64,000 bases of DNA from Bacteroidota bacterium (GTDB lineage Bacteria; Bacteroidota; Bacteroidia; Sphingobacteriales; Sphingobacteriaceae), in the NCBI GenBank assembly GCA_013288685.1, contig JABDBM010000004.1, positions 1 through 64,000 on the forward strand. Direction: 5' to 3'. A program made the position numbers and the translations under genes. The notes under the pieces were generated by a model. The model made no database searches and was not told where the DNA came from. It worked only from the letters and a program-made list of their open reading frames with translations. This document shows positions 1 through 64,000 of the stretch, piece after piece; position 1 is the first letter of the stretch, and each line of letters begins with the position of its first letter.

Positions 1-364
1 CGTAAGGGCCCTTGTTGGCTAACTGGCTTAGTTGAGTAAACGAACACAACTCGTTGCTAATCATTTCGTGTAGTCCTGCAGTTTTCACTTTCTGCACTAA
101 TTGTTGCTGCATCCCAGCCGAAATATCGCTGGCATGTACTTTAAAGCCCTTTTGTGCAAAAAAAATAGCGTCTTCGCCGGTACCGCTGTTCAACTCTAAA
201 ATGGAACTTCCGGGCGATATGTATTGCAAAACATGCGAACGCACCCTGTCGCGTTTGTAATTAACTATCGTATTGCCCGAATACAGTTCGTCAAAAACAC
301 CCGACTGGCTGCTGAACGCCGCTTCGGCCAAAGCTTCGTTAATATTTGCCGAAACGGGCTCCAT
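1..364 (-). CDS. class I SAM-dependent methyltransferase, partial (C-terminus beyond window)
   Basis: My minus-strand translation from ATG at 364: MEPVSANINEALAEAAFSSQSGVFDELYSGNTIVNYKRDRVRSHVLQYISPGSSILELNSGTGEDAIFFAQKG..., with a motif I-like ILELNSGTGEDA; TAATG overlap with the upstream stop. Not in the ORF track because truncated. Confidence 0.8.
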   Translation of the reverse strand, partial: MEPVSANINEALAEAAFSSQSGVFDELYSGNTIVNYKRDRVRSHVLQYISPGSSILELNSGTGEDAIFFAQKGFKVHASDISAGMQQQLVQKVKTAGLHEMISNELCSFTQLSQLANKGPY

Positions 365-1827
365 TATAGCGTTCCCTCCAGCCTTCGTAATTTTAATCCT
401 TCAACAAATGTAGCCGGCGCATGATAAAAAACCGATAAGGCCTTGCGCAGGCTTTTTGTATTAAGGTGCAAAGGGTCTTTAATCAATTTAACCATGCTAT
501 TTTTAGCCAGATGCTTATGGTAATTTTGATGCACGTATTTATGCAATTGTTTGTAGTACGATGGCGGGAAGGTATTATGAAACATCAGCGCCATTTCGTC
601 GGAATCGGTCCAGTTGGTTTTCTTTTTCAGATCGGCCTTTACTTTTTCGTAAAATAAAGTTCCGGGCAGCGGGTACGATACCGAAATACCTATTTCAAAA
701 GGAAGCAACTCGTTAATCATATCAATGGTTAATTTGATATCATCCTTTTGTTCGCCCGGATACCCGAACTGTATAAAAAATGAAGGTTTTATCCCGGATG
801 CTTTCATCAAACTGGTAGCCGTGCGGATTTGGTCAACAGTAATCCCCTTGTCCATAGCATCCAATACCTGTTGCGACCCGCTCTCCGCCCCTATCCAAAC
901 ATTTTCACAACCTGATGCTGCAAGGGCTTTCACAGTATCTTCATGTGCCAGCAAATCGGCCCGCGACTGTATCTTGAACCTAATTTTTATTTGCTCTTCA
1001 GTCAAAAGATTGGCAAATTCCTGTACCCAGCCGGGTTTCAAGCCAAAAATATCATCGCAAAACCAGATATGATCCATCTGATAGTTTGCTTTCAATAGTT
1101 TAATTTCATCAACAACATTTTGGGGGCTGCGCGAATTATAGCGGTTACCGTAAATGGGTTTGGCACACCAGTTACATTTAAACGGGCAGCCACGGGTTGT
1201 GCCCATATTTAACGAGAAATACCCGGCATGATTTAACCAGGTTTGCCGGTATTGTTCCATGTTCACCAAATCCCAGGCGGGCAGTGGTAAACCATCCAAA
1301 TCTTTTTGCACCGGCCTACTGCCTGTTTTAATTATTTCGCCGTTTTTAATATAAGCTAATCCGTTTATTATTGAATAATCGTTGGGGCCTTTATTTATGT
1401 AGTTGGTTAACTCCAGCAAGGTATGCTCCGCCTCGCCTATTATCACAAAATCAGCGCCTTCCTGTAAATACTCTTTATACCGATCTGTCGAGTCGGAACT
1501 CGAAACAATGACTGTACAACCAGCTTCTTTCGCCGTTTTACACATGCTGAAAGCGGCCTCGCGCATATTGGTAAGGCACATTTTGGTGATATAGTTGAAG
1601 CCGTCATCATAAATCACAAAAAAATTAGGCGCGTTTTTTTTAATTGACGGGATAACTTCTTCGGGGCCGTGCACAAACATGGTATCAAATAATTCTACGC
1701 TGTAGTTATTAGCCCGCAATAACGCGGCCGCGTACAAGGTCCCCAATGGCGGATAAGGCTGCCCCGACTGCCATTGCTTTGGGTCGAAACGTAAAAAGTA
1801 AGAATGGGTGAATAATATACGGTCCAT
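364..1827 (-). CDS. B12-binding-type radical SAM protein
   Basis: 487 aa; TTRGCPFKCNWCAKPIYG (CxxxCxxC cluster motif) after an N-terminal B12-binding-like domain. Confidence 0.9.
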   Translation of the reverse strand: MDRILFTHSYFLRFDPKQWQSGQPYPPLGTLYAAALLRANNYSVELFDTMFVHGPEEVIPSIKKNAPNFFVIYDDGFNYITKMCLTNMREAAFSMCKTAKEAGCTVIVSSSDSTDRYKEYLQEGADFVIIGEAEHTLLELTNYINKGPNDYSIINGLAYIKNGEIIKTGSRPVQKDLDGLPLPAWDLVNMEQYRQTWLNHAGYFSLNMGTTRGCPFKCNWCAKPIYGNRYNSRSPQNVVDEIKLLKANYQMDHIWFCDDIFGLKPGWVQEFANLLTEEQIKIRFKIQSRADLLAHEDTVKALAASGCENVWIGAESGSQQVLDAMDKGITVDQIRTATSLMKASGIKPSFFIQFGYPGEQKDDIKLTIDMINELLPFEIGISVSYPLPGTLFYEKVKADLKKKTNWTDSDEMALMFHNTFPPSYYKQLHKYVHQNYHKHLAKNSMVKLIKDPLHLNTKSLRKALSVFYHAPATFVEGLKLRRLEGTL

Positions 1828-1839
1828 GTCTTTTTTAAA

Positions 1840-2883
1840 TTAAGCCAGCTTTGCAAACGGCGATAGATTTAACGAACATACACATTTAACACAGGTAGTG
1901 TTAGTGCTCATATTTAACGTTTTCCTGAATTTGGTTGCTTTATCACTATTTAATATAGATTCGAGTGGCGAATCGCGGATATTACCAATCGCATCATGAA
2001 AAAAACAAGGCCTCACCTCGCCATCAGCTTCAATAACGGTTGACACCCATGGCGCATTGCATTTTTTAAAAGGGAACGCGGCCAGTTCATAAAATGCCGC
2101 GTAATACTGGTATATCTGCTGAATCTTTTCGGGCGACTCGGCCATAAATCCCGAAATAAAATTGGCCTGGTTATCAATAATTATCCGGGTAATTACCTCC
2201 TGCAATTCGGGCAATTCATGCTCCGATAGTAATATTTCGTGTTGTTTGGGTTCTTCCCAGGCCATTTGCCGGTTAAAGGCGTGGCTGCTTACGTCGGCCG
2301 GTAAAAAGCTCACCTGGTTTATTCCCATTAACTTTGCCTCGCGAATGATAGACTCCCAATTTCTGAAATTTAGCCGGTGAATCACTGTTCTTGCCGTGAC
2401 CCGGTAATCAGGGTTAAGCAATTTGAGGTATTGCACCCCCTCTTTTAACTTGCCAAACGCACCGGCTATATTACGGATGGCATCGTGCAGCGGCTCGTCG
2501 CCATCTAACGAAACAATAACGTCATTTACATATTGCAGTAATTGCTGGGCATGCCTTTTTATAGTTAAGCCGGTGGTTAGCAGGGTTACTTTAATTCCCT
2601 GTTTTTGCAGTATTTGACACAAACCGAAAAAATTGGCGTTCAACAAAGCCTCTCCGCCCGACATCAGAACTTGTTGCGTTCCAAATTTTTTTAGCGAGCC
2701 TAATAGACCACTGATATCATCTTCGGTAAGTTGCTTCAGGTTTTTGTTATCCTTCCAAATATCGCACATTACGCAGCGGCAATTGCAGGCGCTGTGCGGC
2801 ATCAGTATTACAATGGGCAATGCCGTTATGGTATGCGTTTTTAAGGTGCGGTAACGCTTATATGTATTGTATAGGGTGTCCAT
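1840..2883 (-). CDS. radical SAM protein with SPASM-like C-terminus
   Basis: ORF 1840..2919; the ATG at 2883 (MDTLYNTYKRYR) overlaps the upstream stop as TAATG and is the likelier start. CNCRCVMCDIW and C-terminal Cys cluster (CNAPW...RPCFF...CVKCVCS). Confidence 0.88.
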   Translation of the reverse strand: MDTLYNTYKRYRTLKTHTITALPIVILMPHSACNCRCVMCDIWKDNKNLKQLTEDDISGLLGSLKKFGTQQVLMSGGEALLNANFFGLCQILQKQGIKVTLLTTGLTIKRHAQQLLQYVNDVIVSLDGDEPLHDAIRNIAGAFGKLKEGVQYLKLLNPDYRVTARTVIHRLNFRNWESIIREAKLMGINQVSFLPADVSSHAFNRQMAWEEPKQHEILLSEHELPELQEVITRIIIDNQANFISGFMAESPEKIQQIYQYYAAFYELAAFPFKKCNAPWVSTVIEADGEVRPCFFHDAIGNIRDSPLESILNSDKATKFRKTLNMSTNTTCVKCVCSLNLSPFAKLA

Positions 2884-4382
2884 TAAAATCCCTGTATTTC
2901 GGGTTGCCGGTATTTCCAAACCTTTTGCAGCAATTTTATTTCGTACGGATATTTATAAATATTTGATTTATACCGCAATCCCGCAACCAGTTGTAGTGCC
3001 TTTCTTTTCAACAGATTAAGCCGAATATCGGTAACAGTGGGATAAACGCCGTTCAGCACGGTTTCAAAATCCCTTATTTTATCAATCATTTCGGGCGTTA
3101 ACCATGGTGTAAGCGGATTCTTCCGCAAATCAAAATTTTCCCAGGCAGGGCTTATCCAGTCTTCCAATGTTTTGGGGTATTTGAAGCCGGCCGCTTCCAC
3201 CTGTTTAAACAACGTTGAACCTTCAGTCGGCACCGGGCTGTAAGTATACAGTACAATTTCGGTGCGCGGATTCACTGCTTTGATCTTTTTTATAAAATCA
3301 ATTTCAAAATCTATCTGGGCGTCAACTTGTTCAGGGGTTGGTGCAGGGGTGCCCAACACAAACGAATATTCAGGAATAATATTAAATTTCTTCAACCTTT
3401 CGGCAAAACGGATAATTTGGTCGCCGGTTTGGGTACCCCCTTTATCCAATTGTTCCAAAATCAGGTTATTGCCACTTTCGGCTCCAAAGAAAATGATGCG
3501 GCACCCGGCCTCGCTAATTAACGCTAATGAAGCATCACTAAATTTATCCATGGTATCAATACGCGCCATCCCCCACCAACTCATTTTTTCGGGTTTTATC
3601 AGTCTTGCAAACTCCACAGTCCGCTTTTCGGATACAAAAAAGTTATTGTCATGAAATTCAATGGCATCGGCGCCCCATTTGTCCTTTATATATTTAATGT
3701 CATTATAAACATTTTGGGCCGATTTTGCCTTCCAGCGTGCCTCAAATATCGGCACTACTGCACAAAATGAACAAGTAAACGGACAACCAATACTTGAATG
3801 ATAGGCAAGCGTATGCTCGCCCAAATAGGTTTTGCCAAGGTATTTTTTGATATTATAAATACGGTTCAGCTTATCATAAGGCAGCGGCGGCAATGGGTCC
3901 TGCTCAAAAAGATCTTCCTTAGCCGTCTTAACAATCTTATCGCCGGCTTTGTATATAACGTTTCTGATGAACTCATATGGCGTGTTCTTTTCCAACGCAT
4001 CAATCAAATCAGGAAAGGCATGATCGCCGGGACCGTTAATCACAAAATCAACATAACCCGAATTGAGCACCGCATTAGGTTGCGTGGAAGGGAAATAGCC
4101 CCCCCATACCATAATGGTATGAGGGAACTTTTCTTTTATCGTTTTTGCAAAAGGTATGGATTGCTTTAGTTGTGGCCCAGGCATTACAGTAAAACCCAGG
4201 TATTTGTATTCACCTGTATTTAATAAAGTCTCTATTGTCTCTAACGGGAATTCATCACGGTTTCCATCAACAATGGTCCACTCGTATTTTCCTTCAATAG
4301 AGGCTGCGATACTTAAAATAGAATTTGGGATACGATATTTGCCGTTGGCGCTTTTAGGATTGAATAGTATGATCTTATTCAT
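2883..4382 (-). CDS. B12-binding-type radical SAM protein
   Basis: 499 aa; SSIGCPFTCSFCAVVPIFEARWKAKS motif; VWGGYFPSTQP in B12-binding-like domain. Confidence 0.9.
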   Translation of the reverse strand: MNKIILFNPKSANGKYRIPNSILSIAASIEGKYEWTIVDGNRDEFPLETIETLLNTGEYKYLGFTVMPGPQLKQSIPFAKTIKEKFPHTIMVWGGYFPSTQPNAVLNSGYVDFVINGPGDHAFPDLIDALEKNTPYEFIRNVIYKAGDKIVKTAKEDLFEQDPLPPLPYDKLNRIYNIKKYLGKTYLGEHTLAYHSSIGCPFTCSFCAVVPIFEARWKAKSAQNVYNDIKYIKDKWGADAIEFHDNNFFVSEKRTVEFARLIKPEKMSWWGMARIDTMDKFSDASLALISEAGCRIIFFGAESGNNLILEQLDKGGTQTGDQIIRFAERLKKFNIIPEYSFVLGTPAPTPEQVDAQIDFEIDFIKKIKAVNPRTEIVLYTYSPVPTEGSTLFKQVEAAGFKYPKTLEDWISPAWENFDLRKNPLTPWLTPEMIDKIRDFETVLNGVYPTVTDIRLNLLKRKALQLVAGLRYKSNIYKYPYEIKLLQKVWKYRQPEIQGF

Positions 4383-4413
4383 TTTTATATTTTGCAGGTA
4401 GTGCTTATTTTAG

Positions 4414-4472
4414 GTCCCCGCTATACCGGTGGCTGTCAGTCCACCGGTATATTCACCCATCATCACGGGGAC
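4414..4472. repeat. two-stem inverted repeat in divergent radical SAM promoter region
   Basis: Outer GTCCCCG / CGGGGAC (4414-4420, 4466-4472), inner ATACCGGTGG / CCACCGGTAT (4423-4432, 4441-4450). Confidence 0.85.
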
Positions 4473-4676
4473 ACAATTAACAATAAACCCAATTAAACCG
4501 AAATCAAACAATTAACTTGTAATAACTACGATGTGATAAAAACGATGGTTGCCTGTGAAGATAAATAAAATGAAATAAATACGAATATTCAATTTGTAGC
4601 CCCGTCGTGGCAACCCTTATCGTTTAAATTCCGTATTTGCAATAAATCGCTTTTTCATTTAAATCCATCAATCACA

Positions 4677-5417
4677 TTGATAGCTAATTTAAAAAAATAT
4701 ATTAAAAACCAACTATTCTCGCCGCTGGTAAAAGAAAAAGAAGTAGTGGAAGCTTATGATATTTGGGCCGAAAACTATGACGCGCAACCCGGAAACCTGA
4801 TGCTCGATTTGGACGAGCTGTTGTTTTCGGAATTACTGGCAACCATAGATGTGAAAAATAAGCTGGTGGCCGATATCGGCTGCGGCACAGGGCGCCATTG
4901 GGGGAAAATTTTTAAAGATAACCCGGCAGGCTTAACAGGCTTTGATGTTTCGCCGGGGATGCTGCGCAAACTGCAGGAAAAATTTCCGGATGCCAAAACG
5001 CATACTATAATTGATAATTCATTTTCAACGGTGGCCGATGGTACTTTTGACGTTATTCTGTCGACCCTAACGGTTGCCCATATTGAAAATATTGAGCAAG
5101 CGCTTGACGCATGGTGCCGGATATTAAAGGATAAAGGAGATATCATCATTACCGATTTCCATCCCGATGTGCTTGCTTTTGGCGGAAAAAGGACGTTTAG
5201 GCATCACGATACACAAATAGCCGTCAAAAATTTTGTTCATTCTATCAATACCATTAGCAACATATTGATAAAACATGGTTTTGAGCTGGTTTGCCAGCAG
5301 GAAGAGAAGATTGACGAACAAGTAAGGCATTACTATACAGCGCAAAACGCGGAACATGTATACCAAAAATTTAAAGGTTTTAACGTAATTTACGGCATCC
5401 ATTTCAGGAGGCCGTAA
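4677..5417 (+). CDS. class I SAM-dependent methyltransferase
   Basis: 246 aa; VADIGCGTGRHWGKIF motif I; TTG start as given. Confidence 0.88.
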   Translation: MIANLKKYIKNQLFSPLVKEKEVVEAYDIWAENYDAQPGNLMLDLDELLFSELLATIDVKNKLVADIGCGTGRHWGKIFKDNPAGLTGFDVSPGMLRKLQEKFPDAKTHTIIDNSFSTVADGTFDVILSTLTVAHIENIEQALDAWCRILKDKGDIIITDFHPDVLAFGGKRTFRHHDTQIAVKNFVHSINTISNILIKHGFELVCQQEEKIDEQVRHYYTAQNAEHVYQKFKGFNVIYGIHFRRP

Positions 5418-6572
5418 ATGATCTTTAATAATATTAAAATAATTGGTAGCGAAGGGCCGGTAAATATCAGGGTAAGCGATGGGAAAATAGCCGAAATTTC
5501 ATCATTAAAAATTCAGGACAACCGCTTTGCGGCACAGCAGCTGAACTTTGATAATGCACTGATTTTTCCGGGGTTAATTAACTCGCACGATCATTTAGAC
5601 TTTAATCTTTACCCCCAATTAGGCAACAAAATATTTAGCAGCTATACCGAATGGGGCGAACATTTGCACGAACAATATACAAATGAAATAGTTGATATAC
5701 TAAAAATACCAACATCATTAAGGGCGCAATGGGGAGTATATAAAAACCTGCTTTGTGGCGTTACCACGGTGATAAATCATGGCGAATTATTGGATTTGAA
5801 AGATGAGCTGATTACTGTTTTTGAAGACACACATGTGATTCATTCAGTACAATTTGAGAAAAACTGGAAAAAGAAATTGAATAATCCGCTAAAACGAAAG
5901 CAAACAGTAACTATTCATGTCGGCGAAGGTACCGACCGACCCGCCCGGCAGGAAATTGACAGGTTAATAAGGTGGAACTTATTTCGCCGGAAGCTGGTAG
6001 GTATACACGGTGTGGCTATGACCGAAAGGCAAGCTAAAAGTTTTGAGGCGATTGTTTGGTGTCCGCAGTCCAATTTCTTTTTGTTAAACCAAACGGCGCA
6101 AATAGATGTATTAAAAAAGCACAGCCCAATTTTATTTGGCACCGACTCCACCCTTACCGGCTCGTGGAATATTTGGGACCATTTGTACCAGGCCAGGAAA
6201 ACAGGGCTGCTTAGCGACAGAATGCTGTATCATAGCCTTAACCAAAACCCGGCAAAAACCTGGAAACTAAACAGCGGCGAAATTGCAGTTGGTAAAGATG
6301 CCGATTTAGTAGTTGCTGCAACAAAAAAGGATAAAGCGGGGTTGGAATCGTTTTTTGCGATAGATGCTGAAGACCTGTTGCTGGTAATGCATAAAGGACA
6401 GGTGCGCCTGTTTGACGAAAGCTTGCTAACCAATTTACGCCAGTTGGACCCTGATGACTTCAGCAAATATTATATACACGGCGTTTGCAAATTTGTAAAG
6501 GGCGACTTACCCGGTCTGATGCAGCAAATAAGAGAACACAACCCGGCGATTGACTTCCCAATAAGCATTTGA
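5418..6572 (+). CDS. amidohydrolase family protein (metal-dependent hydrolase/deaminase type)
   Basis: 384 aa; NSHDHLDF HxH, HVGEGTD, GIHGVAMT, LFGTDSTLTG; starts immediately after previous stop. Confidence 0.85.
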   Translation: MIFNNIKIIGSEGPVNIRVSDGKIAEISSLKIQDNRFAAQQLNFDNALIFPGLINSHDHLDFNLYPQLGNKIFSSYTEWGEHLHEQYTNEIVDILKIPTSLRAQWGVYKNLLCGVTTVINHGELLDLKDELITVFEDTHVIHSVQFEKNWKKKLNNPLKRKQTVTIHVGEGTDRPARQEIDRLIRWNLFRRKLVGIHGVAMTERQAKSFEAIVWCPQSNFFLLNQTAQIDVLKKHSPILFGTDSTLTGSWNIWDHLYQARKTGLLSDRMLYHSLNQNPAKTWKLNSGEIAVGKDADLVVAATKKDKAGLESFFAIDAEDLLLVMHKGQVRLFDESLLTNLRQLDPDDFSKYYIHGVCKFVKGDLPGLMQQIREHNPAIDFPISI

Positions 6573-6573
6573 A

Positions 6574-7488
6574 ATGAATTTGATTAAAAGGACTTTTTTT
6601 AAGAACACCAAAATACAGACCTTTTTTATAACGCGTTTACCGGCAGCGGCGATAGAAGAAAAGGTATTTTTAAAAAGTGGAAAGCACAACTTTGACGTAA
6701 CGCGTCATCACGCTATGATTTGTCTTGACCCGTTTTGTATAGCTGCCTGGTTAGCTAAAGATGAGGCCAGCATTTTTGACTCAGCTACAGCGGCTTTGCG
6801 TTTTTTGAAGGGTAGAAATTTAAATGCAAGCATAAAAGTTTCTTTGATCGAAAAAATTAATACCGAAACGGGAGTTTTGCTGCTGTACAAAGTTGAAAAA
6901 GCTAAAAATTATCAATTAACCGTATTACACCGGCTGGCGCTTTTTGCTTACTTCCTTAGGGCTAAAACCAACACCTTTTATAGCCGGAAGGTTATCAGTG
7001 CCTTGTACTCGTATCCGCGCAGCATTATTATAGTATCCTACCGCGATGAGGAGTATTACAATATTTTCCCGATGGATATTCAAGGCTATATTGAAGAGGA
7101 GGGCCTTTATATACTGGGGTTACGAACAACCAATGTTACCCTAAATAAAATCCTCGACGCAAAAAAAGTGGTGGTCTGTGATTCGGATACGGTTGATATT
7201 AACACGGTTTATAACCTGGGTAAGCATCCCAGCACATCGCCAACAAAAATAGCCGACATGCCGTTTGGCGTAACCGAAAGCGAGCAATTCGGCTTTTTTG
7301 TTCCAGACTTTACCGGTTCATATAAAGAAATTGAGATCATCCAAAATAAAAAAATGGGATACCACATGCTGATGATCGGTAAAGTAGTAAATTCAAAAAA
7401 ATTGAAAGAAAAATCCGAATCGCTTTATCATGTTGGTTTCTTACAATTTCAAAAAAGCAACTATAAAAGTATTGACGGATTATTTTAA
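6574..7488 (+). CDS. flavin-reductase-like split-barrel protein (tentative)
   Basis: 304 aa; SYPRSIIIVSYRDEEYYNIFPMDIQG...LGLRTTN...GYHMLMIGKVV resembles flavin-reductase-like domains by eye. Confidence 0.5.
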   Translation: MNLIKRTFFKNTKIQTFFITRLPAAAIEEKVFLKSGKHNFDVTRHHAMICLDPFCIAAWLAKDEASIFDSATAALRFLKGRNLNASIKVSLIEKINTETGVLLLYKVEKAKNYQLTVLHRLALFAYFLRAKTNTFYSRKVISALYSYPRSIIIVSYRDEEYYNIFPMDIQGYIEEEGLYILGLRTTNVTLNKILDAKKVVVCDSDTVDINTVYNLGKHPSTSPTKIADMPFGVTESEQFGFFVPDFTGSYKEIEIIQNKKMGYHMLMIGKVVNSKKLKEKSESLYHVGFLQFQKSNYKSIDGLF

Positions 7489-7506
7489 CTGACAGGAGCT
7501 TTATTT

Positions 7507-8604
7507 ATGAATTACGTGTTTGTCAGCTATCATTACTCAGCAAATTTTCACACGCCCCAAGCATGGGTAAAACGAATTGAGATCTATGGCGGGATAATGG
7601 AAGCATTAGCTAAAGAAAATACTGTTCATTACCTTAAACAAATTGACTACCAGGGCGACTACCTCCATAACGGCGTTTGCTACCATTTTGTAAACTTTAA
7701 CCCGAAAGAAAAATATTTCCCCCGGAAGATGAACCGCTTTATCAAAAGCTTCCATCCGGATATCGTAGTGGTTGGCGGCTTGCACTTGCCTTTACAGGTA
7801 ATACAATTACGGCTTAACCTGGATAGACATACGCGCATCATTGCCCACCACCACGCCGAAAAGCCTTTTCCCGGACTTAAAAAGCACATCCAGCGTTTAG
7901 CTGATAAATATATTGATGCGTATTTATTCGCTTCGCGCCACATGGGTATGGATTGGGTTGCAAAGGGTAATCTGGCATCCCCGGAAAAAATACACGAGGT
8001 GATGGAAGTATCTTCTACATTTTATCTGATAGAAAAATCAATCGCCAAACGAAAAACCGGTATTACCGGCGATCCTGCTTTTTTATGGGTGGGCAGGCTT
8101 AATGATAATAAGGACCCTATAAATGTAGTGAGGGCCTTTTTAAAATTTGCAAAAAATAACGCGACAGCCCGGCTGTATATGATTTATCATACCGATGAAT
8201 TGCTACCGCAGATAAACTTATTACTTGGTAGCAGCAGTAATAAAAGTGCAGTGATATTGATTGGAGAGGTGCCACACGATGATTTATTGTATTGGTACAA
8301 CAGTGTTAATTTTATCATTTCCGGCTCGCATTATGAAGGCAGCGGCACCGCAATCTGTGAAGCCATGTCGTGCGGCTGCATACCGGTTGTGACTGATATA
8401 TTTTCGTTCAGGATGATAACCGACAATGGGAAATGTGGGATATTATACGAAGCCGGCAATGAGGATGCCTTATTATCGGCGTTGAATAGTATCGAAAACC
8501 AAGATTTAACAGCGCTTAAAAACCGGTCGCTGGAATATTTTAACACAAATCTTTCCTTCAAAGCTATAGCAGCGCAGATTCAGGAGGTTGCCGGTTCGTT
8601 ATAG
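7507..8604 (+). CDS. glycosyltransferase family 4-like
   Basis: 365 aa; VGRLNDNKDPINVVRAF..., YEGSGTAICEAMSCGCIPVVTD (GT1/GT4 C-domain). Confidence 0.88.
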   Translation: MNYVFVSYHYSANFHTPQAWVKRIEIYGGIMEALAKENTVHYLKQIDYQGDYLHNGVCYHFVNFNPKEKYFPRKMNRFIKSFHPDIVVVGGLHLPLQVIQLRLNLDRHTRIIAHHHAEKPFPGLKKHIQRLADKYIDAYLFASRHMGMDWVAKGNLASPEKIHEVMEVSSTFYLIEKSIAKRKTGITGDPAFLWVGRLNDNKDPINVVRAFLKFAKNNATARLYMIYHTDELLPQINLLLGSSSNKSAVILIGEVPHDDLLYWYNSVNFIISGSHYEGSGTAICEAMSCGCIPVVTDIFSFRMITDNGKCGILYEAGNEDALLSALNSIENQDLTALKNRSLEYFNTNLSFKAIAAQIQEVAGSL

Positions 8605-8684
8605 TTCTGAAATCAGGGCCTATTCGTGGCACACTTATCGCATCATAATATTCATATCCCGAAATTATATTTACTTATAGGATT

Positions 8685-9782
8685 ATGAATTTTGTTTTTG
8701 TTAATTACGACTATTCACCCCATATCAGTTCCCCACGCGAGTGGGTAAGCCGGATAAAAGCCCATACAGGCTCGTTGGAGTGCCTCGGGAAAGAAAATAC
8801 CGTAGTCCGTGTTGAGCAAATTAACTATTCGGGTGATGTATCTCATAACGGCGTGCGGTACTTTTTTGCAGATTATGGCAAAAACAACACCACGTTTCCG
8901 TGGAAATTAAACCGCTTTATTGAGGATTTAAATGCCGATATAGTGATTGTGCAAGGCCTGCAATATCCCCTTCAGGTAATGCAATTGCGTTTAAGGTTAA
9001 ATAAAAAAACAAAAATTATAGTACAGCACTATGCCGAATCGCCGGCAAGTGGTATCAAGAAGTATTTCCAGCGGATGGCCGACAAGCACATTGATGCTTA
9101 TTTATTTGGGTCGCGCGCAACCGGTATCAACTGGGTTAACCAGGGAAACCTTTCAACAACCGATAAGATATACGAGGTAATGGAAGTATCCTCCACGTTT
9201 TATCCCGTTGAAAAAACGCTGGCCCGCAAAACAACCGGCGTAATTGGCCATCAGGTTTTTTTGTGGGTAGGTACCCTTACCCAGCATAAAGACCCTATAA
9301 CTGTTGTGAAGGCATTTTTGAAGTTTGCTGCTTTGGAACCATGGGCCAGATTGTACATGATTTACCGGAACGATGCTTTGCTGCCCCGTATTAAAGAGCT
9401 TTTGGATGCAGCGGAAATAAAAAATGTGGTGACTTTAGTTGGCGAAGTATTAGACGACGAATTACTTTACTGGTATAACAGCGCCGATTTTATCATCTCC
9501 GGGTCGCGGTATGACGAAAGCGGAGTGGTTGTTTGCGAGGCGATGTCATGCGGTTGTATCCCGATAGTAACCGATATTCCAGCCTTTAGCAGGTTAACTG
9601 ACGAGGGCAAATGCGGCCTCTCCTACCTTGCAGGGAATGATGCGGCTTTATTTTCGACCCTAATGCGAACTATGGGGTTGAACATACAAGAAAAACAACA
9701 AAAATCATTGGACTATTTTAGCTCCAAACTTTCATTTGAAGCCATAGCCCGCCAGATACACGAGGTTGCAGTTTCGCTATAG
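8685..9782 (+). CDS. glycosyltransferase family 4-like, tandem paralogue of the preceding gene
   Basis: 365 aa, same length and collinear with 7507..8604; YDESGVVVCEAMSCGCIPIVTD. Confidence 0.88.
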   Translation: MNFVFVNYDYSPHISSPREWVSRIKAHTGSLECLGKENTVVRVEQINYSGDVSHNGVRYFFADYGKNNTTFPWKLNRFIEDLNADIVIVQGLQYPLQVMQLRLRLNKKTKIIVQHYAESPASGIKKYFQRMADKHIDAYLFGSRATGINWVNQGNLSTTDKIYEVMEVSSTFYPVEKTLARKTTGVIGHQVFLWVGTLTQHKDPITVVKAFLKFAALEPWARLYMIYRNDALLPRIKELLDAAEIKNVVTLVGEVLDDELLYWYNSADFIISGSRYDESGVVVCEAMSCGCIPIVTDIPAFSRLTDEGKCGLSYLAGNDAALFSTLMRTMGLNIQEKQQKSLDYFSSKLSFEAIARQIHEVAVSL

Positions 9783-9792
9783 CGAACGAAGT

Positions 9793-9884
9793 AAGACAAC
9801 AAGAGTCAAGATTATGAATTATAAACTCCTGGCTCTTGTTTCTTGATGTCTTGTTTCTTTTTTCTTGCTTTTATGTCTCTTGCC
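9793..9884. repeat. CTTGTTT/TTCTTGA word array between convergent genes
   Basis: AAGACAACAAGAGTCAAGATT on left and CTCTTGTTTCTTGATGTCTTGTTTC on right. Confidence 0.75.
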
Positions 9885-9885
9885 A

Positions 9886-10947
9886 TTAACATGCAAACAA
9901 GCTGATCACATTTTTTGCAATTTGCTGGGCGGGGCACATCAATACCGGGTCATGGCCGCGTTTGGTGTCTTTTAGTACAGTTAAAATTTCGGCACTCATT
10001 TCCTCTTTATTTTTCACCACATGATGATGCCTGAAGTTTTTAGTCATAGGTTTACAAAACGACACTACATGCGCCCCTGCATATAAGGCCTCTGATAATA
10101 CCGCGCCAAATCCTTCGTAATTTGATGGGTGCAAAAATATTTTCGTCCGCTGCATCAGTGCCAGCACCTCCTGATGGGGAAGTTCTCCTGCAAACGTTAG
10201 GTTATTTTCCAATTTATAGTTGGCGACCCTAATTTTCAGATGTTCCAATTCAGGCCCTTTTCCGCAGATTACCGCTTTTATATCAGGCAAAAAATTCTTT
10301 ACAAAAAACAAAGCATCTATAAAAACATCATATTGCTTCAATGGAATCAGCGAACCCGCGCCCAAAATATCGATATCCCTTTTTAATGGCGCCTCTCCAA
10401 ATAAGCCGGTATCAATGCCCACCGGCACAACATGCAGCGGTGCGATGCCATAATTCTTTTTAATTTCCTTCGCCAAAAAATCCGAAAGGGCAATTAACGA
10501 ATCGCCACGGGGTTTTATCCATCTAAAATACTTATTACCACTTTTGGCATCCTGCCCCAGCAACCAACTATAATGACATAGATTATTTAACCGACCGAAA
10601 TAATTACCAATAAAGGCGCATTCGCCAAACCAAAAACTTAGTAAGCCCAGCAATTGGTTTTCCTTATTTAGCTTTCGTAAAATAAACCATGCTTTTACCC
10701 ATGTAAACAGCCTGAATAACCTCCCGCGTTCCTTCCCGCCAATAGCAATAACTTTTACTCCGTACCAATCATATTCAGCAGCAAAAAACGGGTACTGAAA
10801 CGTCAAAACGATAACGTTAAGACCAGGACACACCTCTTTAAGCGCCTTCACAAATATTTGCTGCGGAGGCATGCAAGCCGTGTCGGCCTCGTTTGCAGGG
10901 AAGCCGGGACTAAGAATAACCAACGTTTCGGGCTTATTCTCCATCAA
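9886..10947 (-). CDS. glycosyltransferase family 4-like
   Basis: 353 aa; LGAGSLIPLKQYDVFIDAL, HPSNYEGFGAVLSEALYAGAHVV. Confidence 0.88.
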   Translation of the reverse strand: MMENKPETLVILSPGFPANEADTACMPPQQIFVKALKEVCPGLNVIVLTFQYPFFAAEYDWYGVKVIAIGGKERGRLFRLFTWVKAWFILRKLNKENQLLGLLSFWFGECAFIGNYFGRLNNLCHYSWLLGQDAKSGNKYFRWIKPRGDSLIALSDFLAKEIKKNYGIAPLHVVPVGIDTGLFGEAPLKRDIDILGAGSLIPLKQYDVFIDALFFVKNFLPDIKAVICGKGPELEHLKIRVANYKLENNLTFAGELPHQEVLALMQRTKIFLHPSNYEGFGAVLSEALYAGAHVVSFCKPMTKNFRHHHVVKNKEEMSAEILTVLKDTKRGHDPVLMCPAQQIAKNVISLFAC

Positions 10948-12598
10948 GCGCTATTATTTTATTGCAAAAACTTAAACTTTGTTTATTATGGGTAATAAAT
11001 AATATCATTTTGCCCAGGGAAGCAAGCGTTTGCAGCTGTTTAAGTATACTTTGCTCGGCCTGGTCATCCATTTCGCTAAAGGGCTCATCCAAAATCAACA
11101 AGTCGAAATCATGATATAGCGCACGCGCCAGCATGATCCTTTGCCTCTGGCCGCCACTTATATTTTTACCGTTTTCTCTTATTATCTTTTCCAAACCTTC
11201 GGGATATTTATCCAAAAACTCATCAATTCCACAAATAGCCATCACCTCCTCAATTTTCTCCCTGTTATAATCATCATCACTCAACGTTATGTTTTTCAGA
11301 ATAGAGTCGTGTATAAAAAAAGGCTGTTGCTTAACATACGATATTTTACTCAGGTACGATTGCCGTTCTATAGCGGATATTTTTTTATCATCAAAACAGA
11401 TAGTACCGCTGTCCGATTCCAAAAAACCAAGTAAAAGATTGATGATAGTTGTTTTCCCTTTGCCTGAATTCCCCGAGATTCCGGCAAAATCACCTGGCGA
11501 TAACTGAAAACTAAGCCCGTTTAAAATTCGATGATCTTTATAACGAAAATCAACTTGGTGGAAACTAACGGAGGTTATAGTGGCTTTGGCCGGTTTAGTA
11601 ATCGAGTGAGTTTTATTAGCCTCCATGAGGTCACTTACAGTAAACTGGTAAGTCTTCATCTGCCCGGTGCTGTTTAGTATTTTTACTATACCCGGAATAA
11701 TTTTATACGACGCAGCCATGAAAACACCAATGGTTAACAAATCTATAGCTGGTCCGTTTGCCGACCATTTGTTAATAGCCACCAATATAAAAAAGCCCAA
11801 AATAGCAAAGACTTCTATCAGCCGCGAAGGCAGGCTTTGCAAAGTTTGCTGTGCAGCAATATTCTCATTTAACTGTTGCTGATAGTTGTGATAACGGTTG
11901 GCAAAAAAATCGTTTCGTTCGTAAATATTGCTCTCTACGTAACCGGCCAGCGACTCCTGTAAGTGCTGGATAGTTTTTTCGTTCGCTCTTTTAGTATGGA
12001 TTCGTACTTCCTTCAATTTTTTACGGATAAACCAACCCAACAGCACAACAGGTGGTAATAGTAAAAGCAATAACAGCAGGAAAAGCGTAGGATGATAAAA
12101 AAGGATAGCACACGTGGTAAAAAATATCAGGATAATTTGCGAAACGACCTGCTGAAAATTGGTGAGGATATAGTGGCAAAATTCAATGGGCTGCTGGCTA
12201 ATCCTCCTGATCTGCACAGCCGAATCAATACTTACAAACCGGGTGTACTCATCGTTTAAATAACGTAGGATATTCCTTTTCGATAACCTTGAAGCCACTC
12301 CGTAAAAAAAATGGTGCTGTGATTTTAAACCCATAAAACCAAACCAGTTTTTGACGCTAAACAGAAGCAGGAACACCCCGATAAGCATTAACGAGTTTTG
12401 GTTTAAGAAAGCAACAGGGACGAATGAAATTTTTGGCGGCACCGTATTTTTTGTATAAAAATTTATCACAACCAATAGCACTCCTAAAAAAGCAATATCC
12501 AATATGCCTATAAGCAAATCGAAAACGATAAGCTTATACAGCTTTACCTTTTCGGCTCTATTCAAAATGTTTAAAATACCCGGTATAATTTGCTTCAA
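10934..12598 (-). CDS. ABC exporter, fused permease/ATP-binding protein
   Basis: 554 aa; TM N-terminus, Walker A GNSGKGKTT, signature ISGGQRQR, Walker B LLILDEP. Confidence 0.92.
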   Translation of the reverse strand: MKQIIPGILNILNRAEKVKLYKLIVFDLLIGILDIAFLGVLLVVINFYTKNTVPPKISFVPVAFLNQNSLMLIGVFLLLFSVKNWFGFMGLKSQHHFFYGVASRLSKRNILRYLNDEYTRFVSIDSAVQIRRISQQPIEFCHYILTNFQQVVSQIILIFFTTCAILFYHPTLFLLLLLLLLPPVVLLGWFIRKKLKEVRIHTKRANEKTIQHLQESLAGYVESNIYERNDFFANRYHNYQQQLNENIAAQQTLQSLPSRLIEVFAILGFFILVAINKWSANGPAIDLLTIGVFMAASYKIIPGIVKILNSTGQMKTYQFTVSDLMEANKTHSITKPAKATITSVSFHQVDFRYKDHRILNGLSFQLSPGDFAGISGNSGKGKTTIINLLLGFLESDSGTICFDDKKISAIERQSYLSKISYVKQQPFFIHDSILKNITLSDDDYNREKIEEVMAICGIDEFLDKYPEGLEKIIRENGKNISGGQRQRIMLARALYHDFDLLILDEPFSEMDDQAEQSILKQLQTLASLGKMILFITHNKQSLSFCNKIIALDGE

Positions 12599-12743
12599 GG
12601 TGTGGCTTGTAAAAGGGATGTAGCCCGTTCCGGACTATAAAATATCTTTTTTACAAAATACGCAGGAAGTATTGATGCGGTTGCCTGATAGGAATATTAT
12701 TAAAAATAATATTTGCGGGGAGGAATGACTCTCCCAGCGATAT

Positions 12744-12866
12744 CATTTCGAACGCAGTGAGAAAACTTTACAAACAAGTAACGCTGATATGCGTAGTCAC
12801 AGTGCATAGCGGCCATACATAGTTCGCAACGTATGGCGCTAAAGTTTTCTCACTGCGTTCGAAATG
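12744..12866. repeat. perfect 27-bp inverted repeat CATTTCGAACGCAGTGAGAAAACTTTA / TAAAGTTTTCTCACTGCGTTCGAAATG
   Basis: Arms 12744-12770 and 12840-12866. Confidence 0.95.
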
Positions 12867-12895
12867 ACATTGGGGTATTGGCGGCGTGGAAATCT

Positions 12896-14188
12896 CTAAA
12901 AATATATCGAAAACTCCGTCTGCTTTTCCGCAACCGTTTTCAACGAAAACTCAAATCCGTGGTTTACCAATATTTCGCGTACCAGGGTTAAGCCTATCCC
13001 CTGGCCATCTTTTTTGGTACTAAAAAACGGAGAAAAGAGATTAGCGGCTAATTCGGCGCTAATGCCGGCGCCGGTATCTGTTATAATAAGGGTTTTATTG
13101 GTAGTTGTAAACCGGATGTGGCCCTGCGCCCCTATCGCCTCAATGGCATTCTTAACAATATTAATCAATACCTGCTCCAATTGCTGCTCATCGGCCATGA
13201 CAATTAATTGTTCCCCAACCAGGTTAAATTCAAATTCAATTTCATTTTCTTGCGCCCTGATGCTCATTAGTTTCGACACTGAATCGATCAATTGATGCAG
13301 GTTAACCGGGCGTTTATTGGCGGCGGGCAATTTTACCAGATCGGCAAAATTGCGCATAAAAAGGTTCAGATTTTGGTTACGATCAACAGCAACCTGCAGG
13401 GCGTCTTTTAAATCATTAAACCTATGACTTTCCCAAAGATTGTCGTTTTTTAATGCCGATTGCATAATGGAATTTACAGGCCCCACCGTATTGTTAACCT
13501 CGTGCGCCATCATGCGGATCACCTTGCCATACACATTTTTTTCGGCCGCCACTATTTCGGCAGTTAAATCTTCTATCATGATAAAATGACGGGAAAAACC
13601 CCTGTCGATAAAATGCGATTTTTGCAACAGGAAGGTGTTTACACCGTCAACTTTAACGGTGGCAGTTTGGCCCGATTGTAATCGTTTGATATAGTCAAAA
13701 AGCGGATGCGGATGCTTATCAACAGGATAACCGATCAGCTCATTGGCTTCCATTCCTAAAATCTGTAAAGCCCTGGGATTTATTTGCTGAATATGATCGT
13801 CAAAATCCAATATCACAATGCCGGTTGGCGATGTAAATATCAGCTTCTCCAAAAAAAAATGTTGTTGTTCCCGCCGTGTGCGTTCAATACGTAACTCGTC
13901 CATCATTTGGTTGTACACATCAATCAAGTGGTCCATTTCGTGCTTGCCGGTGGATACGAATTTGACGTTAAAATCCCTGTCCTTAATGGCTTCCACACCC
14001 TGCATCAACGTTTTTAACGGTTGTAACAGTTGAACATACAATTGCCAGGCAATAACAATGGAGATGATAACAAATACCTCCGAAACAATAAAAAAGATAT
14101 TATTAACCCGGAAGATGTAATAGCTAAGCACCAGGGTAACCAGATGTACTATTACTACAAATAAAACATACTTAGTCCTCAGCTTCAT
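12896..14188 (-). CDS. sensor histidine kinase (HAMP-PAS-HisKA-HATPase, NtrY-like)
   Basis: 430 aa; MAHEVNNTVGPV H-box, NIVKNAIEA N-box, DTGAGI, GQGIGLTLVREI; overlaps response regulator gene. Confidence 0.92.
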   Translation of the reverse strand: MKLRTKYVLFVVIVHLVTLVLSYYIFRVNNIFFIVSEVFVIISIVIAWQLYVQLLQPLKTLMQGVEAIKDRDFNVKFVSTGKHEMDHLIDVYNQMMDELRIERTRREQQHFFLEKLIFTSPTGIVILDFDDHIQQINPRALQILGMEANELIGYPVDKHPHPLFDYIKRLQSGQTATVKVDGVNTFLLQKSHFIDRGFSRHFIMIEDLTAEIVAAEKNVYGKVIRMMAHEVNNTVGPVNSIMQSALKNDNLWESHRFNDLKDALQVAVDRNQNLNLFMRNFADLVKLPAANKRPVNLHQLIDSVSKLMSIRAQENEIEFEFNLVGEQLIVMADEQQLEQVLINIVKNAIEAIGAQGHIRFTTTNKTLIITDTGAGISAELAANLFSPFFSTKKDGQGIGLTLVREILVNHGFEFSLKTVAEKQTEFSIYF

Positions 14189-15545
14189 CGTAAGGAATTT
14201 GGTATTTATCCAGTCTGCGGTATAAAGCGCTGCGGGTTAGTCCCAGCGAAGCCGACGCCTTTGATATTTTGTTTTTATGGTATTCCATCGCCCGCTTTAT
14301 CATTTCTACTTCTACCTCCTCCAAAGTTAAAGTGCCAATGCCCGGCAATTGCATATTTCCCTTTTTAACAGGCGATAGTTCGAGTTGTGATCGAAAATCG
14401 TCTATATCCAACTCATCCCTTTTGCTCACCAATATAGTGCGTTCCACCAGGTTTTTTAACTGGCGGATATTACCTGGCAGCGGCAATTGTTGCAGCCATT
14501 TCATGGCGCTATTGGTTACCGATAAGGCCGGACGATTATATATTTCCTTTAAGTTACTGATAAAAAAATTTACCAGCAGCGGGATATCCTTTGGTCTATC
14601 GCGTAAAGCAGGCAAATAAACAGTAATCAAGTTGATGCGGTATAGCAAGTCCTCCCTAAAAGTAGTCCTGCTTACCATTTCGTTCAGGTTTTTGTTGGTG
14701 GCGCAAACTATCCTCACGTCAACCGATTTAGAGCGGCTATTCCCAAGCACTTCGTAGGTTCTGTCCTGCAACACACGTAATAACTTTACCTGGCTGCCGG
14801 CATCCAAATCGCCAATTTCATCCAGAAAGATAGTACCTTTATTAGCCATTTCAAACCGGCCAATCCTATCGAACCGTGCATCGGTAAAAGCCCCGCGCAC
14901 ATGCCCAAACATTTCACTCTCAAACAACGAGGTCGAAATCCCGCCAAGGTTTACCTTAATAAATGGCTTATTTCGCCGAAGGCTGTTTTGGTGGATAGCT
15001 TCCGCGATGAGCTCCTTACCCGTGCCACTTTCGCCCATTACCAATATAGAAGCATCGGTACCGGCTACGCGACCGATGGTTTCTAAAATATTCAGCATCT
15101 GCGGGTCCTCGCCAATAATGTGCTGAAAATTATAAGCTTTATCTAACTGCTTGCGGGTATGGTGTTCTGTTTTTTTCTCCTGTAAATCCAGTAGTGTTTT
15201 CACCGATTGCAGTAAATGATCGTTACTCCAGGGTTTGTTTATAAAGTCATTTGCTCCGGCTTTCATCCCGCGCACGGCCAGTTCAATACTTGCCCAACCG
15301 GTAATTAATATCACCGGTATGGCAGCATTTATTTTTTTGATATTATCCAAAAGCTCCATACCTTCTTTTCCAGAAGTATCGTTGGAGAAATTAAGATCGA
15401 GTATAATGAGTTCGGGACTATTTTTTTTGATGCTCTTCAGCGCCTCGGCCGGGCCACTGCATGCAGAAACTTCATAACCCTCGTCTTTTAACAACAAGAG
15501 TAATGAAGTTCGTACCGCAATATCATCGTCGATGATTAGTATCAT
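14172..15545 (-). CDS. sigma-54-dependent response regulator (REC-AAA+-Fis HTH)
   Basis: 457 aa; REC domain, GESGTGKELIAEAIH Walker A, GAFTDA loop, FLDEIGDL Walker B, C-terminal Fis-like HTH. Confidence 0.95.
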   Translation of the reverse strand: MILIIDDDIAVRTSLLLLLKDEGYEVSACSGPAEALKSIKKNSPELIILDLNFSNDTSGKEGMELLDNIKKINAAIPVILITGWASIELAVRGMKAGANDFINKPWSNDHLLQSVKTLLDLQEKKTEHHTRKQLDKAYNFQHIIGEDPQMLNILETIGRVAGTDASILVMGESGTGKELIAEAIHQNSLRRNKPFIKVNLGGISTSLFESEMFGHVRGAFTDARFDRIGRFEMANKGTIFLDEIGDLDAGSQVKLLRVLQDRTYEVLGNSRSKSVDVRIVCATNKNLNEMVSRTTFREDLLYRINLITVYLPALRDRPKDIPLLVNFFISNLKEIYNRPALSVTNSAMKWLQQLPLPGNIRQLKNLVERTILVSKRDELDIDDFRSQLELSPVKKGNMQLPGIGTLTLEEVEVEMIKRAMEYHKNKISKASASLGLTRSALYRRLDKYQIPYDEAED

Positions 15546-15564
15546 ATATGCAATAATAAAAAAA

Positions 15565-15821
15565 TGAACCGGGATTAAACGGATTAAGGGGATTTCAGGA
15601 GTTTTGGATCACAGATTTTAAAATGATTTTACTGATTACGCTGATTAAAGAACATAAATCTTGGATTCATTTTTTATTAATCTGTGTAATCAGTAAAATC
15701 TGTGATTCAAAAATTTCCTCATCCATAAATCCCTAAAATCTGTTTAATCCCGGTCCAGACAAATCCGATAAATCCTTAAAATCCGTGTAATCCCGGTCAA
15801 AATCCCCTTAATCCCGGTTCA
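15565..15821. repeat. nested inverted repeats of the ATCTGTG/AATCCCGGT word families
   Basis: Outer arms TGAACCGGGATTAAACGGATTAAGGGGATTT / AAAATCCCCTTAATCCCGGTTCA; inner GATCACAGATTTTA...ACTGATTACGCTGATTAAA / TTATTAATCTGTGTAATCAGTAAAATCTGTGATT. Confidence 0.85.
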
Positions 15822-15823
15822 GG

Positions 15824-17008
15824 TTATTCCTCATGCAAAGCCACCGCAGGATATATAGCCGCAGCCTGCCTTCCCGGGTACAACGAGCAAATAAACACCA
15901 GTAAATAAATAAATATTAACGATAACACCAACGCTATAATGTAAATACTTGCTTGTAAATCAAACACATTAAGCAATGGAAACTGCACCGCAAAGAATGA
16001 ACCTATGATTAGTGCGAGCGTAGCCAAAATCATCGATTCGGCAATTAATTGCGACGATACCGATTTGCCAGTTGCGCCAACAGCCCGGCGCAGGCCAATT
16101 TCGCCACGGCGTTTATTGATATTGTACCATAACACACCAAATAAGCCCAACGCTACATTGATTACCAGGAAACAGCCCACTATAGAAAGCACAATCATCG
16201 GCACCACGGCAAATAAATTGGTGTTTGTGCGTTTATTGACGAGGTGGTCAATCTCAATGTCGGAATTTTTCATGTAATTGGCCATGGTTTTATATAAACG
16301 GCCCTCAAATGCAGCATCGGCATCGGGTGTAACCTGCACCATAACTTTACCCAGCCAGCGAAATGCACTGGTATCGGCCCGGTAATATACACCCGGCCCG
16401 GCGGCAACATAATCACCACCTGCTTTAATGCTTTGCACCACGCCAATCACCTTCCTCAGGTTTTTACCGTCGTTGTCGCCTACCATTTTACCAATGGCTT
16501 CACCGGTGCCAAACATTTTCTCCTTCAGGTCACTGTTAATTACAATTTCCTTGTCCTTCAATACGATATCGTCTTTAGTGTACCAACGGCCGCTCAGTAA
16601 CTGCATGGTCATAGTGGGCATGTAGCTGTCCTCAACTGTGTATTGATTAACATTATCTACCTTTAAACCTTTGTAACTCTCCCCTCCCGACCACCGGTTT
16701 TGATAAAATGGCACGTTGTCGCTGCAAAAGCTTATATTTTTTACCTGCGGCATTGACTTTATAGCCTGCCTTAAATTTTCATAAAATGTAACCAGCGAAT
16801 CGGTGTTTTTTGTATTGTAAGCGTTATTGTAGCTAACCGTCCACACGTTTTCGTATTCAAAGCCCATCGGCTTTTTATAATTGTTATAATAGTAAACCAG
16901 CAGTGTAAACACCGCAAATATGACCATGAACGAAACCAATATTTCGGTCATCAATAAAAAGTTTTGTTTCTTTTTATTCCATATCAGTTTAAATAAATGC
17001 TTTATCAT
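15824..17008 (-). CDS. ABC transporter permease (MacB/FtsX-like)
   Basis: 394 aa; TM, periplasmic MacB-like core, RRGEIGLRRAVGATGKSV. Confidence 0.9.
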   Translation of the reverse strand: MIKHLFKLIWNKKKQNFLLMTEILVSFMVIFAVFTLLVYYYNNYKKPMGFEYENVWTVSYNNAYNTKNTDSLVTFYENLRQAIKSMPQVKNISFCSDNVPFYQNRWSGGESYKGLKVDNVNQYTVEDSYMPTMTMQLLSGRWYTKDDIVLKDKEIVINSDLKEKMFGTGEAIGKMVGDNDGKNLRKVIGVVQSIKAGGDYVAAGPGVYYRADTSAFRWLGKVMVQVTPDADAAFEGRLYKTMANYMKNSDIEIDHLVNKRTNTNLFAVVPMIVLSIVGCFLVINVALGLFGVLWYNINKRRGEIGLRRAVGATGKSVSSQLIAESMILATLALIIGSFFAVQFPLLNVFDLQASIYIIALVLSLIFIYLLVFICSLYPGRQAAAIYPAVALHEE

Positions 17009-17034
17009 AATATTTTTTATTTTAAATGATTGAA

Positions 17035-18264
17035 TTATTGAGCCTTCAAGGCCGTTACCACATTTAGTTTAGACATTCGCCAGGCAGGGTATACGCCCGA
17101 TAGCGCACCAAAAATTAAGCATACCAATAAGCCTATGCCTAATACCGTAAAGTTTATACCCAATTCGAGATTAGGTATAAAACTGGCGCTATTAATTAAC
17201 TGGATTGCGATAAACGAAAGCACTAACCCAATGATACCACCCAACAGCGTTAAAATGATATTTTCCACTATAAACTGGTAAACCAATGTTTTTGAAGAAG
17301 CGCCAAATGCTTTGCGAACCCCAATTTCAGACGAACGTTCCATAATCCTGGTAATGTTAATGTTTACCAGGTTAAGTGTCGGCAACGACATAAAGATGAA
17401 TACAAAAACGCCGATTACGGTAAGCACCAGCACAACGCCATTCTGACTTTCGTTACCTGTATCAACATAACTGGCTACGTATGAATTGGCATGGCTGTAT
17501 AGATGATCGAACTGCTTTTTATCTTCCACCGGTATCCGCGAAACAATCTGGTCGTATTCCGCCTTCATTTTGGGCACATCGGCAGTAGTTGCTCCCAATA
17601 ATATTGCGTTGAAACCGCCCATGTAACTTTTGCTCTTATAGTCGGTTTTCGATACTGTGTACGGCAGGTATATTTGGCTATAAGTCATATAGCTGGTTAT
17701 AGGAATATCTTTTACTACCCCAATTACCCGGTATTTAACGTTGTCAGCCTCAATAAACTTGCCGGTTACCGAGGGTACATCTCCAAAATATTCCTTCTTC
17801 ATATCTTCGGATATCACAGCCACCCGTTCGGCGTTCGCTACCTGTTGCCGATTAAAGGGCTTGCCCTCTAAAAAATCATATTCCAGCACATCCCAATAAT
17901 TGGCGTCGGTGTATTTATAGTCAACCGCTATTTTTTTATTGTTGATATAAGTATTTGTGCCGTTAAAGCCCGAGAATATGGTCATCTTTTGAGGCGTTTT
18001 CATCCCACCGGCAAAATGGCTAAGGAAATAATAAGAAGGCGAACTTGAGTTCATACTTTGTTTTCCTCTTTGCTCCAGCCGGTTAATGTAAAGAGAGCGG
18101 TCACGTTTTTTATCGGGATAATTGTCGCCTACAACCTTATCAATAAATGAAGTTAAAACTAACAATATAGTCAGCGTAAAGCTGATGCCAAACAAGCTGA
18201 TAAAAGTGAAAAACTTTCTTCGGCGTAAAACCGCTATGGCTATTTTAAAATAATTTTTAAGCAT
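17035..18264 (-). CDS. ABC transporter permease (MacB/FtsX-like)
   Basis: 409 aa; ERSSEIGVRKAFGASSKTLVYQF. Confidence 0.9.
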   Translation of the reverse strand: MLKNYFKIAIAVLRRRKFFTFISLFGISFTLTILLVLTSFIDKVVGDNYPDKKRDRSLYINRLEQRGKQSMNSSSPSYYFLSHFAGGMKTPQKMTIFSGFNGTNTYINNKKIAVDYKYTDANYWDVLEYDFLEGKPFNRQQVANAERVAVISEDMKKEYFGDVPSVTGKFIEADNVKYRVIGVVKDIPITSYMTYSQIYLPYTVSKTDYKSKSYMGGFNAILLGATTADVPKMKAEYDQIVSRIPVEDKKQFDHLYSHANSYVASYVDTGNESQNGVVLVLTVIGVFVFIFMSLPTLNLVNINITRIMERSSEIGVRKAFGASSKTLVYQFIVENIILTLLGGIIGLVLSFIAIQLINSASFIPNLELGINFTVLGIGLLVCLIFGALSGVYPAWRMSKLNVVTALKAQ

Positions 18265-18288
18265 GATCTTAATTTTTATCGGATTAAA

Positions 18289-18954
18289 TTATTGAACCTG
18301 CGAACCATCAAATAAGCGTACCAAACGGTGAGTTTTATGGGCCATATTTTCATCGTGCGTAACCATTACTATAGTGGTGCCATCGTTTTGGTTAAGCTTC
18401 ATCAGTATATCCATTATTTCGTTACCCATGGCGCTGTCCAGGTTACCGGTAGGCTCATCCGCAAGTATAATTTCGGGACGGCCAACTATAGCCCTGGCAA
18501 TGGCCACGCGCTGTTTTTGCCCGCCCGATAGCTGGTTGGGAAAGTGTTTTAGCCTGTTGGCTAAGCCTACTTTTTCCAATGCTTCGGTCGCTAACATTTT
18601 CCGCTCTTTGGCACTGCTCGAACGGTATAGCAGCGGCAACTCCACATTATCCAGCACCTGCAAATCGTTAATCAGGTGATAGCTTTGAAAAATAAAGCCA
18701 AGCTTTTTATTCCTGAATTGCGCCAGCTGCTGATCGTTGAGTTTGTCTGTGGTTTGACTGTCGATCTGAATATTGCCTTTTGACGGCGCATCAAGCAGGC
18801 CCATAATATTCAGTAAAGTACTTTTGCCGCAGCCCGACGGACCCATGATGGATAAAAATTCGCCCTTGGCTACATCAAGGCTGATGCTGTTGAGCGCCAA
18901 AGTTTCTACTGTGTTGGTGCGATAAACTTTTTCTATGTTTTGTAAACGTATCAT
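18289..18954 (-). CDS. ABC transporter ATP-binding protein (MacB/LolD-like)
   Basis: ORF to 18999, likely start MIRLQN at 18954; [37 protein letters not shown]. Confidence 0.93.
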
Positions 18955-19052
18955 AATATTTAATTTTTGTTTTTGTGATTCTATGTTGTTAATGATCAAT
19001 TAATGTTATTTTGGGTATCAGCTTTTGCCTTTCTGCTACCAGCCTTTCACCT

Positions 19053-20516
19053 CTATTTATAGGTTATTTTTTCATTTTTCTCAAAGTCATATAGTGATAG
19101 GTAGCGCAATTGATAATAGGCGCTCCAAAAGTCCCTCAGGGATTGCACATAATCTCGTTTGGCCTGGTCGTTTTCAGTAAATGCCAAACTCAGGTCGGTA
19201 ATGCTTAAGTCGCCCAATACGTAGCGCTCACGTGCTATTTTGTATTTTTCGGATGCAATGCTGTCGGCCTCGGCAGTTAAAGTCAGCTGATCTTTCATCA
19301 CATTAAACAGCGAAACCTGGGTAACTATTTGTTGCTTAAATGTTTGCTTATCCTGTTCAACAGAATACTCCACAAACTGCTGGTTTGCCTCGGCTGTTTT
19401 TATTTTAGCTTTTGAGCGACCCCAATCCAGCACAGGTATCGAAAATTGAAGCTCAATCAACTGCTGGTTTTGCGGCGAACGATAAACCCCCGGAATACTG
19501 GTTGCCGAATTAGATGTACCCAAATTTGCTGTTAAAGTAGCTGTTAAGCCAGTTTGGCCTCGGGCAACGGCAACGTCCCGCTTGGCTTCGGCAACCTTGC
19601 GCATAAACGCTATTGCATCCGACCGGTTGGCGAAAGCTTCTGCCAAAACCCTGTCGGCAGTTACGGTCATCTGGCTGATGATTTCGGGTACAACCAATAC
19701 TATTTTGCCATCGCCGTCCTGGCCCGTATAAGCACGTAAATTAAGGGTAGCTATTTCCGCGTCGCGTTTCGCAGTGCCTACCGCTTTCCTGGCATTCAGC
19801 TGTTCCAGTTGCAATTGCAAAATTTCATTCTTCGATACCTTTCCCAAATCAAATTTCAGGTTGGCTATTTTTAATATTTTTTGGGTGTTGGTTAAGTTAG
19901 CTTCGGCTGTTTGCAGGTTTACCTGGGCCAGCAGCAAATCGAAAAAATAACCGGTTACCGTAATGGATATTTGCTCCTGTGCTTCAATATAAGCCTGTTT
20001 ACTTTCGTTAAACAGCAAAGGCTGTATCTTTTTGTCCCATTTTAAACTGTTGTACTGCCCCAAAGGCTGACTAAAACCTATGGCATAAGGCACCCCATTG
20101 TATAATACGTTATTCCGGTCGAAGTCGTCGAACCGCTGCAATTGGGTTGTACCATAAATTGTTGCCCCGGTGGCAGTGATGGTCTGACTAAAATTCAAGT
20201 TTAACGCCGAGTTATCGTAATGTATAGGCTGAAAAACAATAGTTCCATCCGGCTGAATAACCGGTGTACTGGTTTTGCTGTACCCCGGCAAATTGCCACT
20301 TAACGACAGCTGTGGCTGATAGTTTGATTTAAACGTGCGCCACTGCCAGTATTTGGTTTCCCGTGTTGTCAGGGCTTGTTTGGCGGCTATGGAGTTATCC
20401 TTCGCCATCGCTACAACCTGCTGCAAAGTGAGGCGCGTAGTATCGCTATTGCCCGCATAAACAAACTGGCAACCGGCGGTAAAGAGAAGTATGATAAATA
20501 ATATTTTCATGATCAC
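19053..20516 (-). CDS. TolC family outer membrane efflux protein
   Basis: 487 aa; signal peptide, OEP-type coiled-coil repeats. Confidence 0.9.
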   Translation of the reverse strand: MIMKILFIILLFTAGCQFVYAGNSDTTRLTLQQVVAMAKDNSIAAKQALTTRETKYWQWRTFKSNYQPQLSLSGNLPGYSKTSTPVIQPDGTIVFQPIHYDNSALNLNFSQTITATGATIYGTTQLQRFDDFDRNNVLYNGVPYAIGFSQPLGQYNSLKWDKKIQPLLFNESKQAYIEAQEQISITVTGYFFDLLLAQVNLQTAEANLTNTQKILKIANLKFDLGKVSKNEILQLQLEQLNARKAVGTAKRDAEIATLNLRAYTGQDGDGKIVLVVPEIISQMTVTADRVLAEAFANRSDAIAFMRKVAEAKRDVAVARGQTGLTATLTANLGTSNSATSIPGVYRSPQNQQLIELQFSIPVLDWGRSKAKIKTAEANQQFVEYSVEQDKQTFKQQIVTQVSLFNVMKDQLTLTAEADSIASEKYKIARERYVLGDLSITDLSLAFTENDQAKRDYVQSLRDFWSAYYQLRYLSLYDFEKNEKITYK

Positions 20517-20676
20517 TGATTAAAACTATTTATGTGACTTTTGACCACAGATTTATTTTGATTTTTGTGATTTCGTTGATTTCTTTTGTCTGAACCTTGA
20601 TTATGGAGATTTCAGGATTTACCTGATTAAAAAACTTATTCAACTTAATTCAACTTAATCCAACTTAATCAACTAC

Positions 20677-21924
20677 TCATTGAGTAATCGTAACCTCCTT
20701 CGAATTCTTAAACGCGCTCATATCCGATGTTATCACTACATCACCGGGCTTAACGCCATCCTGTATCTCCACAAAATCAAAATTGGTGAGGCCTATGTGT
20801 ACTGTTCGTTTCTCGGCTTTGCCATTGTTCAGTACGAAAATATCCTGCAGGTTCGGGCCTTTAAATGCTGCGCCGTTGGATACTTCCATTACGTGGTTGT
20901 GGGTTGCAGTTACCAGGTAAACCTCTACCTTCATGTTGGGGCGAAGCTGTTTGTTATTACGCTCGTCCAGTTGAATTTCGAAGCTGATGATACTGTTTTG
21001 CACCGATGGCGACACATTGGCCACATGGCCGCGCAGTTGAATGTCATTTATCAATACGATAACAGGCAGTCCCACATGCATCTGATCCAGCGAGTTATCC
21101 GAGATGCTGCCAGTTACTTTAAAGCTTCCCAAATCGGCTATACGGGCAATTTGTTCGCCTTCTTTTACATTGGCCCCAATGTTTTTATTTACGTAGGTAA
21201 CTACGCCTGCCCGGGTAGCAATGATATTGGCCAAATCGAGCTTGCGCTGCATGGCATCCAGGTCGCTTTTTAAAATATCGGCGGCTATTTCGGCCTCCTT
21301 TATTTCAATTTGCATGGTTTGCTGCTTGTTTTTTATTTCGTTTTCCAGTTGTTTCTTTTCCAGTTGGGCTACTTTAAGGTTAAGTTCGGCTTGCTCAATA
21401 CCTTCGCGGGTGCCACCGCCAGCTGCAAACAGGCGTTTAGCATTCTCCACCGCATCAGCCAGGTTACTGATGTGCAGTTGCTTAATGTCGTTGTTCGATT
21501 GGATATCGTAAAAGCTTTTGCTCAGATCCAGTTTTAACTTTTTAATCTCGTTTTGCTTTGACTCCAGTTGAAATTTTTGTTTTTCAAACTCGGTTTGGGT
21601 GGCCGATTTATCGAGCGTCAGTATGGATTGGCCTGCCTTTACCTTATTACCCGCATCCATCAGCACATTTTTAATGGACGCATTGATAGGGCTGGTTAAA
21701 ATCTCTTCAAATTCGGGCAATACCTCGCCGGTAGCATTGATGGTATTCTCAATATTCCCTACCTTTACCACCGAGGTGGTTATTTCAGAGTTCTTTATAG
21801 ATGATTTAAAAAACGAGCGCATCAGCCATATAGCGCCAACGAGTACCGCGATGCTTATTATCGCAATAAAAACCCCTTTTTTTCTTTTCTGTGAAGTAAC
21901 TTCTTCTGTAATCTCTTTATCCAT
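20677..21924 (-). CDS. HlyD/MacA-like periplasmic adaptor
   Basis: 415 aa; N-terminal TM, lipoyl/barrel-sandwich hybrid, coiled coil. Confidence 0.9.
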   Translation of the reverse strand: MDKEITEEVTSQKRKKGVFIAIISIAVLVGAIWLMRSFFKSSIKNSEITTSVVKVGNIENTINATGEVLPEFEEILTSPINASIKNVLMDAGNKVKAGQSILTLDKSATQTEFEKQKFQLESKQNEIKKLKLDLSKSFYDIQSNNDIKQLHISNLADAVENAKRLFAAGGGTREGIEQAELNLKVAQLEKKQLENEIKNKQQTMQIEIKEAEIAADILKSDLDAMQRKLDLANIIATRAGVVTYVNKNIGANVKEGEQIARIADLGSFKVTGSISDNSLDQMHVGLPVIVLINDIQLRGHVANVSPSVQNSIISFEIQLDERNNKQLRPNMKVEVYLVTATHNHVMEVSNGAAFKGPNLQDIFVLNNGKAEKRTVHIGLTNFDFVEIQDGVKPGDVVITSDMSAFKNSKEVTITQ

Positions 21925-21953
21925 GTGTATAGTACCTTGTATTGCATAGTGTA

Positions 21954-21969
21954 TACAATTGACGTACCA
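21954..21969 (-). promoter_or_regulatory. candidate sigma-54 promoter (-24/-12) of the efflux operon
   Basis: Minus strand TGGTACGTCAATTGTA versus TGGCACG-N4-TTGCA; about 30 nt upstream of ATG at 21924; the operon neighbourhood encodes a sigma-54 activator. Confidence 0.4.
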
Positions 21970-22099
21970 AACATTAGATATTGATTATCAGAATTTTACA
22001 GTTTTAAAACTTCATAAAAGTGATCGATATCGGACAAAAAGTTTGATTATGGACAGAATTTATAACAGATTTCAATTGATTATAATTATTATTTTGGGT

Positions 22100-22247
22100 A
22101 TCACAGATTAAACTGATTATTCAGATTTCGCAGATTACCTTGAAAGTTGTGTAATTACAAAAATCAATTGAAACTTGTGGCCAAAATCTGCGTAATCATG
22201 TAAATCAGTGAAAATCTGTGATCAAAATCATTCAAATCTGTGATCAA
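22100..22247. repeat. TCACAGATT word family with inverted arms, running into the 3' end of a CDS
   Basis: ATCACAGATTAAACTGATTATTCAGATTTCGCAGATTA and AATCTGCGTAATCATGTAAATCAGTGAAAATCTGTGATCAAAATCATTCAAATCTGTGATCA. Confidence 0.8.
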
Positions 22248-23664
22248 AGATGTCCCTCAGCGCCCTTTTTGCTGCATGATACCCGCACATCCCGTGCACG
22301 CCTCCCCCGGGTGGGGTTGATGACGAGCAGATATAGATGCCTTTAGCGGAAGTTCTGTAAGGAGACAGCCGTAAAGCCGGCCGGGTAAATAATTGTCCGA
22401 TATCGATCACACCGCCATTTATATCGCCACCGATATAGTTGGGATTGTACTCCTCCATTTCTACAGCGTTCATGGAGTGTTTGGCTAATATAACATCTTT
22501 AAAACCGGGCGCAAAACGCTCCACCTGGTTTTCAATGGCTTCGGTCATATCCGTCTGTGATCCATTGGGTACATGGCAATAGGCCCATGCGGTATGTTTT
22601 CCATCGGGCGCACGGGTATAATCGAATATGCTGGGCTGGGCAAGTAGCACAAATGGTTTTGTGGCGGGGAAAGCACTGACTTGTTCGCTATCTGTTATTT
22701 CTTGTATAGTAGCTCCCAGGTGAACTGTGCCTGCTTTATGGCATTCAGGCGCGGTAAACAAAATCGGCGCATCCAGCGCCCAGTCCATCTTAAAAACGCC
22801 CATACCGTAACGGTAGCGTTCCAATTGCCATTTATAGATGGACGAGAATTTGTGCCCTGCTATTTGGAGTAATTGTTTTGGCGTAACATCGAACAAGACA
22901 GCATGTGCCGATGGCAGTTGCTCCATTGATTTTACATAAAAATCAGTTTCAATCTTCCCGCCCAGCGAAATGAAATACGATGCCAGCGCATTTGCTATTT
23001 TGTTTGATCCGCCTTTCGGAATGGGCCAGCCCTTTAAATGCGCCGAAGCCATCAGCACCAATGCAATAGCCGAAGTTGCCAGGTTAGTTAATGGCTGTAT
23101 GGCATGCGCTGCCATACCCGCAAATAAGGCTTTTGTTTCGGGAGTTTTAAATTGTTTGGATAAATAGGCAGCAGATGTTAGGGCTTTAAAACCAAACCGC
23201 GCCATGGCCAATGGGTGTTCCGGATAATGTAGCGGTCCCAAAACGTCGGGGGCAATTAATGGCCAATCTTTTACAACCGGCAGCATCAGGTTAAGATAAA
23301 CCTGCTCATCAACTCCTAATAGTCTTGCGGTTTCTTCTACGGAGTTTTTAATAACAGCCGCAGTACCGTTGTCAAAAGGATGGGCGGCTGCTATTTCGGG
23401 ATAAATATATTCAAGGCCATGATCTGCTAAGGGAAGCGTCTCAAAAAATGGCGATGCCACAGCAAGCGGATGTATAGCAGAGCATATATCATGCACAAAA
23501 CCTGGCAAAGTCAACTCAGCCGAGCGCAGGCCACCTCCGATGGTATCCTTGCCTTCCAGTAATAATACTGAAAGGCCTCGCTGCTGCATTAAAATAGCCG
23601 CAGCTAAACCATTCGGTCCCGAGCCTACAACTATGGCATCATAATCCCGCTTTTCCGGCTTCAT
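22228..23664 (-). CDS. FAD-dependent oxidoreductase, phytoene desaturase-like
   Basis: 478 aa; VVGSGPNGLAAAILMQQRGLSVLLLEGKDTIGGGLRS; C-terminal GGGVHGMCGYHAA. Confidence 0.9.
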   Translation of the reverse strand: MKPEKRDYDAIVVGSGPNGLAAAILMQQRGLSVLLLEGKDTIGGGLRSAELTLPGFVHDICSAIHPLAVASPFFETLPLADHGLEYIYPEIAAAHPFDNGTAAVIKNSVEETARLLGVDEQVYLNLMLPVVKDWPLIAPDVLGPLHYPEHPLAMARFGFKALTSAAYLSKQFKTPETKALFAGMAAHAIQPLTNLATSAIALVLMASAHLKGWPIPKGGSNKIANALASYFISLGGKIETDFYVKSMEQLPSAHAVLFDVTPKQLLQIAGHKFSSIYKWQLERYRYGMGVFKMDWALDAPILFTAPECHKAGTVHLGATIQEITDSEQVSAFPATKPFVLLAQPSIFDYTRAPDGKHTAWAYCHVPNGSQTDMTEAIENQVERFAPGFKDVILAKHSMNAVEMEEYNPNYIGGDINGGVIDIGQLFTRPALRLSPYRTSAKGIYICSSSTPPGGGVHGMCGYHAAKRALRDIFDHRFE

Positions 23665-24456
23665 TTAAAACTCGGAATACGCCTTTGGATGGAGAAATAT
23701 AGCATCGATATGCGACACGTTATTTTGGTATTCACTTCTCGCGGATAGCGTTTTCCAGTACGGATCGTTTCCAAAGGCCTTCCAAAGCTTGCCATGGTCG
23801 TCCATGCTGTTAAACGTAATCATATACATCAAATTAGGCATGTGGCTGCCCGCTACGACGTTTGAATAAAAAACAGCGTTAAAGCCTAACCTTTTAAACA
23901 AGGCAACTTCATCGCCATCGTTAAACATTTTCACTTTGTTTACATTATACTTTTCTGTCGGACTTTCATAGCTGCGCAATTCATAAACACGGTCGGTTTT
24001 ATTCGCAGTCAAATCAGGTACAGCCGGCTCCGGCATTTTTGGGAATGCTTTTAAAATTATAGTTTCCAGGCGGGTGTAAGGCATATCATTATACATTGCA
24101 TCCAGAAAATCTTTCCCATCGGTCAAATACTGCTGATCGCTCATCAATTTCTCTTCCGCGTTTTCCAATTGCGACCAGTTACGGAACGGGGTTAAAACAT
24201 AAAGGCGCCTCCCCAGCGTATCGCTTTCAACGGGTTTAAACACACCAACGTTTTTAACACCCATGCGGTGCATGGCCGGTAAGTAGGCATTTTGCAGGTA
24301 GTTGTCCAGCTTGTCTTCCTGTGCCTGTGTTTTTAAATGATATATTTTTAATTGATAGTAATACCTCCCGGCTGCGTTGACATTTGCACTAATAAGCAAC
24401 AAAAAGGCAATCAGCAAACCACAAAGGCGGGCGCTTGTTTTAATAGTCGGTTTCAT
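23665..24456 (-). CDS. NIPSNAP family protein, secreted
   Basis: 263 aa; signal peptide, YYYQLKIYHLKT..., VYELRSYESPTEKYNVNKVKMF. Confidence 0.85.
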   Translation of the reverse strand: MKPTIKTSARLCGLLIAFLLLISANVNAAGRYYYQLKIYHLKTQAQEDKLDNYLQNAYLPAMHRMGVKNVGVFKPVESDTLGRRLYVLTPFRNWSQLENAEEKLMSDQQYLTDGKDFLDAMYNDMPYTRLETIILKAFPKMPEPAVPDLTANKTDRVYELRSYESPTEKYNVNKVKMFNDGDEVALFKRLGFNAVFYSNVVAGSHMPNLMYMITFNSMDDHGKLWKAFGNDPYWKTLSARSEYQNNVSHIDAIFLHPKAYSEF

Positions 24457-24580
24457 AAAATCGGTTTTAAATATTCAGCGTGAATTTAGCCCTTTTTGGG
24501 GGAAAGACGAACAGATTTACGAAGTTTAAGAAACTTCTTAAATCTCCCCTGAGTATTGCCAATTAATAGCAAGTGAATAA

Positions 24581-27500
24581 CTAATGATTAACAATAACCT
24601 GTCCCCAGCGTTCCAGCACTTCCATAATTTCGGCTATTTTCATAGGTTTGCTCAGGTAATCGTTCATGCCTGCTTGCAGGCATTTTTCCTTATCCTCACG
24701 CATGGCATTGGCCGTCATGGCTATGATAATGGGCTGAAACTCCATATTTTCCCGTATAAAGCGGGTGGCTTCCAGGCCGTCCATTTCGGGCATTTGCATG
24801 TCCATCAATATCATATCATATTTTTTGGCGGCTACAGCATTAACGGCCTCATGACCATTTTCGGCAATATCGGGTGCAAAGCCCATTTTTGTTAATACAT
24901 GCATCGCCAACTTTTGGTTCACCTTGTTATCCTCGGCAATCAATATATTCATGGGATATTGCTTTGCAAAATCTTCCGAAAATACCGATTTTGATGATTC
25001 GGTTTTATCTACAATTCTTCCTTTTTCCTTTAACTGTTCGGTAATGTGTTTATAAAGTACCTGGTGCCTGGCAGGCTTGGTTAATATGCTGTTAAATAAA
25101 TGAGCTTCGGTACGGCTCTGTTCATTCCCCATCGAAGTGAGTAATATAATGAGCATATCCGGGTACAGTTTCCTTATTTTTCTCGCCAATTCAACACCAT
25201 CCATTTCGGGCATATTCATATCCGAAATCACCAGATCGACCGGTTCTTTTAGTAACGACAACATTTGTAATGCCTGCTTGCCCGATTCGGCTAAAAATGG
25301 CTTAAACTTCCATTGAATCAGCTGCGTTTCCATTATTTCGCGGTTGGTGGCGTTATCATCAACCACTAAAACTTGCTTGCCGTTAAGGGCGGCTAAATTG
25401 CGATAAACGTAATTGCGGGGCGCTTTTACACCCGCATGCGATTTTATGGTGAACCTGAAGACAGTGCCAACGCCAACTTCACTTTCAACGTCTATTTCGC
25501 CACCCATTAAGCTCACCAGTTTCTCGCTTATGGCCAGACCAAGTCCGGTGCCACCATATTTGCGGGTGGTGCTCGAGTCAACCTGCGAAAAAGCTTTGAA
25601 CAATTTATTTAATTTATCAGCAGGGATACCTATCCCGGTATCGCGCACGCTAAACTTTAGCAGCAACTCTCCATCCTCATTAGCTTCCATATTTACGCCG
25701 ATAAACACCTCGCCTTTAAGCGTAAATTTCATGGCGTTGCTTACCAAATTGATCAGTATCTGCCTTAGCCGCAAGGGATCGCCAATAATTTGCGATGGAA
25801 CATCGTGCGCTATTTGGTAAACCAGATCAATCTTCGCGGCCTTTTCGGCGAAAATATCAAGCACGCTTTCTACACAATCTCTCAAATCGAAATCCTGCTC
25901 CTCAATTTCCATGCTGCCCGACTCTATCTTCGAAAAATCGAGCACATCATTAATAACGGTTAGCAGGGCGTCACCACAATTTTTTATGGTCTCGGTATAT
26001 TCTTCCTGTTCGGCGGTGAGCGAAGTGCCAGAGAGCAGGCCTGCCATACCAATAACCCCATTCATTGGCGTGCGGATCTCGTGGCTCATCATCGCCAAAA
26101 AGATACTTTTTGCTTTATTCGCGTTTTCAGCATCCTCGCGCGCTTTTTCGGCCGCTTCGCGCGATTTGCGCTCATTCACCGTCATCCTTGCAAGGCTCTC
26201 GGTACGTTCTGAAACCTGCCGCTCCAATATCCTTTTTTGCTTATTTATTGACCTGATGCGGATTCTAAAAATGGCATACACAGTTGCTACAGCAAATGCC
26301 GATTCCAATATTTTAAACCACCAGGTTAACCAAAATGGAGGAATAATACTAATTTGAAGCCCTGATGACACCGGCGACCATTTGCCCGAACTGTTTTGAT
26401 ATTTTACTTTAAATGTGTAATGCCCTGCAGGCACATTGGTATATGATGCGGTATTGCGGCTGCCAACATAATTCCAGTCTTTGTCAAAGTTCTCAAGTTG
26501 ATAGGCGTAATTTTTTCGTTTGGGCGACGAAAAATCAAGTGCGGCAAATTCTATCGAAATCTCTGACTGCTTGTACGATAAAACGACAGATTTAGCATCT
26601 GATATATCCTGTTTTAACGACGACGGGGCATCGCTATTTTGGGCATTGGGCAAGGGCTTGTTAAAAACTTGAAATGACGTTATCAGGAGCGGCGAAAATC
26701 CAGCCGCCTTCGGTATTCGGCCGGGAACAAACGAATTAAAACCGTTTACGCCGCCAAAAAACATTTCGCCATTCCGGCCTTTAAACGCCGAACTGGATTT
26801 AAATTCTTCGTTTTGTAACCCATCTGCAACCGTATAATTGGTAAAAGTGTTAGTAGCCGGGCTATAAGCAGACAAGCCATTATTAGTGCTTATCCACAAT
26901 TTGCCAAAGTCATCCTCTCTAACAGCATAAACAACATCACTCGGTAAACCGTCGCTTTTGGTAAAAGCCCTAAAATGATCGGTTTTAGGGTCAAACAAAT
27001 CAAGGCCAGCCAGGGTGCATATCCATAAATTACCTTTGTGGTCTTCAAAAATATCAGGAACGGCATCGTTACTTAAACTATTATTAGATTCATTGTGTAG
27101 AAAACGGGTGAAAATATTGGTTTTACGGTCAAGCCTGTTTAATCCTCCGTCATGTGTGCCTATCCACAAATTACCCTTGCTGTCTTCCAGCAGGGAGTAT
27201 ACTCTATCGCTGCTTAAGCTTTGCGAATTACTGGCGCTATACCGGTACGCTTTAAAGGTATTGTTGGTTTTGTCATACACATCCAGGCCATCACCGTAGG
27301 TTGCAATCCAGGTTTTACCATCGCAGGTATGGGTTATCGCATATATGTTGTTTCCACTTAAACTATTCGAATTAGCAGGGTCGTTTTTGAACGTTTTAAA
27401 CCGCATAGTTTTCGGGTTTAAAACACTAATTCCTTCGCCCCAGGTCCCCATCCAAAAATCACCCGCTTTATCCTGATTAACGGTTAGCACATAATTACCG

Positions 27501-28750
27501 GCGATGCCATTTTTACCCGCAGGCTGTTGTGTAAAATGTGTAACGGCATCGCTGTTATGGATAAATTTATCCAGGCCTCCGCCATCGGTGGCTACCCATA
27601 AATTCATAGCCGTATCCTGATAAAGCCCCAGCACAAAATTATTAGACAGACTATTGGCCGCCAAACCGTGCCGGTAGTGCATGAATTCTTTTGTGCTTCT
27701 TTTATAGATATTAATGCCATCGCTAAAGGCGCTAAACCACATATTGCCCAACCTATCAGGGTGAATGGCATAAATGGTATTACTTTTTATGCTGCTATTA
27801 TCAATATCGTCGTGCTGATAGACGGAAAACTTATTCTTTTTTACGTCCAAAATACTAATGCCGCCATTCTCGGTGCCAATCCATAAATTTCCGTCAACAT
27901 CCGTATTGATACTATAGACGGTGTTACTTGAAATACCTCCTTTTATTTTGTCATCATGCTGATACCTGCGGAAGGTGCCTTTTAATGGATCGAACAGGTT
28001 AAGGCCGTCATTTTGAGTGCCTATCCAGATACGATGTTGTGCATCTTCAAACATGCAGTTTATGTTATCGCCCGACAAGCTATTTTCCAGTGTTTTGTTA
28101 TGTCTGAATTTAGAGAACGTGCCATCTTTAGGGTTAAAGAGGTTCAACCCGCCAGAAGCAGTGCCAATCCATAAATTATGCCGCGAATCCTCCAGTATCG
28201 AGAATATATCGTTATCACTGATACTTTTACTATCCGATTCGGAATGAATATAGTGACGGAAGGTATTCTTTTTAATGTCGAGGCAATCCAGCCCCCCTCT
28301 TTGGGTACCGATCCATAAATTGCCGTAAGAGTCGAACCCGAGCCTATTTAATTCGTTGGTGGCTATGCTATTCAGGTTATTGGGATTGTGAAGATAACGG
28401 ACAAAACGACCACTGTTTCGCTCGTATTTATTTAAGCCGGCGGCGGTTGACACCCATATATTCCCCTGTTTATCCTCCGCAATATCGGTGATCTGATTGT
28501 TACTTATGGTATTATTATCCCCGGAGTTGTGGCTATAGATAACAAATTTGTAACCATCATACCGATTTAAGCCATCGCGGGTACCAATCCACATAAAACC
28601 GCGACTATCCTGCATAATACAGGAAACATTAACCTGAGATAGTCCCTCAGCCGTTCCGATATGTTCAAAAGAAAGATTTTGGTTTTGTGAAAAAACTGGC
28701 GAAGCAATAACGATAATCAGCCATAATATATAATACTTGTAAATATTCAC
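24581..28750 (-). CDS. hybrid sensor histidine kinase: beta-propeller sensor, Y_Y_Y, HisKA, HATPase, two REC domains
   Basis: 1389 aa; repeated GNLWIGT propeller motifs, [24 protein letters not shown], two REC domains; no AraC HTH. Confidence 0.93.
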
Positions 28751-28868
28751 AATTGCCAGGGGTTTAATAGCAGTAATAAGGTGTAGCTAAACGGCACAAA
28801 ATCACTGACACATAGTTTAAAAAATTAATGTATACGCTAATTTTAACTTATAGGTTTAAAGGTATATA

Positions 28869-30275
28869 TTAATTTGCTTCATTTTCAACTTGTGCCAATA
28901 CTGCGTGTATTTTTTCATCCAATTCAAGGCTGGCTTTCTCCAATTGTAACAGAATTTCTTCATCAAACTCATAGTCTGTTGCTTTAATCACATTTATAAT
29001 TCCCATAACTGATGCCACGGGCCGCCTCAATTCATGGGCTTGTATAAATGCGATATTTTCGAGCGCTTTATCCTTCTTTTGGTTACTTCGCTTTATTATT
29101 TTATTGTTCCGTCTTATTATCCGGTATTGTAATATTAATAATGTCGAAAATATTATTCCCAGTAAACTTCCAATTAAAACTACTATCAGTTCCGTATTTT
29201 TTATCTTTTTTTCATTATTTAGCATCGCCAATTCCTTGTCCTTCTTCGCCGACTCGTATTTTACCTGCAATTCGCTGTTTTGCTTTTCGTTAACATGTAC
29301 CTGTAACGAATCGTTCATGCTATGATAAATCTTATTGAAAATGAAAGCCCTCCTATAATCGCGCGAAAAATAATAGCAGTTTGATAGATCACCGTAAACT
29401 TCCATTACCCTAAGCGGCTCTTTAAGCGACCGCGATATTTGCAAAGCTTTATTCAAATAACCAAGCCCTTTTTGTTTCTCGCCCTTATAATAATAAGCCA
29501 AACCAAGCCACGAATAGCCGTAAGTAAGTGATCGCTGGCGATTATATTTTGTAGCCAGGGCAATGCCTTTTCCCGCATAATAAATAGCTTTATTATAATC
29601 CTTTTTATTGTGATCCCTGTTATTATCAAAATAATATTGGGCTATATTGTCGTAAAAACTAATCCGCTGCCGCTCGAATGCGGGCCCCGACTCCGCTACC
29701 TTTAAGCCCGTTAAATAAAGATTAATAGAAGTATCTTTCCCCGGACCATTCACCGATTGCTTCAATGTGTGGACGAACATAGCCCTAAGACCCAGCAAAT
29801 GGATAATATTATTGGTGTCTTTATTTGCAACGGCCCAGTTATAGCCCTTTTGCTGAGCATCAAATGCAAACTGATAATTGAATTTTTCTTTATACAGATT
29901 ACCAATCAGACTGTAAATTGCAGGAAAAGCATTTTTTTCGTTGGCATTTTCCGCATCTGTGAGGCACTTGATGGCCAATTCCATCGATTTTTGGTGATTG
30001 CCGGAGAGCCAAAAATATTGTGCATTAAACAGCTCGCTATAAACCAAGGGCTTTGCGTTGCCGCTGGCCTCAGCTTCCATTGATAATTTTTTTGCGATTG
30101 GAGGTAATGAATCGGCGTTCGCGTTGATGAATTCTTTCCCTTTGACAATAAGACTGTCAATGGCGCGGCGATTTATTGTAGCTGGGCTTTTTACCTCAAC
30201 TGTTTTTTGCTTGCACGAAAAAACTACCGCTACAACACAAATACCTACTAACCATCTGCAAATTGAAATTGTCAT
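28869..30275 (-). CDS. TPR-containing histidine-kinase-like lipoprotein ending after the H-box region (no HATPase)
   Basis: 468 aa; lipobox-like VVFSC, TPR repeats, TM, HELRRPVASVMGI then stop after about 50 residues. Confidence 0.8.
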   Translation of the reverse strand: MTISICRWLVGICVVAVVFSCKQKTVEVKSPATINRRAIDSLIVKGKEFINANADSLPPIAKKLSMEAEASGNAKPLVYSELFNAQYFWLSGNHQKSMELAIKCLTDAENANEKNAFPAIYSLIGNLYKEKFNYQFAFDAQQKGYNWAVANKDTNNIIHLLGLRAMFVHTLKQSVNGPGKDTSINLYLTGLKVAESGPAFERQRISFYDNIAQYYFDNNRDHNKKDYNKAIYYAGKGIALATKYNRQRSLTYGYSWLGLAYYYKGEKQKGLGYLNKALQISRSLKEPLRVMEVYGDLSNCYYFSRDYRRAFIFNKIYHSMNDSLQVHVNEKQNSELQVKYESAKKDKELAMLNNEKKIKNTELIVVLIGSLLGIIFSTLLILQYRIIRRNNKIIKRSNQKKDKALENIAFIQAHELRRPVASVMGIINVIKATDYEFDEEILLQLEKASLELDEKIHAVLAQVENEAN

Positions 30276-30278
30276 AAG

Positions 30279-30331
30279 GATTTAACCGGTAAAAAAATCA
30301 GGTTAATTTAATCAGTTTTACCGGTTAAATC
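30279..30331. repeat. perfect 16-bp inverted repeat GATTTAACCGGTAAAA / TTTTACCGGTTAAATC
   Basis: Arms 30279-30294 and 30316-30331, read directly. Confidence 0.9.
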
Positions 30332-30360
30332 GTTAAAAAATAAAAAATATAGCAATTAAA

Positions 30361-32817
30361 TTATTTTACCCACTTGTTACGTAAAACCTTCATAAAATAC
30401 CCCCCTACAACGCTGCGCGCCTGAAAGCCCACCATTTTACCATCGGTGGTTTCGTGCCAGTCGCTCAGCGGTACACGGCTTGGTGTTTGTGTAGCATATT
30501 TATAAATTGGCACAGTTAGCGCGTTAAAATCCTTTTGGTTATCTGCCAGCGAGGCTGTCCACAATATCCAGTCGGATTTGGTATAGGTTTTACGGCTATC
30601 TAAAGGCAAACCAAAGTCGTTTTGTTTGGCGAGATAATAGTTCACCTCTTTTTTATAAACCGAAGCCGGAAATAAATTTAAGCCCAACACCTTATCCCAA
30701 ACCAAATTATATTTTTGGCTCCAGGTATCCTTATTACCAAATACCAGCGAATAATGATCGCCCGCATCGGCCATTTTTATCCATTTTGCAGCCATTCCGC
30801 TTGCCAGGGTCTTGTATTTTAATGCGATGGATTTTTGCCCCAATTGCCCGGCTAAATTGGCATAGGCGCCTAGGGCAACAATAGCCTTCACCGATAGATT
30901 GGCATTATGCGCCAAATGTCCTGCAAAATCGTCGGTGCATAACTGGTTGCCCGGATCCAACCCATTTTGACTTAAATATTTGGCCCAGGTAGTTAATGTT
31001 TTCCAGTGTTTTTTGGCGAATGCAGGATTGCCTTCCGCTTTCACAACAGCCGCAGTAAGAATAATCATATTGCCCGATTCTTCGACCGGCATATTTTCAC
31101 CATACGTTTGGCCATTAGCCAGCGGATAAGTCCCCAAATCGTGTGCAGCAAAGTTGTTGGTCCACATCGGGCTTTCGCAATAATGAAATATACCGTTCAG
31201 CATACCTTCCAACAGCCTGGGATTATAAAGCAAATATAATGGCGCTGATGGATAAGTAACGTCAACCGTATTAATAGAGCCGTTGCTAAAATTCTCTTTT
31301 GATAAGAAAAGTATTTCGCCCTGCGGGCTTTTCACTAACTGATGCGCGGCTATACTTTGGCGATAGGCCATTACACATAACGCGGCGTAATCTTTCCCGC
31401 CCACTTTCAGCGCATCGTTATACACCGTTTTATTAAAGTTGTAACATTGCGACATAACGGCGTTATATTGGGTTGCTGCTTTATTCAGCTCGCCTTCAAT
31501 AGTTGCACCTTTAGTTAACTTCCACCATGGTTTTAAGTTTTGTTTAAAATATTGTACCGAATATAAATCGTCATACCCTAATTCAATAAACTTTTCCTTT
31601 GCTGTTGCGTCAACGCTTCCAAAATTTAAAACGGTATTCAAATCCAGCAGCTTGCCGGCTTTATTGGTTGAGGCAATATTCCCGGTAACAAATGAACTCA
31701 CAGTTGCAGTAGGGTCGGTAATATATTGCAGCTCGTTTACGGATTTTGGCACCGCAACATACATATATCCCCAATCAATGCGCAAATCATCGCCCTTTTT
31801 CTGCAAAAGCGGCTGTTCAACCGTCCCTGCTTTTAAAACCGACAAAGGGCCTGCAAGATACTTTTGAGCCGTTACCTGTTGTGCCGGACTATTAACCGAA
31901 ATTGCCGTTGATGCGCTTAACAAAACTTTTACGGTATGGGTTTTGCCATCATTTGATTTTACCGCGTATCCAATATATGAAACCGGACGCGAAAAAACAT
32001 CCAGGTTATTCATCAACAAGGGCGAAGTAAAAGTAAGCTGCAAATCGACACCTACGCATTCAAAATCATAAATGGTTTGAGTGGCATTTATGATCACGCT
32101 TTTTTGTTTGGCCAGCAGTACATCGTTAGCTGTTGGCTTTATTTCTTCAACTAAACCAGCATCCAGCCACGATCCACCGGCAGTATTGGCACAATGGATA
32201 GCCAATACATTATCGCCGTTTTTTAACTTATTTTTTATTTTATCTTTTATTGGTATCAATTTATAATCGCTTGTCCAGCCAATGGTACTGTAAACCATTT
32301 CGCCGTTTAGGTAAACTTCAACGTTATCGTCGTTGCGTAGTTTTAACAGCAGTTTATTGATATTTAAATCGTTTGGCGTAAAGGTGCGCCGAACCCAAAT
32401 ATTCTTGCTGGTCCATTTAGTTTTCGCTTGTTGCTCGTCATCGGTGAACGGAGCTTGGCCCGTATTCCAGCTATTGTCGTCAAATTTAACTTTGTTCCAA
32501 TCGGAGGCCGGTTCCGTTTCGGTGTATTTGCTATCATAATTCACCTCATCAGCAGCGGGCAAAATAGTTTTGTATGATTTGGGTTCCTTACCCATAAATC
32601 GGTACGTGGTGCCATCAACCTTTATCAGGCCCAACAGCGATTGATCCTTACCCGTCCAGTGCTTTGTTGGGGCGGCGTTCAATGTATCGTTAAACGACCA
32701 TATACTAAAATAGGTATTATGAGTAATTAACGGATATGCCGGAGCTTTGGTGGCCTGTCCGTTAGCAAAATTAAAGGCGCAAGCAAATAACATTGCTGAA
32801 AAAATGATTTTTTTCAT
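30361..32817 (-). CDS. glutaminase A-like secreted protein (DUF4964/DUF5127/DUF4965-type)
   Basis: ORF to 32874; likely start MKKIIFSAMLF at 32817; signal peptide; YLITHNTYFSIWS-like, LNFGSVDATAKEKFIELGYDDLYSVQYF, glycosidase-like C-terminus. Confidence 0.8.
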   Translation of the reverse strand: MKKIIFSAMLFACAFNFANGQATKAPAYPLITHNTYFSIWSFNDTLNAAPTKHWTGKDQSLLGLIKVDGTTYRFMGKEPKSYKTILPAADEVNYDSKYTETEPASDWNKVKFDDNSWNTGQAPFTDDEQQAKTKWTSKNIWVRRTFTPNDLNINKLLLKLRNDDNVEVYLNGEMVYSTIGWTSDYKLIPIKDKIKNKLKNGDNVLAIHCANTAGGSWLDAGLVEEIKPTANDVLLAKQKSVIINATQTIYDFECVGVDLQLTFTSPLLMNNLDVFSRPVSYIGYAVKSNDGKTHTVKVLLSASTAISVNSPAQQVTAQKYLAGPLSVLKAGTVEQPLLQKKGDDLRIDWGYMYVAVPKSVNELQYITDPTATVSSFVTGNIASTNKAGKLLDLNTVLNFGSVDATAKEKFIELGYDDLYSVQYFKQNLKPWWKLTKGATIEGELNKAATQYNAVMSQCYNFNKTVYNDALKVGGKDYAALCVMAYRQSIAAHQLVKSPQGEILFLSKENFSNGSINTVDVTYPSAPLYLLYNPRLLEGMLNGIFHYCESPMWTNNFAAHDLGTYPLANGQTYGENMPVEESGNMIILTAAVVKAEGNPAFAKKHWKTLTTWAKYLSQNGLDPGNQLCTDDFAGHLAHNANLSVKAIVALGAYANLAGQLGQKSIALKYKTLASGMAAKWIKMADAGDHYSLVFGNKDTWSQKYNLVWDKVLGLNLFPASVYKKEVNYYLAKQNDFGLPLDSRKTYTKSDWILWTASLADNQKDFNALTVPIYKYATQTPSRVPLSDWHETTDGKMVGFQARSVVGGYFMKVLRNKWVK

Positions 32818-32897
32818 AGAAATTGGTTCTTCGTTGATGGTGGTAACAAATGACGTAAATTCCAACAACTTCAAGCGTTTTTAGTTGTAAAAAAATA

Positions 32898-32940
32898 AAA
32901 CCCTATAATTGCCTGTATGAGACAGTCAACTATAGGGTTT
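32898..32940. repeat. inverted repeat AAACCCTATA / TATAGGGTTT
   Basis: Arms 32898-32907 and 32931-32940. Confidence 0.85.
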
Positions 32941-33014
32941 CTGTGGCTATAACTGCCAATTGGAAAATGGTAACTAAAGTTGAAGCAAACTGCCCACTGG
33001 CAACTGAACTTCAT

Positions 33015-33782
33015 CTACAGCTCTCTTACCCAAATATTACGGAAGCTTAGTGGTTCGCTTTTGTCGCCGTGAGCTTGTAGTTTTATCGGTGATGGACCGT
33101 GTTTGATATATTCAGGCTTGCCAATGTATAAAGTTGGGCCCCATAATTCAAAATTATTTTCAACTAAAACGCCGTTAAAAAATACAGTTACGCGGGCCTT
33201 AGTTTTTACCGTTCCATCGTCGTTAAATGTCGGCGCTGTCCAAATCACATCATAAGTTTGCCACTCGCCAACTTTTTTTGCCGGATTAGCTAATGGAATA
33301 GCTTGCTTGTAGATGCTGCCGGCCATGCCATTTACGTATGTTTTATTGTTATAGGAATCCAAAACCTGCAATTCGTAACCGGCATCGCCTTTGCCTATAG
33401 AAGCTAAGAATACACCGCTGTTACCACGCGCCTGTCCCGAACCTGTTAATGACTCCGGCTCTTTCCACTCAATATGCAATTGGTAATTGGTGAATGTCCG
33501 TTTGGTTTCAATATTTCCATAGTTTTTATTTACCGTTAAAATACCATCGTGCACATCCCATTTTGCGGGCGATTTATCGTTATTCTGCACCCATTCGTCA
33601 AGGTTTTTACCGTCGAATAAAACAATGGCATCCGATGGCGCATCGCCAACAGCATTGCCTGATGTTACTACCTTAGGTACAGGCTCCCAAACCTCTGTCT
33701 CTTCGGGCTTACCCTTCTGTTGTGCGTTGGCCATGATAAAGCCTCCTGCTAATAATGCGGTTAATAATACTGTCTTTTTCAT
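33015..33782 (-). CDS. DUF1080 (3-keto-disaccharide hydrolase family) secreted protein
   Basis: 255 aa; signal peptide, IVLFDGKNLDEWV, GNSGVFLAS, PIKLQAHGDKSEPLSFRNIWVREL. Confidence 0.88.
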   Translation of the reverse strand: MKKTVLLTALLAGGFIMANAQQKGKPEETEVWEPVPKVVTSGNAVGDAPSDAIVLFDGKNLDEWVQNNDKSPAKWDVHDGILTVNKNYGNIETKRTFTNYQLHIEWKEPESLTGSGQARGNSGVFLASIGKGDAGYELQVLDSYNNKTYVNGMAGSIYKQAIPLANPAKKVGEWQTYDVIWTAPTFNDDGTVKTKARVTVFFNGVLVENNFELWGPTLYIGKPEYIKHGPSPIKLQAHGDKSEPLSFRNIWVREL

Positions 33783-33786
33783 ATTT

Positions 33787-33900
33787 TAGTCATTAGTCAT
33801 TGGTCATTAGTCATTTTGGTTGATTCCTTATTGGTCATCGGCCATAAACTCATTTGCATTATGAACATGCTAATGACTAAGGACCAATGACTGGTGACCA
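33787..33900. repeat. period-7 tandem word array (TCATTAG/TCATTGG) folded as inverted repeat
   Basis: TAGTCATTAGTCATTGGTCATTAGTCATT on left, CTAATGACTAAGGACCAATGACTGGTGACCA on right. Confidence 0.85.
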
Positions 33901-33902
33901 AC

Positions 33903-34784
33903 CTAAACGTGCAATACATTCTTCACATAAGCAGCGCTTTCGGCAATGCTTACGTAGGGGTCTATTTTTATATAGTTTTCCTGTTCAACAATAAAGTGTT
34001 TTAAACCTGCCGTTTTTGCATGGCTCAGTATAGTCTTAAAATCGATACTGCCTTTACCTATTTCGGTATTGATATCGGTATTGGTTTTATCCCTATCTTT
34101 AATGTGGCAAAGGGTAAACCTGCCGGGATGCTGTTCAAATAACTTAACAGGGTCCTGTCCGGCGCGAACTACCCAGAATATATCCATTTCCATGTTTACC
34201 AGGGCCGGATCAGTGTTATTGATGAGCGTATCGTAAAAGGTGGTGCCGTCAACAGGTTTCCATTCAAAATTATGATTGTGATAACCTAACTTCAGGCCCG
34301 ATTTTTTGCATATCTCGGCAGCCTTGTTCATTTTATCGGCAACCATTTTAAACTGATCGGCACTTTTCAATACCTCACCGTTGATGGATGGTACAACGAT
34401 GTATTCCATACCGGTGATATTAGCTGCATCAATATACGACTCCAGATCGCCGGTTTTGCCATGTACAAAATATTCATCCATTCCGTAATGGCCGCTTGGC
34501 GTTTTTAGGCCATTTGCCTTTAACAACGCGCTGAAGGCTTTAGCATCCAGACCCCAAAAACCGCCTGCCTTTGAATAGCCGAATGTCTCCACTTCTTTAT
34601 ATCCGGCAGCAGCCACTTTGGCGATAACGCCTTTTACATCCTTAGGCAACTGATCGCGCAAGCTATACAACTGCAAGCCAACAACCTTGTCGCCCGCTTT
34701 CGCTGATAACAATTGTGGCGCTATCATCGCCCCTGCCGAAATGATTCCGGCTTGCTTTAAAAATTTTCTTCTATTTTGATTCAT
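33903..34784 (-). CDS. sugar phosphate isomerase/epimerase-like TIM-barrel protein, exported
   Basis: 293 aa; NRRKFLKQAGIISAG Tat-like signal, LKLGYHNHNFEW, FIVEQENY. Confidence 0.88.
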   Translation of the reverse strand: MNQNRRKFLKQAGIISAGAMIAPQLLSAKAGDKVVGLQLYSLRDQLPKDVKGVIAKVAAAGYKEVETFGYSKAGGFWGLDAKAFSALLKANGLKTPSGHYGMDEYFVHGKTGDLESYIDAANITGMEYIVVPSINGEVLKSADQFKMVADKMNKAAEICKKSGLKLGYHNHNFEWKPVDGTTFYDTLINNTDPALVNMEMDIFWVVRAGQDPVKLFEQHPGRFTLCHIKDRDKTNTDINTEIGKGSIDFKTILSHAKTAGLKHFIVEQENYIKIDPYVSIAESAAYVKNVLHV

Positions 34785-34892
34785 TTTAGTTCATAGTTGA
34801 TGGTTCATAGTTCATGGCAGCTCAATTCGTTTATCGGTGGGTTTGTCATTAAGTCATTGGCTGTTTCCCAACTAATCTCAGGTCACTTACCT

Positions 34893-34934
34893 CCAACATC
34901 CCGGCTGCAGCTTCTTTCGGACTTCCGGACTTTA
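34893..34934 (-). repeat. dispersed repeat, second copy of the element at 61131..61170
   Basis: Reverse complement TAAAGTCCGGAAGTCCGAAAGAAGCTGCAGCCGGGATGTTGG. Confidence 0.75.
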
Positions 34935-34956
34935 CTGACTTTCCGGACTTCCTCCC

Positions 34957-35847
34957 CTACACATCACAAATATGTATCGCTTTTCTTAACGACTCAATCT
35001 TGTCTGGATTTTTGGGTACAAATTCCTGGCCAACATACCCTTTATAGCCCGTTGCCACAATGGCACGCATTACAGCCGGGTAATGCAACTCCTGTGTATC
35101 GTCAATTTCATGACGGCCCGGGATTCCCCCGGTATGATAATGCGCAATGTACTGGTGATAATCAGTAATGTTTCTAACAATGTCGCCTTCCATTATCTGC
35201 ATGTGATAAATATCGAAAAGCAGCTTAAAGTTTTCGGAACCTAAACGTTTGGCCAGCTCAACGCCCCATTCAACACGGTTACACTGGTAATCTTTATGGT
35301 CAATTTTGCTGTTTAGCAACTCCATACACAATACAACATTGTGTTTTTCGGCTAAGGCCACCAACGGCTTCAGGCCTGCCGCACAGTTGTTCCAGGCGGT
35401 TTCGTCATCTTTTCCACGTTTGCTGCCGCTAAAACAAATCAGGTTTTTATACCCGTTTTTTTCCACCAGCGGTATCATTTCGGTATAGCTTTTCTGCAGC
35501 CTTTCGTGAAACTCGGTATCTCCAAAACCATCTGTCAAATTAATTTCAGCGCCATTGCACATGGACGAGTACATGCCAAATTTTTGCAGTACCGGCCAGT
35601 CCTTAGGACCGCATAAATCGACGCCGGTTATACCGATTTCTTTTGATACAGCACACAATTCGCCCAATGTTAAATTGTTATAGCACCAGGGCGACACCGA
35701 ATGATTTATATTGCCTTTAAGCCTGTCGGTCATTTTTTCTTTAGCTTCTTCTTTAGTAAATGAGGAGAGCATACCGCCTGCAGTAATTGCAGCGGTACCA
35801 GCAACAATGTTCCTGATTGCCGACCTCCGGTTTTGTTTATTGGTCAT
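34957..35847 (-). CDS. hydroxypyruvate isomerase-like TIM-barrel protein, exported
   Basis: 296 aa; NRRSAIRNIVAG signal; LLFDIYHMQIMEGD, GYVGQEFVP. Confidence 0.87.
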   Translation of the reverse strand: MTNKQNRRSAIRNIVAGTAAITAGGMLSSFTKEEAKEKMTDRLKGNINHSVSPWCYNNLTLGELCAVSKEIGITGVDLCGPKDWPVLQKFGMYSSMCNGAEINLTDGFGDTEFHERLQKSYTEMIPLVEKNGYKNLICFSGSKRGKDDETAWNNCAAGLKPLVALAEKHNVVLCMELLNSKIDHKDYQCNRVEWGVELAKRLGSENFKLLFDIYHMQIMEGDIVRNITDYHQYIAHYHTGGIPGRHEIDDTQELHYPAVMRAIVATGYKGYVGQEFVPKNPDKIESLRKAIHICDV

Positions 35848-35858
35848 AATTAGGTGGT

Positions 35859-37172
35859 TTATATTTCTACTTGTGCAGAAGGCTCTTCAATATCCAACCC
35901 CGGTTTTGCTGCGGTGTTGTTGGTATCCTTAAAAAACAAAAGGAATAATAATAATACGGCTACAGCAATTCCGCCGGGTATTAACCAAATGGACTGCCAG
36001 TTATGCGTGGTTGGGGATGTTTTCCAATGATCAACAACTGATCCCGCAATAGTAAAGCCAATAAGCATCCCCACTCCGTAAGTTGCTAGCGTTATAAAAC
36101 CCTGTGCGGCGCTTTTGAAACGTTCGCCAGCAACTCGATCTGTATATATTTGGCCAGTCACAAAGAAAAAATCGTAACAGATGCCGTGCAAAACAATACC
36201 TCCTATAAACATCCAGTAATTGTTGCCCACATCGCCATAGGCAAAAAAAGCATACCGTATTGCCCAAGCAAGCATGCCCGCAGCCAACATTTTTTTAACA
36301 CCCAGCCTAACAAAGAAAATGGGCATTAAAATCATAAAAGCCAATTCAGAAACCTGCCCCCATGACATTTTTCTCGCCGCTTCGACCATTCCAACCTCGT
36401 TAAAAAACGAATTAGTAACATTATAGTAAAATGCAAGTGGGATACAGATAGCTATTGAGGCTATAAAAAACACGAGATACGATCTCTTTTTTAGTAGGCC
36501 TATCGATTCAAGACCAACTATATCTGCAAAAGAAGTTTTTTGACCCTTTTTCGCCGGAGGGGTTTCGGGAAGAAAAAAACTTAAAACAAACAGAAGAAGT
36601 GAAGCTATACCAGCCATCCGGAAAGTAAGGACCAGTCCTCCACCTCTTAAATAATTGGCCAGCGTATTGCCGATTACCGATTCAAAATCAGGGTTTAGTT
36701 TACCACCGTGCTCCCAACCAAGCCACCCAATAACATATGCAGCTACTATCCAACCAAATGTCCCCAGCCAGCGAATGGACGGAAACTCCCTGCTCGGGTT
36801 TTTCATTTGCTTGAACGCTACTGAATTAACCAATGCCAGTGTGGGCATGTAAAGTATCATGTAAGCCAGCATTATTGGATAGAACGCGCCGAAATTTTTC
36901 AACGTCGTAATGTACAATAGTAAAATCCCCCCGACCAAATGAAGTATCCCTAAGACTCTTTGCGCCGAAAAATACCTATCAGCAATTAAGCCAATAATAA
37001 AAGGAGCAATGATAGCTCCCCATGATTGCGTTGCATAAGCGCCTGCATTTTGAATATCGTTTGTATGCAGGTTATTAATTAAGTATGTACCCATGGTAAC
37101 AAACCATGCCCCCCAGATAAAAAACTCCAGGAACATCATTACTGAGAGCTTGGTGCGGATACCTGCTGTCAT
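35859..37172 (-). CDS. MFS transporter, nucleoside permease-like
   Basis: 437 aa; multiple TM; MFLEFFIWGAWFVTMGTYL. Confidence 0.85.
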   Translation of the reverse strand: MTAGIRTKLSVMMFLEFFIWGAWFVTMGTYLINNLHTNDIQNAGAYATQSWGAIIAPFIIGLIADRYFSAQRVLGILHLVGGILLLYITTLKNFGAFYPIMLAYMILYMPTLALVNSVAFKQMKNPSREFPSIRWLGTFGWIVAAYVIGWLGWEHGGKLNPDFESVIGNTLANYLRGGGLVLTFRMAGIASLLLFVLSFFLPETPPAKKGQKTSFADIVGLESIGLLKKRSYLVFFIASIAICIPLAFYYNVTNSFFNEVGMVEAARKMSWGQVSELAFMILMPIFFVRLGVKKMLAAGMLAWAIRYAFFAYGDVGNNYWMFIGGIVLHGICYDFFFVTGQIYTDRVAGERFKSAAQGFITLATYGVGMLIGFTIAGSVVDHWKTSPTTHNWQSIWLIPGGIAVAVLLLFLLFFKDTNNTAAKPGLDIEEPSAQVEI

Positions 37173-37189
37173 GGTTTGTTATTTAAAGA

Positions 37190-37624
37190 TTATTTTTTCA
37201 ACGATAAAACATAGGTTACCATTTCTTTTACGTCAGCCGGCTTTAACTGCGGGTGAGGCGCCATTGGTATCGATCCCCAGTGACCACTTCCGCCCTTAAT
37301 TACTTTGGCTACTAAAGTATCAACGTTCGAAGCGGTAGGCGGATATTTGGCAGCTATGTCAACCAAAGCAGGACCAACAACTTTCGTATCTTTTTTATGA
37401 CAAGTATTGCAATCAGAAGCAGCCATCAGCTTCGCTCCGGGTGCATCGGCCGTTGCGGTCGATTCTGTGCCGGTTTTATTGGCATTGGTATCGGCATTTG
37501 ATTCGGCTGCCTTAGCGGTCTGGTTAGCCGCCCCAGGCGTATCCGTGCTGTTTCCTGTTTTTGAACTGCCGCCACAAGCGGTAATTACTGCGCTTATACA
37601 CAGCACTATGAAAACTTTTTTCAT
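37190..37624 (-). CDS. c-type cytochrome lipoprotein
   Basis: 144 aa; lipobox VITACGG, linker, CNTCHKKD haem motif. Confidence 0.9.
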   Translation of the reverse strand: MKKVFIVLCISAVITACGGSSKTGNSTDTPGAANQTAKAAESNADTNANKTGTESTATADAPGAKLMAASDCNTCHKKDTKVVGPALVDIAAKYPPTASNVDTLVAKVIKGGSGHWGSIPMAPHPQLKPADVKEMVTYVLSLKK

Positions 37625-37720
37625 GAGGTGAATTTTGATTGATATGTAAACTTATTAAGCCGCAATTTATATATTTTGTTCGTTTTTTTCTTCTAAAAGT
37701 AAAAAAGGTCATTTCGGTTA

Positions 37721-37800
37721 TTGAGTCATTTGGTCATTAAGTCATTGGTTGTTGGGATACGCTTTTTAAATGCCCCTACAATGACTCAATGACCAATGAC
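37721..37800. repeat. GTCATT word array (period 8) and inverted arm
   Basis: GAGTCATTTGGTCATTAAGTCATTGG and ATGACTCAATGACCAATGAC. Confidence 0.8.
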
Positions 37801-37804
37801 AACG

Positions 37805-39082
37805 TTATACTGCGGCTACTTCCTGTATCGGGGTGGCTTTCCTGCCACGCATATAAACAACCAGACCTATAAAAGCAATAACCAAGCCAATAGGAATATA
37901 CGATGTAAGGTGTAAAACGTCAATACCTGCACCGGCCTTAGCTTGTGTATAGGCGGCTTCTAACGCGCTACCCGGCGCTGCTGTTACCGCATTATCAAGG
38001 GTTGTGCCGCCAGGTAACTTGCCGGCAACAATGCTATCAATATATTTACCCATATAAATGGTGTAAAGCGATACCGCAAACATGCCTGCGCCACCCATCA
38101 GATTTAAACCGATTGCCCCTGTTTTAGGAAGGTTTGTATTAACAAAACCCAGCATAGTTGGCCAGAAGTAACAAACGCCAATCCCAAAAACAATAGCATC
38201 AACAAAAACATTACCGGTACCTGTATAAAGTAAATACAAACCAATAGCCGCTATAGTTGCTGATATTAGTAACAGTACCTGAGGCGGAAATTTTGTTAAA
38301 ACAGGTTTTGCCAAACCGCGGCCAAGCACCATAATACCCGATGTAGCTGTAACGATAAGAATAGGATTTCCGATATTTTTTAATAATACCGGCACCCATT
38401 GTTCGGTATACAATTCAGTAATTGCTGTACCACACATGCAAACAAACATGAAGATAAACAACGGAGATGCAAGCGCTTTGTACATTCCACCCATTGATAC
38501 TCCTGAAGAAACACGTTCGGTAACAGGGAATTCTAATTTCGAAAACAGGTAACCATAAATTAAAGTTGGAATGAGCATGGTCCCAACCTGTATTTGCCAG
38601 CTTAAATTATATTTGCCGAATAACAATACGATTAAAGTACCGATGAAGATACCGCCAGGGAACCAAAGGTGAAAATGGTTAAGCTTGGTGGTTTTACTTT
38701 CGGGGTATAAAGTTGTTACCAGTGGGTTACAAGCGGCTTCAACCGTGCCGTTGGCTATACCAATTGTTAAGGTTGATATAAAAAGTGTCCAAAATCCGCC
38801 GGCAAATATGGTTAGTAATATACCTGTAAGGTGAAACAGAAATGCCAATACCAATAAGCGTTTCATGCCGATAATATCTACAACAATACCGCCAATTACC
38901 ACTGCTATAGGGAAACCCCAAAAGGCAGTAGCAGTTATCAATCCCAGCTGTGTGGCATCTAAATGAAATTGGGTTCCAAGGTCACCCATGATCCCGGCGC
39001 GTATGCCAAATGAAAGTGATGTTACCAACAACGAAAGGCAGCTTGCCCTGAAGAGTTGTGTGCGGTTAATGGTGGATTGCAT
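37805..39082 (-). CDS. MFS transporter
   Basis: 425 aa; 12-TM style, GLITATAFWGFPIAVVIGGIVVDIIGMKRLL. Confidence 0.87.
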   Translation of the reverse strand: MQSTINRTQLFRASCLSLLVTSLSFGIRAGIMGDLGTQFHLDATQLGLITATAFWGFPIAVVIGGIVVDIIGMKRLLVLAFLFHLTGILLTIFAGGFWTLFISTLTIGIANGTVEAACNPLVTTLYPESKTTKLNHFHLWFPGGIFIGTLIVLLFGKYNLSWQIQVGTMLIPTLIYGYLFSKLEFPVTERVSSGVSMGGMYKALASPLFIFMFVCMCGTAITELYTEQWVPVLLKNIGNPILIVTATSGIMVLGRGLAKPVLTKFPPQVLLLISATIAAIGLYLLYTGTGNVFVDAIVFGIGVCYFWPTMLGFVNTNLPKTGAIGLNLMGGAGMFAVSLYTIYMGKYIDSIVAGKLPGGTTLDNAVTAAPGSALEAAYTQAKAGAGIDVLHLTSYIPIGLVIAFIGLVVYMRGRKATPIQEVAAV

Positions 39083-39119
39083 TTTACTAATTTTAGGTTT
39101 ATTTAGTTTAATTTAATTG

Positions 39120-39253
39120 GTTTTTTTGTGATTACAGTGATTATTGGGGGGATTACAGTGATTTCTTTTGATTACGGTGATTAACTTGGGCGATTACTGC
39201 GATTAAGAAATCGGTGTAATCATTTTTTCAATCACTGTAATCCCCAAAAAAAA
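39120..39253. repeat. GATTACAGTGATT word array with inverted arm
   Basis: GATTACAGTGATT, GATTACAGTGATT and GATTACGGTGATT units plus right arm AATCACTGTAATCCCC. Confidence 0.8.
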
Positions 39254-40309
39254 TTATTCAATACCAAGTGTCTTCCTGTTAAATGCATCGTCAGAGCCTG
39301 AGGCTGCAAAATCATCAAACGCTTTTTCGGTTACACGTATAATATGATCTTTTATAAATCCGGCGCCTTCTCTTGCACCATCTTCAGGATGTTTTAATGC
39401 GCATTCCCATTCCAGCACGGCCCATCCGGTGTAATTGTATTGCGTTAATTTACTAAAAATTCCTTTAAAATCAACCTGTCCATCGCCTAAGGAGCGGAAG
39501 CGCCCTGCGCGGTCAATCCAGTTTTGGTAACCGCCGTAAACACCCTGTTTCCCGGTAGGGTTAAACTCGGCATCCTTTACGTGGAACATTTTTATACGGT
39601 CGTGGTAATTATCTATGTATTCCAGGTAATTTAAGCATTGCAGCACAAAATGTGATGGATCAAACAAGATACAAGCGCGCTTGTGGTTGTTTACTTTTTC
39701 CAAAAACATCTCGAAGGTGATACCATCGTGCAAGTCCTCGCCAGGATGTATCTCGAAACAAAGGTCAATGCCGCATTCGTCATAAACATCCAAAATCGGC
39801 TTCCAGCGCTTTGCAAGTTCCTCAAAAGCAGTTTCAACAATGCCCGCAGGGCGTTGCGGCCACGGATAAACCATCGGCCAAAGCAAAGCGCCACTAAAGG
39901 TAACTGATGCATTTAATCCCAGGTTTTGAGATGCCTTTGCCGCATATTTTAATTGTTGTACGGCCCATTCCTGGCGGGCTTTGGGGTTGTTACGGTAAGC
40001 TTCGGGTGCAAAACCATCAAACAACTGATCGTAAACCGGGTTAACTGCTACCAACTGTCCTTGCAGGTGAGTTGATAGTTCGGTAATTTCCAAACCACAG
40101 GCATTTACCCTGGCCTTTAAATCATCAGCATAAGTTTTACTCTCCGCTGCTTTTTGCAGATCGATAAAACGGGCATCGAGTGTCGGTAATTGCACACCTT
40201 TGTATCCTAAGTCGGCCGCCCATTTACAAATGGACTCCAGACTGTTAAATGGCGCTTCGTCGCCTATAAATTGCGCTATAAATATTGCCGGTCCTTTAAT
40301 TGTTGTCAT
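39254..40309 (-). CDS. sugar phosphate isomerase/epimerase-like TIM-barrel protein
   Basis: 351 aa; LCFEIHPGEDLHDG, ILFDPSHFVLQ, MFHVKDAEF. Confidence 0.9.
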   Translation of the reverse strand: MTTIKGPAIFIAQFIGDEAPFNSLESICKWAADLGYKGVQLPTLDARFIDLQKAAESKTYADDLKARVNACGLEITELSTHLQGQLVAVNPVYDQLFDGFAPEAYRNNPKARQEWAVQQLKYAAKASQNLGLNASVTFSGALLWPMVYPWPQRPAGIVETAFEELAKRWKPILDVYDECGIDLCFEIHPGEDLHDGITFEMFLEKVNNHKRACILFDPSHFVLQCLNYLEYIDNYHDRIKMFHVKDAEFNPTGKQGVYGGYQNWIDRAGRFRSLGDGQVDFKGIFSKLTQYNYTGWAVLEWECALKHPEDGAREGAGFIKDHIIRVTEKAFDDFAASGSDDAFNRKTLGIE

Positions 40310-40330
40310 GTTTTATTGGGTCATTAGTCC

Positions 40331-40402
40331 GAACTCGAATTTTTGGAATTTATCGAATTTCCGGAATTCTCTAAATTCCAAAAATTCATTAAATTCGAGT
40401 TC
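40331..40402. repeat. inverted repeat with 9-nt unit insertion in one arm
   Basis: GAACTCGAATTTTTGGAATTTA versus reverse complement GAACTCGAATTTAATGAATTTTTGGAATTTA. Confidence 0.88.
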
Positions 40403-40411
40403 ATTTGCATA

Positions 40412-41581
40412 TTAAATTACGTAATCCGTCCATTTCTGGTCGCTGTTGTTTGATGCTACTACGTTTTCAATAAAGGCCATGCCTCTTATACCATCGTCAA
40501 CGCCGGGAAAATCCAGCCATTCCGGCTTTGGTTGTTCACCGTTTATTTTAGCCATCAGCGATAAAGCAAAGTTGCGGTACAGGTTACCAAATGCTTCCAG
40601 GTAACCTTCGGGGTGCCCGCCGGGAGTGCGGCAATTGTGTGTGGCGTATACCGATTCGCGGTCGCCATAGTTAACACCGGCCCGTAAAGTTTGCGCTGGT
40701 TTGTCGCCCCATTTTAAGGTTAGCGTATTTGGCTCCTGCTGTGCCCATTCCAAACTGCCATGTTCTCCATAAATGCGGATTTTCAGCGCATTTTCTTCGC
40801 CAACAGCAATTTGAGATGCGGTAAGTACGCCGGTAGCGTTATCTTCAAAGCGCAATAAAACAGCGCCGTCATCATCCAGCATACGGCCTTCAACCACTAC
40901 GTTTAATGATGCACTTAGCTGAGTTATTTTCAAGCCCGAAATATATTCAGCCAGGTGGGCTGCGTGGGTACCAATATCGCCCATGCAACCGCTTTTTCCT
41001 GATCTTTTAGGATCGGTACGCCAGGCTGCCTGTGCATTGCCTTCCCTTTCGGACAGCTTGCTTAACCAACCCTGTATGTACTCAACATATATTTTACGTA
41101 CTTTTCCCAATTCGCCTTTTTTAACAATCTCGCGCGCTTCCTTAACCAGCGGGTAACCCGAATAAGTATGTGTTAGCAACAACATCAGCCCGGTTTCTTC
41201 AACCTTTTGTTTCAGTTGTTTGGCTTCCTCAAGTGTAAAGGTGATGGGTTTTTCAATAACAACATTAAAGCCATTATCTAAAGCCATCATAGCGGGCGCA
41301 AAGTGTGCGAAGTTTGGGGTAACGATGGTCACAAAATCCATCCTTTTGTCAGCTGGCATTTTTGCCTCGGCGCTGATCATATCTTCGTAATTGGTATAAG
41401 TCCGGTCGCTATCTAAAAAAAGGATATGACCGCTTTCAATAGCCGTTTCTTTATGTATGCTTAGTGCACCGCATACCAGTTCAATCTGCCCGTCCATATT
41501 GGCAGCAATACGGTGGATAGCGCCTATAAACGCATCTTTCCCCCCGCCTATCATCCCCATGCGGAGTTTTCTGTGAGACAT
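40412..41581 (-). CDS. Gfo/Idh/MocA family oxidoreductase
   Basis: 389 aa; MGMIGGGKDAFIGAIHR, NVVIEKPITFTLEEAKQL, GDIGTHAAHLAEY. Confidence 0.92.
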   Translation of the reverse strand: MSHRKLRMGMIGGGKDAFIGAIHRIAANMDGQIELVCGALSIHKETAIESGHILFLDSDRTYTNYEDMISAEAKMPADKRMDFVTIVTPNFAHFAPAMMALDNGFNVVIEKPITFTLEEAKQLKQKVEETGLMLLLTHTYSGYPLVKEAREIVKKGELGKVRKIYVEYIQGWLSKLSEREGNAQAAWRTDPKRSGKSGCMGDIGTHAAHLAEYISGLKITQLSASLNVVVEGRMLDDDGAVLLRFEDNATGVLTASQIAVGEENALKIRIYGEHGSLEWAQQEPNTLTLKWGDKPAQTLRAGVNYGDRESVYATHNCRTPGGHPEGYLEAFGNLYRNFALSLMAKINGEQPKPEWLDFPGVDDGIRGMAFIENVVASNNSDQKWTDYVI

Positions 41582-41584
41582 GTT

Positions 41585-41706
41585 TTGTAGTAGTTATAAG
41601 TTAAAAATGTTATAAGCGTTGTAATAAGTTGTAGTTGTTATAAGAGTTGTAAAGGTTATAAAAGTCAAAATGCTGTTAAACATCTACAACCCCTACAACC
41701 TTTAAA
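41585..41706. repeat. GTTGTAA/GTTATAA about 9-nt word array with inverted tail
   Basis: GTTATAAG, GTTGTAATAA, GTTGTAGTTGTTATAAGAGTTGTAAAGGTTATAAAAG then CTACAACCCCTACAACCTTT. Confidence 0.78.
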
Positions 41707-41734
41707 CTATTGCAACTTCCTTTAATTTTCAATC

Positions 41735-42355
41735 TTAGGTCGCCCAGGCTTTGTCACCTTTTTTGTAAGGTACATCTCCGTCATAACGACCGGGGATTGC
41801 TACATACCGCAGGGCCTTGGTAGCGCCAATTTCTGATGTGAAGTAACCCAGCAGCGTTAATTCTTTCATCATTCTGAAATAATGGTTTGGCATCTCTGGT
41901 CCTTTGTAGTCTGCTTCGCCTTTATGTTTTGCAGCGTCGTCGGCCAGTGTTTTATTTTTTTGCGTGGTATAGTCCTTTTGCTCTTTATCCAGGGCAACCA
42001 GTAATGCAGTGCGTTTATCGGCAGTAAGGTCCATGAATTTACCGCCAGCCTGCTTTTGCGCAGCATCGTTAAGCTTGGTAAGGCCTTCCATAAACACTTT
42101 CTGATCCGCAGGAGTGTAGCAATCGCGTACCATAACGCCCATAAAAGCACCTACGTTAGCAGCTTTTGCGCCCGGCGAACTGGTGGTTGGGAGTATAGTA
42201 TCGGCAACCTCATTTAAAAAAGCCACATTATCCGGCTGAAACAAGTCGGCTACCTGTGATGAGGTTGATTTACATCCCGAAATAAAAAACTCGGCGCCTA
42301 TTACAGCACCTCCCATTATCAGGGCAACCCTACTTATGGCGTCTCTTCTATTCAT
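41735..42355 (-). CDS. gluconate 2-dehydrogenase subunit 3-like lipoprotein
   Basis: 206 aa; NRRDAISRVALIMGG...ISGC; VADTILPTTSSPGAKAANVGAFMG, DCYTPADQ. Confidence 0.88.
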   Translation of the reverse strand: MNRRDAISRVALIMGGAVIGAEFFISGCKSTSSQVADLFQPDNVAFLNEVADTILPTTSSPGAKAANVGAFMGVMVRDCYTPADQKVFMEGLTKLNDAAQKQAGGKFMDLTADKRTALLVALDKEQKDYTTQKNKTLADDAAKHKGEADYKGPEMPNHYFRMMKELTLLGYFTSEIGATKALRYVAIPGRYDGDVPYKKGDKAWAT

Positions 42356-42396
42356 TTTATTTATTGGTTTTATTATTTACTGAGTGATTGACTGAT

Positions 42397-42479
42397 TTAT
42401 TGGGCTTTGAATTACTGAATCATACACGCTAAGTTATTTCAAACTTAATCAATAATTTAATAATTCAAACACCCAATAA
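42397..42479. repeat. inverted repeat TTATTGGGCTTTGAATTA / TAATTCAAACACCCAATAA
   Basis: Arms 42397-42414 and 42461-42479. Confidence 0.85.
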
Positions 42480-42490
42480 TTATTTCAAAA

Positions 42491-43918
42491 TTATATGGTC
42501 CAGCCTTCGCGATACTTACGTTTTACAAATTGGTTAACATCGTCAAAGTTTGTTATTTTCATGGCATTGTTATCCCATAATAACTTAATCCTGCCGCCTT
42601 TAAGGTCGTGACCGCGTACAGCAAGATTAGCCATTAATAAAGCCTCGGTTAACGGACCAGCCACGTCAAACGACGAACTTAGCTCGGTATTACCATACCC
42701 CGCAATACAACCCTCTACCCATTGCGCATAGTGTCCGTTAGCGCCGCCCGGAACACGCGCCCATTTTTGCGGGGCCTTTGCATCCTTAGTAAGATTGGTT
42801 GGTAACAGGGTAGCCGCATCAGAATAGGTACTGGCATACATTTTACCTTTTGTACCAATAAACAGCGTACCGTTACCACCTTCTCCGCCAAAATTTTCAT
42901 TTGCGCCTAATTCTTCAGGACGCTCTGGCTGAATACCACCATCCATCCAATGTAAAGTAACGTCGCCTTTTGTTTTATCGGTTTTAGGGAAAGTTAATGT
43001 AATATGGCTCGACGGCGGACAGCTTTCAGGGAAATGTCCTTCTTTAAATTCATCAACGTAAACACTGCCCACGCTTGCCTGTACGTCTTTGGCATATTTT
43101 ATACCCAGTACCCTGAATGGAGCTTCAACCAGGTGACAACCCATATCGCCAAGGGCGCCCGTTCCGTAATCCCACCATCCGCGCCAGTTAAACGGCACTA
43201 ATTTATCTATGTAATCTTTTTTGGGAGCAGTACCTAACCACAGATCCCAGTCCAGTTCTTTCGGAATATTGGGTTGCGGTGCAGGCCAGGCAATGCCTTG
43301 TGGCCAAACCGGGCGGTTTGTCCAGCAATAAACGGTATGTACATCGCCTATCAGGTCGGCATCATACCATTCAGACATTAAGCGCGTTCCATCATTTGAG
43401 GCACCCTGGTTACCCATTTGGGTCACCACTTTATATTGTTTGGCTGCGGCAGTTAGTAAACGCGCTTCGGCAATATCATGGGTTAGTGGTTTTTGCACAT
43501 ATACGTGTTTGCCCAGTTGCATAGCATGATAGGCCACAATAGCGTGGGTATGATCGGGCGTTGAAACTGACACAGCATCAAAATTCTTTGATTCTTTATC
43601 AAACATTTCGCGCCAGTCTTTATAGTATTTCGCCTTAGGGAACCTGCCTACGGTTTTTGCAGCACGTCTTTCGTCAACATCGCACAAATAAGCAATGTTG
43701 GCTTTGCCGCTTTTATCAAAGTTGAAAATATCGCTTTCGCCTTTGCCACCAACACCCACGCTGGCAATAGTAAGGCGGTCGCTTGGTGCAATGTAGCCTT
43801 TACCGCCCAGCACAAAACGCGGAACGATCATGAAGCCGGCAGCGGCAACCGTACTTGTTTTTAAAAACTCCCTTCTGGAGGCGTTTGGTTTTTTATTATT
43901 ATCTTTTTCTTCGGCCAT
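42491..43918 (-). CDS. Gfo/Idh/MocA family oxidoreductase, Tat-type signal
   Basis: 475 aa; SRREFLKTSTVAAAGFMIVPR, VSVSTPDHTHAIVAYHAMQLGKHVYVQKPLTHDIAEAR. Confidence 0.93.
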   Translation of the reverse strand: MAEEKDNNKKPNASRREFLKTSTVAAAGFMIVPRFVLGGKGYIAPSDRLTIASVGVGGKGESDIFNFDKSGKANIAYLCDVDERRAAKTVGRFPKAKYYKDWREMFDKESKNFDAVSVSTPDHTHAIVAYHAMQLGKHVYVQKPLTHDIAEARLLTAAAKQYKVVTQMGNQGASNDGTRLMSEWYDADLIGDVHTVYCWTNRPVWPQGIAWPAPQPNIPKELDWDLWLGTAPKKDYIDKLVPFNWRGWWDYGTGALGDMGCHLVEAPFRVLGIKYAKDVQASVGSVYVDEFKEGHFPESCPPSSHITLTFPKTDKTKGDVTLHWMDGGIQPERPEELGANENFGGEGGNGTLFIGTKGKMYASTYSDAATLLPTNLTKDAKAPQKWARVPGGANGHYAQWVEGCIAGYGNTELSSSFDVAGPLTEALLMANLAVRGHDLKGGRIKLLWDNNAMKITNFDDVNQFVKRKYREGWTI

Positions 43919-43953
43919 TGTAATAGATATAATTGGTTTGTTTGAGTTTGTTC

Positions 43954-44033
43954 GTCAGTTGGCAGTTTTCAGTTGGCAGTTCGCAAGGGCGTAGCTTTTT
44001 CCTGCCGCCAACTGCAAACCGCCCACTCCAAAC
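43954..44033. repeat. period-7 CAGTTGG word array with inverted arm
   Basis: CAGTTGG CAGTTTT CAGTTGG CAGTTCG then GCCGCCAACTGCAAACCGCCCACTCCAAAC. Confidence 0.87.
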
Positions 44034-44036
44034 TTA

Positions 44037-45719
44037 TTATATATTTCCCTTTTTCAATTCCTCAACCGCATGGTTAGCTGCCCGTGCTGTTATGGCCATA
44101 TAAGTTAATGACGGGTTTTGGCAGGCTGTTGAAGCCATACACGCCCCATCGGTAACAAATACGTTTTGGGCATCCCACACCTGGTTCCAACCATTCAACA
44201 CAGATGTTTTAGGATCGCGGCCCATACGCGCCGTGCCCATTTCATGAATGCCGCGGCCTAAATAAGGCTCGCCTTTAAAAGTGCCTACATTTTTAACACC
44301 GGCTGCTTCCAGCATTTCCTTGGCATCGTTCTCCATGTCAATACGCATTTTCTTTTCGTTGTCCTTAATTTCGGCATCGAAGGCTAAAACTGGCAGTCCC
44401 CATTTATCCTTAACGGTTTTATCGAGCGTAATCTTATTTTCGTGATAAGGCAATGTCTCACCGAAGCCGCCTATACCCATCGTCCAGGCGCCAGGTTCGG
44501 TTAAGGCATCCTTAAATGCCCCGCCGATGTTCAGCTCGGGTATATCCCTGCCCCAGTCTTCGCGGCTTGCGCCACCCTGGTAACCAAAGCCGCGTATGTA
44601 ATCGCGCTTTTCGCCGCCGTCCAGATTTCTGAAACGCGGAATAAAAATACCGTTTGCCCTGCGGCCGAAAGTATATTTATCCTCAAAACCTTCTACCACA
44701 CCATAAGCACCTGCACCTAAGTGATGGTCCATCACATTATGACCCAGTTCGCCGCTACTGCTGCCCAAACCACCTGGCCAGATATCGGTAGCCGAATTCA
44801 TTAAAATCCAGGTACTATTAAATGTTGACGCATTGGCAAAAATGACTTTAGCAAAAAATTCGTAAGTCTGATTTGTTTCTGCATCAAGTACTTCAACTCC
44901 CTTTGCCTTTTTGGTATCCTTATCGTAAATTATTTTGGTAACTATTGACCATGGACGAACTGTTAAGTTCCCGGTAGCCGTGGCTGCCGGTAAAGTAGAA
45001 GATTGCGTACTAAAATAAGCCCCAAACGGACATCCTAACCAGCATTTATCACGGTACTGGCAATTAGTGCGCGCATAATGTGGTTGTGTAATGTTAGCTG
45101 TACGGCCAATAATAAAAGCACGGGTCTCTTTATAGTGCTCTTTAAAACGCTTGGCAACATCTTTTTCCACCACGTTCATATCCATAGGCGGCATAAAGTC
45201 ACCATCCGGCAGTACCGAAAGGCCGTCTTTATTGCCTGATATTCCTGCGAATTTCTCAACGTAACTGTACCAGGGAGCTAAATCATTATAACGGATGGGC
45301 CAATCAATACCTACGCCTTGTTTTAAATTCTCTTCGAAATTAAAATCGGCCCAGCGGTATGATTGTCTGCCCCACATTAATGAACGGCCGCCCACATGAT
45401 AGCCCCTGAACCAGTCGAAACGTTTAACCTCAACATAAGGGCTGTCGATATCGCTGGCCCAATAATCAAGGTTAGTTTCGTTCAGCGGATAATCGCGTTT
45501 TAATTTGGGATAATCATGGATCATTTGCTGCGTACGCCCGCCCCTGTGCGGAAATTCCCAGGGATCTTTATTGGCGTTCACATAATCTTTTACGTGCTCG
45601 ATATTACGGCCACGCTCAAGCATAATAGTCTTTAACCCTTTTTCAGTTAGTTCTTTAGCAGCCCATCCGCCCGAAATCCCTGAACCGATGACAATTGCGT
45701 CATAAGTATTTGCAGCCAT
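44037..45719 (-). CDS. GMC family oxidoreductase
   Basis: 560 aa; VIGSGISGGWAAKELTEKGL FAD motif, GCPFGAYFSTQSSTLPAA, C-terminal TDGACMASTACQNPSLTYMA. Confidence 0.93.
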   Translation of the reverse strand: MAANTYDAIVIGSGISGGWAAKELTEKGLKTIMLERGRNIEHVKDYVNANKDPWEFPHRGGRTQQMIHDYPKLKRDYPLNETNLDYWASDIDSPYVEVKRFDWFRGYHVGGRSLMWGRQSYRWADFNFEENLKQGVGIDWPIRYNDLAPWYSYVEKFAGISGNKDGLSVLPDGDFMPPMDMNVVEKDVAKRFKEHYKETRAFIIGRTANITQPHYARTNCQYRDKCWLGCPFGAYFSTQSSTLPAATATGNLTVRPWSIVTKIIYDKDTKKAKGVEVLDAETNQTYEFFAKVIFANASTFNSTWILMNSATDIWPGGLGSSSGELGHNVMDHHLGAGAYGVVEGFEDKYTFGRRANGIFIPRFRNLDGGEKRDYIRGFGYQGGASREDWGRDIPELNIGGAFKDALTEPGAWTMGIGGFGETLPYHENKITLDKTVKDKWGLPVLAFDAEIKDNEKKMRIDMENDAKEMLEAAGVKNVGTFKGEPYLGRGIHEMGTARMGRDPKTSVLNGWNQVWDAQNVFVTDGACMASTACQNPSLTYMAITARAANHAVEELKKGNI

Positions 45720-45752
45720 GTTTGATTTGTGTTTTATAAAAAATTATTCTAT

Positions 45753-45818
45753 TGGTTGGCAGTTTGCAGTTGCCGGTTTGCAGTTTTTTTTCGAACTGCC
45801 CACCGCAAACTGCAAACT
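45753..45818. repeat. period-7 GGCAGTTTGCAGTT word array with inverted arm
   Basis: GGTTGGCAGTTTGCAGTTGCCGGTTTGCAG and AACTGCCCACCGCAAACTGCAAAC. Confidence 0.87.
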
Positions 45819-45820
45819 TT

Positions 45821-47500
45821 CTAAATATTACCTTTTTTCAATTCCTCAACCGCATGGTTTGCAGCGCGCGCCGTCATAGCCATATAAGTAAGCGATGGGT
45901 TTTGACAAGCTGTAGAAGCCATAGCTGCGCCATCAGTTACAAATACGTTTTGGGCGTCCCAAACCTGGTTCCAGCCGTTTAGTACTGAGGATTTTGGATC
46001 TTTACCCATACGGGCGGTTCCCATTTCGTGAATGCCACGGCCTAAAAATGGATTGGAGCTATGTGTTTTTACGTTTTTAACACCTACAGCTTCCAGCATT
46101 TCCTTAGCATCGTTCTCCATGTCAATCCGCATTTTCTTTTCGTTGTCCTTTATCTCGGCATCAAAAGCTAAAATTGGCAATCCCCATTTATCTTTCTTCG
46201 TTTTATCGAGGGTGATCTTGTTTTCGTGGTAGGGCAATGTTTCGCCAAAACCACCTATATTCATTTGCCATGTTCCAGGTTCAGTCAGCGCGTCCTTAAA
46301 GTCGCCGCCGATACTGAGTTCCGGAATATCCCGGCCCCAACTCGAACGGCTACCGCCACCCTGGTACCCAAAGCCGCGTATATAATCGCGTTTATCGCCA
46401 TTCAGGTTACGGTAGCGTGGAATGTATATACCATTTGCCCTGCGGCCGAAGATATATTTATCCTCAAAGCCTTCTACAGTACCCGATGCACCAACACCAA
46501 GATGGTGGTCCATCACATTGTGACCCAATTCGCCACTGCTGCTGCCTAAGCCACCTGGCCAAATATCAGTGGCAGAGTTCATTAATATCCAGGTGCTGTT
46601 AAAAGTGGACGCGTTAACGAATACGATTTTAGCGAAGAACTCATAAGTTTGATTAGTTTCGGCATCCAGTACTTCAACTCCTTTTGCCTTTTTGGTATCC
46701 TTATCGTAAATAATTTTTGTTACGATTGACCATGGCCGCACGGTTAAATTGCCGGTAGCCATCGCAGCAGGCAATGTTGACGATTGTGTGCTGAAGTAAG
46801 CGCCAAACGGACAACCTAACCAGCACTTATTACGGTACTGGCAATTGGTACGCGCAAAATGCGGCACTGTAATATTAGCTGTACGGCCAATCACAAAAGC
46901 ACGGGCTTCCTTATAGTGTTCTTTAAAACGTTTGGCTACGTCTTTTTCAACCACGTTCATTTCCATAGGCGGCATAAAATCACCGTCGGGGAGGATAGAG
47001 AGCCCGTCTTTATTACCCGATATACCAGCAAATCTTTCAGCATAACCATACCATTGTTCCAAATCCTTATAGCGGATAGGCCAGTCGGTGCCGATGCCGT
47101 CTTTTGCATTGGCTTCAAAATCGATATCGGCCCAGCGGTATGATTGCCTGCCCCACATTAATGAGCGGCCACCTACGTGATACCCCCTAAACCAGTCGAA
47201 ACGTTTAATTTCTGTATACGGGCTATCCTTATCGCTTGCCCAATAATCCAGGTTGGTTTCGTTTAACGGATAATCGCGTTTAAGCACCGGATAGTCCTCG
47301 ATCATTTGTTGTGTGCGGCCTCCCCTGTGCGGAAATTCCCAGGGATCCTTGGTGGCGTTTACATAATCTTTAACGTGCTCAATATTGCGACCACGCTCCA
47401 GCATTATGGTTTTTAAGCCTTTTTCAGTTAATTCTTTAGCAGCCCAACCGCCCGAGATCCCTGAACCAATGACAATCGCGTCATAAGTATTTGCAGACAT
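45821..47500 (-). CDS. GMC family oxidoreductase, tandem paralogue of 44037..45719
   Basis: 559 aa; collinear and highly similar over the full length. Confidence 0.93.
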   Translation of the reverse strand: MSANTYDAIVIGSGISGGWAAKELTEKGLKTIMLERGRNIEHVKDYVNATKDPWEFPHRGGRTQQMIEDYPVLKRDYPLNETNLDYWASDKDSPYTEIKRFDWFRGYHVGGRSLMWGRQSYRWADIDFEANAKDGIGTDWPIRYKDLEQWYGYAERFAGISGNKDGLSILPDGDFMPPMEMNVVEKDVAKRFKEHYKEARAFVIGRTANITVPHFARTNCQYRNKCWLGCPFGAYFSTQSSTLPAAMATGNLTVRPWSIVTKIIYDKDTKKAKGVEVLDAETNQTYEFFAKIVFVNASTFNSTWILMNSATDIWPGGLGSSSGELGHNVMDHHLGVGASGTVEGFEDKYIFGRRANGIYIPRYRNLNGDKRDYIRGFGYQGGGSRSSWGRDIPELSIGGDFKDALTEPGTWQMNIGGFGETLPYHENKITLDKTKKDKWGLPILAFDAEIKDNEKKMRIDMENDAKEMLEAVGVKNVKTHSSNPFLGRGIHEMGTARMGKDPKSSVLNGWNQVWDAQNVFVTDGAAMASTACQNPSLTYMAMTARAANHAVEELKKGNI

Positions 47501-47601
47501 ATTTAAATATAATAAAGGTTAAAAAATTTATAGTATTGGTTATACTCCGACTAATGTATGAACAAAAAATTAGTGAACAAATATTTCATTGTGTTTTTTT
47601 A

Positions 47602-47689
47602 ACACAATAATGGGTTTGCAAAGCCACAGGGCCAATTTATACAAAATTTGTATAAACTTTTTATGCGTAATCAGCCCATTTTATTGTGT
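47602..47689. promoter_or_regulatory. nested palindromic candidate operator region upstream of GMC gene
   Basis: 21-bp palindrome TTTATACAAAATTTGTATAAA (47636-47656) inside outer arms ACACAATAATGGG / CCCATTTTATTGTGT. Confidence 0.5.
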
Positions 47690-47781
47690 ATTTGGCATTT
47701 GTTTTAACATTATTTGTATGCCCTTTTGGGGCTTTTTTAATAATTAACGGATGAGGAGTTAAGTCACTACAAGCATTTGTC

Positions 47782-47830
47782 ACGCCTCACCTAAATCCTC
47801 TCCAACGGAGAGGGGTTGGGGGTGAGGCGT
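47782..47830. repeat. inverted repeat ACGCCTCACC...GGTGAGGCGT with CTCTCC/GGAGAG inner stem
   Basis: Arms 47782-47791 and 47821-47830; terminator-like position just 3' of the stop at 47835. Confidence 0.85.
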
Positions 47831-47834
47831 TAAC

Positions 47835-49559
47835 CTACACATTCCCCTTTTTTAATTCACTAACTGCATAGTCAGCCGCCCGTGCGGTTATTGCCATGTA
47901 AGTAAGCGAAGGATTTTGGCATGATGTTGATGTCATACAAGCGCCATCGGTTACAAAAACATTGTTGCAGGCATGTACCTGATTCCATTTATTCAGAATA
48001 GAGGTTTTGGGATCGTTGCCCATCCGCGCACCACCCATTTCGTGAATATCCAAACCCGGAGCCTGATGATTGGTTGATGGCTGGATGTTTTTGAACCCGG
48101 CAGAGGTAAACATTTCTGTCATCTGCTCGATATAATCCTTCTTCATCTTCTCGTCGTTATCATCATAATCAACCGATATGTTTAATAACGGCATGCCCCA
48201 ATCATCTTTCTTTTGGGCATCAAGGCTTACAAAGTTGCTTTCTTTCGGGATGGTTTCGCCCATCATGTGCGAGTTTACATACCATGGACTCAGTTCGCCT
48301 TTTACCAAACCTTCTTTAAGGCCGGCACCAACACCATCGTATTTGTGTTGCTGATAACGGTATCCGCTGAAACCTGCAGCATAACCGCGCAAAAAGTTGG
48401 TTTCCTGTTTGTAAACATTTCTGAAACGAGGAATATAACCGCCTGTTGGCGAGCGGCCATCAACTGTCCACTCTTTTAAGCCATCATATTCCGCGTTGAT
48501 ATGGGCCGAATAGTTGTGGAAAGCCACATATTTTCCTAAAACGCCACTATCGTTACCAAAACCATTCGGGAACCGGTTTGATTTGGAGTTTAAGAGCAGC
48601 AGGTTGGTATTTAATGCCGCTGCATTTACAAAAATGATACGGGCGTAGTATTCAATGGTTTGCTTGGTTTGAGAATCGACAATGCGAACACCTGTTGCTT
48701 TGCCTTTTTGCTCATCGTAAATAATGGATTCAACTACCGAAAACGGCCGCAAAGTCATATTTCCCGATTTTTCGGCCCAGGGAATAGTTGAAGCATTACT
48801 ACTGAAATAGCCGCCAAACGGGCAGCCGCGCTGGCAAAGGGTGCGATTTTGGCATTGCGCCCGACCCTGCTCAAAATGTATAGGATTGGGTTTTGATAAA
48901 TGCGCGCATCGCCCGCTTATAACATGACGGTTTTGATATTTACTTTTTACGTGATTGCTAAAATAAGTTTCCACGTCATTTAGCGGATAGCCTGGTAAAA
49001 ATTCACCATCGGGTAATTCCGCAATACCATCTTTATTGCCTGCTATGCCTGCAAACTTTTCTACATAGCTATACCAGGGAGCAATATCTTTATAGCGGAT
49101 GGGCCAGTCTACGGCAAAACTATCGCGGGCGGGGCCTTCAAAATCAAAATCGCTCCAGCGCTGGGTTTGCCTGGCCCAAAGTAACGACTTCCCTCCTACC
49201 TGGTAGCCGCGTATCCAATCGAACGGTTTTTGCTGTACGTAGGGATGTTCATTATCTTTTACAAAAAAATGTGCCGAATCCTCGCCAAAAGCATAGCAAC
49301 GGCCCACAATCGGGTTTGCTTCCAATACTTCGGCGGGCAGCTGCCCGTGATGGTCAAATTCCCAGGGGTATTTATTAGTGGTGGGATAATCTTTTACGTG
49401 TTTTACATCGCGGCCACGCTCCAAAACCAGAGTTTTTAAGCCATTGCCAGTAAGCTCTTTTGCTGCCCAGCCGCCGCTAATGCCCGAACCGATGACAATT
49501 GCATCAAAGGTGCGCGCCTTTACGCTATCTATATTTAAGTTAGCCATAATATTAAGCAA
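47835..49559 (-). CDS. GMC family oxidoreductase (divergent third copy)
   Basis: 574 aa; VIGSGISGGWAAKELTGNGL, GCPFGGYFSSNASTIPWA, TDGACMTSTSCQNPSLTYMAITARAADY. Confidence 0.92.
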   Translation of the reverse strand: MLNIMANLNIDSVKARTFDAIVIGSGISGGWAAKELTGNGLKTLVLERGRDVKHVKDYPTTNKYPWEFDHHGQLPAEVLEANPIVGRCYAFGEDSAHFFVKDNEHPYVQQKPFDWIRGYQVGGKSLLWARQTQRWSDFDFEGPARDSFAVDWPIRYKDIAPWYSYVEKFAGIAGNKDGIAELPDGEFLPGYPLNDVETYFSNHVKSKYQNRHVISGRCAHLSKPNPIHFEQGRAQCQNRTLCQRGCPFGGYFSSNASTIPWAEKSGNMTLRPFSVVESIIYDEQKGKATGVRIVDSQTKQTIEYYARIIFVNAAALNTNLLLLNSKSNRFPNGFGNDSGVLGKYVAFHNYSAHINAEYDGLKEWTVDGRSPTGGYIPRFRNVYKQETNFLRGYAAGFSGYRYQQHKYDGVGAGLKEGLVKGELSPWYVNSHMMGETIPKESNFVSLDAQKKDDWGMPLLNISVDYDDNDEKMKKDYIEQMTEMFTSAGFKNIQPSTNHQAPGLDIHEMGGARMGNDPKTSILNKWNQVHACNNVFVTDGACMTSTSCQNPSLTYMAITARAADYAVSELKKGNV

Positions 49560-50142
49560 GCTTTAGTTTTGAAACCGGATAATGAACGTTATAGCGGCCG
49601 GGTATCATATCGTAAAAAATTTGTTTGGTCATAAAATATTGCGAGGTGGTGTACCCGAATATGGTTTGCTGTTTCACCGTCCAGTAAAAAGCAAGTACAG
49701 GGTCGGCATTTGCAGCTTTCTGAGGTTTAAACCTGCGGGCGGGCGTTGCACCTGCCTTAGGTTTATTGGCATTTTCGATACCGGTAAGCACAGCCTCACG
49801 TTCTTTGGCATCCAAATCTGCGAAGGCTTTATTGTATTTAGATTTGACCAGATCGTTAAACGCCGACAATCCTTTTAAAAACGCCTCCTGATCTTTTTTG
49901 CCGTAGCAATCGTCAATCATTTTTAATACAAAAGCAGGCAGATTTAAATCTTTGGCTCCAGGGGTTGTTGTTTTTGGAATAATGGTATCTGCCACATCGG
50001 CAATTAGCTGTTGCTGATCGCTGTCAAGGGCTATGTGTTTTAACTGAACATAAGATGTCCCGTCTTTTCGCAAGCACGACGGCAATAATACCGCCCCACC
50101 AACAACCAAAGCCAGGTTTTTGATAACCGTACGCCTGTTCAT
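49552..50142 (-). CDS. gluconate 2-dehydrogenase subunit 3-like lipoprotein
   Basis: 196 aa; NRRTVIKNLALVVGGAVLLPSC; VADTIIPKTTTPGAKDLNLPAFV; overlaps GMC gene. Confidence 0.88.
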   Translation of the reverse strand: MNRRTVIKNLALVVGGAVLLPSCLRKDGTSYVQLKHIALDSDQQQLIADVADTIIPKTTTPGAKDLNLPAFVLKMIDDCYGKKDQEAFLKGLSAFNDLVKSKYNKAFADLDAKEREAVLTGIENANKPKAGATPARRFKPQKAANADPVLAFYWTVKQQTIFGYTTSQYFMTKQIFYDMIPGRYNVHYPVSKLKLA

Positions 50143-50170
50143 TTTGTTAAGTTTAATTAGTTATTTAGGG

Positions 50171-50288
50171 GTGTAAGGGTCATAACGAGTTGTAAAAGTT
50201 GTAAGTGTTGTAAAAGTTGCGAGGACGAGAATTAAGAGTTATTACTCCTGCAACAATTTTAACTTATAACTTTTACAACATTTTTAAC
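50171..50288. repeat. period-9 GTTGTAAAA/GTTGTAAGT array with inverted arm
   Basis: GTTGTAAAA GTTGTAAGT GTTGTAAAA GTTGC then CAACAATTTTAACTTATAACTTTTACAAC. Confidence 0.85.
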
Positions 50289-50324
50289 CTTTAGATAACA
50301 AAGTGGGAAGTTAAAATAATATCA

Positions 50325-51239
50325 TTAAAATCCCCACTTTTTCATCATTTGTAAGTCAATTTTTACACAGTCGAACGGATCTTTGCCCTGATACGATTCC
50401 TGTTCGATAATAAATTGCGATGTACCGCCTATTTTTCTGGCTTCCTTTACAATATCCTTTACCGGCATCACGCCCTGGCCCAATATGGTGCTGTCATAGC
50501 CGTCCATGCCGCCGCCGGTTGTGCTTTTTATTTCGTCTTTAACGTGCATCAGTTCAAAACGGCCGGGATATTTCTTCAGCAAATCTAAAGCAATGCCGCC
50601 AGCGCCCAGCATATTACCTACATCCATTTGCTGTGCTACCAATTTTGGATCGGTATTGGCCAGTATATAATCGTACAAAGTACCGTCACCAATTTTTGTA
50701 CTGAATTCAAAGTTGTGGTTGTGGTAACCAAAGGTCATTCCATGAGCCTTGCATAGCTCGCCGCATTTATTGAACACATCCATAAAGCGCTTTAAGCCCT
50801 CCATGTCGGTACGCAGGTTTTCATCCAGCCATGGGCTTACAACATAACGCTGCCCCACTTCGGCGGCATCATCAATGGTAAATTTCCATTTGGCGGTAAA
50901 ATCATTAGCAGCTGCATCCCAATCGCTTCCCCGCATTACGGTATGGCCGCTTGGCATTTGCAAACCCAGGTCTGATAACAGTTTTTTAAATTCTTTGGCC
51001 GAATAGCCGTAAAATTTGCGGTCGATATAATTGGCATGCTCTACATGCAGGTAGCCCATGTCAGCAATTTTTTTCAACGAACCTGCCGGGTCCTTGCCCA
51101 TGGCATCGCGTACCGAATAGAGTTGTATCCCTACCCGTTCAATTTTTTTTGATGATGCAAAAACCTCGCTGCCCAACAACGAAGCACCCGCTGCCACCAT
51201 AGCGGTATTTTTGATAAATTCTCTGCGTGAAGTACCCAT
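50325..51239 (-). CDS. sugar phosphate isomerase/epimerase-like TIM-barrel protein, Tat-type signal
   Basis: 304 aa; SRREFIKNTAMVAAG; MTFGYHNHNFEF, ELMHVKDE, FIIEQESY. Confidence 0.9.
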   Translation of the reverse strand: MGTSRREFIKNTAMVAAGASLLGSEVFASSKKIERVGIQLYSVRDAMGKDPAGSLKKIADMGYLHVEHANYIDRKFYGYSAKEFKKLLSDLGLQMPSGHTVMRGSDWDAAANDFTAKWKFTIDDAAEVGQRYVVSPWLDENLRTDMEGLKRFMDVFNKCGELCKAHGMTFGYHNHNFEFSTKIGDGTLYDYILANTDPKLVAQQMDVGNMLGAGGIALDLLKKYPGRFELMHVKDEIKSTTGGGMDGYDSTILGQGVMPVKDIVKEARKIGGTSQFIIEQESYQGKDPFDCVKIDLQMMKKWGF

Positions 51240-51249
51240 TTTTTTAAGT

Positions 51250-51287
51250 TTTTTCTTGGTTCTTGATTCTTGGTTCTTAGCTCTTAT
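51250..51287. repeat. period-7 TTCTTGG/TTCTTGA array, one-armed
   Basis: TTCTTGG TTCTTGA TTCTTGG TTCTTAG CTCTTA. Confidence 0.8.
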
Positions 51288-52816
51288 TTAGCCATTGGAA
51301 ATATAGGAAACAATAATGAAGTATTGCTTACAAATGCCAAATGTTTGCTATCGGGCGCCCATGACGGTGTATTGATAGTACCCTGCCCGCCATATAAGTA
51401 CGCTATAACTTTTGAGGGTCCGCCCTCAACCGGCATTAGCCTAAGGTAAACATGCTTATAAAAAGGATGGTCGTTGGCTGCAACCTCATTTTTAAAGAAA
51501 GTAATATACACTATCCATTTGCCGTCAGGCGAAATATGTGGAAACCAGTTATCGTAATCATCATTGGTGAGTTGCGTTTGTTCGCTACCGTCCGCCTTCA
51601 TCCGCCAAATTTGCATAAGGCCGCTGCGTACCGAATTAAAGTAGATATATTTTCCATCAGGCGAATATTCAGGACCATCGTCCAAACCCGGAGCGGTTGT
51701 GAGTCGAACCTCGGGGCCACCGGCTGATGGGATACGATAAATATCAAACTCTTTATCGCGCTGTCCGGTAAATACCAAATACTGACCATCTGGCGACCAG
51801 CCATGCATATACGACGGACCAATATCATTCATCCGTTTGGGTTCGCCGCCGGTTATTGGCAATGTCCAACCAATAGATGCGCCGCTTTTATCACTGCTGC
51901 TTACAGCTAACTTTTTACCGTCAAATGAAATTACGTGGTCGTTATTATTATGATTAACGGTACCTGTGTTTAAAAGGGTTGGTGTTGAATTCTTCAAATC
52001 AAAAGTGTACAACAAACCATCGCTATTATACAATAAATGTTTGCCATCCTTCATCCAGTTTGGCGCTTGTATAGATATGGGTGATTGGTAGATGATTTTG
52101 CTGTTCTGCGTTTCCAAATCAAGCACTTCAATATCGCTGCCGATATATTGGCGATACGGTACCAAATCCTTGGGAGCCGGCACCACAATGCGAACATTGT
52201 TAAATACTGCTTTTTCCACAACGTTAGGATTGTGGGCGCAGATAAATAAGCCTACATATACATCATCACCTAAATCAACATCGCTTACTTCCTGGCTTAC
52301 AAATAAATCGCCTTTGCGGGCTACTGACATGGTGTATACGCTGCCGCGTCTCTCCAACTGAATAATATCAGCCGAAGTCATATCGAATTTCTTTTCCTCG
52401 GTTATTCCGCCGGTTGTGCGACGAAACTGCAATGAAGTTAAACCCGCACCGTGTACCACCGCATTAATGTGTTTTGAACCGGTATCAAGCGAAGTGCGCA
52501 CCATCCACCCTATTTTGCGGTGCTCTTCAACGCCCTTGCCAATAAATGCGGCGTTGGCACGCAAAATAAAATCGCCTTTCATTTTTTTCCAAACAAAATG
52601 GAATTCATCGTGTGTAGCCCAAATATTGGTACCCGAACCGGATAAATGATATTCCTGCGCTTTGCCGTCGTAGGTACCAGTGCCCGCGTACTTCACCCTC
52701 CCTACATCATTCTGCCCATCAAATATGCCTAAGGAAGTTGACTGTGCAGCCGTTTTTTGAATAAACAACGCGCATACGCAGGTTAAAAAAAACAAGCTAA
52801 GTATTTTTTTGCTCAT
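51284..52816 (-). CDS. secreted TolB-like (PD40 propeller) protein with N-terminal concanavalin-like domain
   Basis: 510 aa; signal peptide; SPDGQYLVFTG, SPDGKYIYFNS, SPDGKWIVYIT repeats. Confidence 0.85.
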   Translation of the reverse strand: MSKKILSLFFLTCVCALFIQKTAAQSTSLGIFDGQNDVGRVKYAGTGTYDGKAQEYHLSGSGTNIWATHDEFHFVWKKMKGDFILRANAAFIGKGVEEHRKIGWMVRTSLDTGSKHINAVVHGAGLTSLQFRRTTGGITEEKKFDMTSADIIQLERRGSVYTMSVARKGDLFVSQEVSDVDLGDDVYVGLFICAHNPNVVEKAVFNNVRIVVPAPKDLVPYRQYIGSDIEVLDLETQNSKIIYQSPISIQAPNWMKDGKHLLYNSDGLLYTFDLKNSTPTLLNTGTVNHNNNDHVISFDGKKLAVSSSDKSGASIGWTLPITGGEPKRMNDIGPSYMHGWSPDGQYLVFTGQRDKEFDIYRIPSAGGPEVRLTTAPGLDDGPEYSPDGKYIYFNSVRSGLMQIWRMKADGSEQTQLTNDDYDNWFPHISPDGKWIVYITFFKNEVAANDHPFYKHVYLRLMPVEGGPSKVIAYLYGGQGTINTPSWAPDSKHLAFVSNTSLLFPIFPMAK

Positions 52817-52964
52817 TGGGTTAATGGTTTTAGTATGATTAAAATTGGTTCACTAAAGGTATAAAAATTCCATTTGTAAACAGAATAGTATTTCGTGATG
52901 CCATACAACATTTATACTACAACTTCGGATAATACATTGAATTTAAGTTTATTGTATTTAAAAT

Positions 52965-52998
52965 AAAAAAGCCACCCGCTTATGCAGATGGCTTTTTT
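52965..52998 (-). terminator. rho-independent-type terminator for the 53015 gene
   Basis: AAAAAAGCCA...TGGCTTTTTTT hairpin with flanking A/T tracts, just downstream of the minus-strand stop. Confidence 0.8.
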
Positions 52999-53014
52999 TG
53001 TTTTAAATGAGGAG

Positions 53015-53251
53015 TTAGTGTTTATCTTCCACCTTCTTTGTTGTTTTCACCATGTGGCCATTCACTTCAGTTTTATGTTTTACTTTATAACCATTATAGC
53101 GTTTGTGCCTGCTAAAGGTGTTGTGTACTTTTTCCCCTATGGTAGAAGTCTTTCTTACCTTTTCCTTCTCTTTATCTTTATGTTCTGTTTGTGCAAAGGC
53201 TGTTAAGCCAATTGTACAAACCATTACTAATACTGCAATTATTTTTTTCAT
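53015..53251 (-). CDS. small secreted charged hypothetical protein
   Basis: ORF to 53284; likely start MKKIIAVLVMVCTIGLTAFAQ signal peptide at 53251; Lys-rich mature part. Confidence 0.65.
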   Translation of the reverse strand: MKKIIAVLVMVCTIGLTAFAQTEHKDKEKEKVRKTSTIGEKVHNTFSRHKRYNGYKVKHKTEVNGHMVKTTKKVEDKH

Positions 53252-53377
53252 GATTTTGATGTTTATTTCTTTATAAACCATCAATAATGAAAAATGTTTT
53301 ACTTTAAGTTAATGTTAGAAATTAGAGGCTGGAGATTAGAAAAAAGTAATGTTAGAACTGTCTCTAATCTTTACCTA

Positions 53378-54448
53378 TCAATCAACAATCAAAATAGATT
53401 CTTCTGGAACCGCGATTACCTTTGCAACAGCAACCGGCGCATTTACATACTCGGCAAAAAACTGCTTTTTCGAGTCGCGGTATGAGCTTACAGCACCTAT
53501 CATACTCATAAATTTGATATAATACCAGGCAGTATCAACCTGGTAAGCCTTAAAGCCTGAACGGGCGCTATTGGGAAACAGGTGATGGTTATTATGCCAT
53601 TCGCCAGCCACAAAACCCGGCCATATCTGGTTGATCGACATATCTTCGCGGTTATGATCTACTCCATCGCGGCGTTTATCCTTGCCTTTGCCGTGCCCTT
53701 CATAATTAAAGGTACGCACGCCCACTGCCCAAAACCCAGCTGCAGCAAACATGGTGCAAGCAAGCGGAAAACCCCCGATTAAAAAGAACGCTGTAAACCA
53801 AAAGCCCCAGTTAAGCACAATAGCCAGCATGGTGCGGCCAGGGTTGCAAATGGTACCAAACTTTTGATATTGTGCGTAGGTATTGGGGGTAATTCCAACA
53901 TGATCCATTAAAGTTACACAGCGTGCATAGTCCTTTTCGCTCATGTTACGGTTTATTGGCTGGTGGTTTACATCGGCCAGAAAACAATACAGGAAGCCGC
54001 CATTGGCATTATATGGGTCGCCGGGCTGGTCGGACAGTGCATGGTGCACATGATGCGATACAGCGTATATCTCTTCGGGAATAATACGTAATGTTAAATT
54101 TTGCGTAAAAAACCGCCAGAATTTGTTGCGAAATTTATAAGCACTATGCGTGCAATAACGGTGATGCCAGACGGTACCATGGGAGCCCATGACAATCATA
54201 CTGTAACAAAACGCGATAATGAGATGAGTAATTGTCAGGTACTTAAATACAAACAATACAAAAAAAGGAGCAAGACATGCGACTAACATCCAGCTGGTAA
54301 AAGAAAGCCAGTTTTTTTTATCCTTGAAAATATTTAACCTGGAAAAAAATTCTTTGAAAATTTGATTTTGGGTTGGTTTTGTTAGTTCACCATTGGTATC
54401 TCTCCAGCCATACGAGGGCGGTTCGAGTACATTTTTTAAAAAAGTCAT
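53378..54448 (-). CDS. fatty acid/acyl-CoA desaturase
   Basis: 356 aa; WHHRYCTH, HHVHHALSD, EWHNNHHLFP histidine boxes. Confidence 0.93.
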   Translation of the reverse strand: MTFLKNVLEPPSYGWRDTNGELTKPTQNQIFKEFFSRLNIFKDKKNWLSFTSWMLVACLAPFFVLFVFKYLTITHLIIAFCYSMIVMGSHGTVWHHRYCTHSAYKFRNKFWRFFTQNLTLRIIPEEIYAVSHHVHHALSDQPGDPYNANGGFLYCFLADVNHQPINRNMSEKDYARCVTLMDHVGITPNTYAQYQKFGTICNPGRTMLAIVLNWGFWFTAFFLIGGFPLACTMFAAAGFWAVGVRTFNYEGHGKGKDKRRDGVDHNREDMSINQIWPGFVAGEWHNNHHLFPNSARSGFKAYQVDTAWYYIKFMSMIGAVSSYRDSKKQFFAEYVNAPVAVAKVIAVPEESILIVD

Positions 54449-54502
54449 TAAATGGGGGAGATCAGTTTTTATGTTTATAACCGTATCTTAATGATAACGT
54501 AC

Positions 54503-54534
54503 TAAAGGTAGACTAAATTACTTAAACATGACAA
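54503..54534 (-). promoter_or_regulatory. candidate Bacteroidota promoter of desaturase
   Basis: Minus strand TTG-N21-TACCTTTA, near-match to TTTG/TAnnTTTG. Confidence 0.4.
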
Positions 54535-54695
54535 TAAATAAAACATTTTTAATATATATGATCCTTAGATGATTAGAGGTTGGAGATTAGAGATTAGACG
54601 ATAGTCATAGCCGGAAAAGGGCGTGAAGAGCATCGGAAAAGTGAGTAAAGCCTGAAAACGGGATAATTTGCCACAGCCATCAGCATACCACTCCT

Positions 54696-54784
54696 GCGCT
54701 TATTTAAACTAATTCTAAATAATATTTTGAAATCCAAAGCCGCGTTATATCTTTGCGCTTAATTAGACTTAATCTAAATAAAAG
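54696..54784 (+). promoter_or_regulatory. promoter with duplicated 28-nt operator-like repeat upstream of TonB receptor
   Basis: TTTTG (54725-54729) N18 TATCTTTG (54748-54755, matches TAnnTTTG); repeats TGCGCTTATTTAAACTAATTCTAAATAA and TGCGCTTAATTAGACTTAATCTAAATAA flank it. Confidence 0.7.
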
Positions 54785-54786
54785 CA

Positions 54787-57225
54787 ATGAAAAAACTCGA
54801 CACCATAGTTCTTAAACTGACTTTCTTTATCTTAATCCTCTGCAATACCGTTAAAGCGGACGACCTTACCAGCGGTAAAATATCTGGAACAATCACAACA
54901 TCCGACGGCAAGCCAGCAGCGTTTGTAACCGTAGCCATTAAAGAAATAAACAGGGCAACCGTTACCGCTGACGACGGCAGCTTTGTAATCACCAATATTA
55001 AGGCCGGCAATTATACTTTGGTCGTTTCATTTATCGGCGCAAAAAGCCAGGAAAAGTATATTACCGTAACGGCGTCAAAAATTACAACAGCAAACTTTAT
55101 CCTTTCCGAAAACTCATCGCAACTAAATGAGGTAATCATAAGTGCGAATAAAAGGCCCAAGCCAGTATCGGCAGACAAAGCGAATATCCGCTCTCTTGAT
55201 CTTCCTCAAAGTACCGGGACGGTAAACAGCCGCGTTATTGAAGACCAGCAAATTAACCGCCTGGGCGATGCCGTTAAAAACGTAAGCGGCGTTTCGTTAA
55301 CGCAAACACGGGGAGGCGTAGGCGAAACGTTTTCGGCTCGCGGATACAGCATTGGTATAACCGGCGCATCGGGCAGTATTTTTAAGGATGGCGTGCTGAC
55401 CAATACGGCAGGTTTCCCTGAAGCCAGCACACTGGAATCGGTAGAAATCCTGAAAGGTAGCGCGGCGCTGCTTTATGGCAACGTCTCGGGCGGGCTTATT
55501 ATTAATATGGTTACTAAAAAACCTAAGTTTGATTACGGTGGCGAGGTTTCCATGCGGTATGGAAGCTACAATATGTTTAAACCAAGCTTTGATGTTTACG
55601 GGCCGGTTAGCGAAAACACGGCTTTCAGATTGATAGGCGTTTATGAAAACGATGGTAGTTACCGCAACCATGTGTATACCATACGGAAATATGTAAACCC
55701 CTCTTTATTGTTTAACCTGGGCAAAAAAACTACGTTGCTGGTTGAGGGGGATTATTTGCGTGAAAGTCTGACGCCTGATTTCGGTATAGGATCGTTAAAT
55801 AACGGGAGGGCTATTCCAACTATGGTGGCGCGATCTCAATACATTAATACTTCATGGGCTTACAGCCACATGAACCAGTTTTCGGGAATGGCAACTTTAA
55901 ACCATCAGTTTAATGATAACTGGCATTTAAATGCGATCATATCCGGACAAGGTACTGATATTGATTCGTACCAGGCCAGTTTACCCAATACCGTAAGTGC
56001 AACCGGCGAATGGAGCAGGGGGCTGGCCCGTGCAAACACCGTTGAAAATGATTATACAGGGCAAGTGAATTTAACAGGAAAATTCACTACCGGAACAGTA
56101 AGCCATCAGGTATTAATTGGAACGGATGCCACCAAAGTGCTAAATATCACCAACGGATACAGTATTAATGGCAAAAACATCAGCACCTATGTTTATGATA
56201 AGATAAACACCATCGACCTGACCAAGTATACACAACGTACAGATATTCCAAATGCTTTGGATACATCGCGCACCACAGCGCCGGTTTACCGTTTGGGCGC
56301 TTATGCCCAGGACCTGGTAAGTATCACCAATAAAATAAAAGTGCTGGCCGGAATAAGATGGTCGTGGCAGCAAACTTATCAAACCAATATTCAATACCTG
56401 CTGACACAAACATCGGCCGGCGGCACGGCCATAACCCGGTACGACCGGGCGTTTACGCCGAAAGTGGCATTTATTTATGAGCCGACTACAAACAACTCGT
56501 TCTATTTAAGTTACAGTAATAACTTTATGGTGAACAGCGGCACTGATGTAAATACGGGGCAGGGCCTGAAGCCCTCGCTGGTAAACCAGTACGAGGCCGG
56601 TTCAAAAAACGAACTGTTCGACGGCAAAATTATAGCTAATGTAAGCGTGTACCGCATTATTAACAGCAACCTGGCCGTTGTAGCGCCTTTTAAAGCCGAC
56701 GGCACCATCAACAGTGACAATACCATAAAACAACTGGATGGAGAAACCACCAGCGATGGTGTTGATGTAGATATAACGGGACACCTTTCAAAAAACTTTT
56801 ATTTTATTACCGGCTATTCCTATAACAACGCACGGTACACAAAAACAACCGGCTTAAAAGGATCACCGCTATTGGGCGAACGGTTAGTAATTAGCCCGGT
56901 GAGCACTGCCAATGCTACCTTGTTTTATACCTTTACCAATCCGGGGCTTAAAGGATTTAAGGTTGGCGCAACTGCATTTTACACCGGGAACAGGATGGCG
57001 GGCTATAACAACACCGTTGGCCAGGCGCAGGCCTACAGCAGGCTGGTACCGGTTAGCGGCTTTACCACGCTCGATCTTTCGGCCGGGTATACCTATAAAA
57101 AAATATCGCTGCTGGCAAGTGTAACTAATGTAACCAATACGCTGAATTATTTGATACACGATAATTATAGCATTACACCTATTGCACCGCGCCAGTTTTT
57201 AACGACATTGGCTTACCATTTTTAA
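54787..57225 (+). CDS. TonB-dependent siderophore-type receptor with CarboxypepD-like N-terminal domain
   Basis: 812 aa; signal peptide, plug VSGVSLTQTRGGVGETFSARGYSIG, LKGSAALLYGNVSGGLIN, C-terminal aromatic F. Confidence 0.92.
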   Translation: MKKLDTIVLKLTFFILILCNTVKADDLTSGKISGTITTSDGKPAAFVTVAIKEINRATVTADDGSFVITNIKAGNYTLVVSFIGAKSQEKYITVTASKITTANFILSENSSQLNEVIISANKRPKPVSADKANIRSLDLPQSTGTVNSRVIEDQQINRLGDAVKNVSGVSLTQTRGGVGETFSARGYSIGITGASGSIFKDGVLTNTAGFPEASTLESVEILKGSAALLYGNVSGGLIINMVTKKPKFDYGGEVSMRYGSYNMFKPSFDVYGPVSENTAFRLIGVYENDGSYRNHVYTIRKYVNPSLLFNLGKKTTLLVEGDYLRESLTPDFGIGSLNNGRAIPTMVARSQYINTSWAYSHMNQFSGMATLNHQFNDNWHLNAIISGQGTDIDSYQASLPNTVSATGEWSRGLARANTVENDYTGQVNLTGKFTTGTVSHQVLIGTDATKVLNITNGYSINGKNISTYVYDKINTIDLTKYTQRTDIPNALDTSRTTAPVYRLGAYAQDLVSITNKIKVLAGIRWSWQQTYQTNIQYLLTQTSAGGTAITRYDRAFTPKVAFIYEPTTNNSFYLSYSNNFMVNSGTDVNTGQGLKPSLVNQYEAGSKNELFDGKIIANVSVYRIINSNLAVVAPFKADGTINSDNTIKQLDGETTSDGVDVDITGHLSKNFYFITGYSYNNARYTKTTGLKGSPLLGERLVISPVSTANATLFYTFTNPGLKGFKVGATAFYTGNRMAGYNNTVGQAQAYSRLVPVSGFTTLDLSAGYTYKKISLLASVTNVTNTLNYLIHDNYSITPIAPRQFLTTLAYHF

Positions 57226-57239
57226 CAGAAAGGTAAATC

Positions 57240-60074
57240 CTAATAAATAAAACTTCCATCACCGCGCCTGCGCAACTGTTTACCATTGCGGGTTGGCACG
57301 CCGCTCCATTTTTGCAGGTTGAGCACAAAGCTCACCATCAAATACCTGCTTAGGGCGTTGGTTTTGGTGTCGGTGATGGAAGTTTGGGTAATTACCCGGT
57401 TAATGAAATTGTTCTGGTCGAAAATATCGAATGCCGAGATTCTTAAAATACCATTCTTCCGTTTAAAAAACTCTTGTTCCAGGTAAGCATTCATTACAAA
57501 AGGGTTTTTCGAAACGTTTGAACTTATACCGCTGATATAATTTTTGCTTGCGCTGTAACCAATAGTAAGTGTTCTTGATTTAAGCAGGAAAAACCGGCCA
57601 TCTACGCTTAACGCTGTTGTTTTTATATTACTATTGACGGAGTTCGGTAGGGTGTTATTTGATTTATTAACATCGTACGAAATATAGGGGTTTACTTCCA
57701 GCCAGTCGTTCGGGTCAATTCGCGGACCAAACCGCTCGTTGAAACGCCAACCGGTTACAACGTTCTCGATATTATTGCTCATACCCAACGAGTGGGTATA
57801 AGAGACCAAACCATTCAGCGCCAGGTTGTACGAACGGTCATCCGACTGTTTGGAAATATTGTAATTGGCCAGCATCGAACGGCCGCCGCTCAGGTTTACA
57901 TAATGCGTTTCATACAGGAAACTATGCAACGCCGGCTGCGCCACCTGTACTACGTTGCTCACAATCTGATCTTCGTAAAAGCTGGTATTGATATTGGCGG
58001 ATAAATTCAACTTCGAATTAGGCATGTAATTATTGTAGATGGTATTGATGCTATGCTTAAAGGAAGGTGACAAATCGGGATTACCAAATACCGGACTTTG
58101 CGGGTCGGAATAATCAGGCAATGGTTGTATTTGAGTAAACGTTGGCTCGGTTGGCGCACCTGAATAGTTGATTGATATACGATGTTGCCGCGACCATACG
58201 TATTGAAACCTGAAAATAGGGATCAGGTAAAAATCATTCCGGTTGGATGATGTGGACTTGCTGATATTTGCCCCTTCCAAATGCGCCGGTATGGCCGTAG
58301 CCCCGATAGACAAATTGTACTTTGTTTTATTTAAACGGTAGTTTAACGATATGCGCGATTCGGTAAAGGAATAGCGGTAAACATTGCTCAACGAGTCGAC
58401 TTCCATAGATGTACCATCCGGTCTTATATTGCTGGTGATGGCAGTGTTGTTGTACCCCCTGTAATTGATTTGACCGTTAAATTCCAGTTGCGACAGTTTG
58501 CCCAATGGCTCCACATAGGTAAGGCTGGTGCGGTAGTTTTTGGTGATGTTACTCCTATCCACCGTGCGGTGTACCAGCGAGTCTTTGACCACATTATTCA
58601 ACGAATCTTTATATTGTATTTCAGTATTTTGACCGGTGTTTTGCTGCTGATCGCCATGGGCTAAATTAAACTGGATAGAGATATTGCGGCGCGGTTTCTT
58701 AAAGATGTACTGGTATAAAATAACAGCTCCGTACGTAGGCGTAGAGTTTGTACCGGTTGACATCCCATTGGAAAATTGATTCTGCAAACCTGTTTGGTTA
58801 TACTGCGTATTGTTGCTGGTATTGCTGCCGGTATAGCTAAAGCTTGGCGTTATGCGCAAAAAATTACTGCTGTCGGGTGTGTATTCCAGTTCGAAACTGG
58901 CAGTGTGGGTTTTATTGTTGTTGGTGCCCGTGCTTTGCCTGCTAAAATCGGTAGTGCCCAGCGAGCTAAAAGTTTGCCCAACGCTGTTGTTTATGGAATT
59001 TACATCGTTAAAGGTATAGCGGTAGCTGGCATTCACCTGTACTGATTTGCTCCATTGATCGCGATAATTAAATGACGGGCCTCCCGATGTGGTGGTACCC
59101 CCACTCCCACCCGATGTACTGTTCCCGGTTGCTGTGCCGCCGGCGCCGTTTCCGCCGCCGCCTGCTGCTTGCCCGTTGGCCCCGGCATTAAGCCCGGTGC
59201 TGGCCACGCCATTTACCGTATTACGGATATTGCCGATTAGGCCCAGTTGCTCATTGGCATTTATCCGCTGCGCAAACAGCCGTTCGTCGTACCGGTCATC
59301 ATCTCCCGCACTGGCGGTGGCACGCACAATATTGCCAACCGATCTATCGGCACGAGTGGTAATATTCAATACTTTAGTGGGGTCGCCGTCTTTAATGCCT
59401 GTGCGGCCGGACTGGTCGCCGTAGTCGTCAACAATTTGAATTTTCTCTACGATGTCAGCTGGCAGGGTTTGAATGGCCTGCGCTACGTCGCCACCTGCGT
59501 AATCTTTTCCATTAAGCCGGGCCTTGGTTACCTGCTGGCCCTGGTGGGTTAAGGTGCCGTCGGAACCGACTTCCATTCCCTCCATCTTTTTTAGCAGTTC
59601 ATCAACTGTTGCATTTTCGCGTACTTTATAATCGCTGGCGCGGTATTCAACGGTATCTGTTTTATAAGTAATGCTGGGCGCGCCGTTAATTTTAACCTCT
59701 TTCAGCATATTCACATCGTTTTTTAAAACCACCGGATCTAAAATTATCCGTTTTACCGCATCATTGTTTAAATACCGCCTTACCGAAGTGGCCAGCCCTA
59801 TTGATTTTATGGTGATGACAAAGGTGGCCATTTTTACATTTTTAAACACAAAAACGCCATCCTCGTTGGTAGCAGCATGCAACGTGTCCCTTTTGGACAC
59901 CAGCGTTATGGTGGCGCCAATAACAGTTAGGCCATCGAGGCCTTTAACAATGCCGCTTACTTCGCGCAGCGGTAATGGTGGCGGCGCTTGTGTTTGCGGC
60001 CTGGAACGTGCCTGTTGTGCAAACAAGCCGGCAGAAAGCAGTATCAGTAAACTTGTAATAATTATGCGGCTCAT
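57240..60074 (-). CDS. outer membrane beta-barrel TonB receptor-like protein with CarboxypepD-like domain
   Basis: 944 aa; GIVKGLDGLTVIGATITLVSKRDTLHAATNEDGVFVFKNV, plug-like region, Gly-rich insert, barrel. Confidence 0.88.
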   Translation of the reverse strand: MSRIIITSLLILLSAGLFAQQARSRPQTQAPPPLPLREVSGIVKGLDGLTVIGATITLVSKRDTLHAATNEDGVFVFKNVKMATFVITIKSIGLATSVRRYLNNDAVKRIILDPVVLKNDVNMLKEVKINGAPSITYKTDTVEYRASDYKVRENATVDELLKKMEGMEVGSDGTLTHQGQQVTKARLNGKDYAGGDVAQAIQTLPADIVEKIQIVDDYGDQSGRTGIKDGDPTKVLNITTRADRSVGNIVRATASAGDDDRYDERLFAQRINANEQLGLIGNIRNTVNGVASTGLNAGANGQAAGGGGNGAGGTATGNSTSGGSGGTTTSGGPSFNYRDQWSKSVQVNASYRYTFNDVNSINNSVGQTFSSLGTTDFSRQSTGTNNNKTHTASFELEYTPDSSNFLRITPSFSYTGSNTSNNTQYNQTGLQNQFSNGMSTGTNSTPTYGAVILYQYIFKKPRRNISIQFNLAHGDQQQNTGQNTEIQYKDSLNNVVKDSLVHRTVDRSNITKNYRTSLTYVEPLGKLSQLEFNGQINYRGYNNTAITSNIRPDGTSMEVDSLSNVYRYSFTESRISLNYRLNKTKYNLSIGATAIPAHLEGANISKSTSSNRNDFYLIPIFRFQYVWSRQHRISINYSGAPTEPTFTQIQPLPDYSDPQSPVFGNPDLSPSFKHSINTIYNNYMPNSKLNLSANINTSFYEDQIVSNVVQVAQPALHSFLYETHYVNLSGGRSMLANYNISKQSDDRSYNLALNGLVSYTHSLGMSNNIENVVTGWRFNERFGPRIDPNDWLEVNPYISYDVNKSNNTLPNSVNSNIKTTALSVDGRFFLLKSRTLTIGYSASKNYISGISSNVSKNPFVMNAYLEQEFFKRKNGILRISAFDIFDQNNFINRVITQTSITDTKTNALSRYLMVSFVLNLQKWSGVPTRNGKQLRRRGDGSFIY

Positions 60075-60105
60075 GTAATGGGGTATCTAATAGGGGTTCG
60101 GAGTA

Positions 60106-60981
60106 TTATTTCGTCGCTAAAGTGTATTTGGCCCAAAAATCTGTTGGGGTAGTTAAGTCGGCAAAGTCAATATTATTACTTGCTCCACCGCTGTTTCTGC
60201 CACCTGCACCGCCACCCCTTCTGCCACCACCACCTCCTCCGAAACCGCCACCTCCGCCGCCAAATCCGCCCCCGCCATTATCGCCGCCAGCTGCAAGGCC
60301 TTTAAATGCGCCACCCATGTTAACCTGCAAACCGTTTACTTTAATATTGTAGGCAATTTCTTTGATGCTATCGGGCGATATACCCAACACCTTTAGCGGG
60401 ATTGCCAGTTCATAACTGTAATTCCCCAGAGTATCATAACCTATCGCCACTTTAATCCCATACTCGTTGTAGATGGAGATCAGCGTATCGTCCATATCTT
60501 TAAACCCTAAAACCTTAATCTCTTTGGCTGATGAAATGAATTGTCTGTGCGCCGCATTAATGGCAGCGGTATCCGGTGCATCAGTTTGCGCCGCGCCACT
60601 GCGGCTGCCTCTTTGTCCGCGCCCACGGCCTGCCCGTGATATTACCGGGTAAGTAAGGCTATAGGCGTTTTTATCTTTCTTCTTCCCCGCCGTGTTAATC
60701 GTTAGTGTTATCCCGCCTGCCGCAATTTTGGTATTGTTACCCGCATCGGTTGAGGTTACTGCCAGGTACAGGTATTTTTCGTTATTAGATATGGTGTAAA
60801 ACAACCGGGTGCTTTTATTATAAGCCTGGAAGGAGTCTTCCCACTCATTAATCCTGCCGTCAATTTTGACACCAGCAGGCGCCCAAATACTGGTGGCCTG
60901 CACATCCTTTAAATGCGATTGCGCAAATAGTTGATAACCTGAGAGCAAGAATAAAATTGTGAAGAGGCTATTTTTTTTCAT
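60106..60981 (-). CDS. secreted hypothetical protein, CBM9-like N-terminus and Gly-rich C-terminal tract
   Basis: 291 aa; signal peptide, KIDGRINEWEDSF; GGGGFGGGGGGFGGGGGGRRGGG. Confidence 0.7.
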   Translation of the reverse strand: MKKNSLFTILFLLSGYQLFAQSHLKDVQATSIWAPAGVKIDGRINEWEDSFQAYNKSTRLFYTISNNEKYLYLAVTSTDAGNNTKIAAGGITLTINTAGKKKDKNAYSLTYPVISRAGRGRGQRGSRSGAAQTDAPDTAAINAAHRQFISSAKEIKVLGFKDMDDTLISIYNEYGIKVAIGYDTLGNYSYELAIPLKVLGISPDSIKEIAYNIKVNGLQVNMGGAFKGLAAGGDNGGGGFGGGGGGFGGGGGGRRGGGAGGRNSGGASNNIDFADLTTPTDFWAKYTLATK

Positions 60982-61130
60982 CGGGGTATTTATTTAATCA
61001 TCAAAAACAACTATGGTGTAAAATGCATTACTGACTACATAGATACACGGAAGTTTAATTGCTTTTTTTATGTATTAGAATTGTTGCAGAGAGGAGCGGG
61101 AGTCGGGAATCCCGATAACTATCGGGGCGG

Positions 61131-61170
61131 AAAAGTCCGTGAGTCCGAAAGAAGCTGCAAGGGGTGTTGG
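61131..61170 (+). repeat. dispersed repeat AAAGTCCG..AGTCCGAAAGAAGCTGCA..TGTTGG
   Basis: Reverse-complement copy at 34893-34934, about 40 nt, mostly identical by eye. Confidence 0.75.
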
Positions 61171-61226
61171 ATTGAGAGATTATATTCGCTAAAACTCTTG
61201 CGGCTAATGGTTCAAGCTATTCATTA

Positions 61227-61400
61227 TTAAAGTTCGTCTGTGAGAGGTTGAAGGGGTGGTCGAAGGTTTTTTTTCAGCTCTCGCCATAACGCAAATTGGG
61301 CTTCATTATCCTCCAGTGCAATTCGCAGGCGTTCTTCTGGCGGTTTGGCAAGCCAAATCTTCAAATGTATTTTTTTTATTTCGGGCGAAGTATCTTCCAT
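61227..61400 (-). CDS. small protein (57 aa) partner of nucleotidyltransferase, possible antitoxin/toxin partner
   Basis: My translation: MEDTSPEIKKIHLKIWLAKPPEERLRIALEDNEAQFALWRELKKNLRPPLQPLTDEL*; ATG 4 nt after nucleotidyltransferase stop; below track length cutoff. Confidence 0.65.
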   Translation of the reverse strand: MEDTSPEIKKIHLKIWLAKPPEERLRIALEDNEAQFALWRELKKNLRPPLQPLTDEL

Positions 61401-61404
61401 CAGG

Positions 61405-61929
61405 CTATAGCAAGTTAAATGTATTCAAATTTAATTCATTTACCCAATAATGCACGTAATCCAATTGTAGCTCAGGAATCAAAGATAGGTTTTTTATATC
61501 TTCCATTTGTATTGCGTTTTGCCAATCCTGTATCCATATCAGCTTTGAAATCAGCAAATCCTCCAGCGAAACTGCGTAAACCGGAGTTCCATAAAAATCA
61601 GTTTTCAGCCTTCGTTCAAATTCAGTTTGCCGGTAGATATTTTTTTTTAGGATAACGAAGTCAGCCTTAAAACCTGACCTGTGGTCAATGATATTGAATA
61701 GGCTTTGCCTGTTTATGGCGTCGAGCGCAGCTTCTTTACTGCAATAATAGCCGTCTTTAAAAAAATCAATAAGACCGTCAACATCTCCAGCCTGTAAGTT
61801 CACTACAAAATCGATGTCGCGGGTGGCCCGGGGAAGTGTATACAAACTCATGGCAAAACTTCCCGATAACATATAGGGGATATTATTTGCTTCGAAATAG
61901 GCTATTATCTTTTTAAAAAATTCAAGCAT
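61405..61929 (-). CDS. nucleotidyltransferase-fold protein (AbiEii/MNT-like)
   Basis: 174 aa; MLSGSFAMSLYTLPRATRDIDFVVNL (GS...DxD), SLEDLLISKLIW. Confidence 0.8.
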   Translation of the reverse strand: MLEFFKKIIAYFEANNIPYMLSGSFAMSLYTLPRATRDIDFVVNLQAGDVDGLIDFFKDGYYCSKEAALDAINRQSLFNIIDHRSGFKADFVILKKNIYRQTEFERRLKTDFYGTPVYAVSLEDLLISKLIWIQDWQNAIQMEDIKNLSLIPELQLDYVHYWVNELNLNTFNLL

Positions 61930-61965
61930 TGCTTAAATGTAGAAATTTATTGTAAATGTCGCTGA

Positions 61966-64000
61966 TTATTTAGCCGGGTCCGCGCCTTCGCGGATAAATG
62001 CAGCCGCCTGTTGCATCACTTCTGTTAGCTTTTCAATCTTCATCGGTTTAGCCAGGTATTCGTCCATTCCGGCTTTTATACACACATCCCGGTCCTCGGG
62101 CATTGCATTAGCGGTTAACGCTATTATATAAGGCTGTGTGTAATTTTGGTTTCGGATATTTCGGGTTGCCTCAAGACCATCCATCCCAGGCATTTGAACA
62201 TCCATAAACACCAGGTTATAACCACCTTTGGCCATCATTCCCAGTGCCTCGATGCCGTTAGCCGCCAAATCAATTTCATAACCAAGTTTATTTAAAACCC
62301 GCGCTATAAGTTTTTGATTGATCGGGTTATCTTCAGCAACCAGAATTTTGAACGGAAATTGCGCAGCAAATTTAACATCTAATAATTTCGTTTCTTTTGG
62401 AGCGGGCAGGGCCGGCGCATCTTTTAGCACCTCATTTATTTCGTTAAAAATCAGTTGCTGTTTAACTGGTTTGATCAATACCGACCTGAACAAATCCGGA
62501 AACTTCCGACTATTTTCATCGCCCCGGCCGCCCATCAGCATCAACGGAATTTCGGCGATTTTGCTTTTGATAGCCCGGGCCAGCGCTACGCCATCCATCT
62601 CCGGCATTTTTAAATCCGTGATCACTAAATCCGGCGCGTTTTCTTTAGACAAAATCTCTAATGCCTGCTTTGCCGATGAGGCAGTAACCACATCGGCACC
62701 CCAATGGAGTAGTTGTTTGCCCAGGGTGCTGAGGCTTGTTAAGTTGTCGTCCACAATCAAAATCTTTTTACCGCTTAATCCACCCGTGGTTATGTACACT
62801 TCAGCCCCGGGAGAGTTTGCAGCGGTTGTTTTAATGGTAAAATTAAAAGTGGTGCCTTCACCAAACAAGCTTTCGGCCCAGACATTGCCGCCCATCAATT
62901 TTACCAGCCGTTCGCTAATAGCCAGGCCTAAGCCGGAGCCACCATATTTGCGGGTTGTTGATGAATCGACCTGCGAAAACGCCTGGAACAAGTTGGAAAG
63001 TTTATCCGTCGGTATTCCTATGCCCGTATCCTTAATACTAAATTTAATTTCCAGTTCAGTTTGTGTTGTTTCTGACACAACTGCGCCAATAAATACTTCA
63101 CCGTGTTTTGTAAACTTGAGCGCATTGCTGATAAGGTTTATCAATACTTGTTTTAAACGCAGATTATCGCCGATCACCTTACCGGGTAAGCTAACATCAA
63201 TGTCATACACAAGTTCAATCCCCTGTTCTTCCGCCTGCTGAATAAATAAATCTACAACATCTTCAACGCTGACGCGTAAATCGAAAATTTCTTTTTCGAT
63301 CTCCATTTTACCGGATTCTATTTTCGAGAAATCCAATATATCATTGATAACGCGTACAAGGCTCTCGCCGGAGGAGATAATCGTATCAGTATACTCTTTT
63401 TGCTCCTTAGTTTGCTCTGTTTCGCGCAGCAAAGAGGCCATTCCGATAACACCATTCATCGGTGTTCGTATTTCATGGCTCATAGTGGCTAAAAAAGTAC
63501 TTTTGGCCTGATTTGCGCGTTCTGCTTCTTCGCGCGCTATCTTTTCCTCTTCCTTCTTCTTTTCCAGTTCTTCATTTAATGTTTGTAAAAATACAGATTG
63601 CGAGTGAAGTTGTTCAACCTTTTGCGATACCTCGGCGGTCCGTATTTTCACCTGCTGCTCCAGCTCTATCTGCTGTTTTTCAATCATTCTTACCCTAAAA
63701 TGGTATAGTGCATATAACAGACCGGCAACCGAGACAATGAAAAAGAGCCGGAACCACCACGTTGCCCAAAAAGGCGGATCAATGATAATGGTTAAAGTGG
63801 CGCCGGTGTTATTCCACACGCCATCATTATTGGATGCCTTTACATGAAAGACATAGGTGCCGGGATTTAAGTTAGTGTACTCGGCTTTCTTTACATTGCC
63901 CGCGTATACCCAGTCTTTATCAAAATTATCCAGCTTCCAGGCGTATTGATTATTTTCGGGCTGCAAGTAATTTAATGCTGCGAAGCGAAAGGAAATATAG
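61966..64000 (-). CDS. hybrid sensor histidine kinase with two REC domains, partial (N-terminus beyond window)
   Basis: Y_Y_Y region, [15 protein letters not shown], two REC domains; frame open to the window edge ([30 protein letters not shown]). Confidence 0.92.

Follow-up and report, generated by a model that had tools for sequence, protein, structure and literature searches.

Among the described systems closest to the locus analysed here are those for Wzx/Wzy-dependent surface polysaccharides: its relatives likewise carry a flippase, a Wzy_C protein, many glycosyltransferases (GTs) and, in some cases, a Bac_transf priming transferase. What sets the island apart from these systems is the presence of two cobalamin radical SAM enzymes, together with a SPASM enzyme, several methyltransferases and a predicted deaminase. 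Our search of the literature found no described locus of such make-up; the one paper on radical SAM enzymes of Mucilaginibacter concerns another cluster, which includes peptides as well as a lantibiotic dehydratase.

Described relatives can also be named for the individual enzymes. AprD4, from apramycin biosynthesis, has an aminoglycoside intermediate as its substrate. HpnJ, BchE and the ladderane enzyme belong to a small group of cobalamin radical SAM enzymes whose chemistry is ring formation or rearrangement instead of methylation; very few such non-methylating enzymes exist, and the part that cobalamin plays in them is an open question (PMC13142503).

Gene content of the island

The window, that is, the whole stretch of 64,000 nucleotides that was analysed, starts at the left end of contig JABDBM010000004.1, which begins at base 1 and belongs to a draft assembly (5.07 Mb, 223 contigs, 71% complete). 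The island spans positions 2-12598 of the window (Table 1). A preceding sequence-only reading had described two B12 radical SAM proteins packed together with a SPASM radical SAM protein next to a methyltransferase, and further a second methyltransferase, an amidohydrolase, three GT4 enzymes and an ABC exporter; all these genes are present where they had been placed, and Pfam searches bore out the families. At the start of the contig, MT1 is truncated, with 121 of its about 272 aa remaining, and the window lacks the left part of the locus. The nucleotidyltransferase K0, which belongs to this missing flank, was not found elsewhere in the same 71% complete genome.

The TAATG junctions reported earlier are real at two places, between the B12a stop and MT1 and between the B12b stop and SPASM. 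The SPASM ORF opens at TTG 2919, and the ATG at 2883 overlaps the stop codon of B12b; MT2 and AH abut. None of the island members tested reached a curated NCBIfam cut-off, in agreement with the previous description of an island that has no named pathway; for the ABC exporter, the top family was MsbA (219 bits, under the cut-off of 602). Also in agreement with that description, no NRPS or PKS is present, and the radical chemistry, glycosylation and export predicted from the protein families were supported. Neither a cobalamin riboswitch nor any other RNA element was found with Rfam in the window and six related loci.

The protein previously called flavin-reductase-like (FR) produced no Pfam or NCBIfam match, but the call is upheld by its AlphaFold model (pLDDT 86.7), which matched split-barrel flavin reductases in Foldseek (best E 1.7e-9, TM 0.79 by target, about 150 residues).

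Two further observations concern the right half of the island. The tandem pair of GT4a and GT4b (window 7507-9782) is represented by one gene only in most relatives. The exporter is adjoined by a histidine kinase and an NtrC-type regulator, which are kept at this position only in a few near relatives.

Table 1. Features of the island and its surroundings in the window, and selected genes of related loci (prefix L)
Feature	Position	Strand	Basis
MT1, SAM methyltransferase, truncated by contig start	2..364	-	Methyltransf_25 just under cut-off (Pfam)
B12a, cobalamin-binding radical SAM enzyme	364..1827	-	Radical_SAM 78.5 bits (over cut-off); B12-binding just under
SPASM-type radical SAM enzyme	1840..2883	-	Radical_SAM and SPASM, both over cut-off
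B12b, second cobalamin-binding radical SAM enzyme	2883..4382	-	Radical_SAM and B12-binding, both over cut-off
MT2, SAM methyltransferase	4677..5417	+	Methyltransf_11, 59 bits
AH, amidohydrolase, nucleobase/nucleoside deaminase type	5418..6572	+	Amidohydro_1; metal site; fold
FR, two-domain protein, C-terminal flavin-reductase split barrel	6574..7488	+	AlphaFold model and Foldseek
GT4a, family 4 glycosyltransferase	7507..8604	+	Glycos_transf_1, 72.7 bits
GT4b, tandem duplicate of GT4a	8685..9782	+	55% identical to GT4a over 365 aa
GT4c, family 4 glycosyltransferase	9886..10947	-	Glycos_transf_1, 85.5 bits
ABC exporter, MsbA/PglK-like half-transporter	10934..12598	-	ABC_tran and ABC_membrane, both over cut-off
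Histidine kinase and NtrC-type regulator	12896-15545
CDA-fold deaminase	L228:11123-11701
CDA-fold deaminase	L230:8238-8789
CDA-fold deaminase	L233:8118-8840
CDA-fold deaminase	L205:11756-12313
Nucleoside salvage operon	L204:14885-18092		Pfam
Nucleoside salvage operon	L205:5934-9110
B12b, last 85 aa only (G588)	L227:18525-18782

Recurrence of the island across Bacteroidota

Relatives of AH were detected in 30 of the 301 genomes of the same family, and relatives of B12b in 28. We mapped 30 such loci, as well as 80 taken from a public genome collection, and the gene order is the same in them. The hosts in which the island order recurs are mainly Mucilaginibacter, joined by Pedobacter, Dyadobacter, Flavihumibacter and Chitinophagaceae. 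Full flanks around AH were available for 61 loci, some of them from the same strains as among the 30 loci. In this set, MT1 and B12a are present in 60 loci each, MT2 and B12b in 59 each, GT4c and SPASM in 55 each, ABC in 54 and K0 in 50. The FR gene, found in 23, is optional in the island. MT2 lies directly 5' of AH in 59 of the 61 loci, MT1 adjoins B12a in 58, and GT4c is located beside ABC in 51. Full-length relatives of MT1, from 29 loci, are 58-74% identical. Because dozens of genomes repeat these genes in one and the same order, the association is more than chance, and the co-occurrence in other genomes that had been proposed as a check is indeed observed.

For the phylum as a whole, we surveyed an even sample of 396 Bacteroidota genomes from 171 genera. 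B12a is present in 27 of these genomes (21 genera) and B12b in 18 genomes (14 of the 171 genera), although one of these genomes, G550, has only a distant relative; all 18 genomes with B12b also have B12a. Two recurring kernels were delineated. The first consists of K0 (NTP_transf_2, with a GS...DxD-like site in 74 of 74 sequences), B12a and MT1, and the second of B12b plus either MT2-AH or a different methyltransferase, of the MTS family. In L204, the genes K0, B12a, MT1, B12b, MT2, AH, K2 and SPASM form a compact co-directional run with no glycosyltransferases. A search of plasmids yielded a single distant match, 26% identical, from Calothrix. Four loci (L226, L235, L236 and L083) contain, near B12a, a second, diverged B12a paralogue with an MT1-type methyltransferase. 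In L227, the ORF covers only the C-terminal end of B12b, which may be broken there.

Mean pairwise identity within the genus is 82% for B12b, the most conserved island protein, 71% for B12a and 69% for SPASM, compared with 49% for GT4a, 51% for GT4c, 53% for ABC and 46% for Wzy_C; the exception among the glycan genes is the glycosyltransferase K3, at 71%. Because the radical enzymes are better conserved than most of the glycan genes, we infer from these sequences that one conserved set of chemical reactions may operate in varying glycans, with a single core chemistry and sugars that differ.

Glycan genes in the related loci

The left part that the window lacks comprises, in complete relatives, a GT2, a GT4, a Wzx-type Polysacc_synt protein, a 546-aa protein resembling a membrane polymerase, another GT2, GT4s, a Wzy_C protein and K0. 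Flippase, polymerase/ligase-like protein and GTs occur together in Mucilaginibacter relatives; the locus in the window is truncated at the contig end. Other variants of the locus contain a polysaccharide deacetylase, a GNAT protein and a DUF1972 GT; GT87 and GT9; or Bac_transf priming transferases, which among the annotated loci were confirmed only in L192 and L193. No sugar-nucleotide pathway genes and no Wza/Wzc were recognised in the annotated parts of the loci.

Given that the larger locus of the relatives holds Wzx, Wzy/ligase-like proteins, many GTs and sometimes a priming transferase, a surface glycan or glycolipid is a likelier product than a small molecule that is glycosylated and secreted. 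In some relatives, K0-B12a(-MT1) occurs without any glycosyltransferase nearby, so the core may serve a non-glycan purpose. The sequence-only reading had named, as an outcome that would speak against it, the presence of orthologues in a characterised LPS/exopolysaccharide or hopanoid pathway; the locus did prove to be a glycan locus, but an uncharacterised one, and the evidence for squalene-hopene cyclase was not convincing.

The two cobalamin radical SAM enzymes

The CxxxCxxC iron-sulfur motif is present in all 125 relatives of B12a and all 113 relatives of B12b. The N-terminal B12-binding domain (PF02310) scores 37.8 bits in B12b, over the cut-off, and 29.1 bits in B12a (E 9.6e-7), just under the cut-off of 32.1; both proteins are predicted cobalamin-dependent radical SAM enzymes. 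The top NCBIfam families are HpnJ (150 bits) and BchE (141), followed by the ladderane enzyme, for B12a, and HpnJ (116 bits) and BchE (101) for B12b. The family matches of the distant B12a of L204 rank in the same order (HpnJ, BchE, ladderane enzyme).

The likeness to HpnJ and BchE thus consists of the cobalamin-binding and radical SAM domains and of the ranking of these curated families as best-scoring for both enzymes. The differences are substantial: the scores are about one quarter of the cut-offs or less (577.6 bits for HpnJ, TIGR03471, missed by both proteins), there is no convincing hopanoid cyclase, and the setting of the island is a glycan locus. Accordingly, with scores this far below the cut-offs, the sequences lean towards the ring-forming HpnJ/BchE rather than the known methylases, which falls short of an assignment. 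Of the earlier suggestion of C-methylation or radical chemistry, the latter part stands, and plain C-methylation is weakened because HpnJ and BchE are the best family matches of both enzymes. Among solved structures, the B12b profile matched AprD4 alone (6fd2, E 1.5e-9), over the radical SAM core only; in contrast to the setting of AprD4, no aminoglycoside genes were recognised in the island loci.

The deaminase-like proteins

In an alignment of 17 AH sequences, with identity down to 30%, the metal/catalytic site HxH, H, HxGE/HxAE, H, D is invariant except for the third residue of HxGE/HxAE. The AlphaFold model of AH (pLDDT 91.1) gave its best Foldseek match (E 2.7e-14) to TM0936, and the top matches were mostly MTA/SAH, adenosine, guanine, cytosine and aminofutalosine deaminases, together with triazine hydrolases. 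By predicted metal site and modelled fold, AH is an ATZ/TRZ-type amidohydrolase. It shares the HxH, H, HxxE, H, D site and the fold with the TM0936-type MTA/SAH deaminase and the ATZ/TRZ relatives, but is only about 12-18% identical to them, with fold-search TM-scores of about 0.5-0.7, and differs from them in being located, in the genomes checked, always at B12a-bearing clusters. AH is present in 10 of the 27 B12a genomes, each time at the cluster; in a sample of 128 genomes, it was found in five only, all five of which also have B12a.

Four genomes without AH, picked up by the position of the gene, encode, beside the cluster genes, a CDA-fold protein that has the HAE and PCxxC motifs and, apparently, a membrane anchor at its N terminus; this gene adjoins MT1 or, in L205, SPASM. 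About half of the B12a genomes have neither deaminase near the cluster. Because two different deaminase folds occur at the locus, the gene content points to deamination, either as a step of the pathway or in the clearing of 5'-deoxyadenosine and S-adenosylhomocysteine (SAH).

The membrane-anchored CDA-fold family is apparently almost specific to island-type loci. The search of the phylum recovered one more full-length relative, a remote one (G443) that is unlinked to island-type genes and in which the Glu of HAE is lost, and the CDA deaminase was therefore ruled out as a marker of the locus. The apparent mutual exclusion of AH and the CDA-fold protein (overlap in 0 of 4 genomes, with a chance of about 0.14 by simple arithmetic) is not significant.

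In L204 and L205, which represent two families, the SPASM/B12 radical SAM genes have as their immediate neighbour a nucleoside salvage operon of cytidine deaminase, thymidine kinase, nucleoside transporter and purine nucleoside phosphorylase (checked with Pfam in L204).

Alternative explanations

The island might instead produce a glycosylated secreted natural product, such as an antibiotic or a signal, that is exported by the ABC protein, the glycan genes being suppliers of sugars or mere neighbours. The patchy spread of B12a (27 of 396 genomes), the compact L204 operon without glycosyltransferases and the fact that the sole relative of B12b with a solved structure, AprD4, belongs to apramycin biosynthesis are all compatible with such a product. 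We nevertheless consider it unlikely, given the Wzx, Wzy/ligase-like and priming-transferase genes of the relatives, the order kept across most of the 61 full loci and the failure to recognise a resistance gene in the loci. A modified membrane lipid, for example, a glycosylated hopanoid or terpenoid made with B12a acting like HpnJ, seems improbable. HpnJ is the top family match of both B12 enzymes, and the substrates of HpnJ and the ladderane enzyme are lipids (PMC13142503), but the HpnJ scores of 116-150 bits compare with a cut-off of 578, and no recognised lipid-synthesis gene is present in the loci. Squalene-hopene cyclase was represented by weak, partial matches to the C-terminal domain only, in 5 of the 27 carrier genomes, the best of them scoring 48.5 bits in a frame of 398 aa, and in the absence of a convincing cyclase the hopanoid variant is disfavoured. 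SPASM and B12 radical SAM enzymes are frequently encountered in RiPP pathways, in which they would modify a ribosomal peptide; for this island we regard such a pathway as highly improbable. No small ORF is conserved across the loci, intergenic tblastn produced two weak matches (E 0.002 and 0.005) in one locus, and neither a peptidase nor a recognition protein was found. The RiPP reading is accordingly disfavoured for want of a conserved precursor, and of the glycosylated small molecule or peptide proposed by the sequence-only reading, the peptide falls away and the small molecule is less likely than a surface glycan or glycolipid.

A different kind of alternative, which fits either a surface glycan or a secreted product, concerns the deaminases only: AH and the CDA-type protein would not catalyse a pathway step but clear the 5'-deoxyadenosine and SAH released by the radical SAM enzymes and methyltransferases. 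This is conceivable, if on the whole rather less probable than not. The closest solved relative of AH, by sequence and by fold, is the MTA/SAH deaminase TM0936, and one AH matches the 5'-deoxyadenosine deaminase family, below the cut-off. However, the segment linking the first two metal-ligand strands is presumably shorter in AH than in TM0936; moreover, over half of the B12a genomes lack AH, and the CDA-type protein that replaces it is apparently membrane-anchored, which would be odd for an enzyme acting on a soluble by-product. On the other side, a purine nucleoside phosphorylase operon is located directly downstream in L204 and L205, and radical SAM enzymes are inhibited by 5'-deoxyadenosine (PMC8102628).

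Proposed pathway and implications

With about even confidence, we interpret the island as a tailoring module within a Wzx/Wzy-type surface-glycan (or lipid-linked glycolipid) locus. The product is best read as a modified residue that is conserved and forms part of a lipid-linked surface glycan. In this scheme, K0, which is lost with the missing part of the contig, would start an unusual building block together with B12a and MT1, B12a most likely catalysing ring formation or rearrangement and not simple methylation. B12b, MT2 and AH would act next, contributing another cobalamin radical reaction, a methyl transfer and the hydrolytic deamination of a cyclic amidine. In many strains, SPASM and the extra methyltransferase K2 could perform further steps, after which GT4 and other glycosyltransferases would extend the unit. 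Its passage across the membrane in lipid-linked form would fall to ABC or Wzx, and its polymerisation or attachment to the Wzy/ligase-like proteins.

A bolder version, which we put forward as speculative and somewhat doubtful, is a phylum-wide undescribed pathway to a new class of lipid-linked building blocks, with two successive non-methylating cobalamin radical SAM enzymes, deamination by either of two unrelated deaminase folds and decoration with sugars that vary between Bacteroidota.

The kinds of enzymes involved are known, and it is apparently their combination that is undescribed. The gene set is real, widely conserved and undescribed in Bacteroidota, and it appears to make a chemically unusual building block, with the use of two vitamin-B12-dependent radical enzymes, for a sugar polymer or a glycolipid of the surface. 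The presence of a conserved B12 pair in culturable Mucilaginibacter, among them M. lappiensis, M. gossypii and M. oryzae, beside a predicted deaminase in a glycan locus, offers both new enzymes and a defined genetic test, and suggests that the surface glycans of some Bacteroidota contain a residue not yet described.
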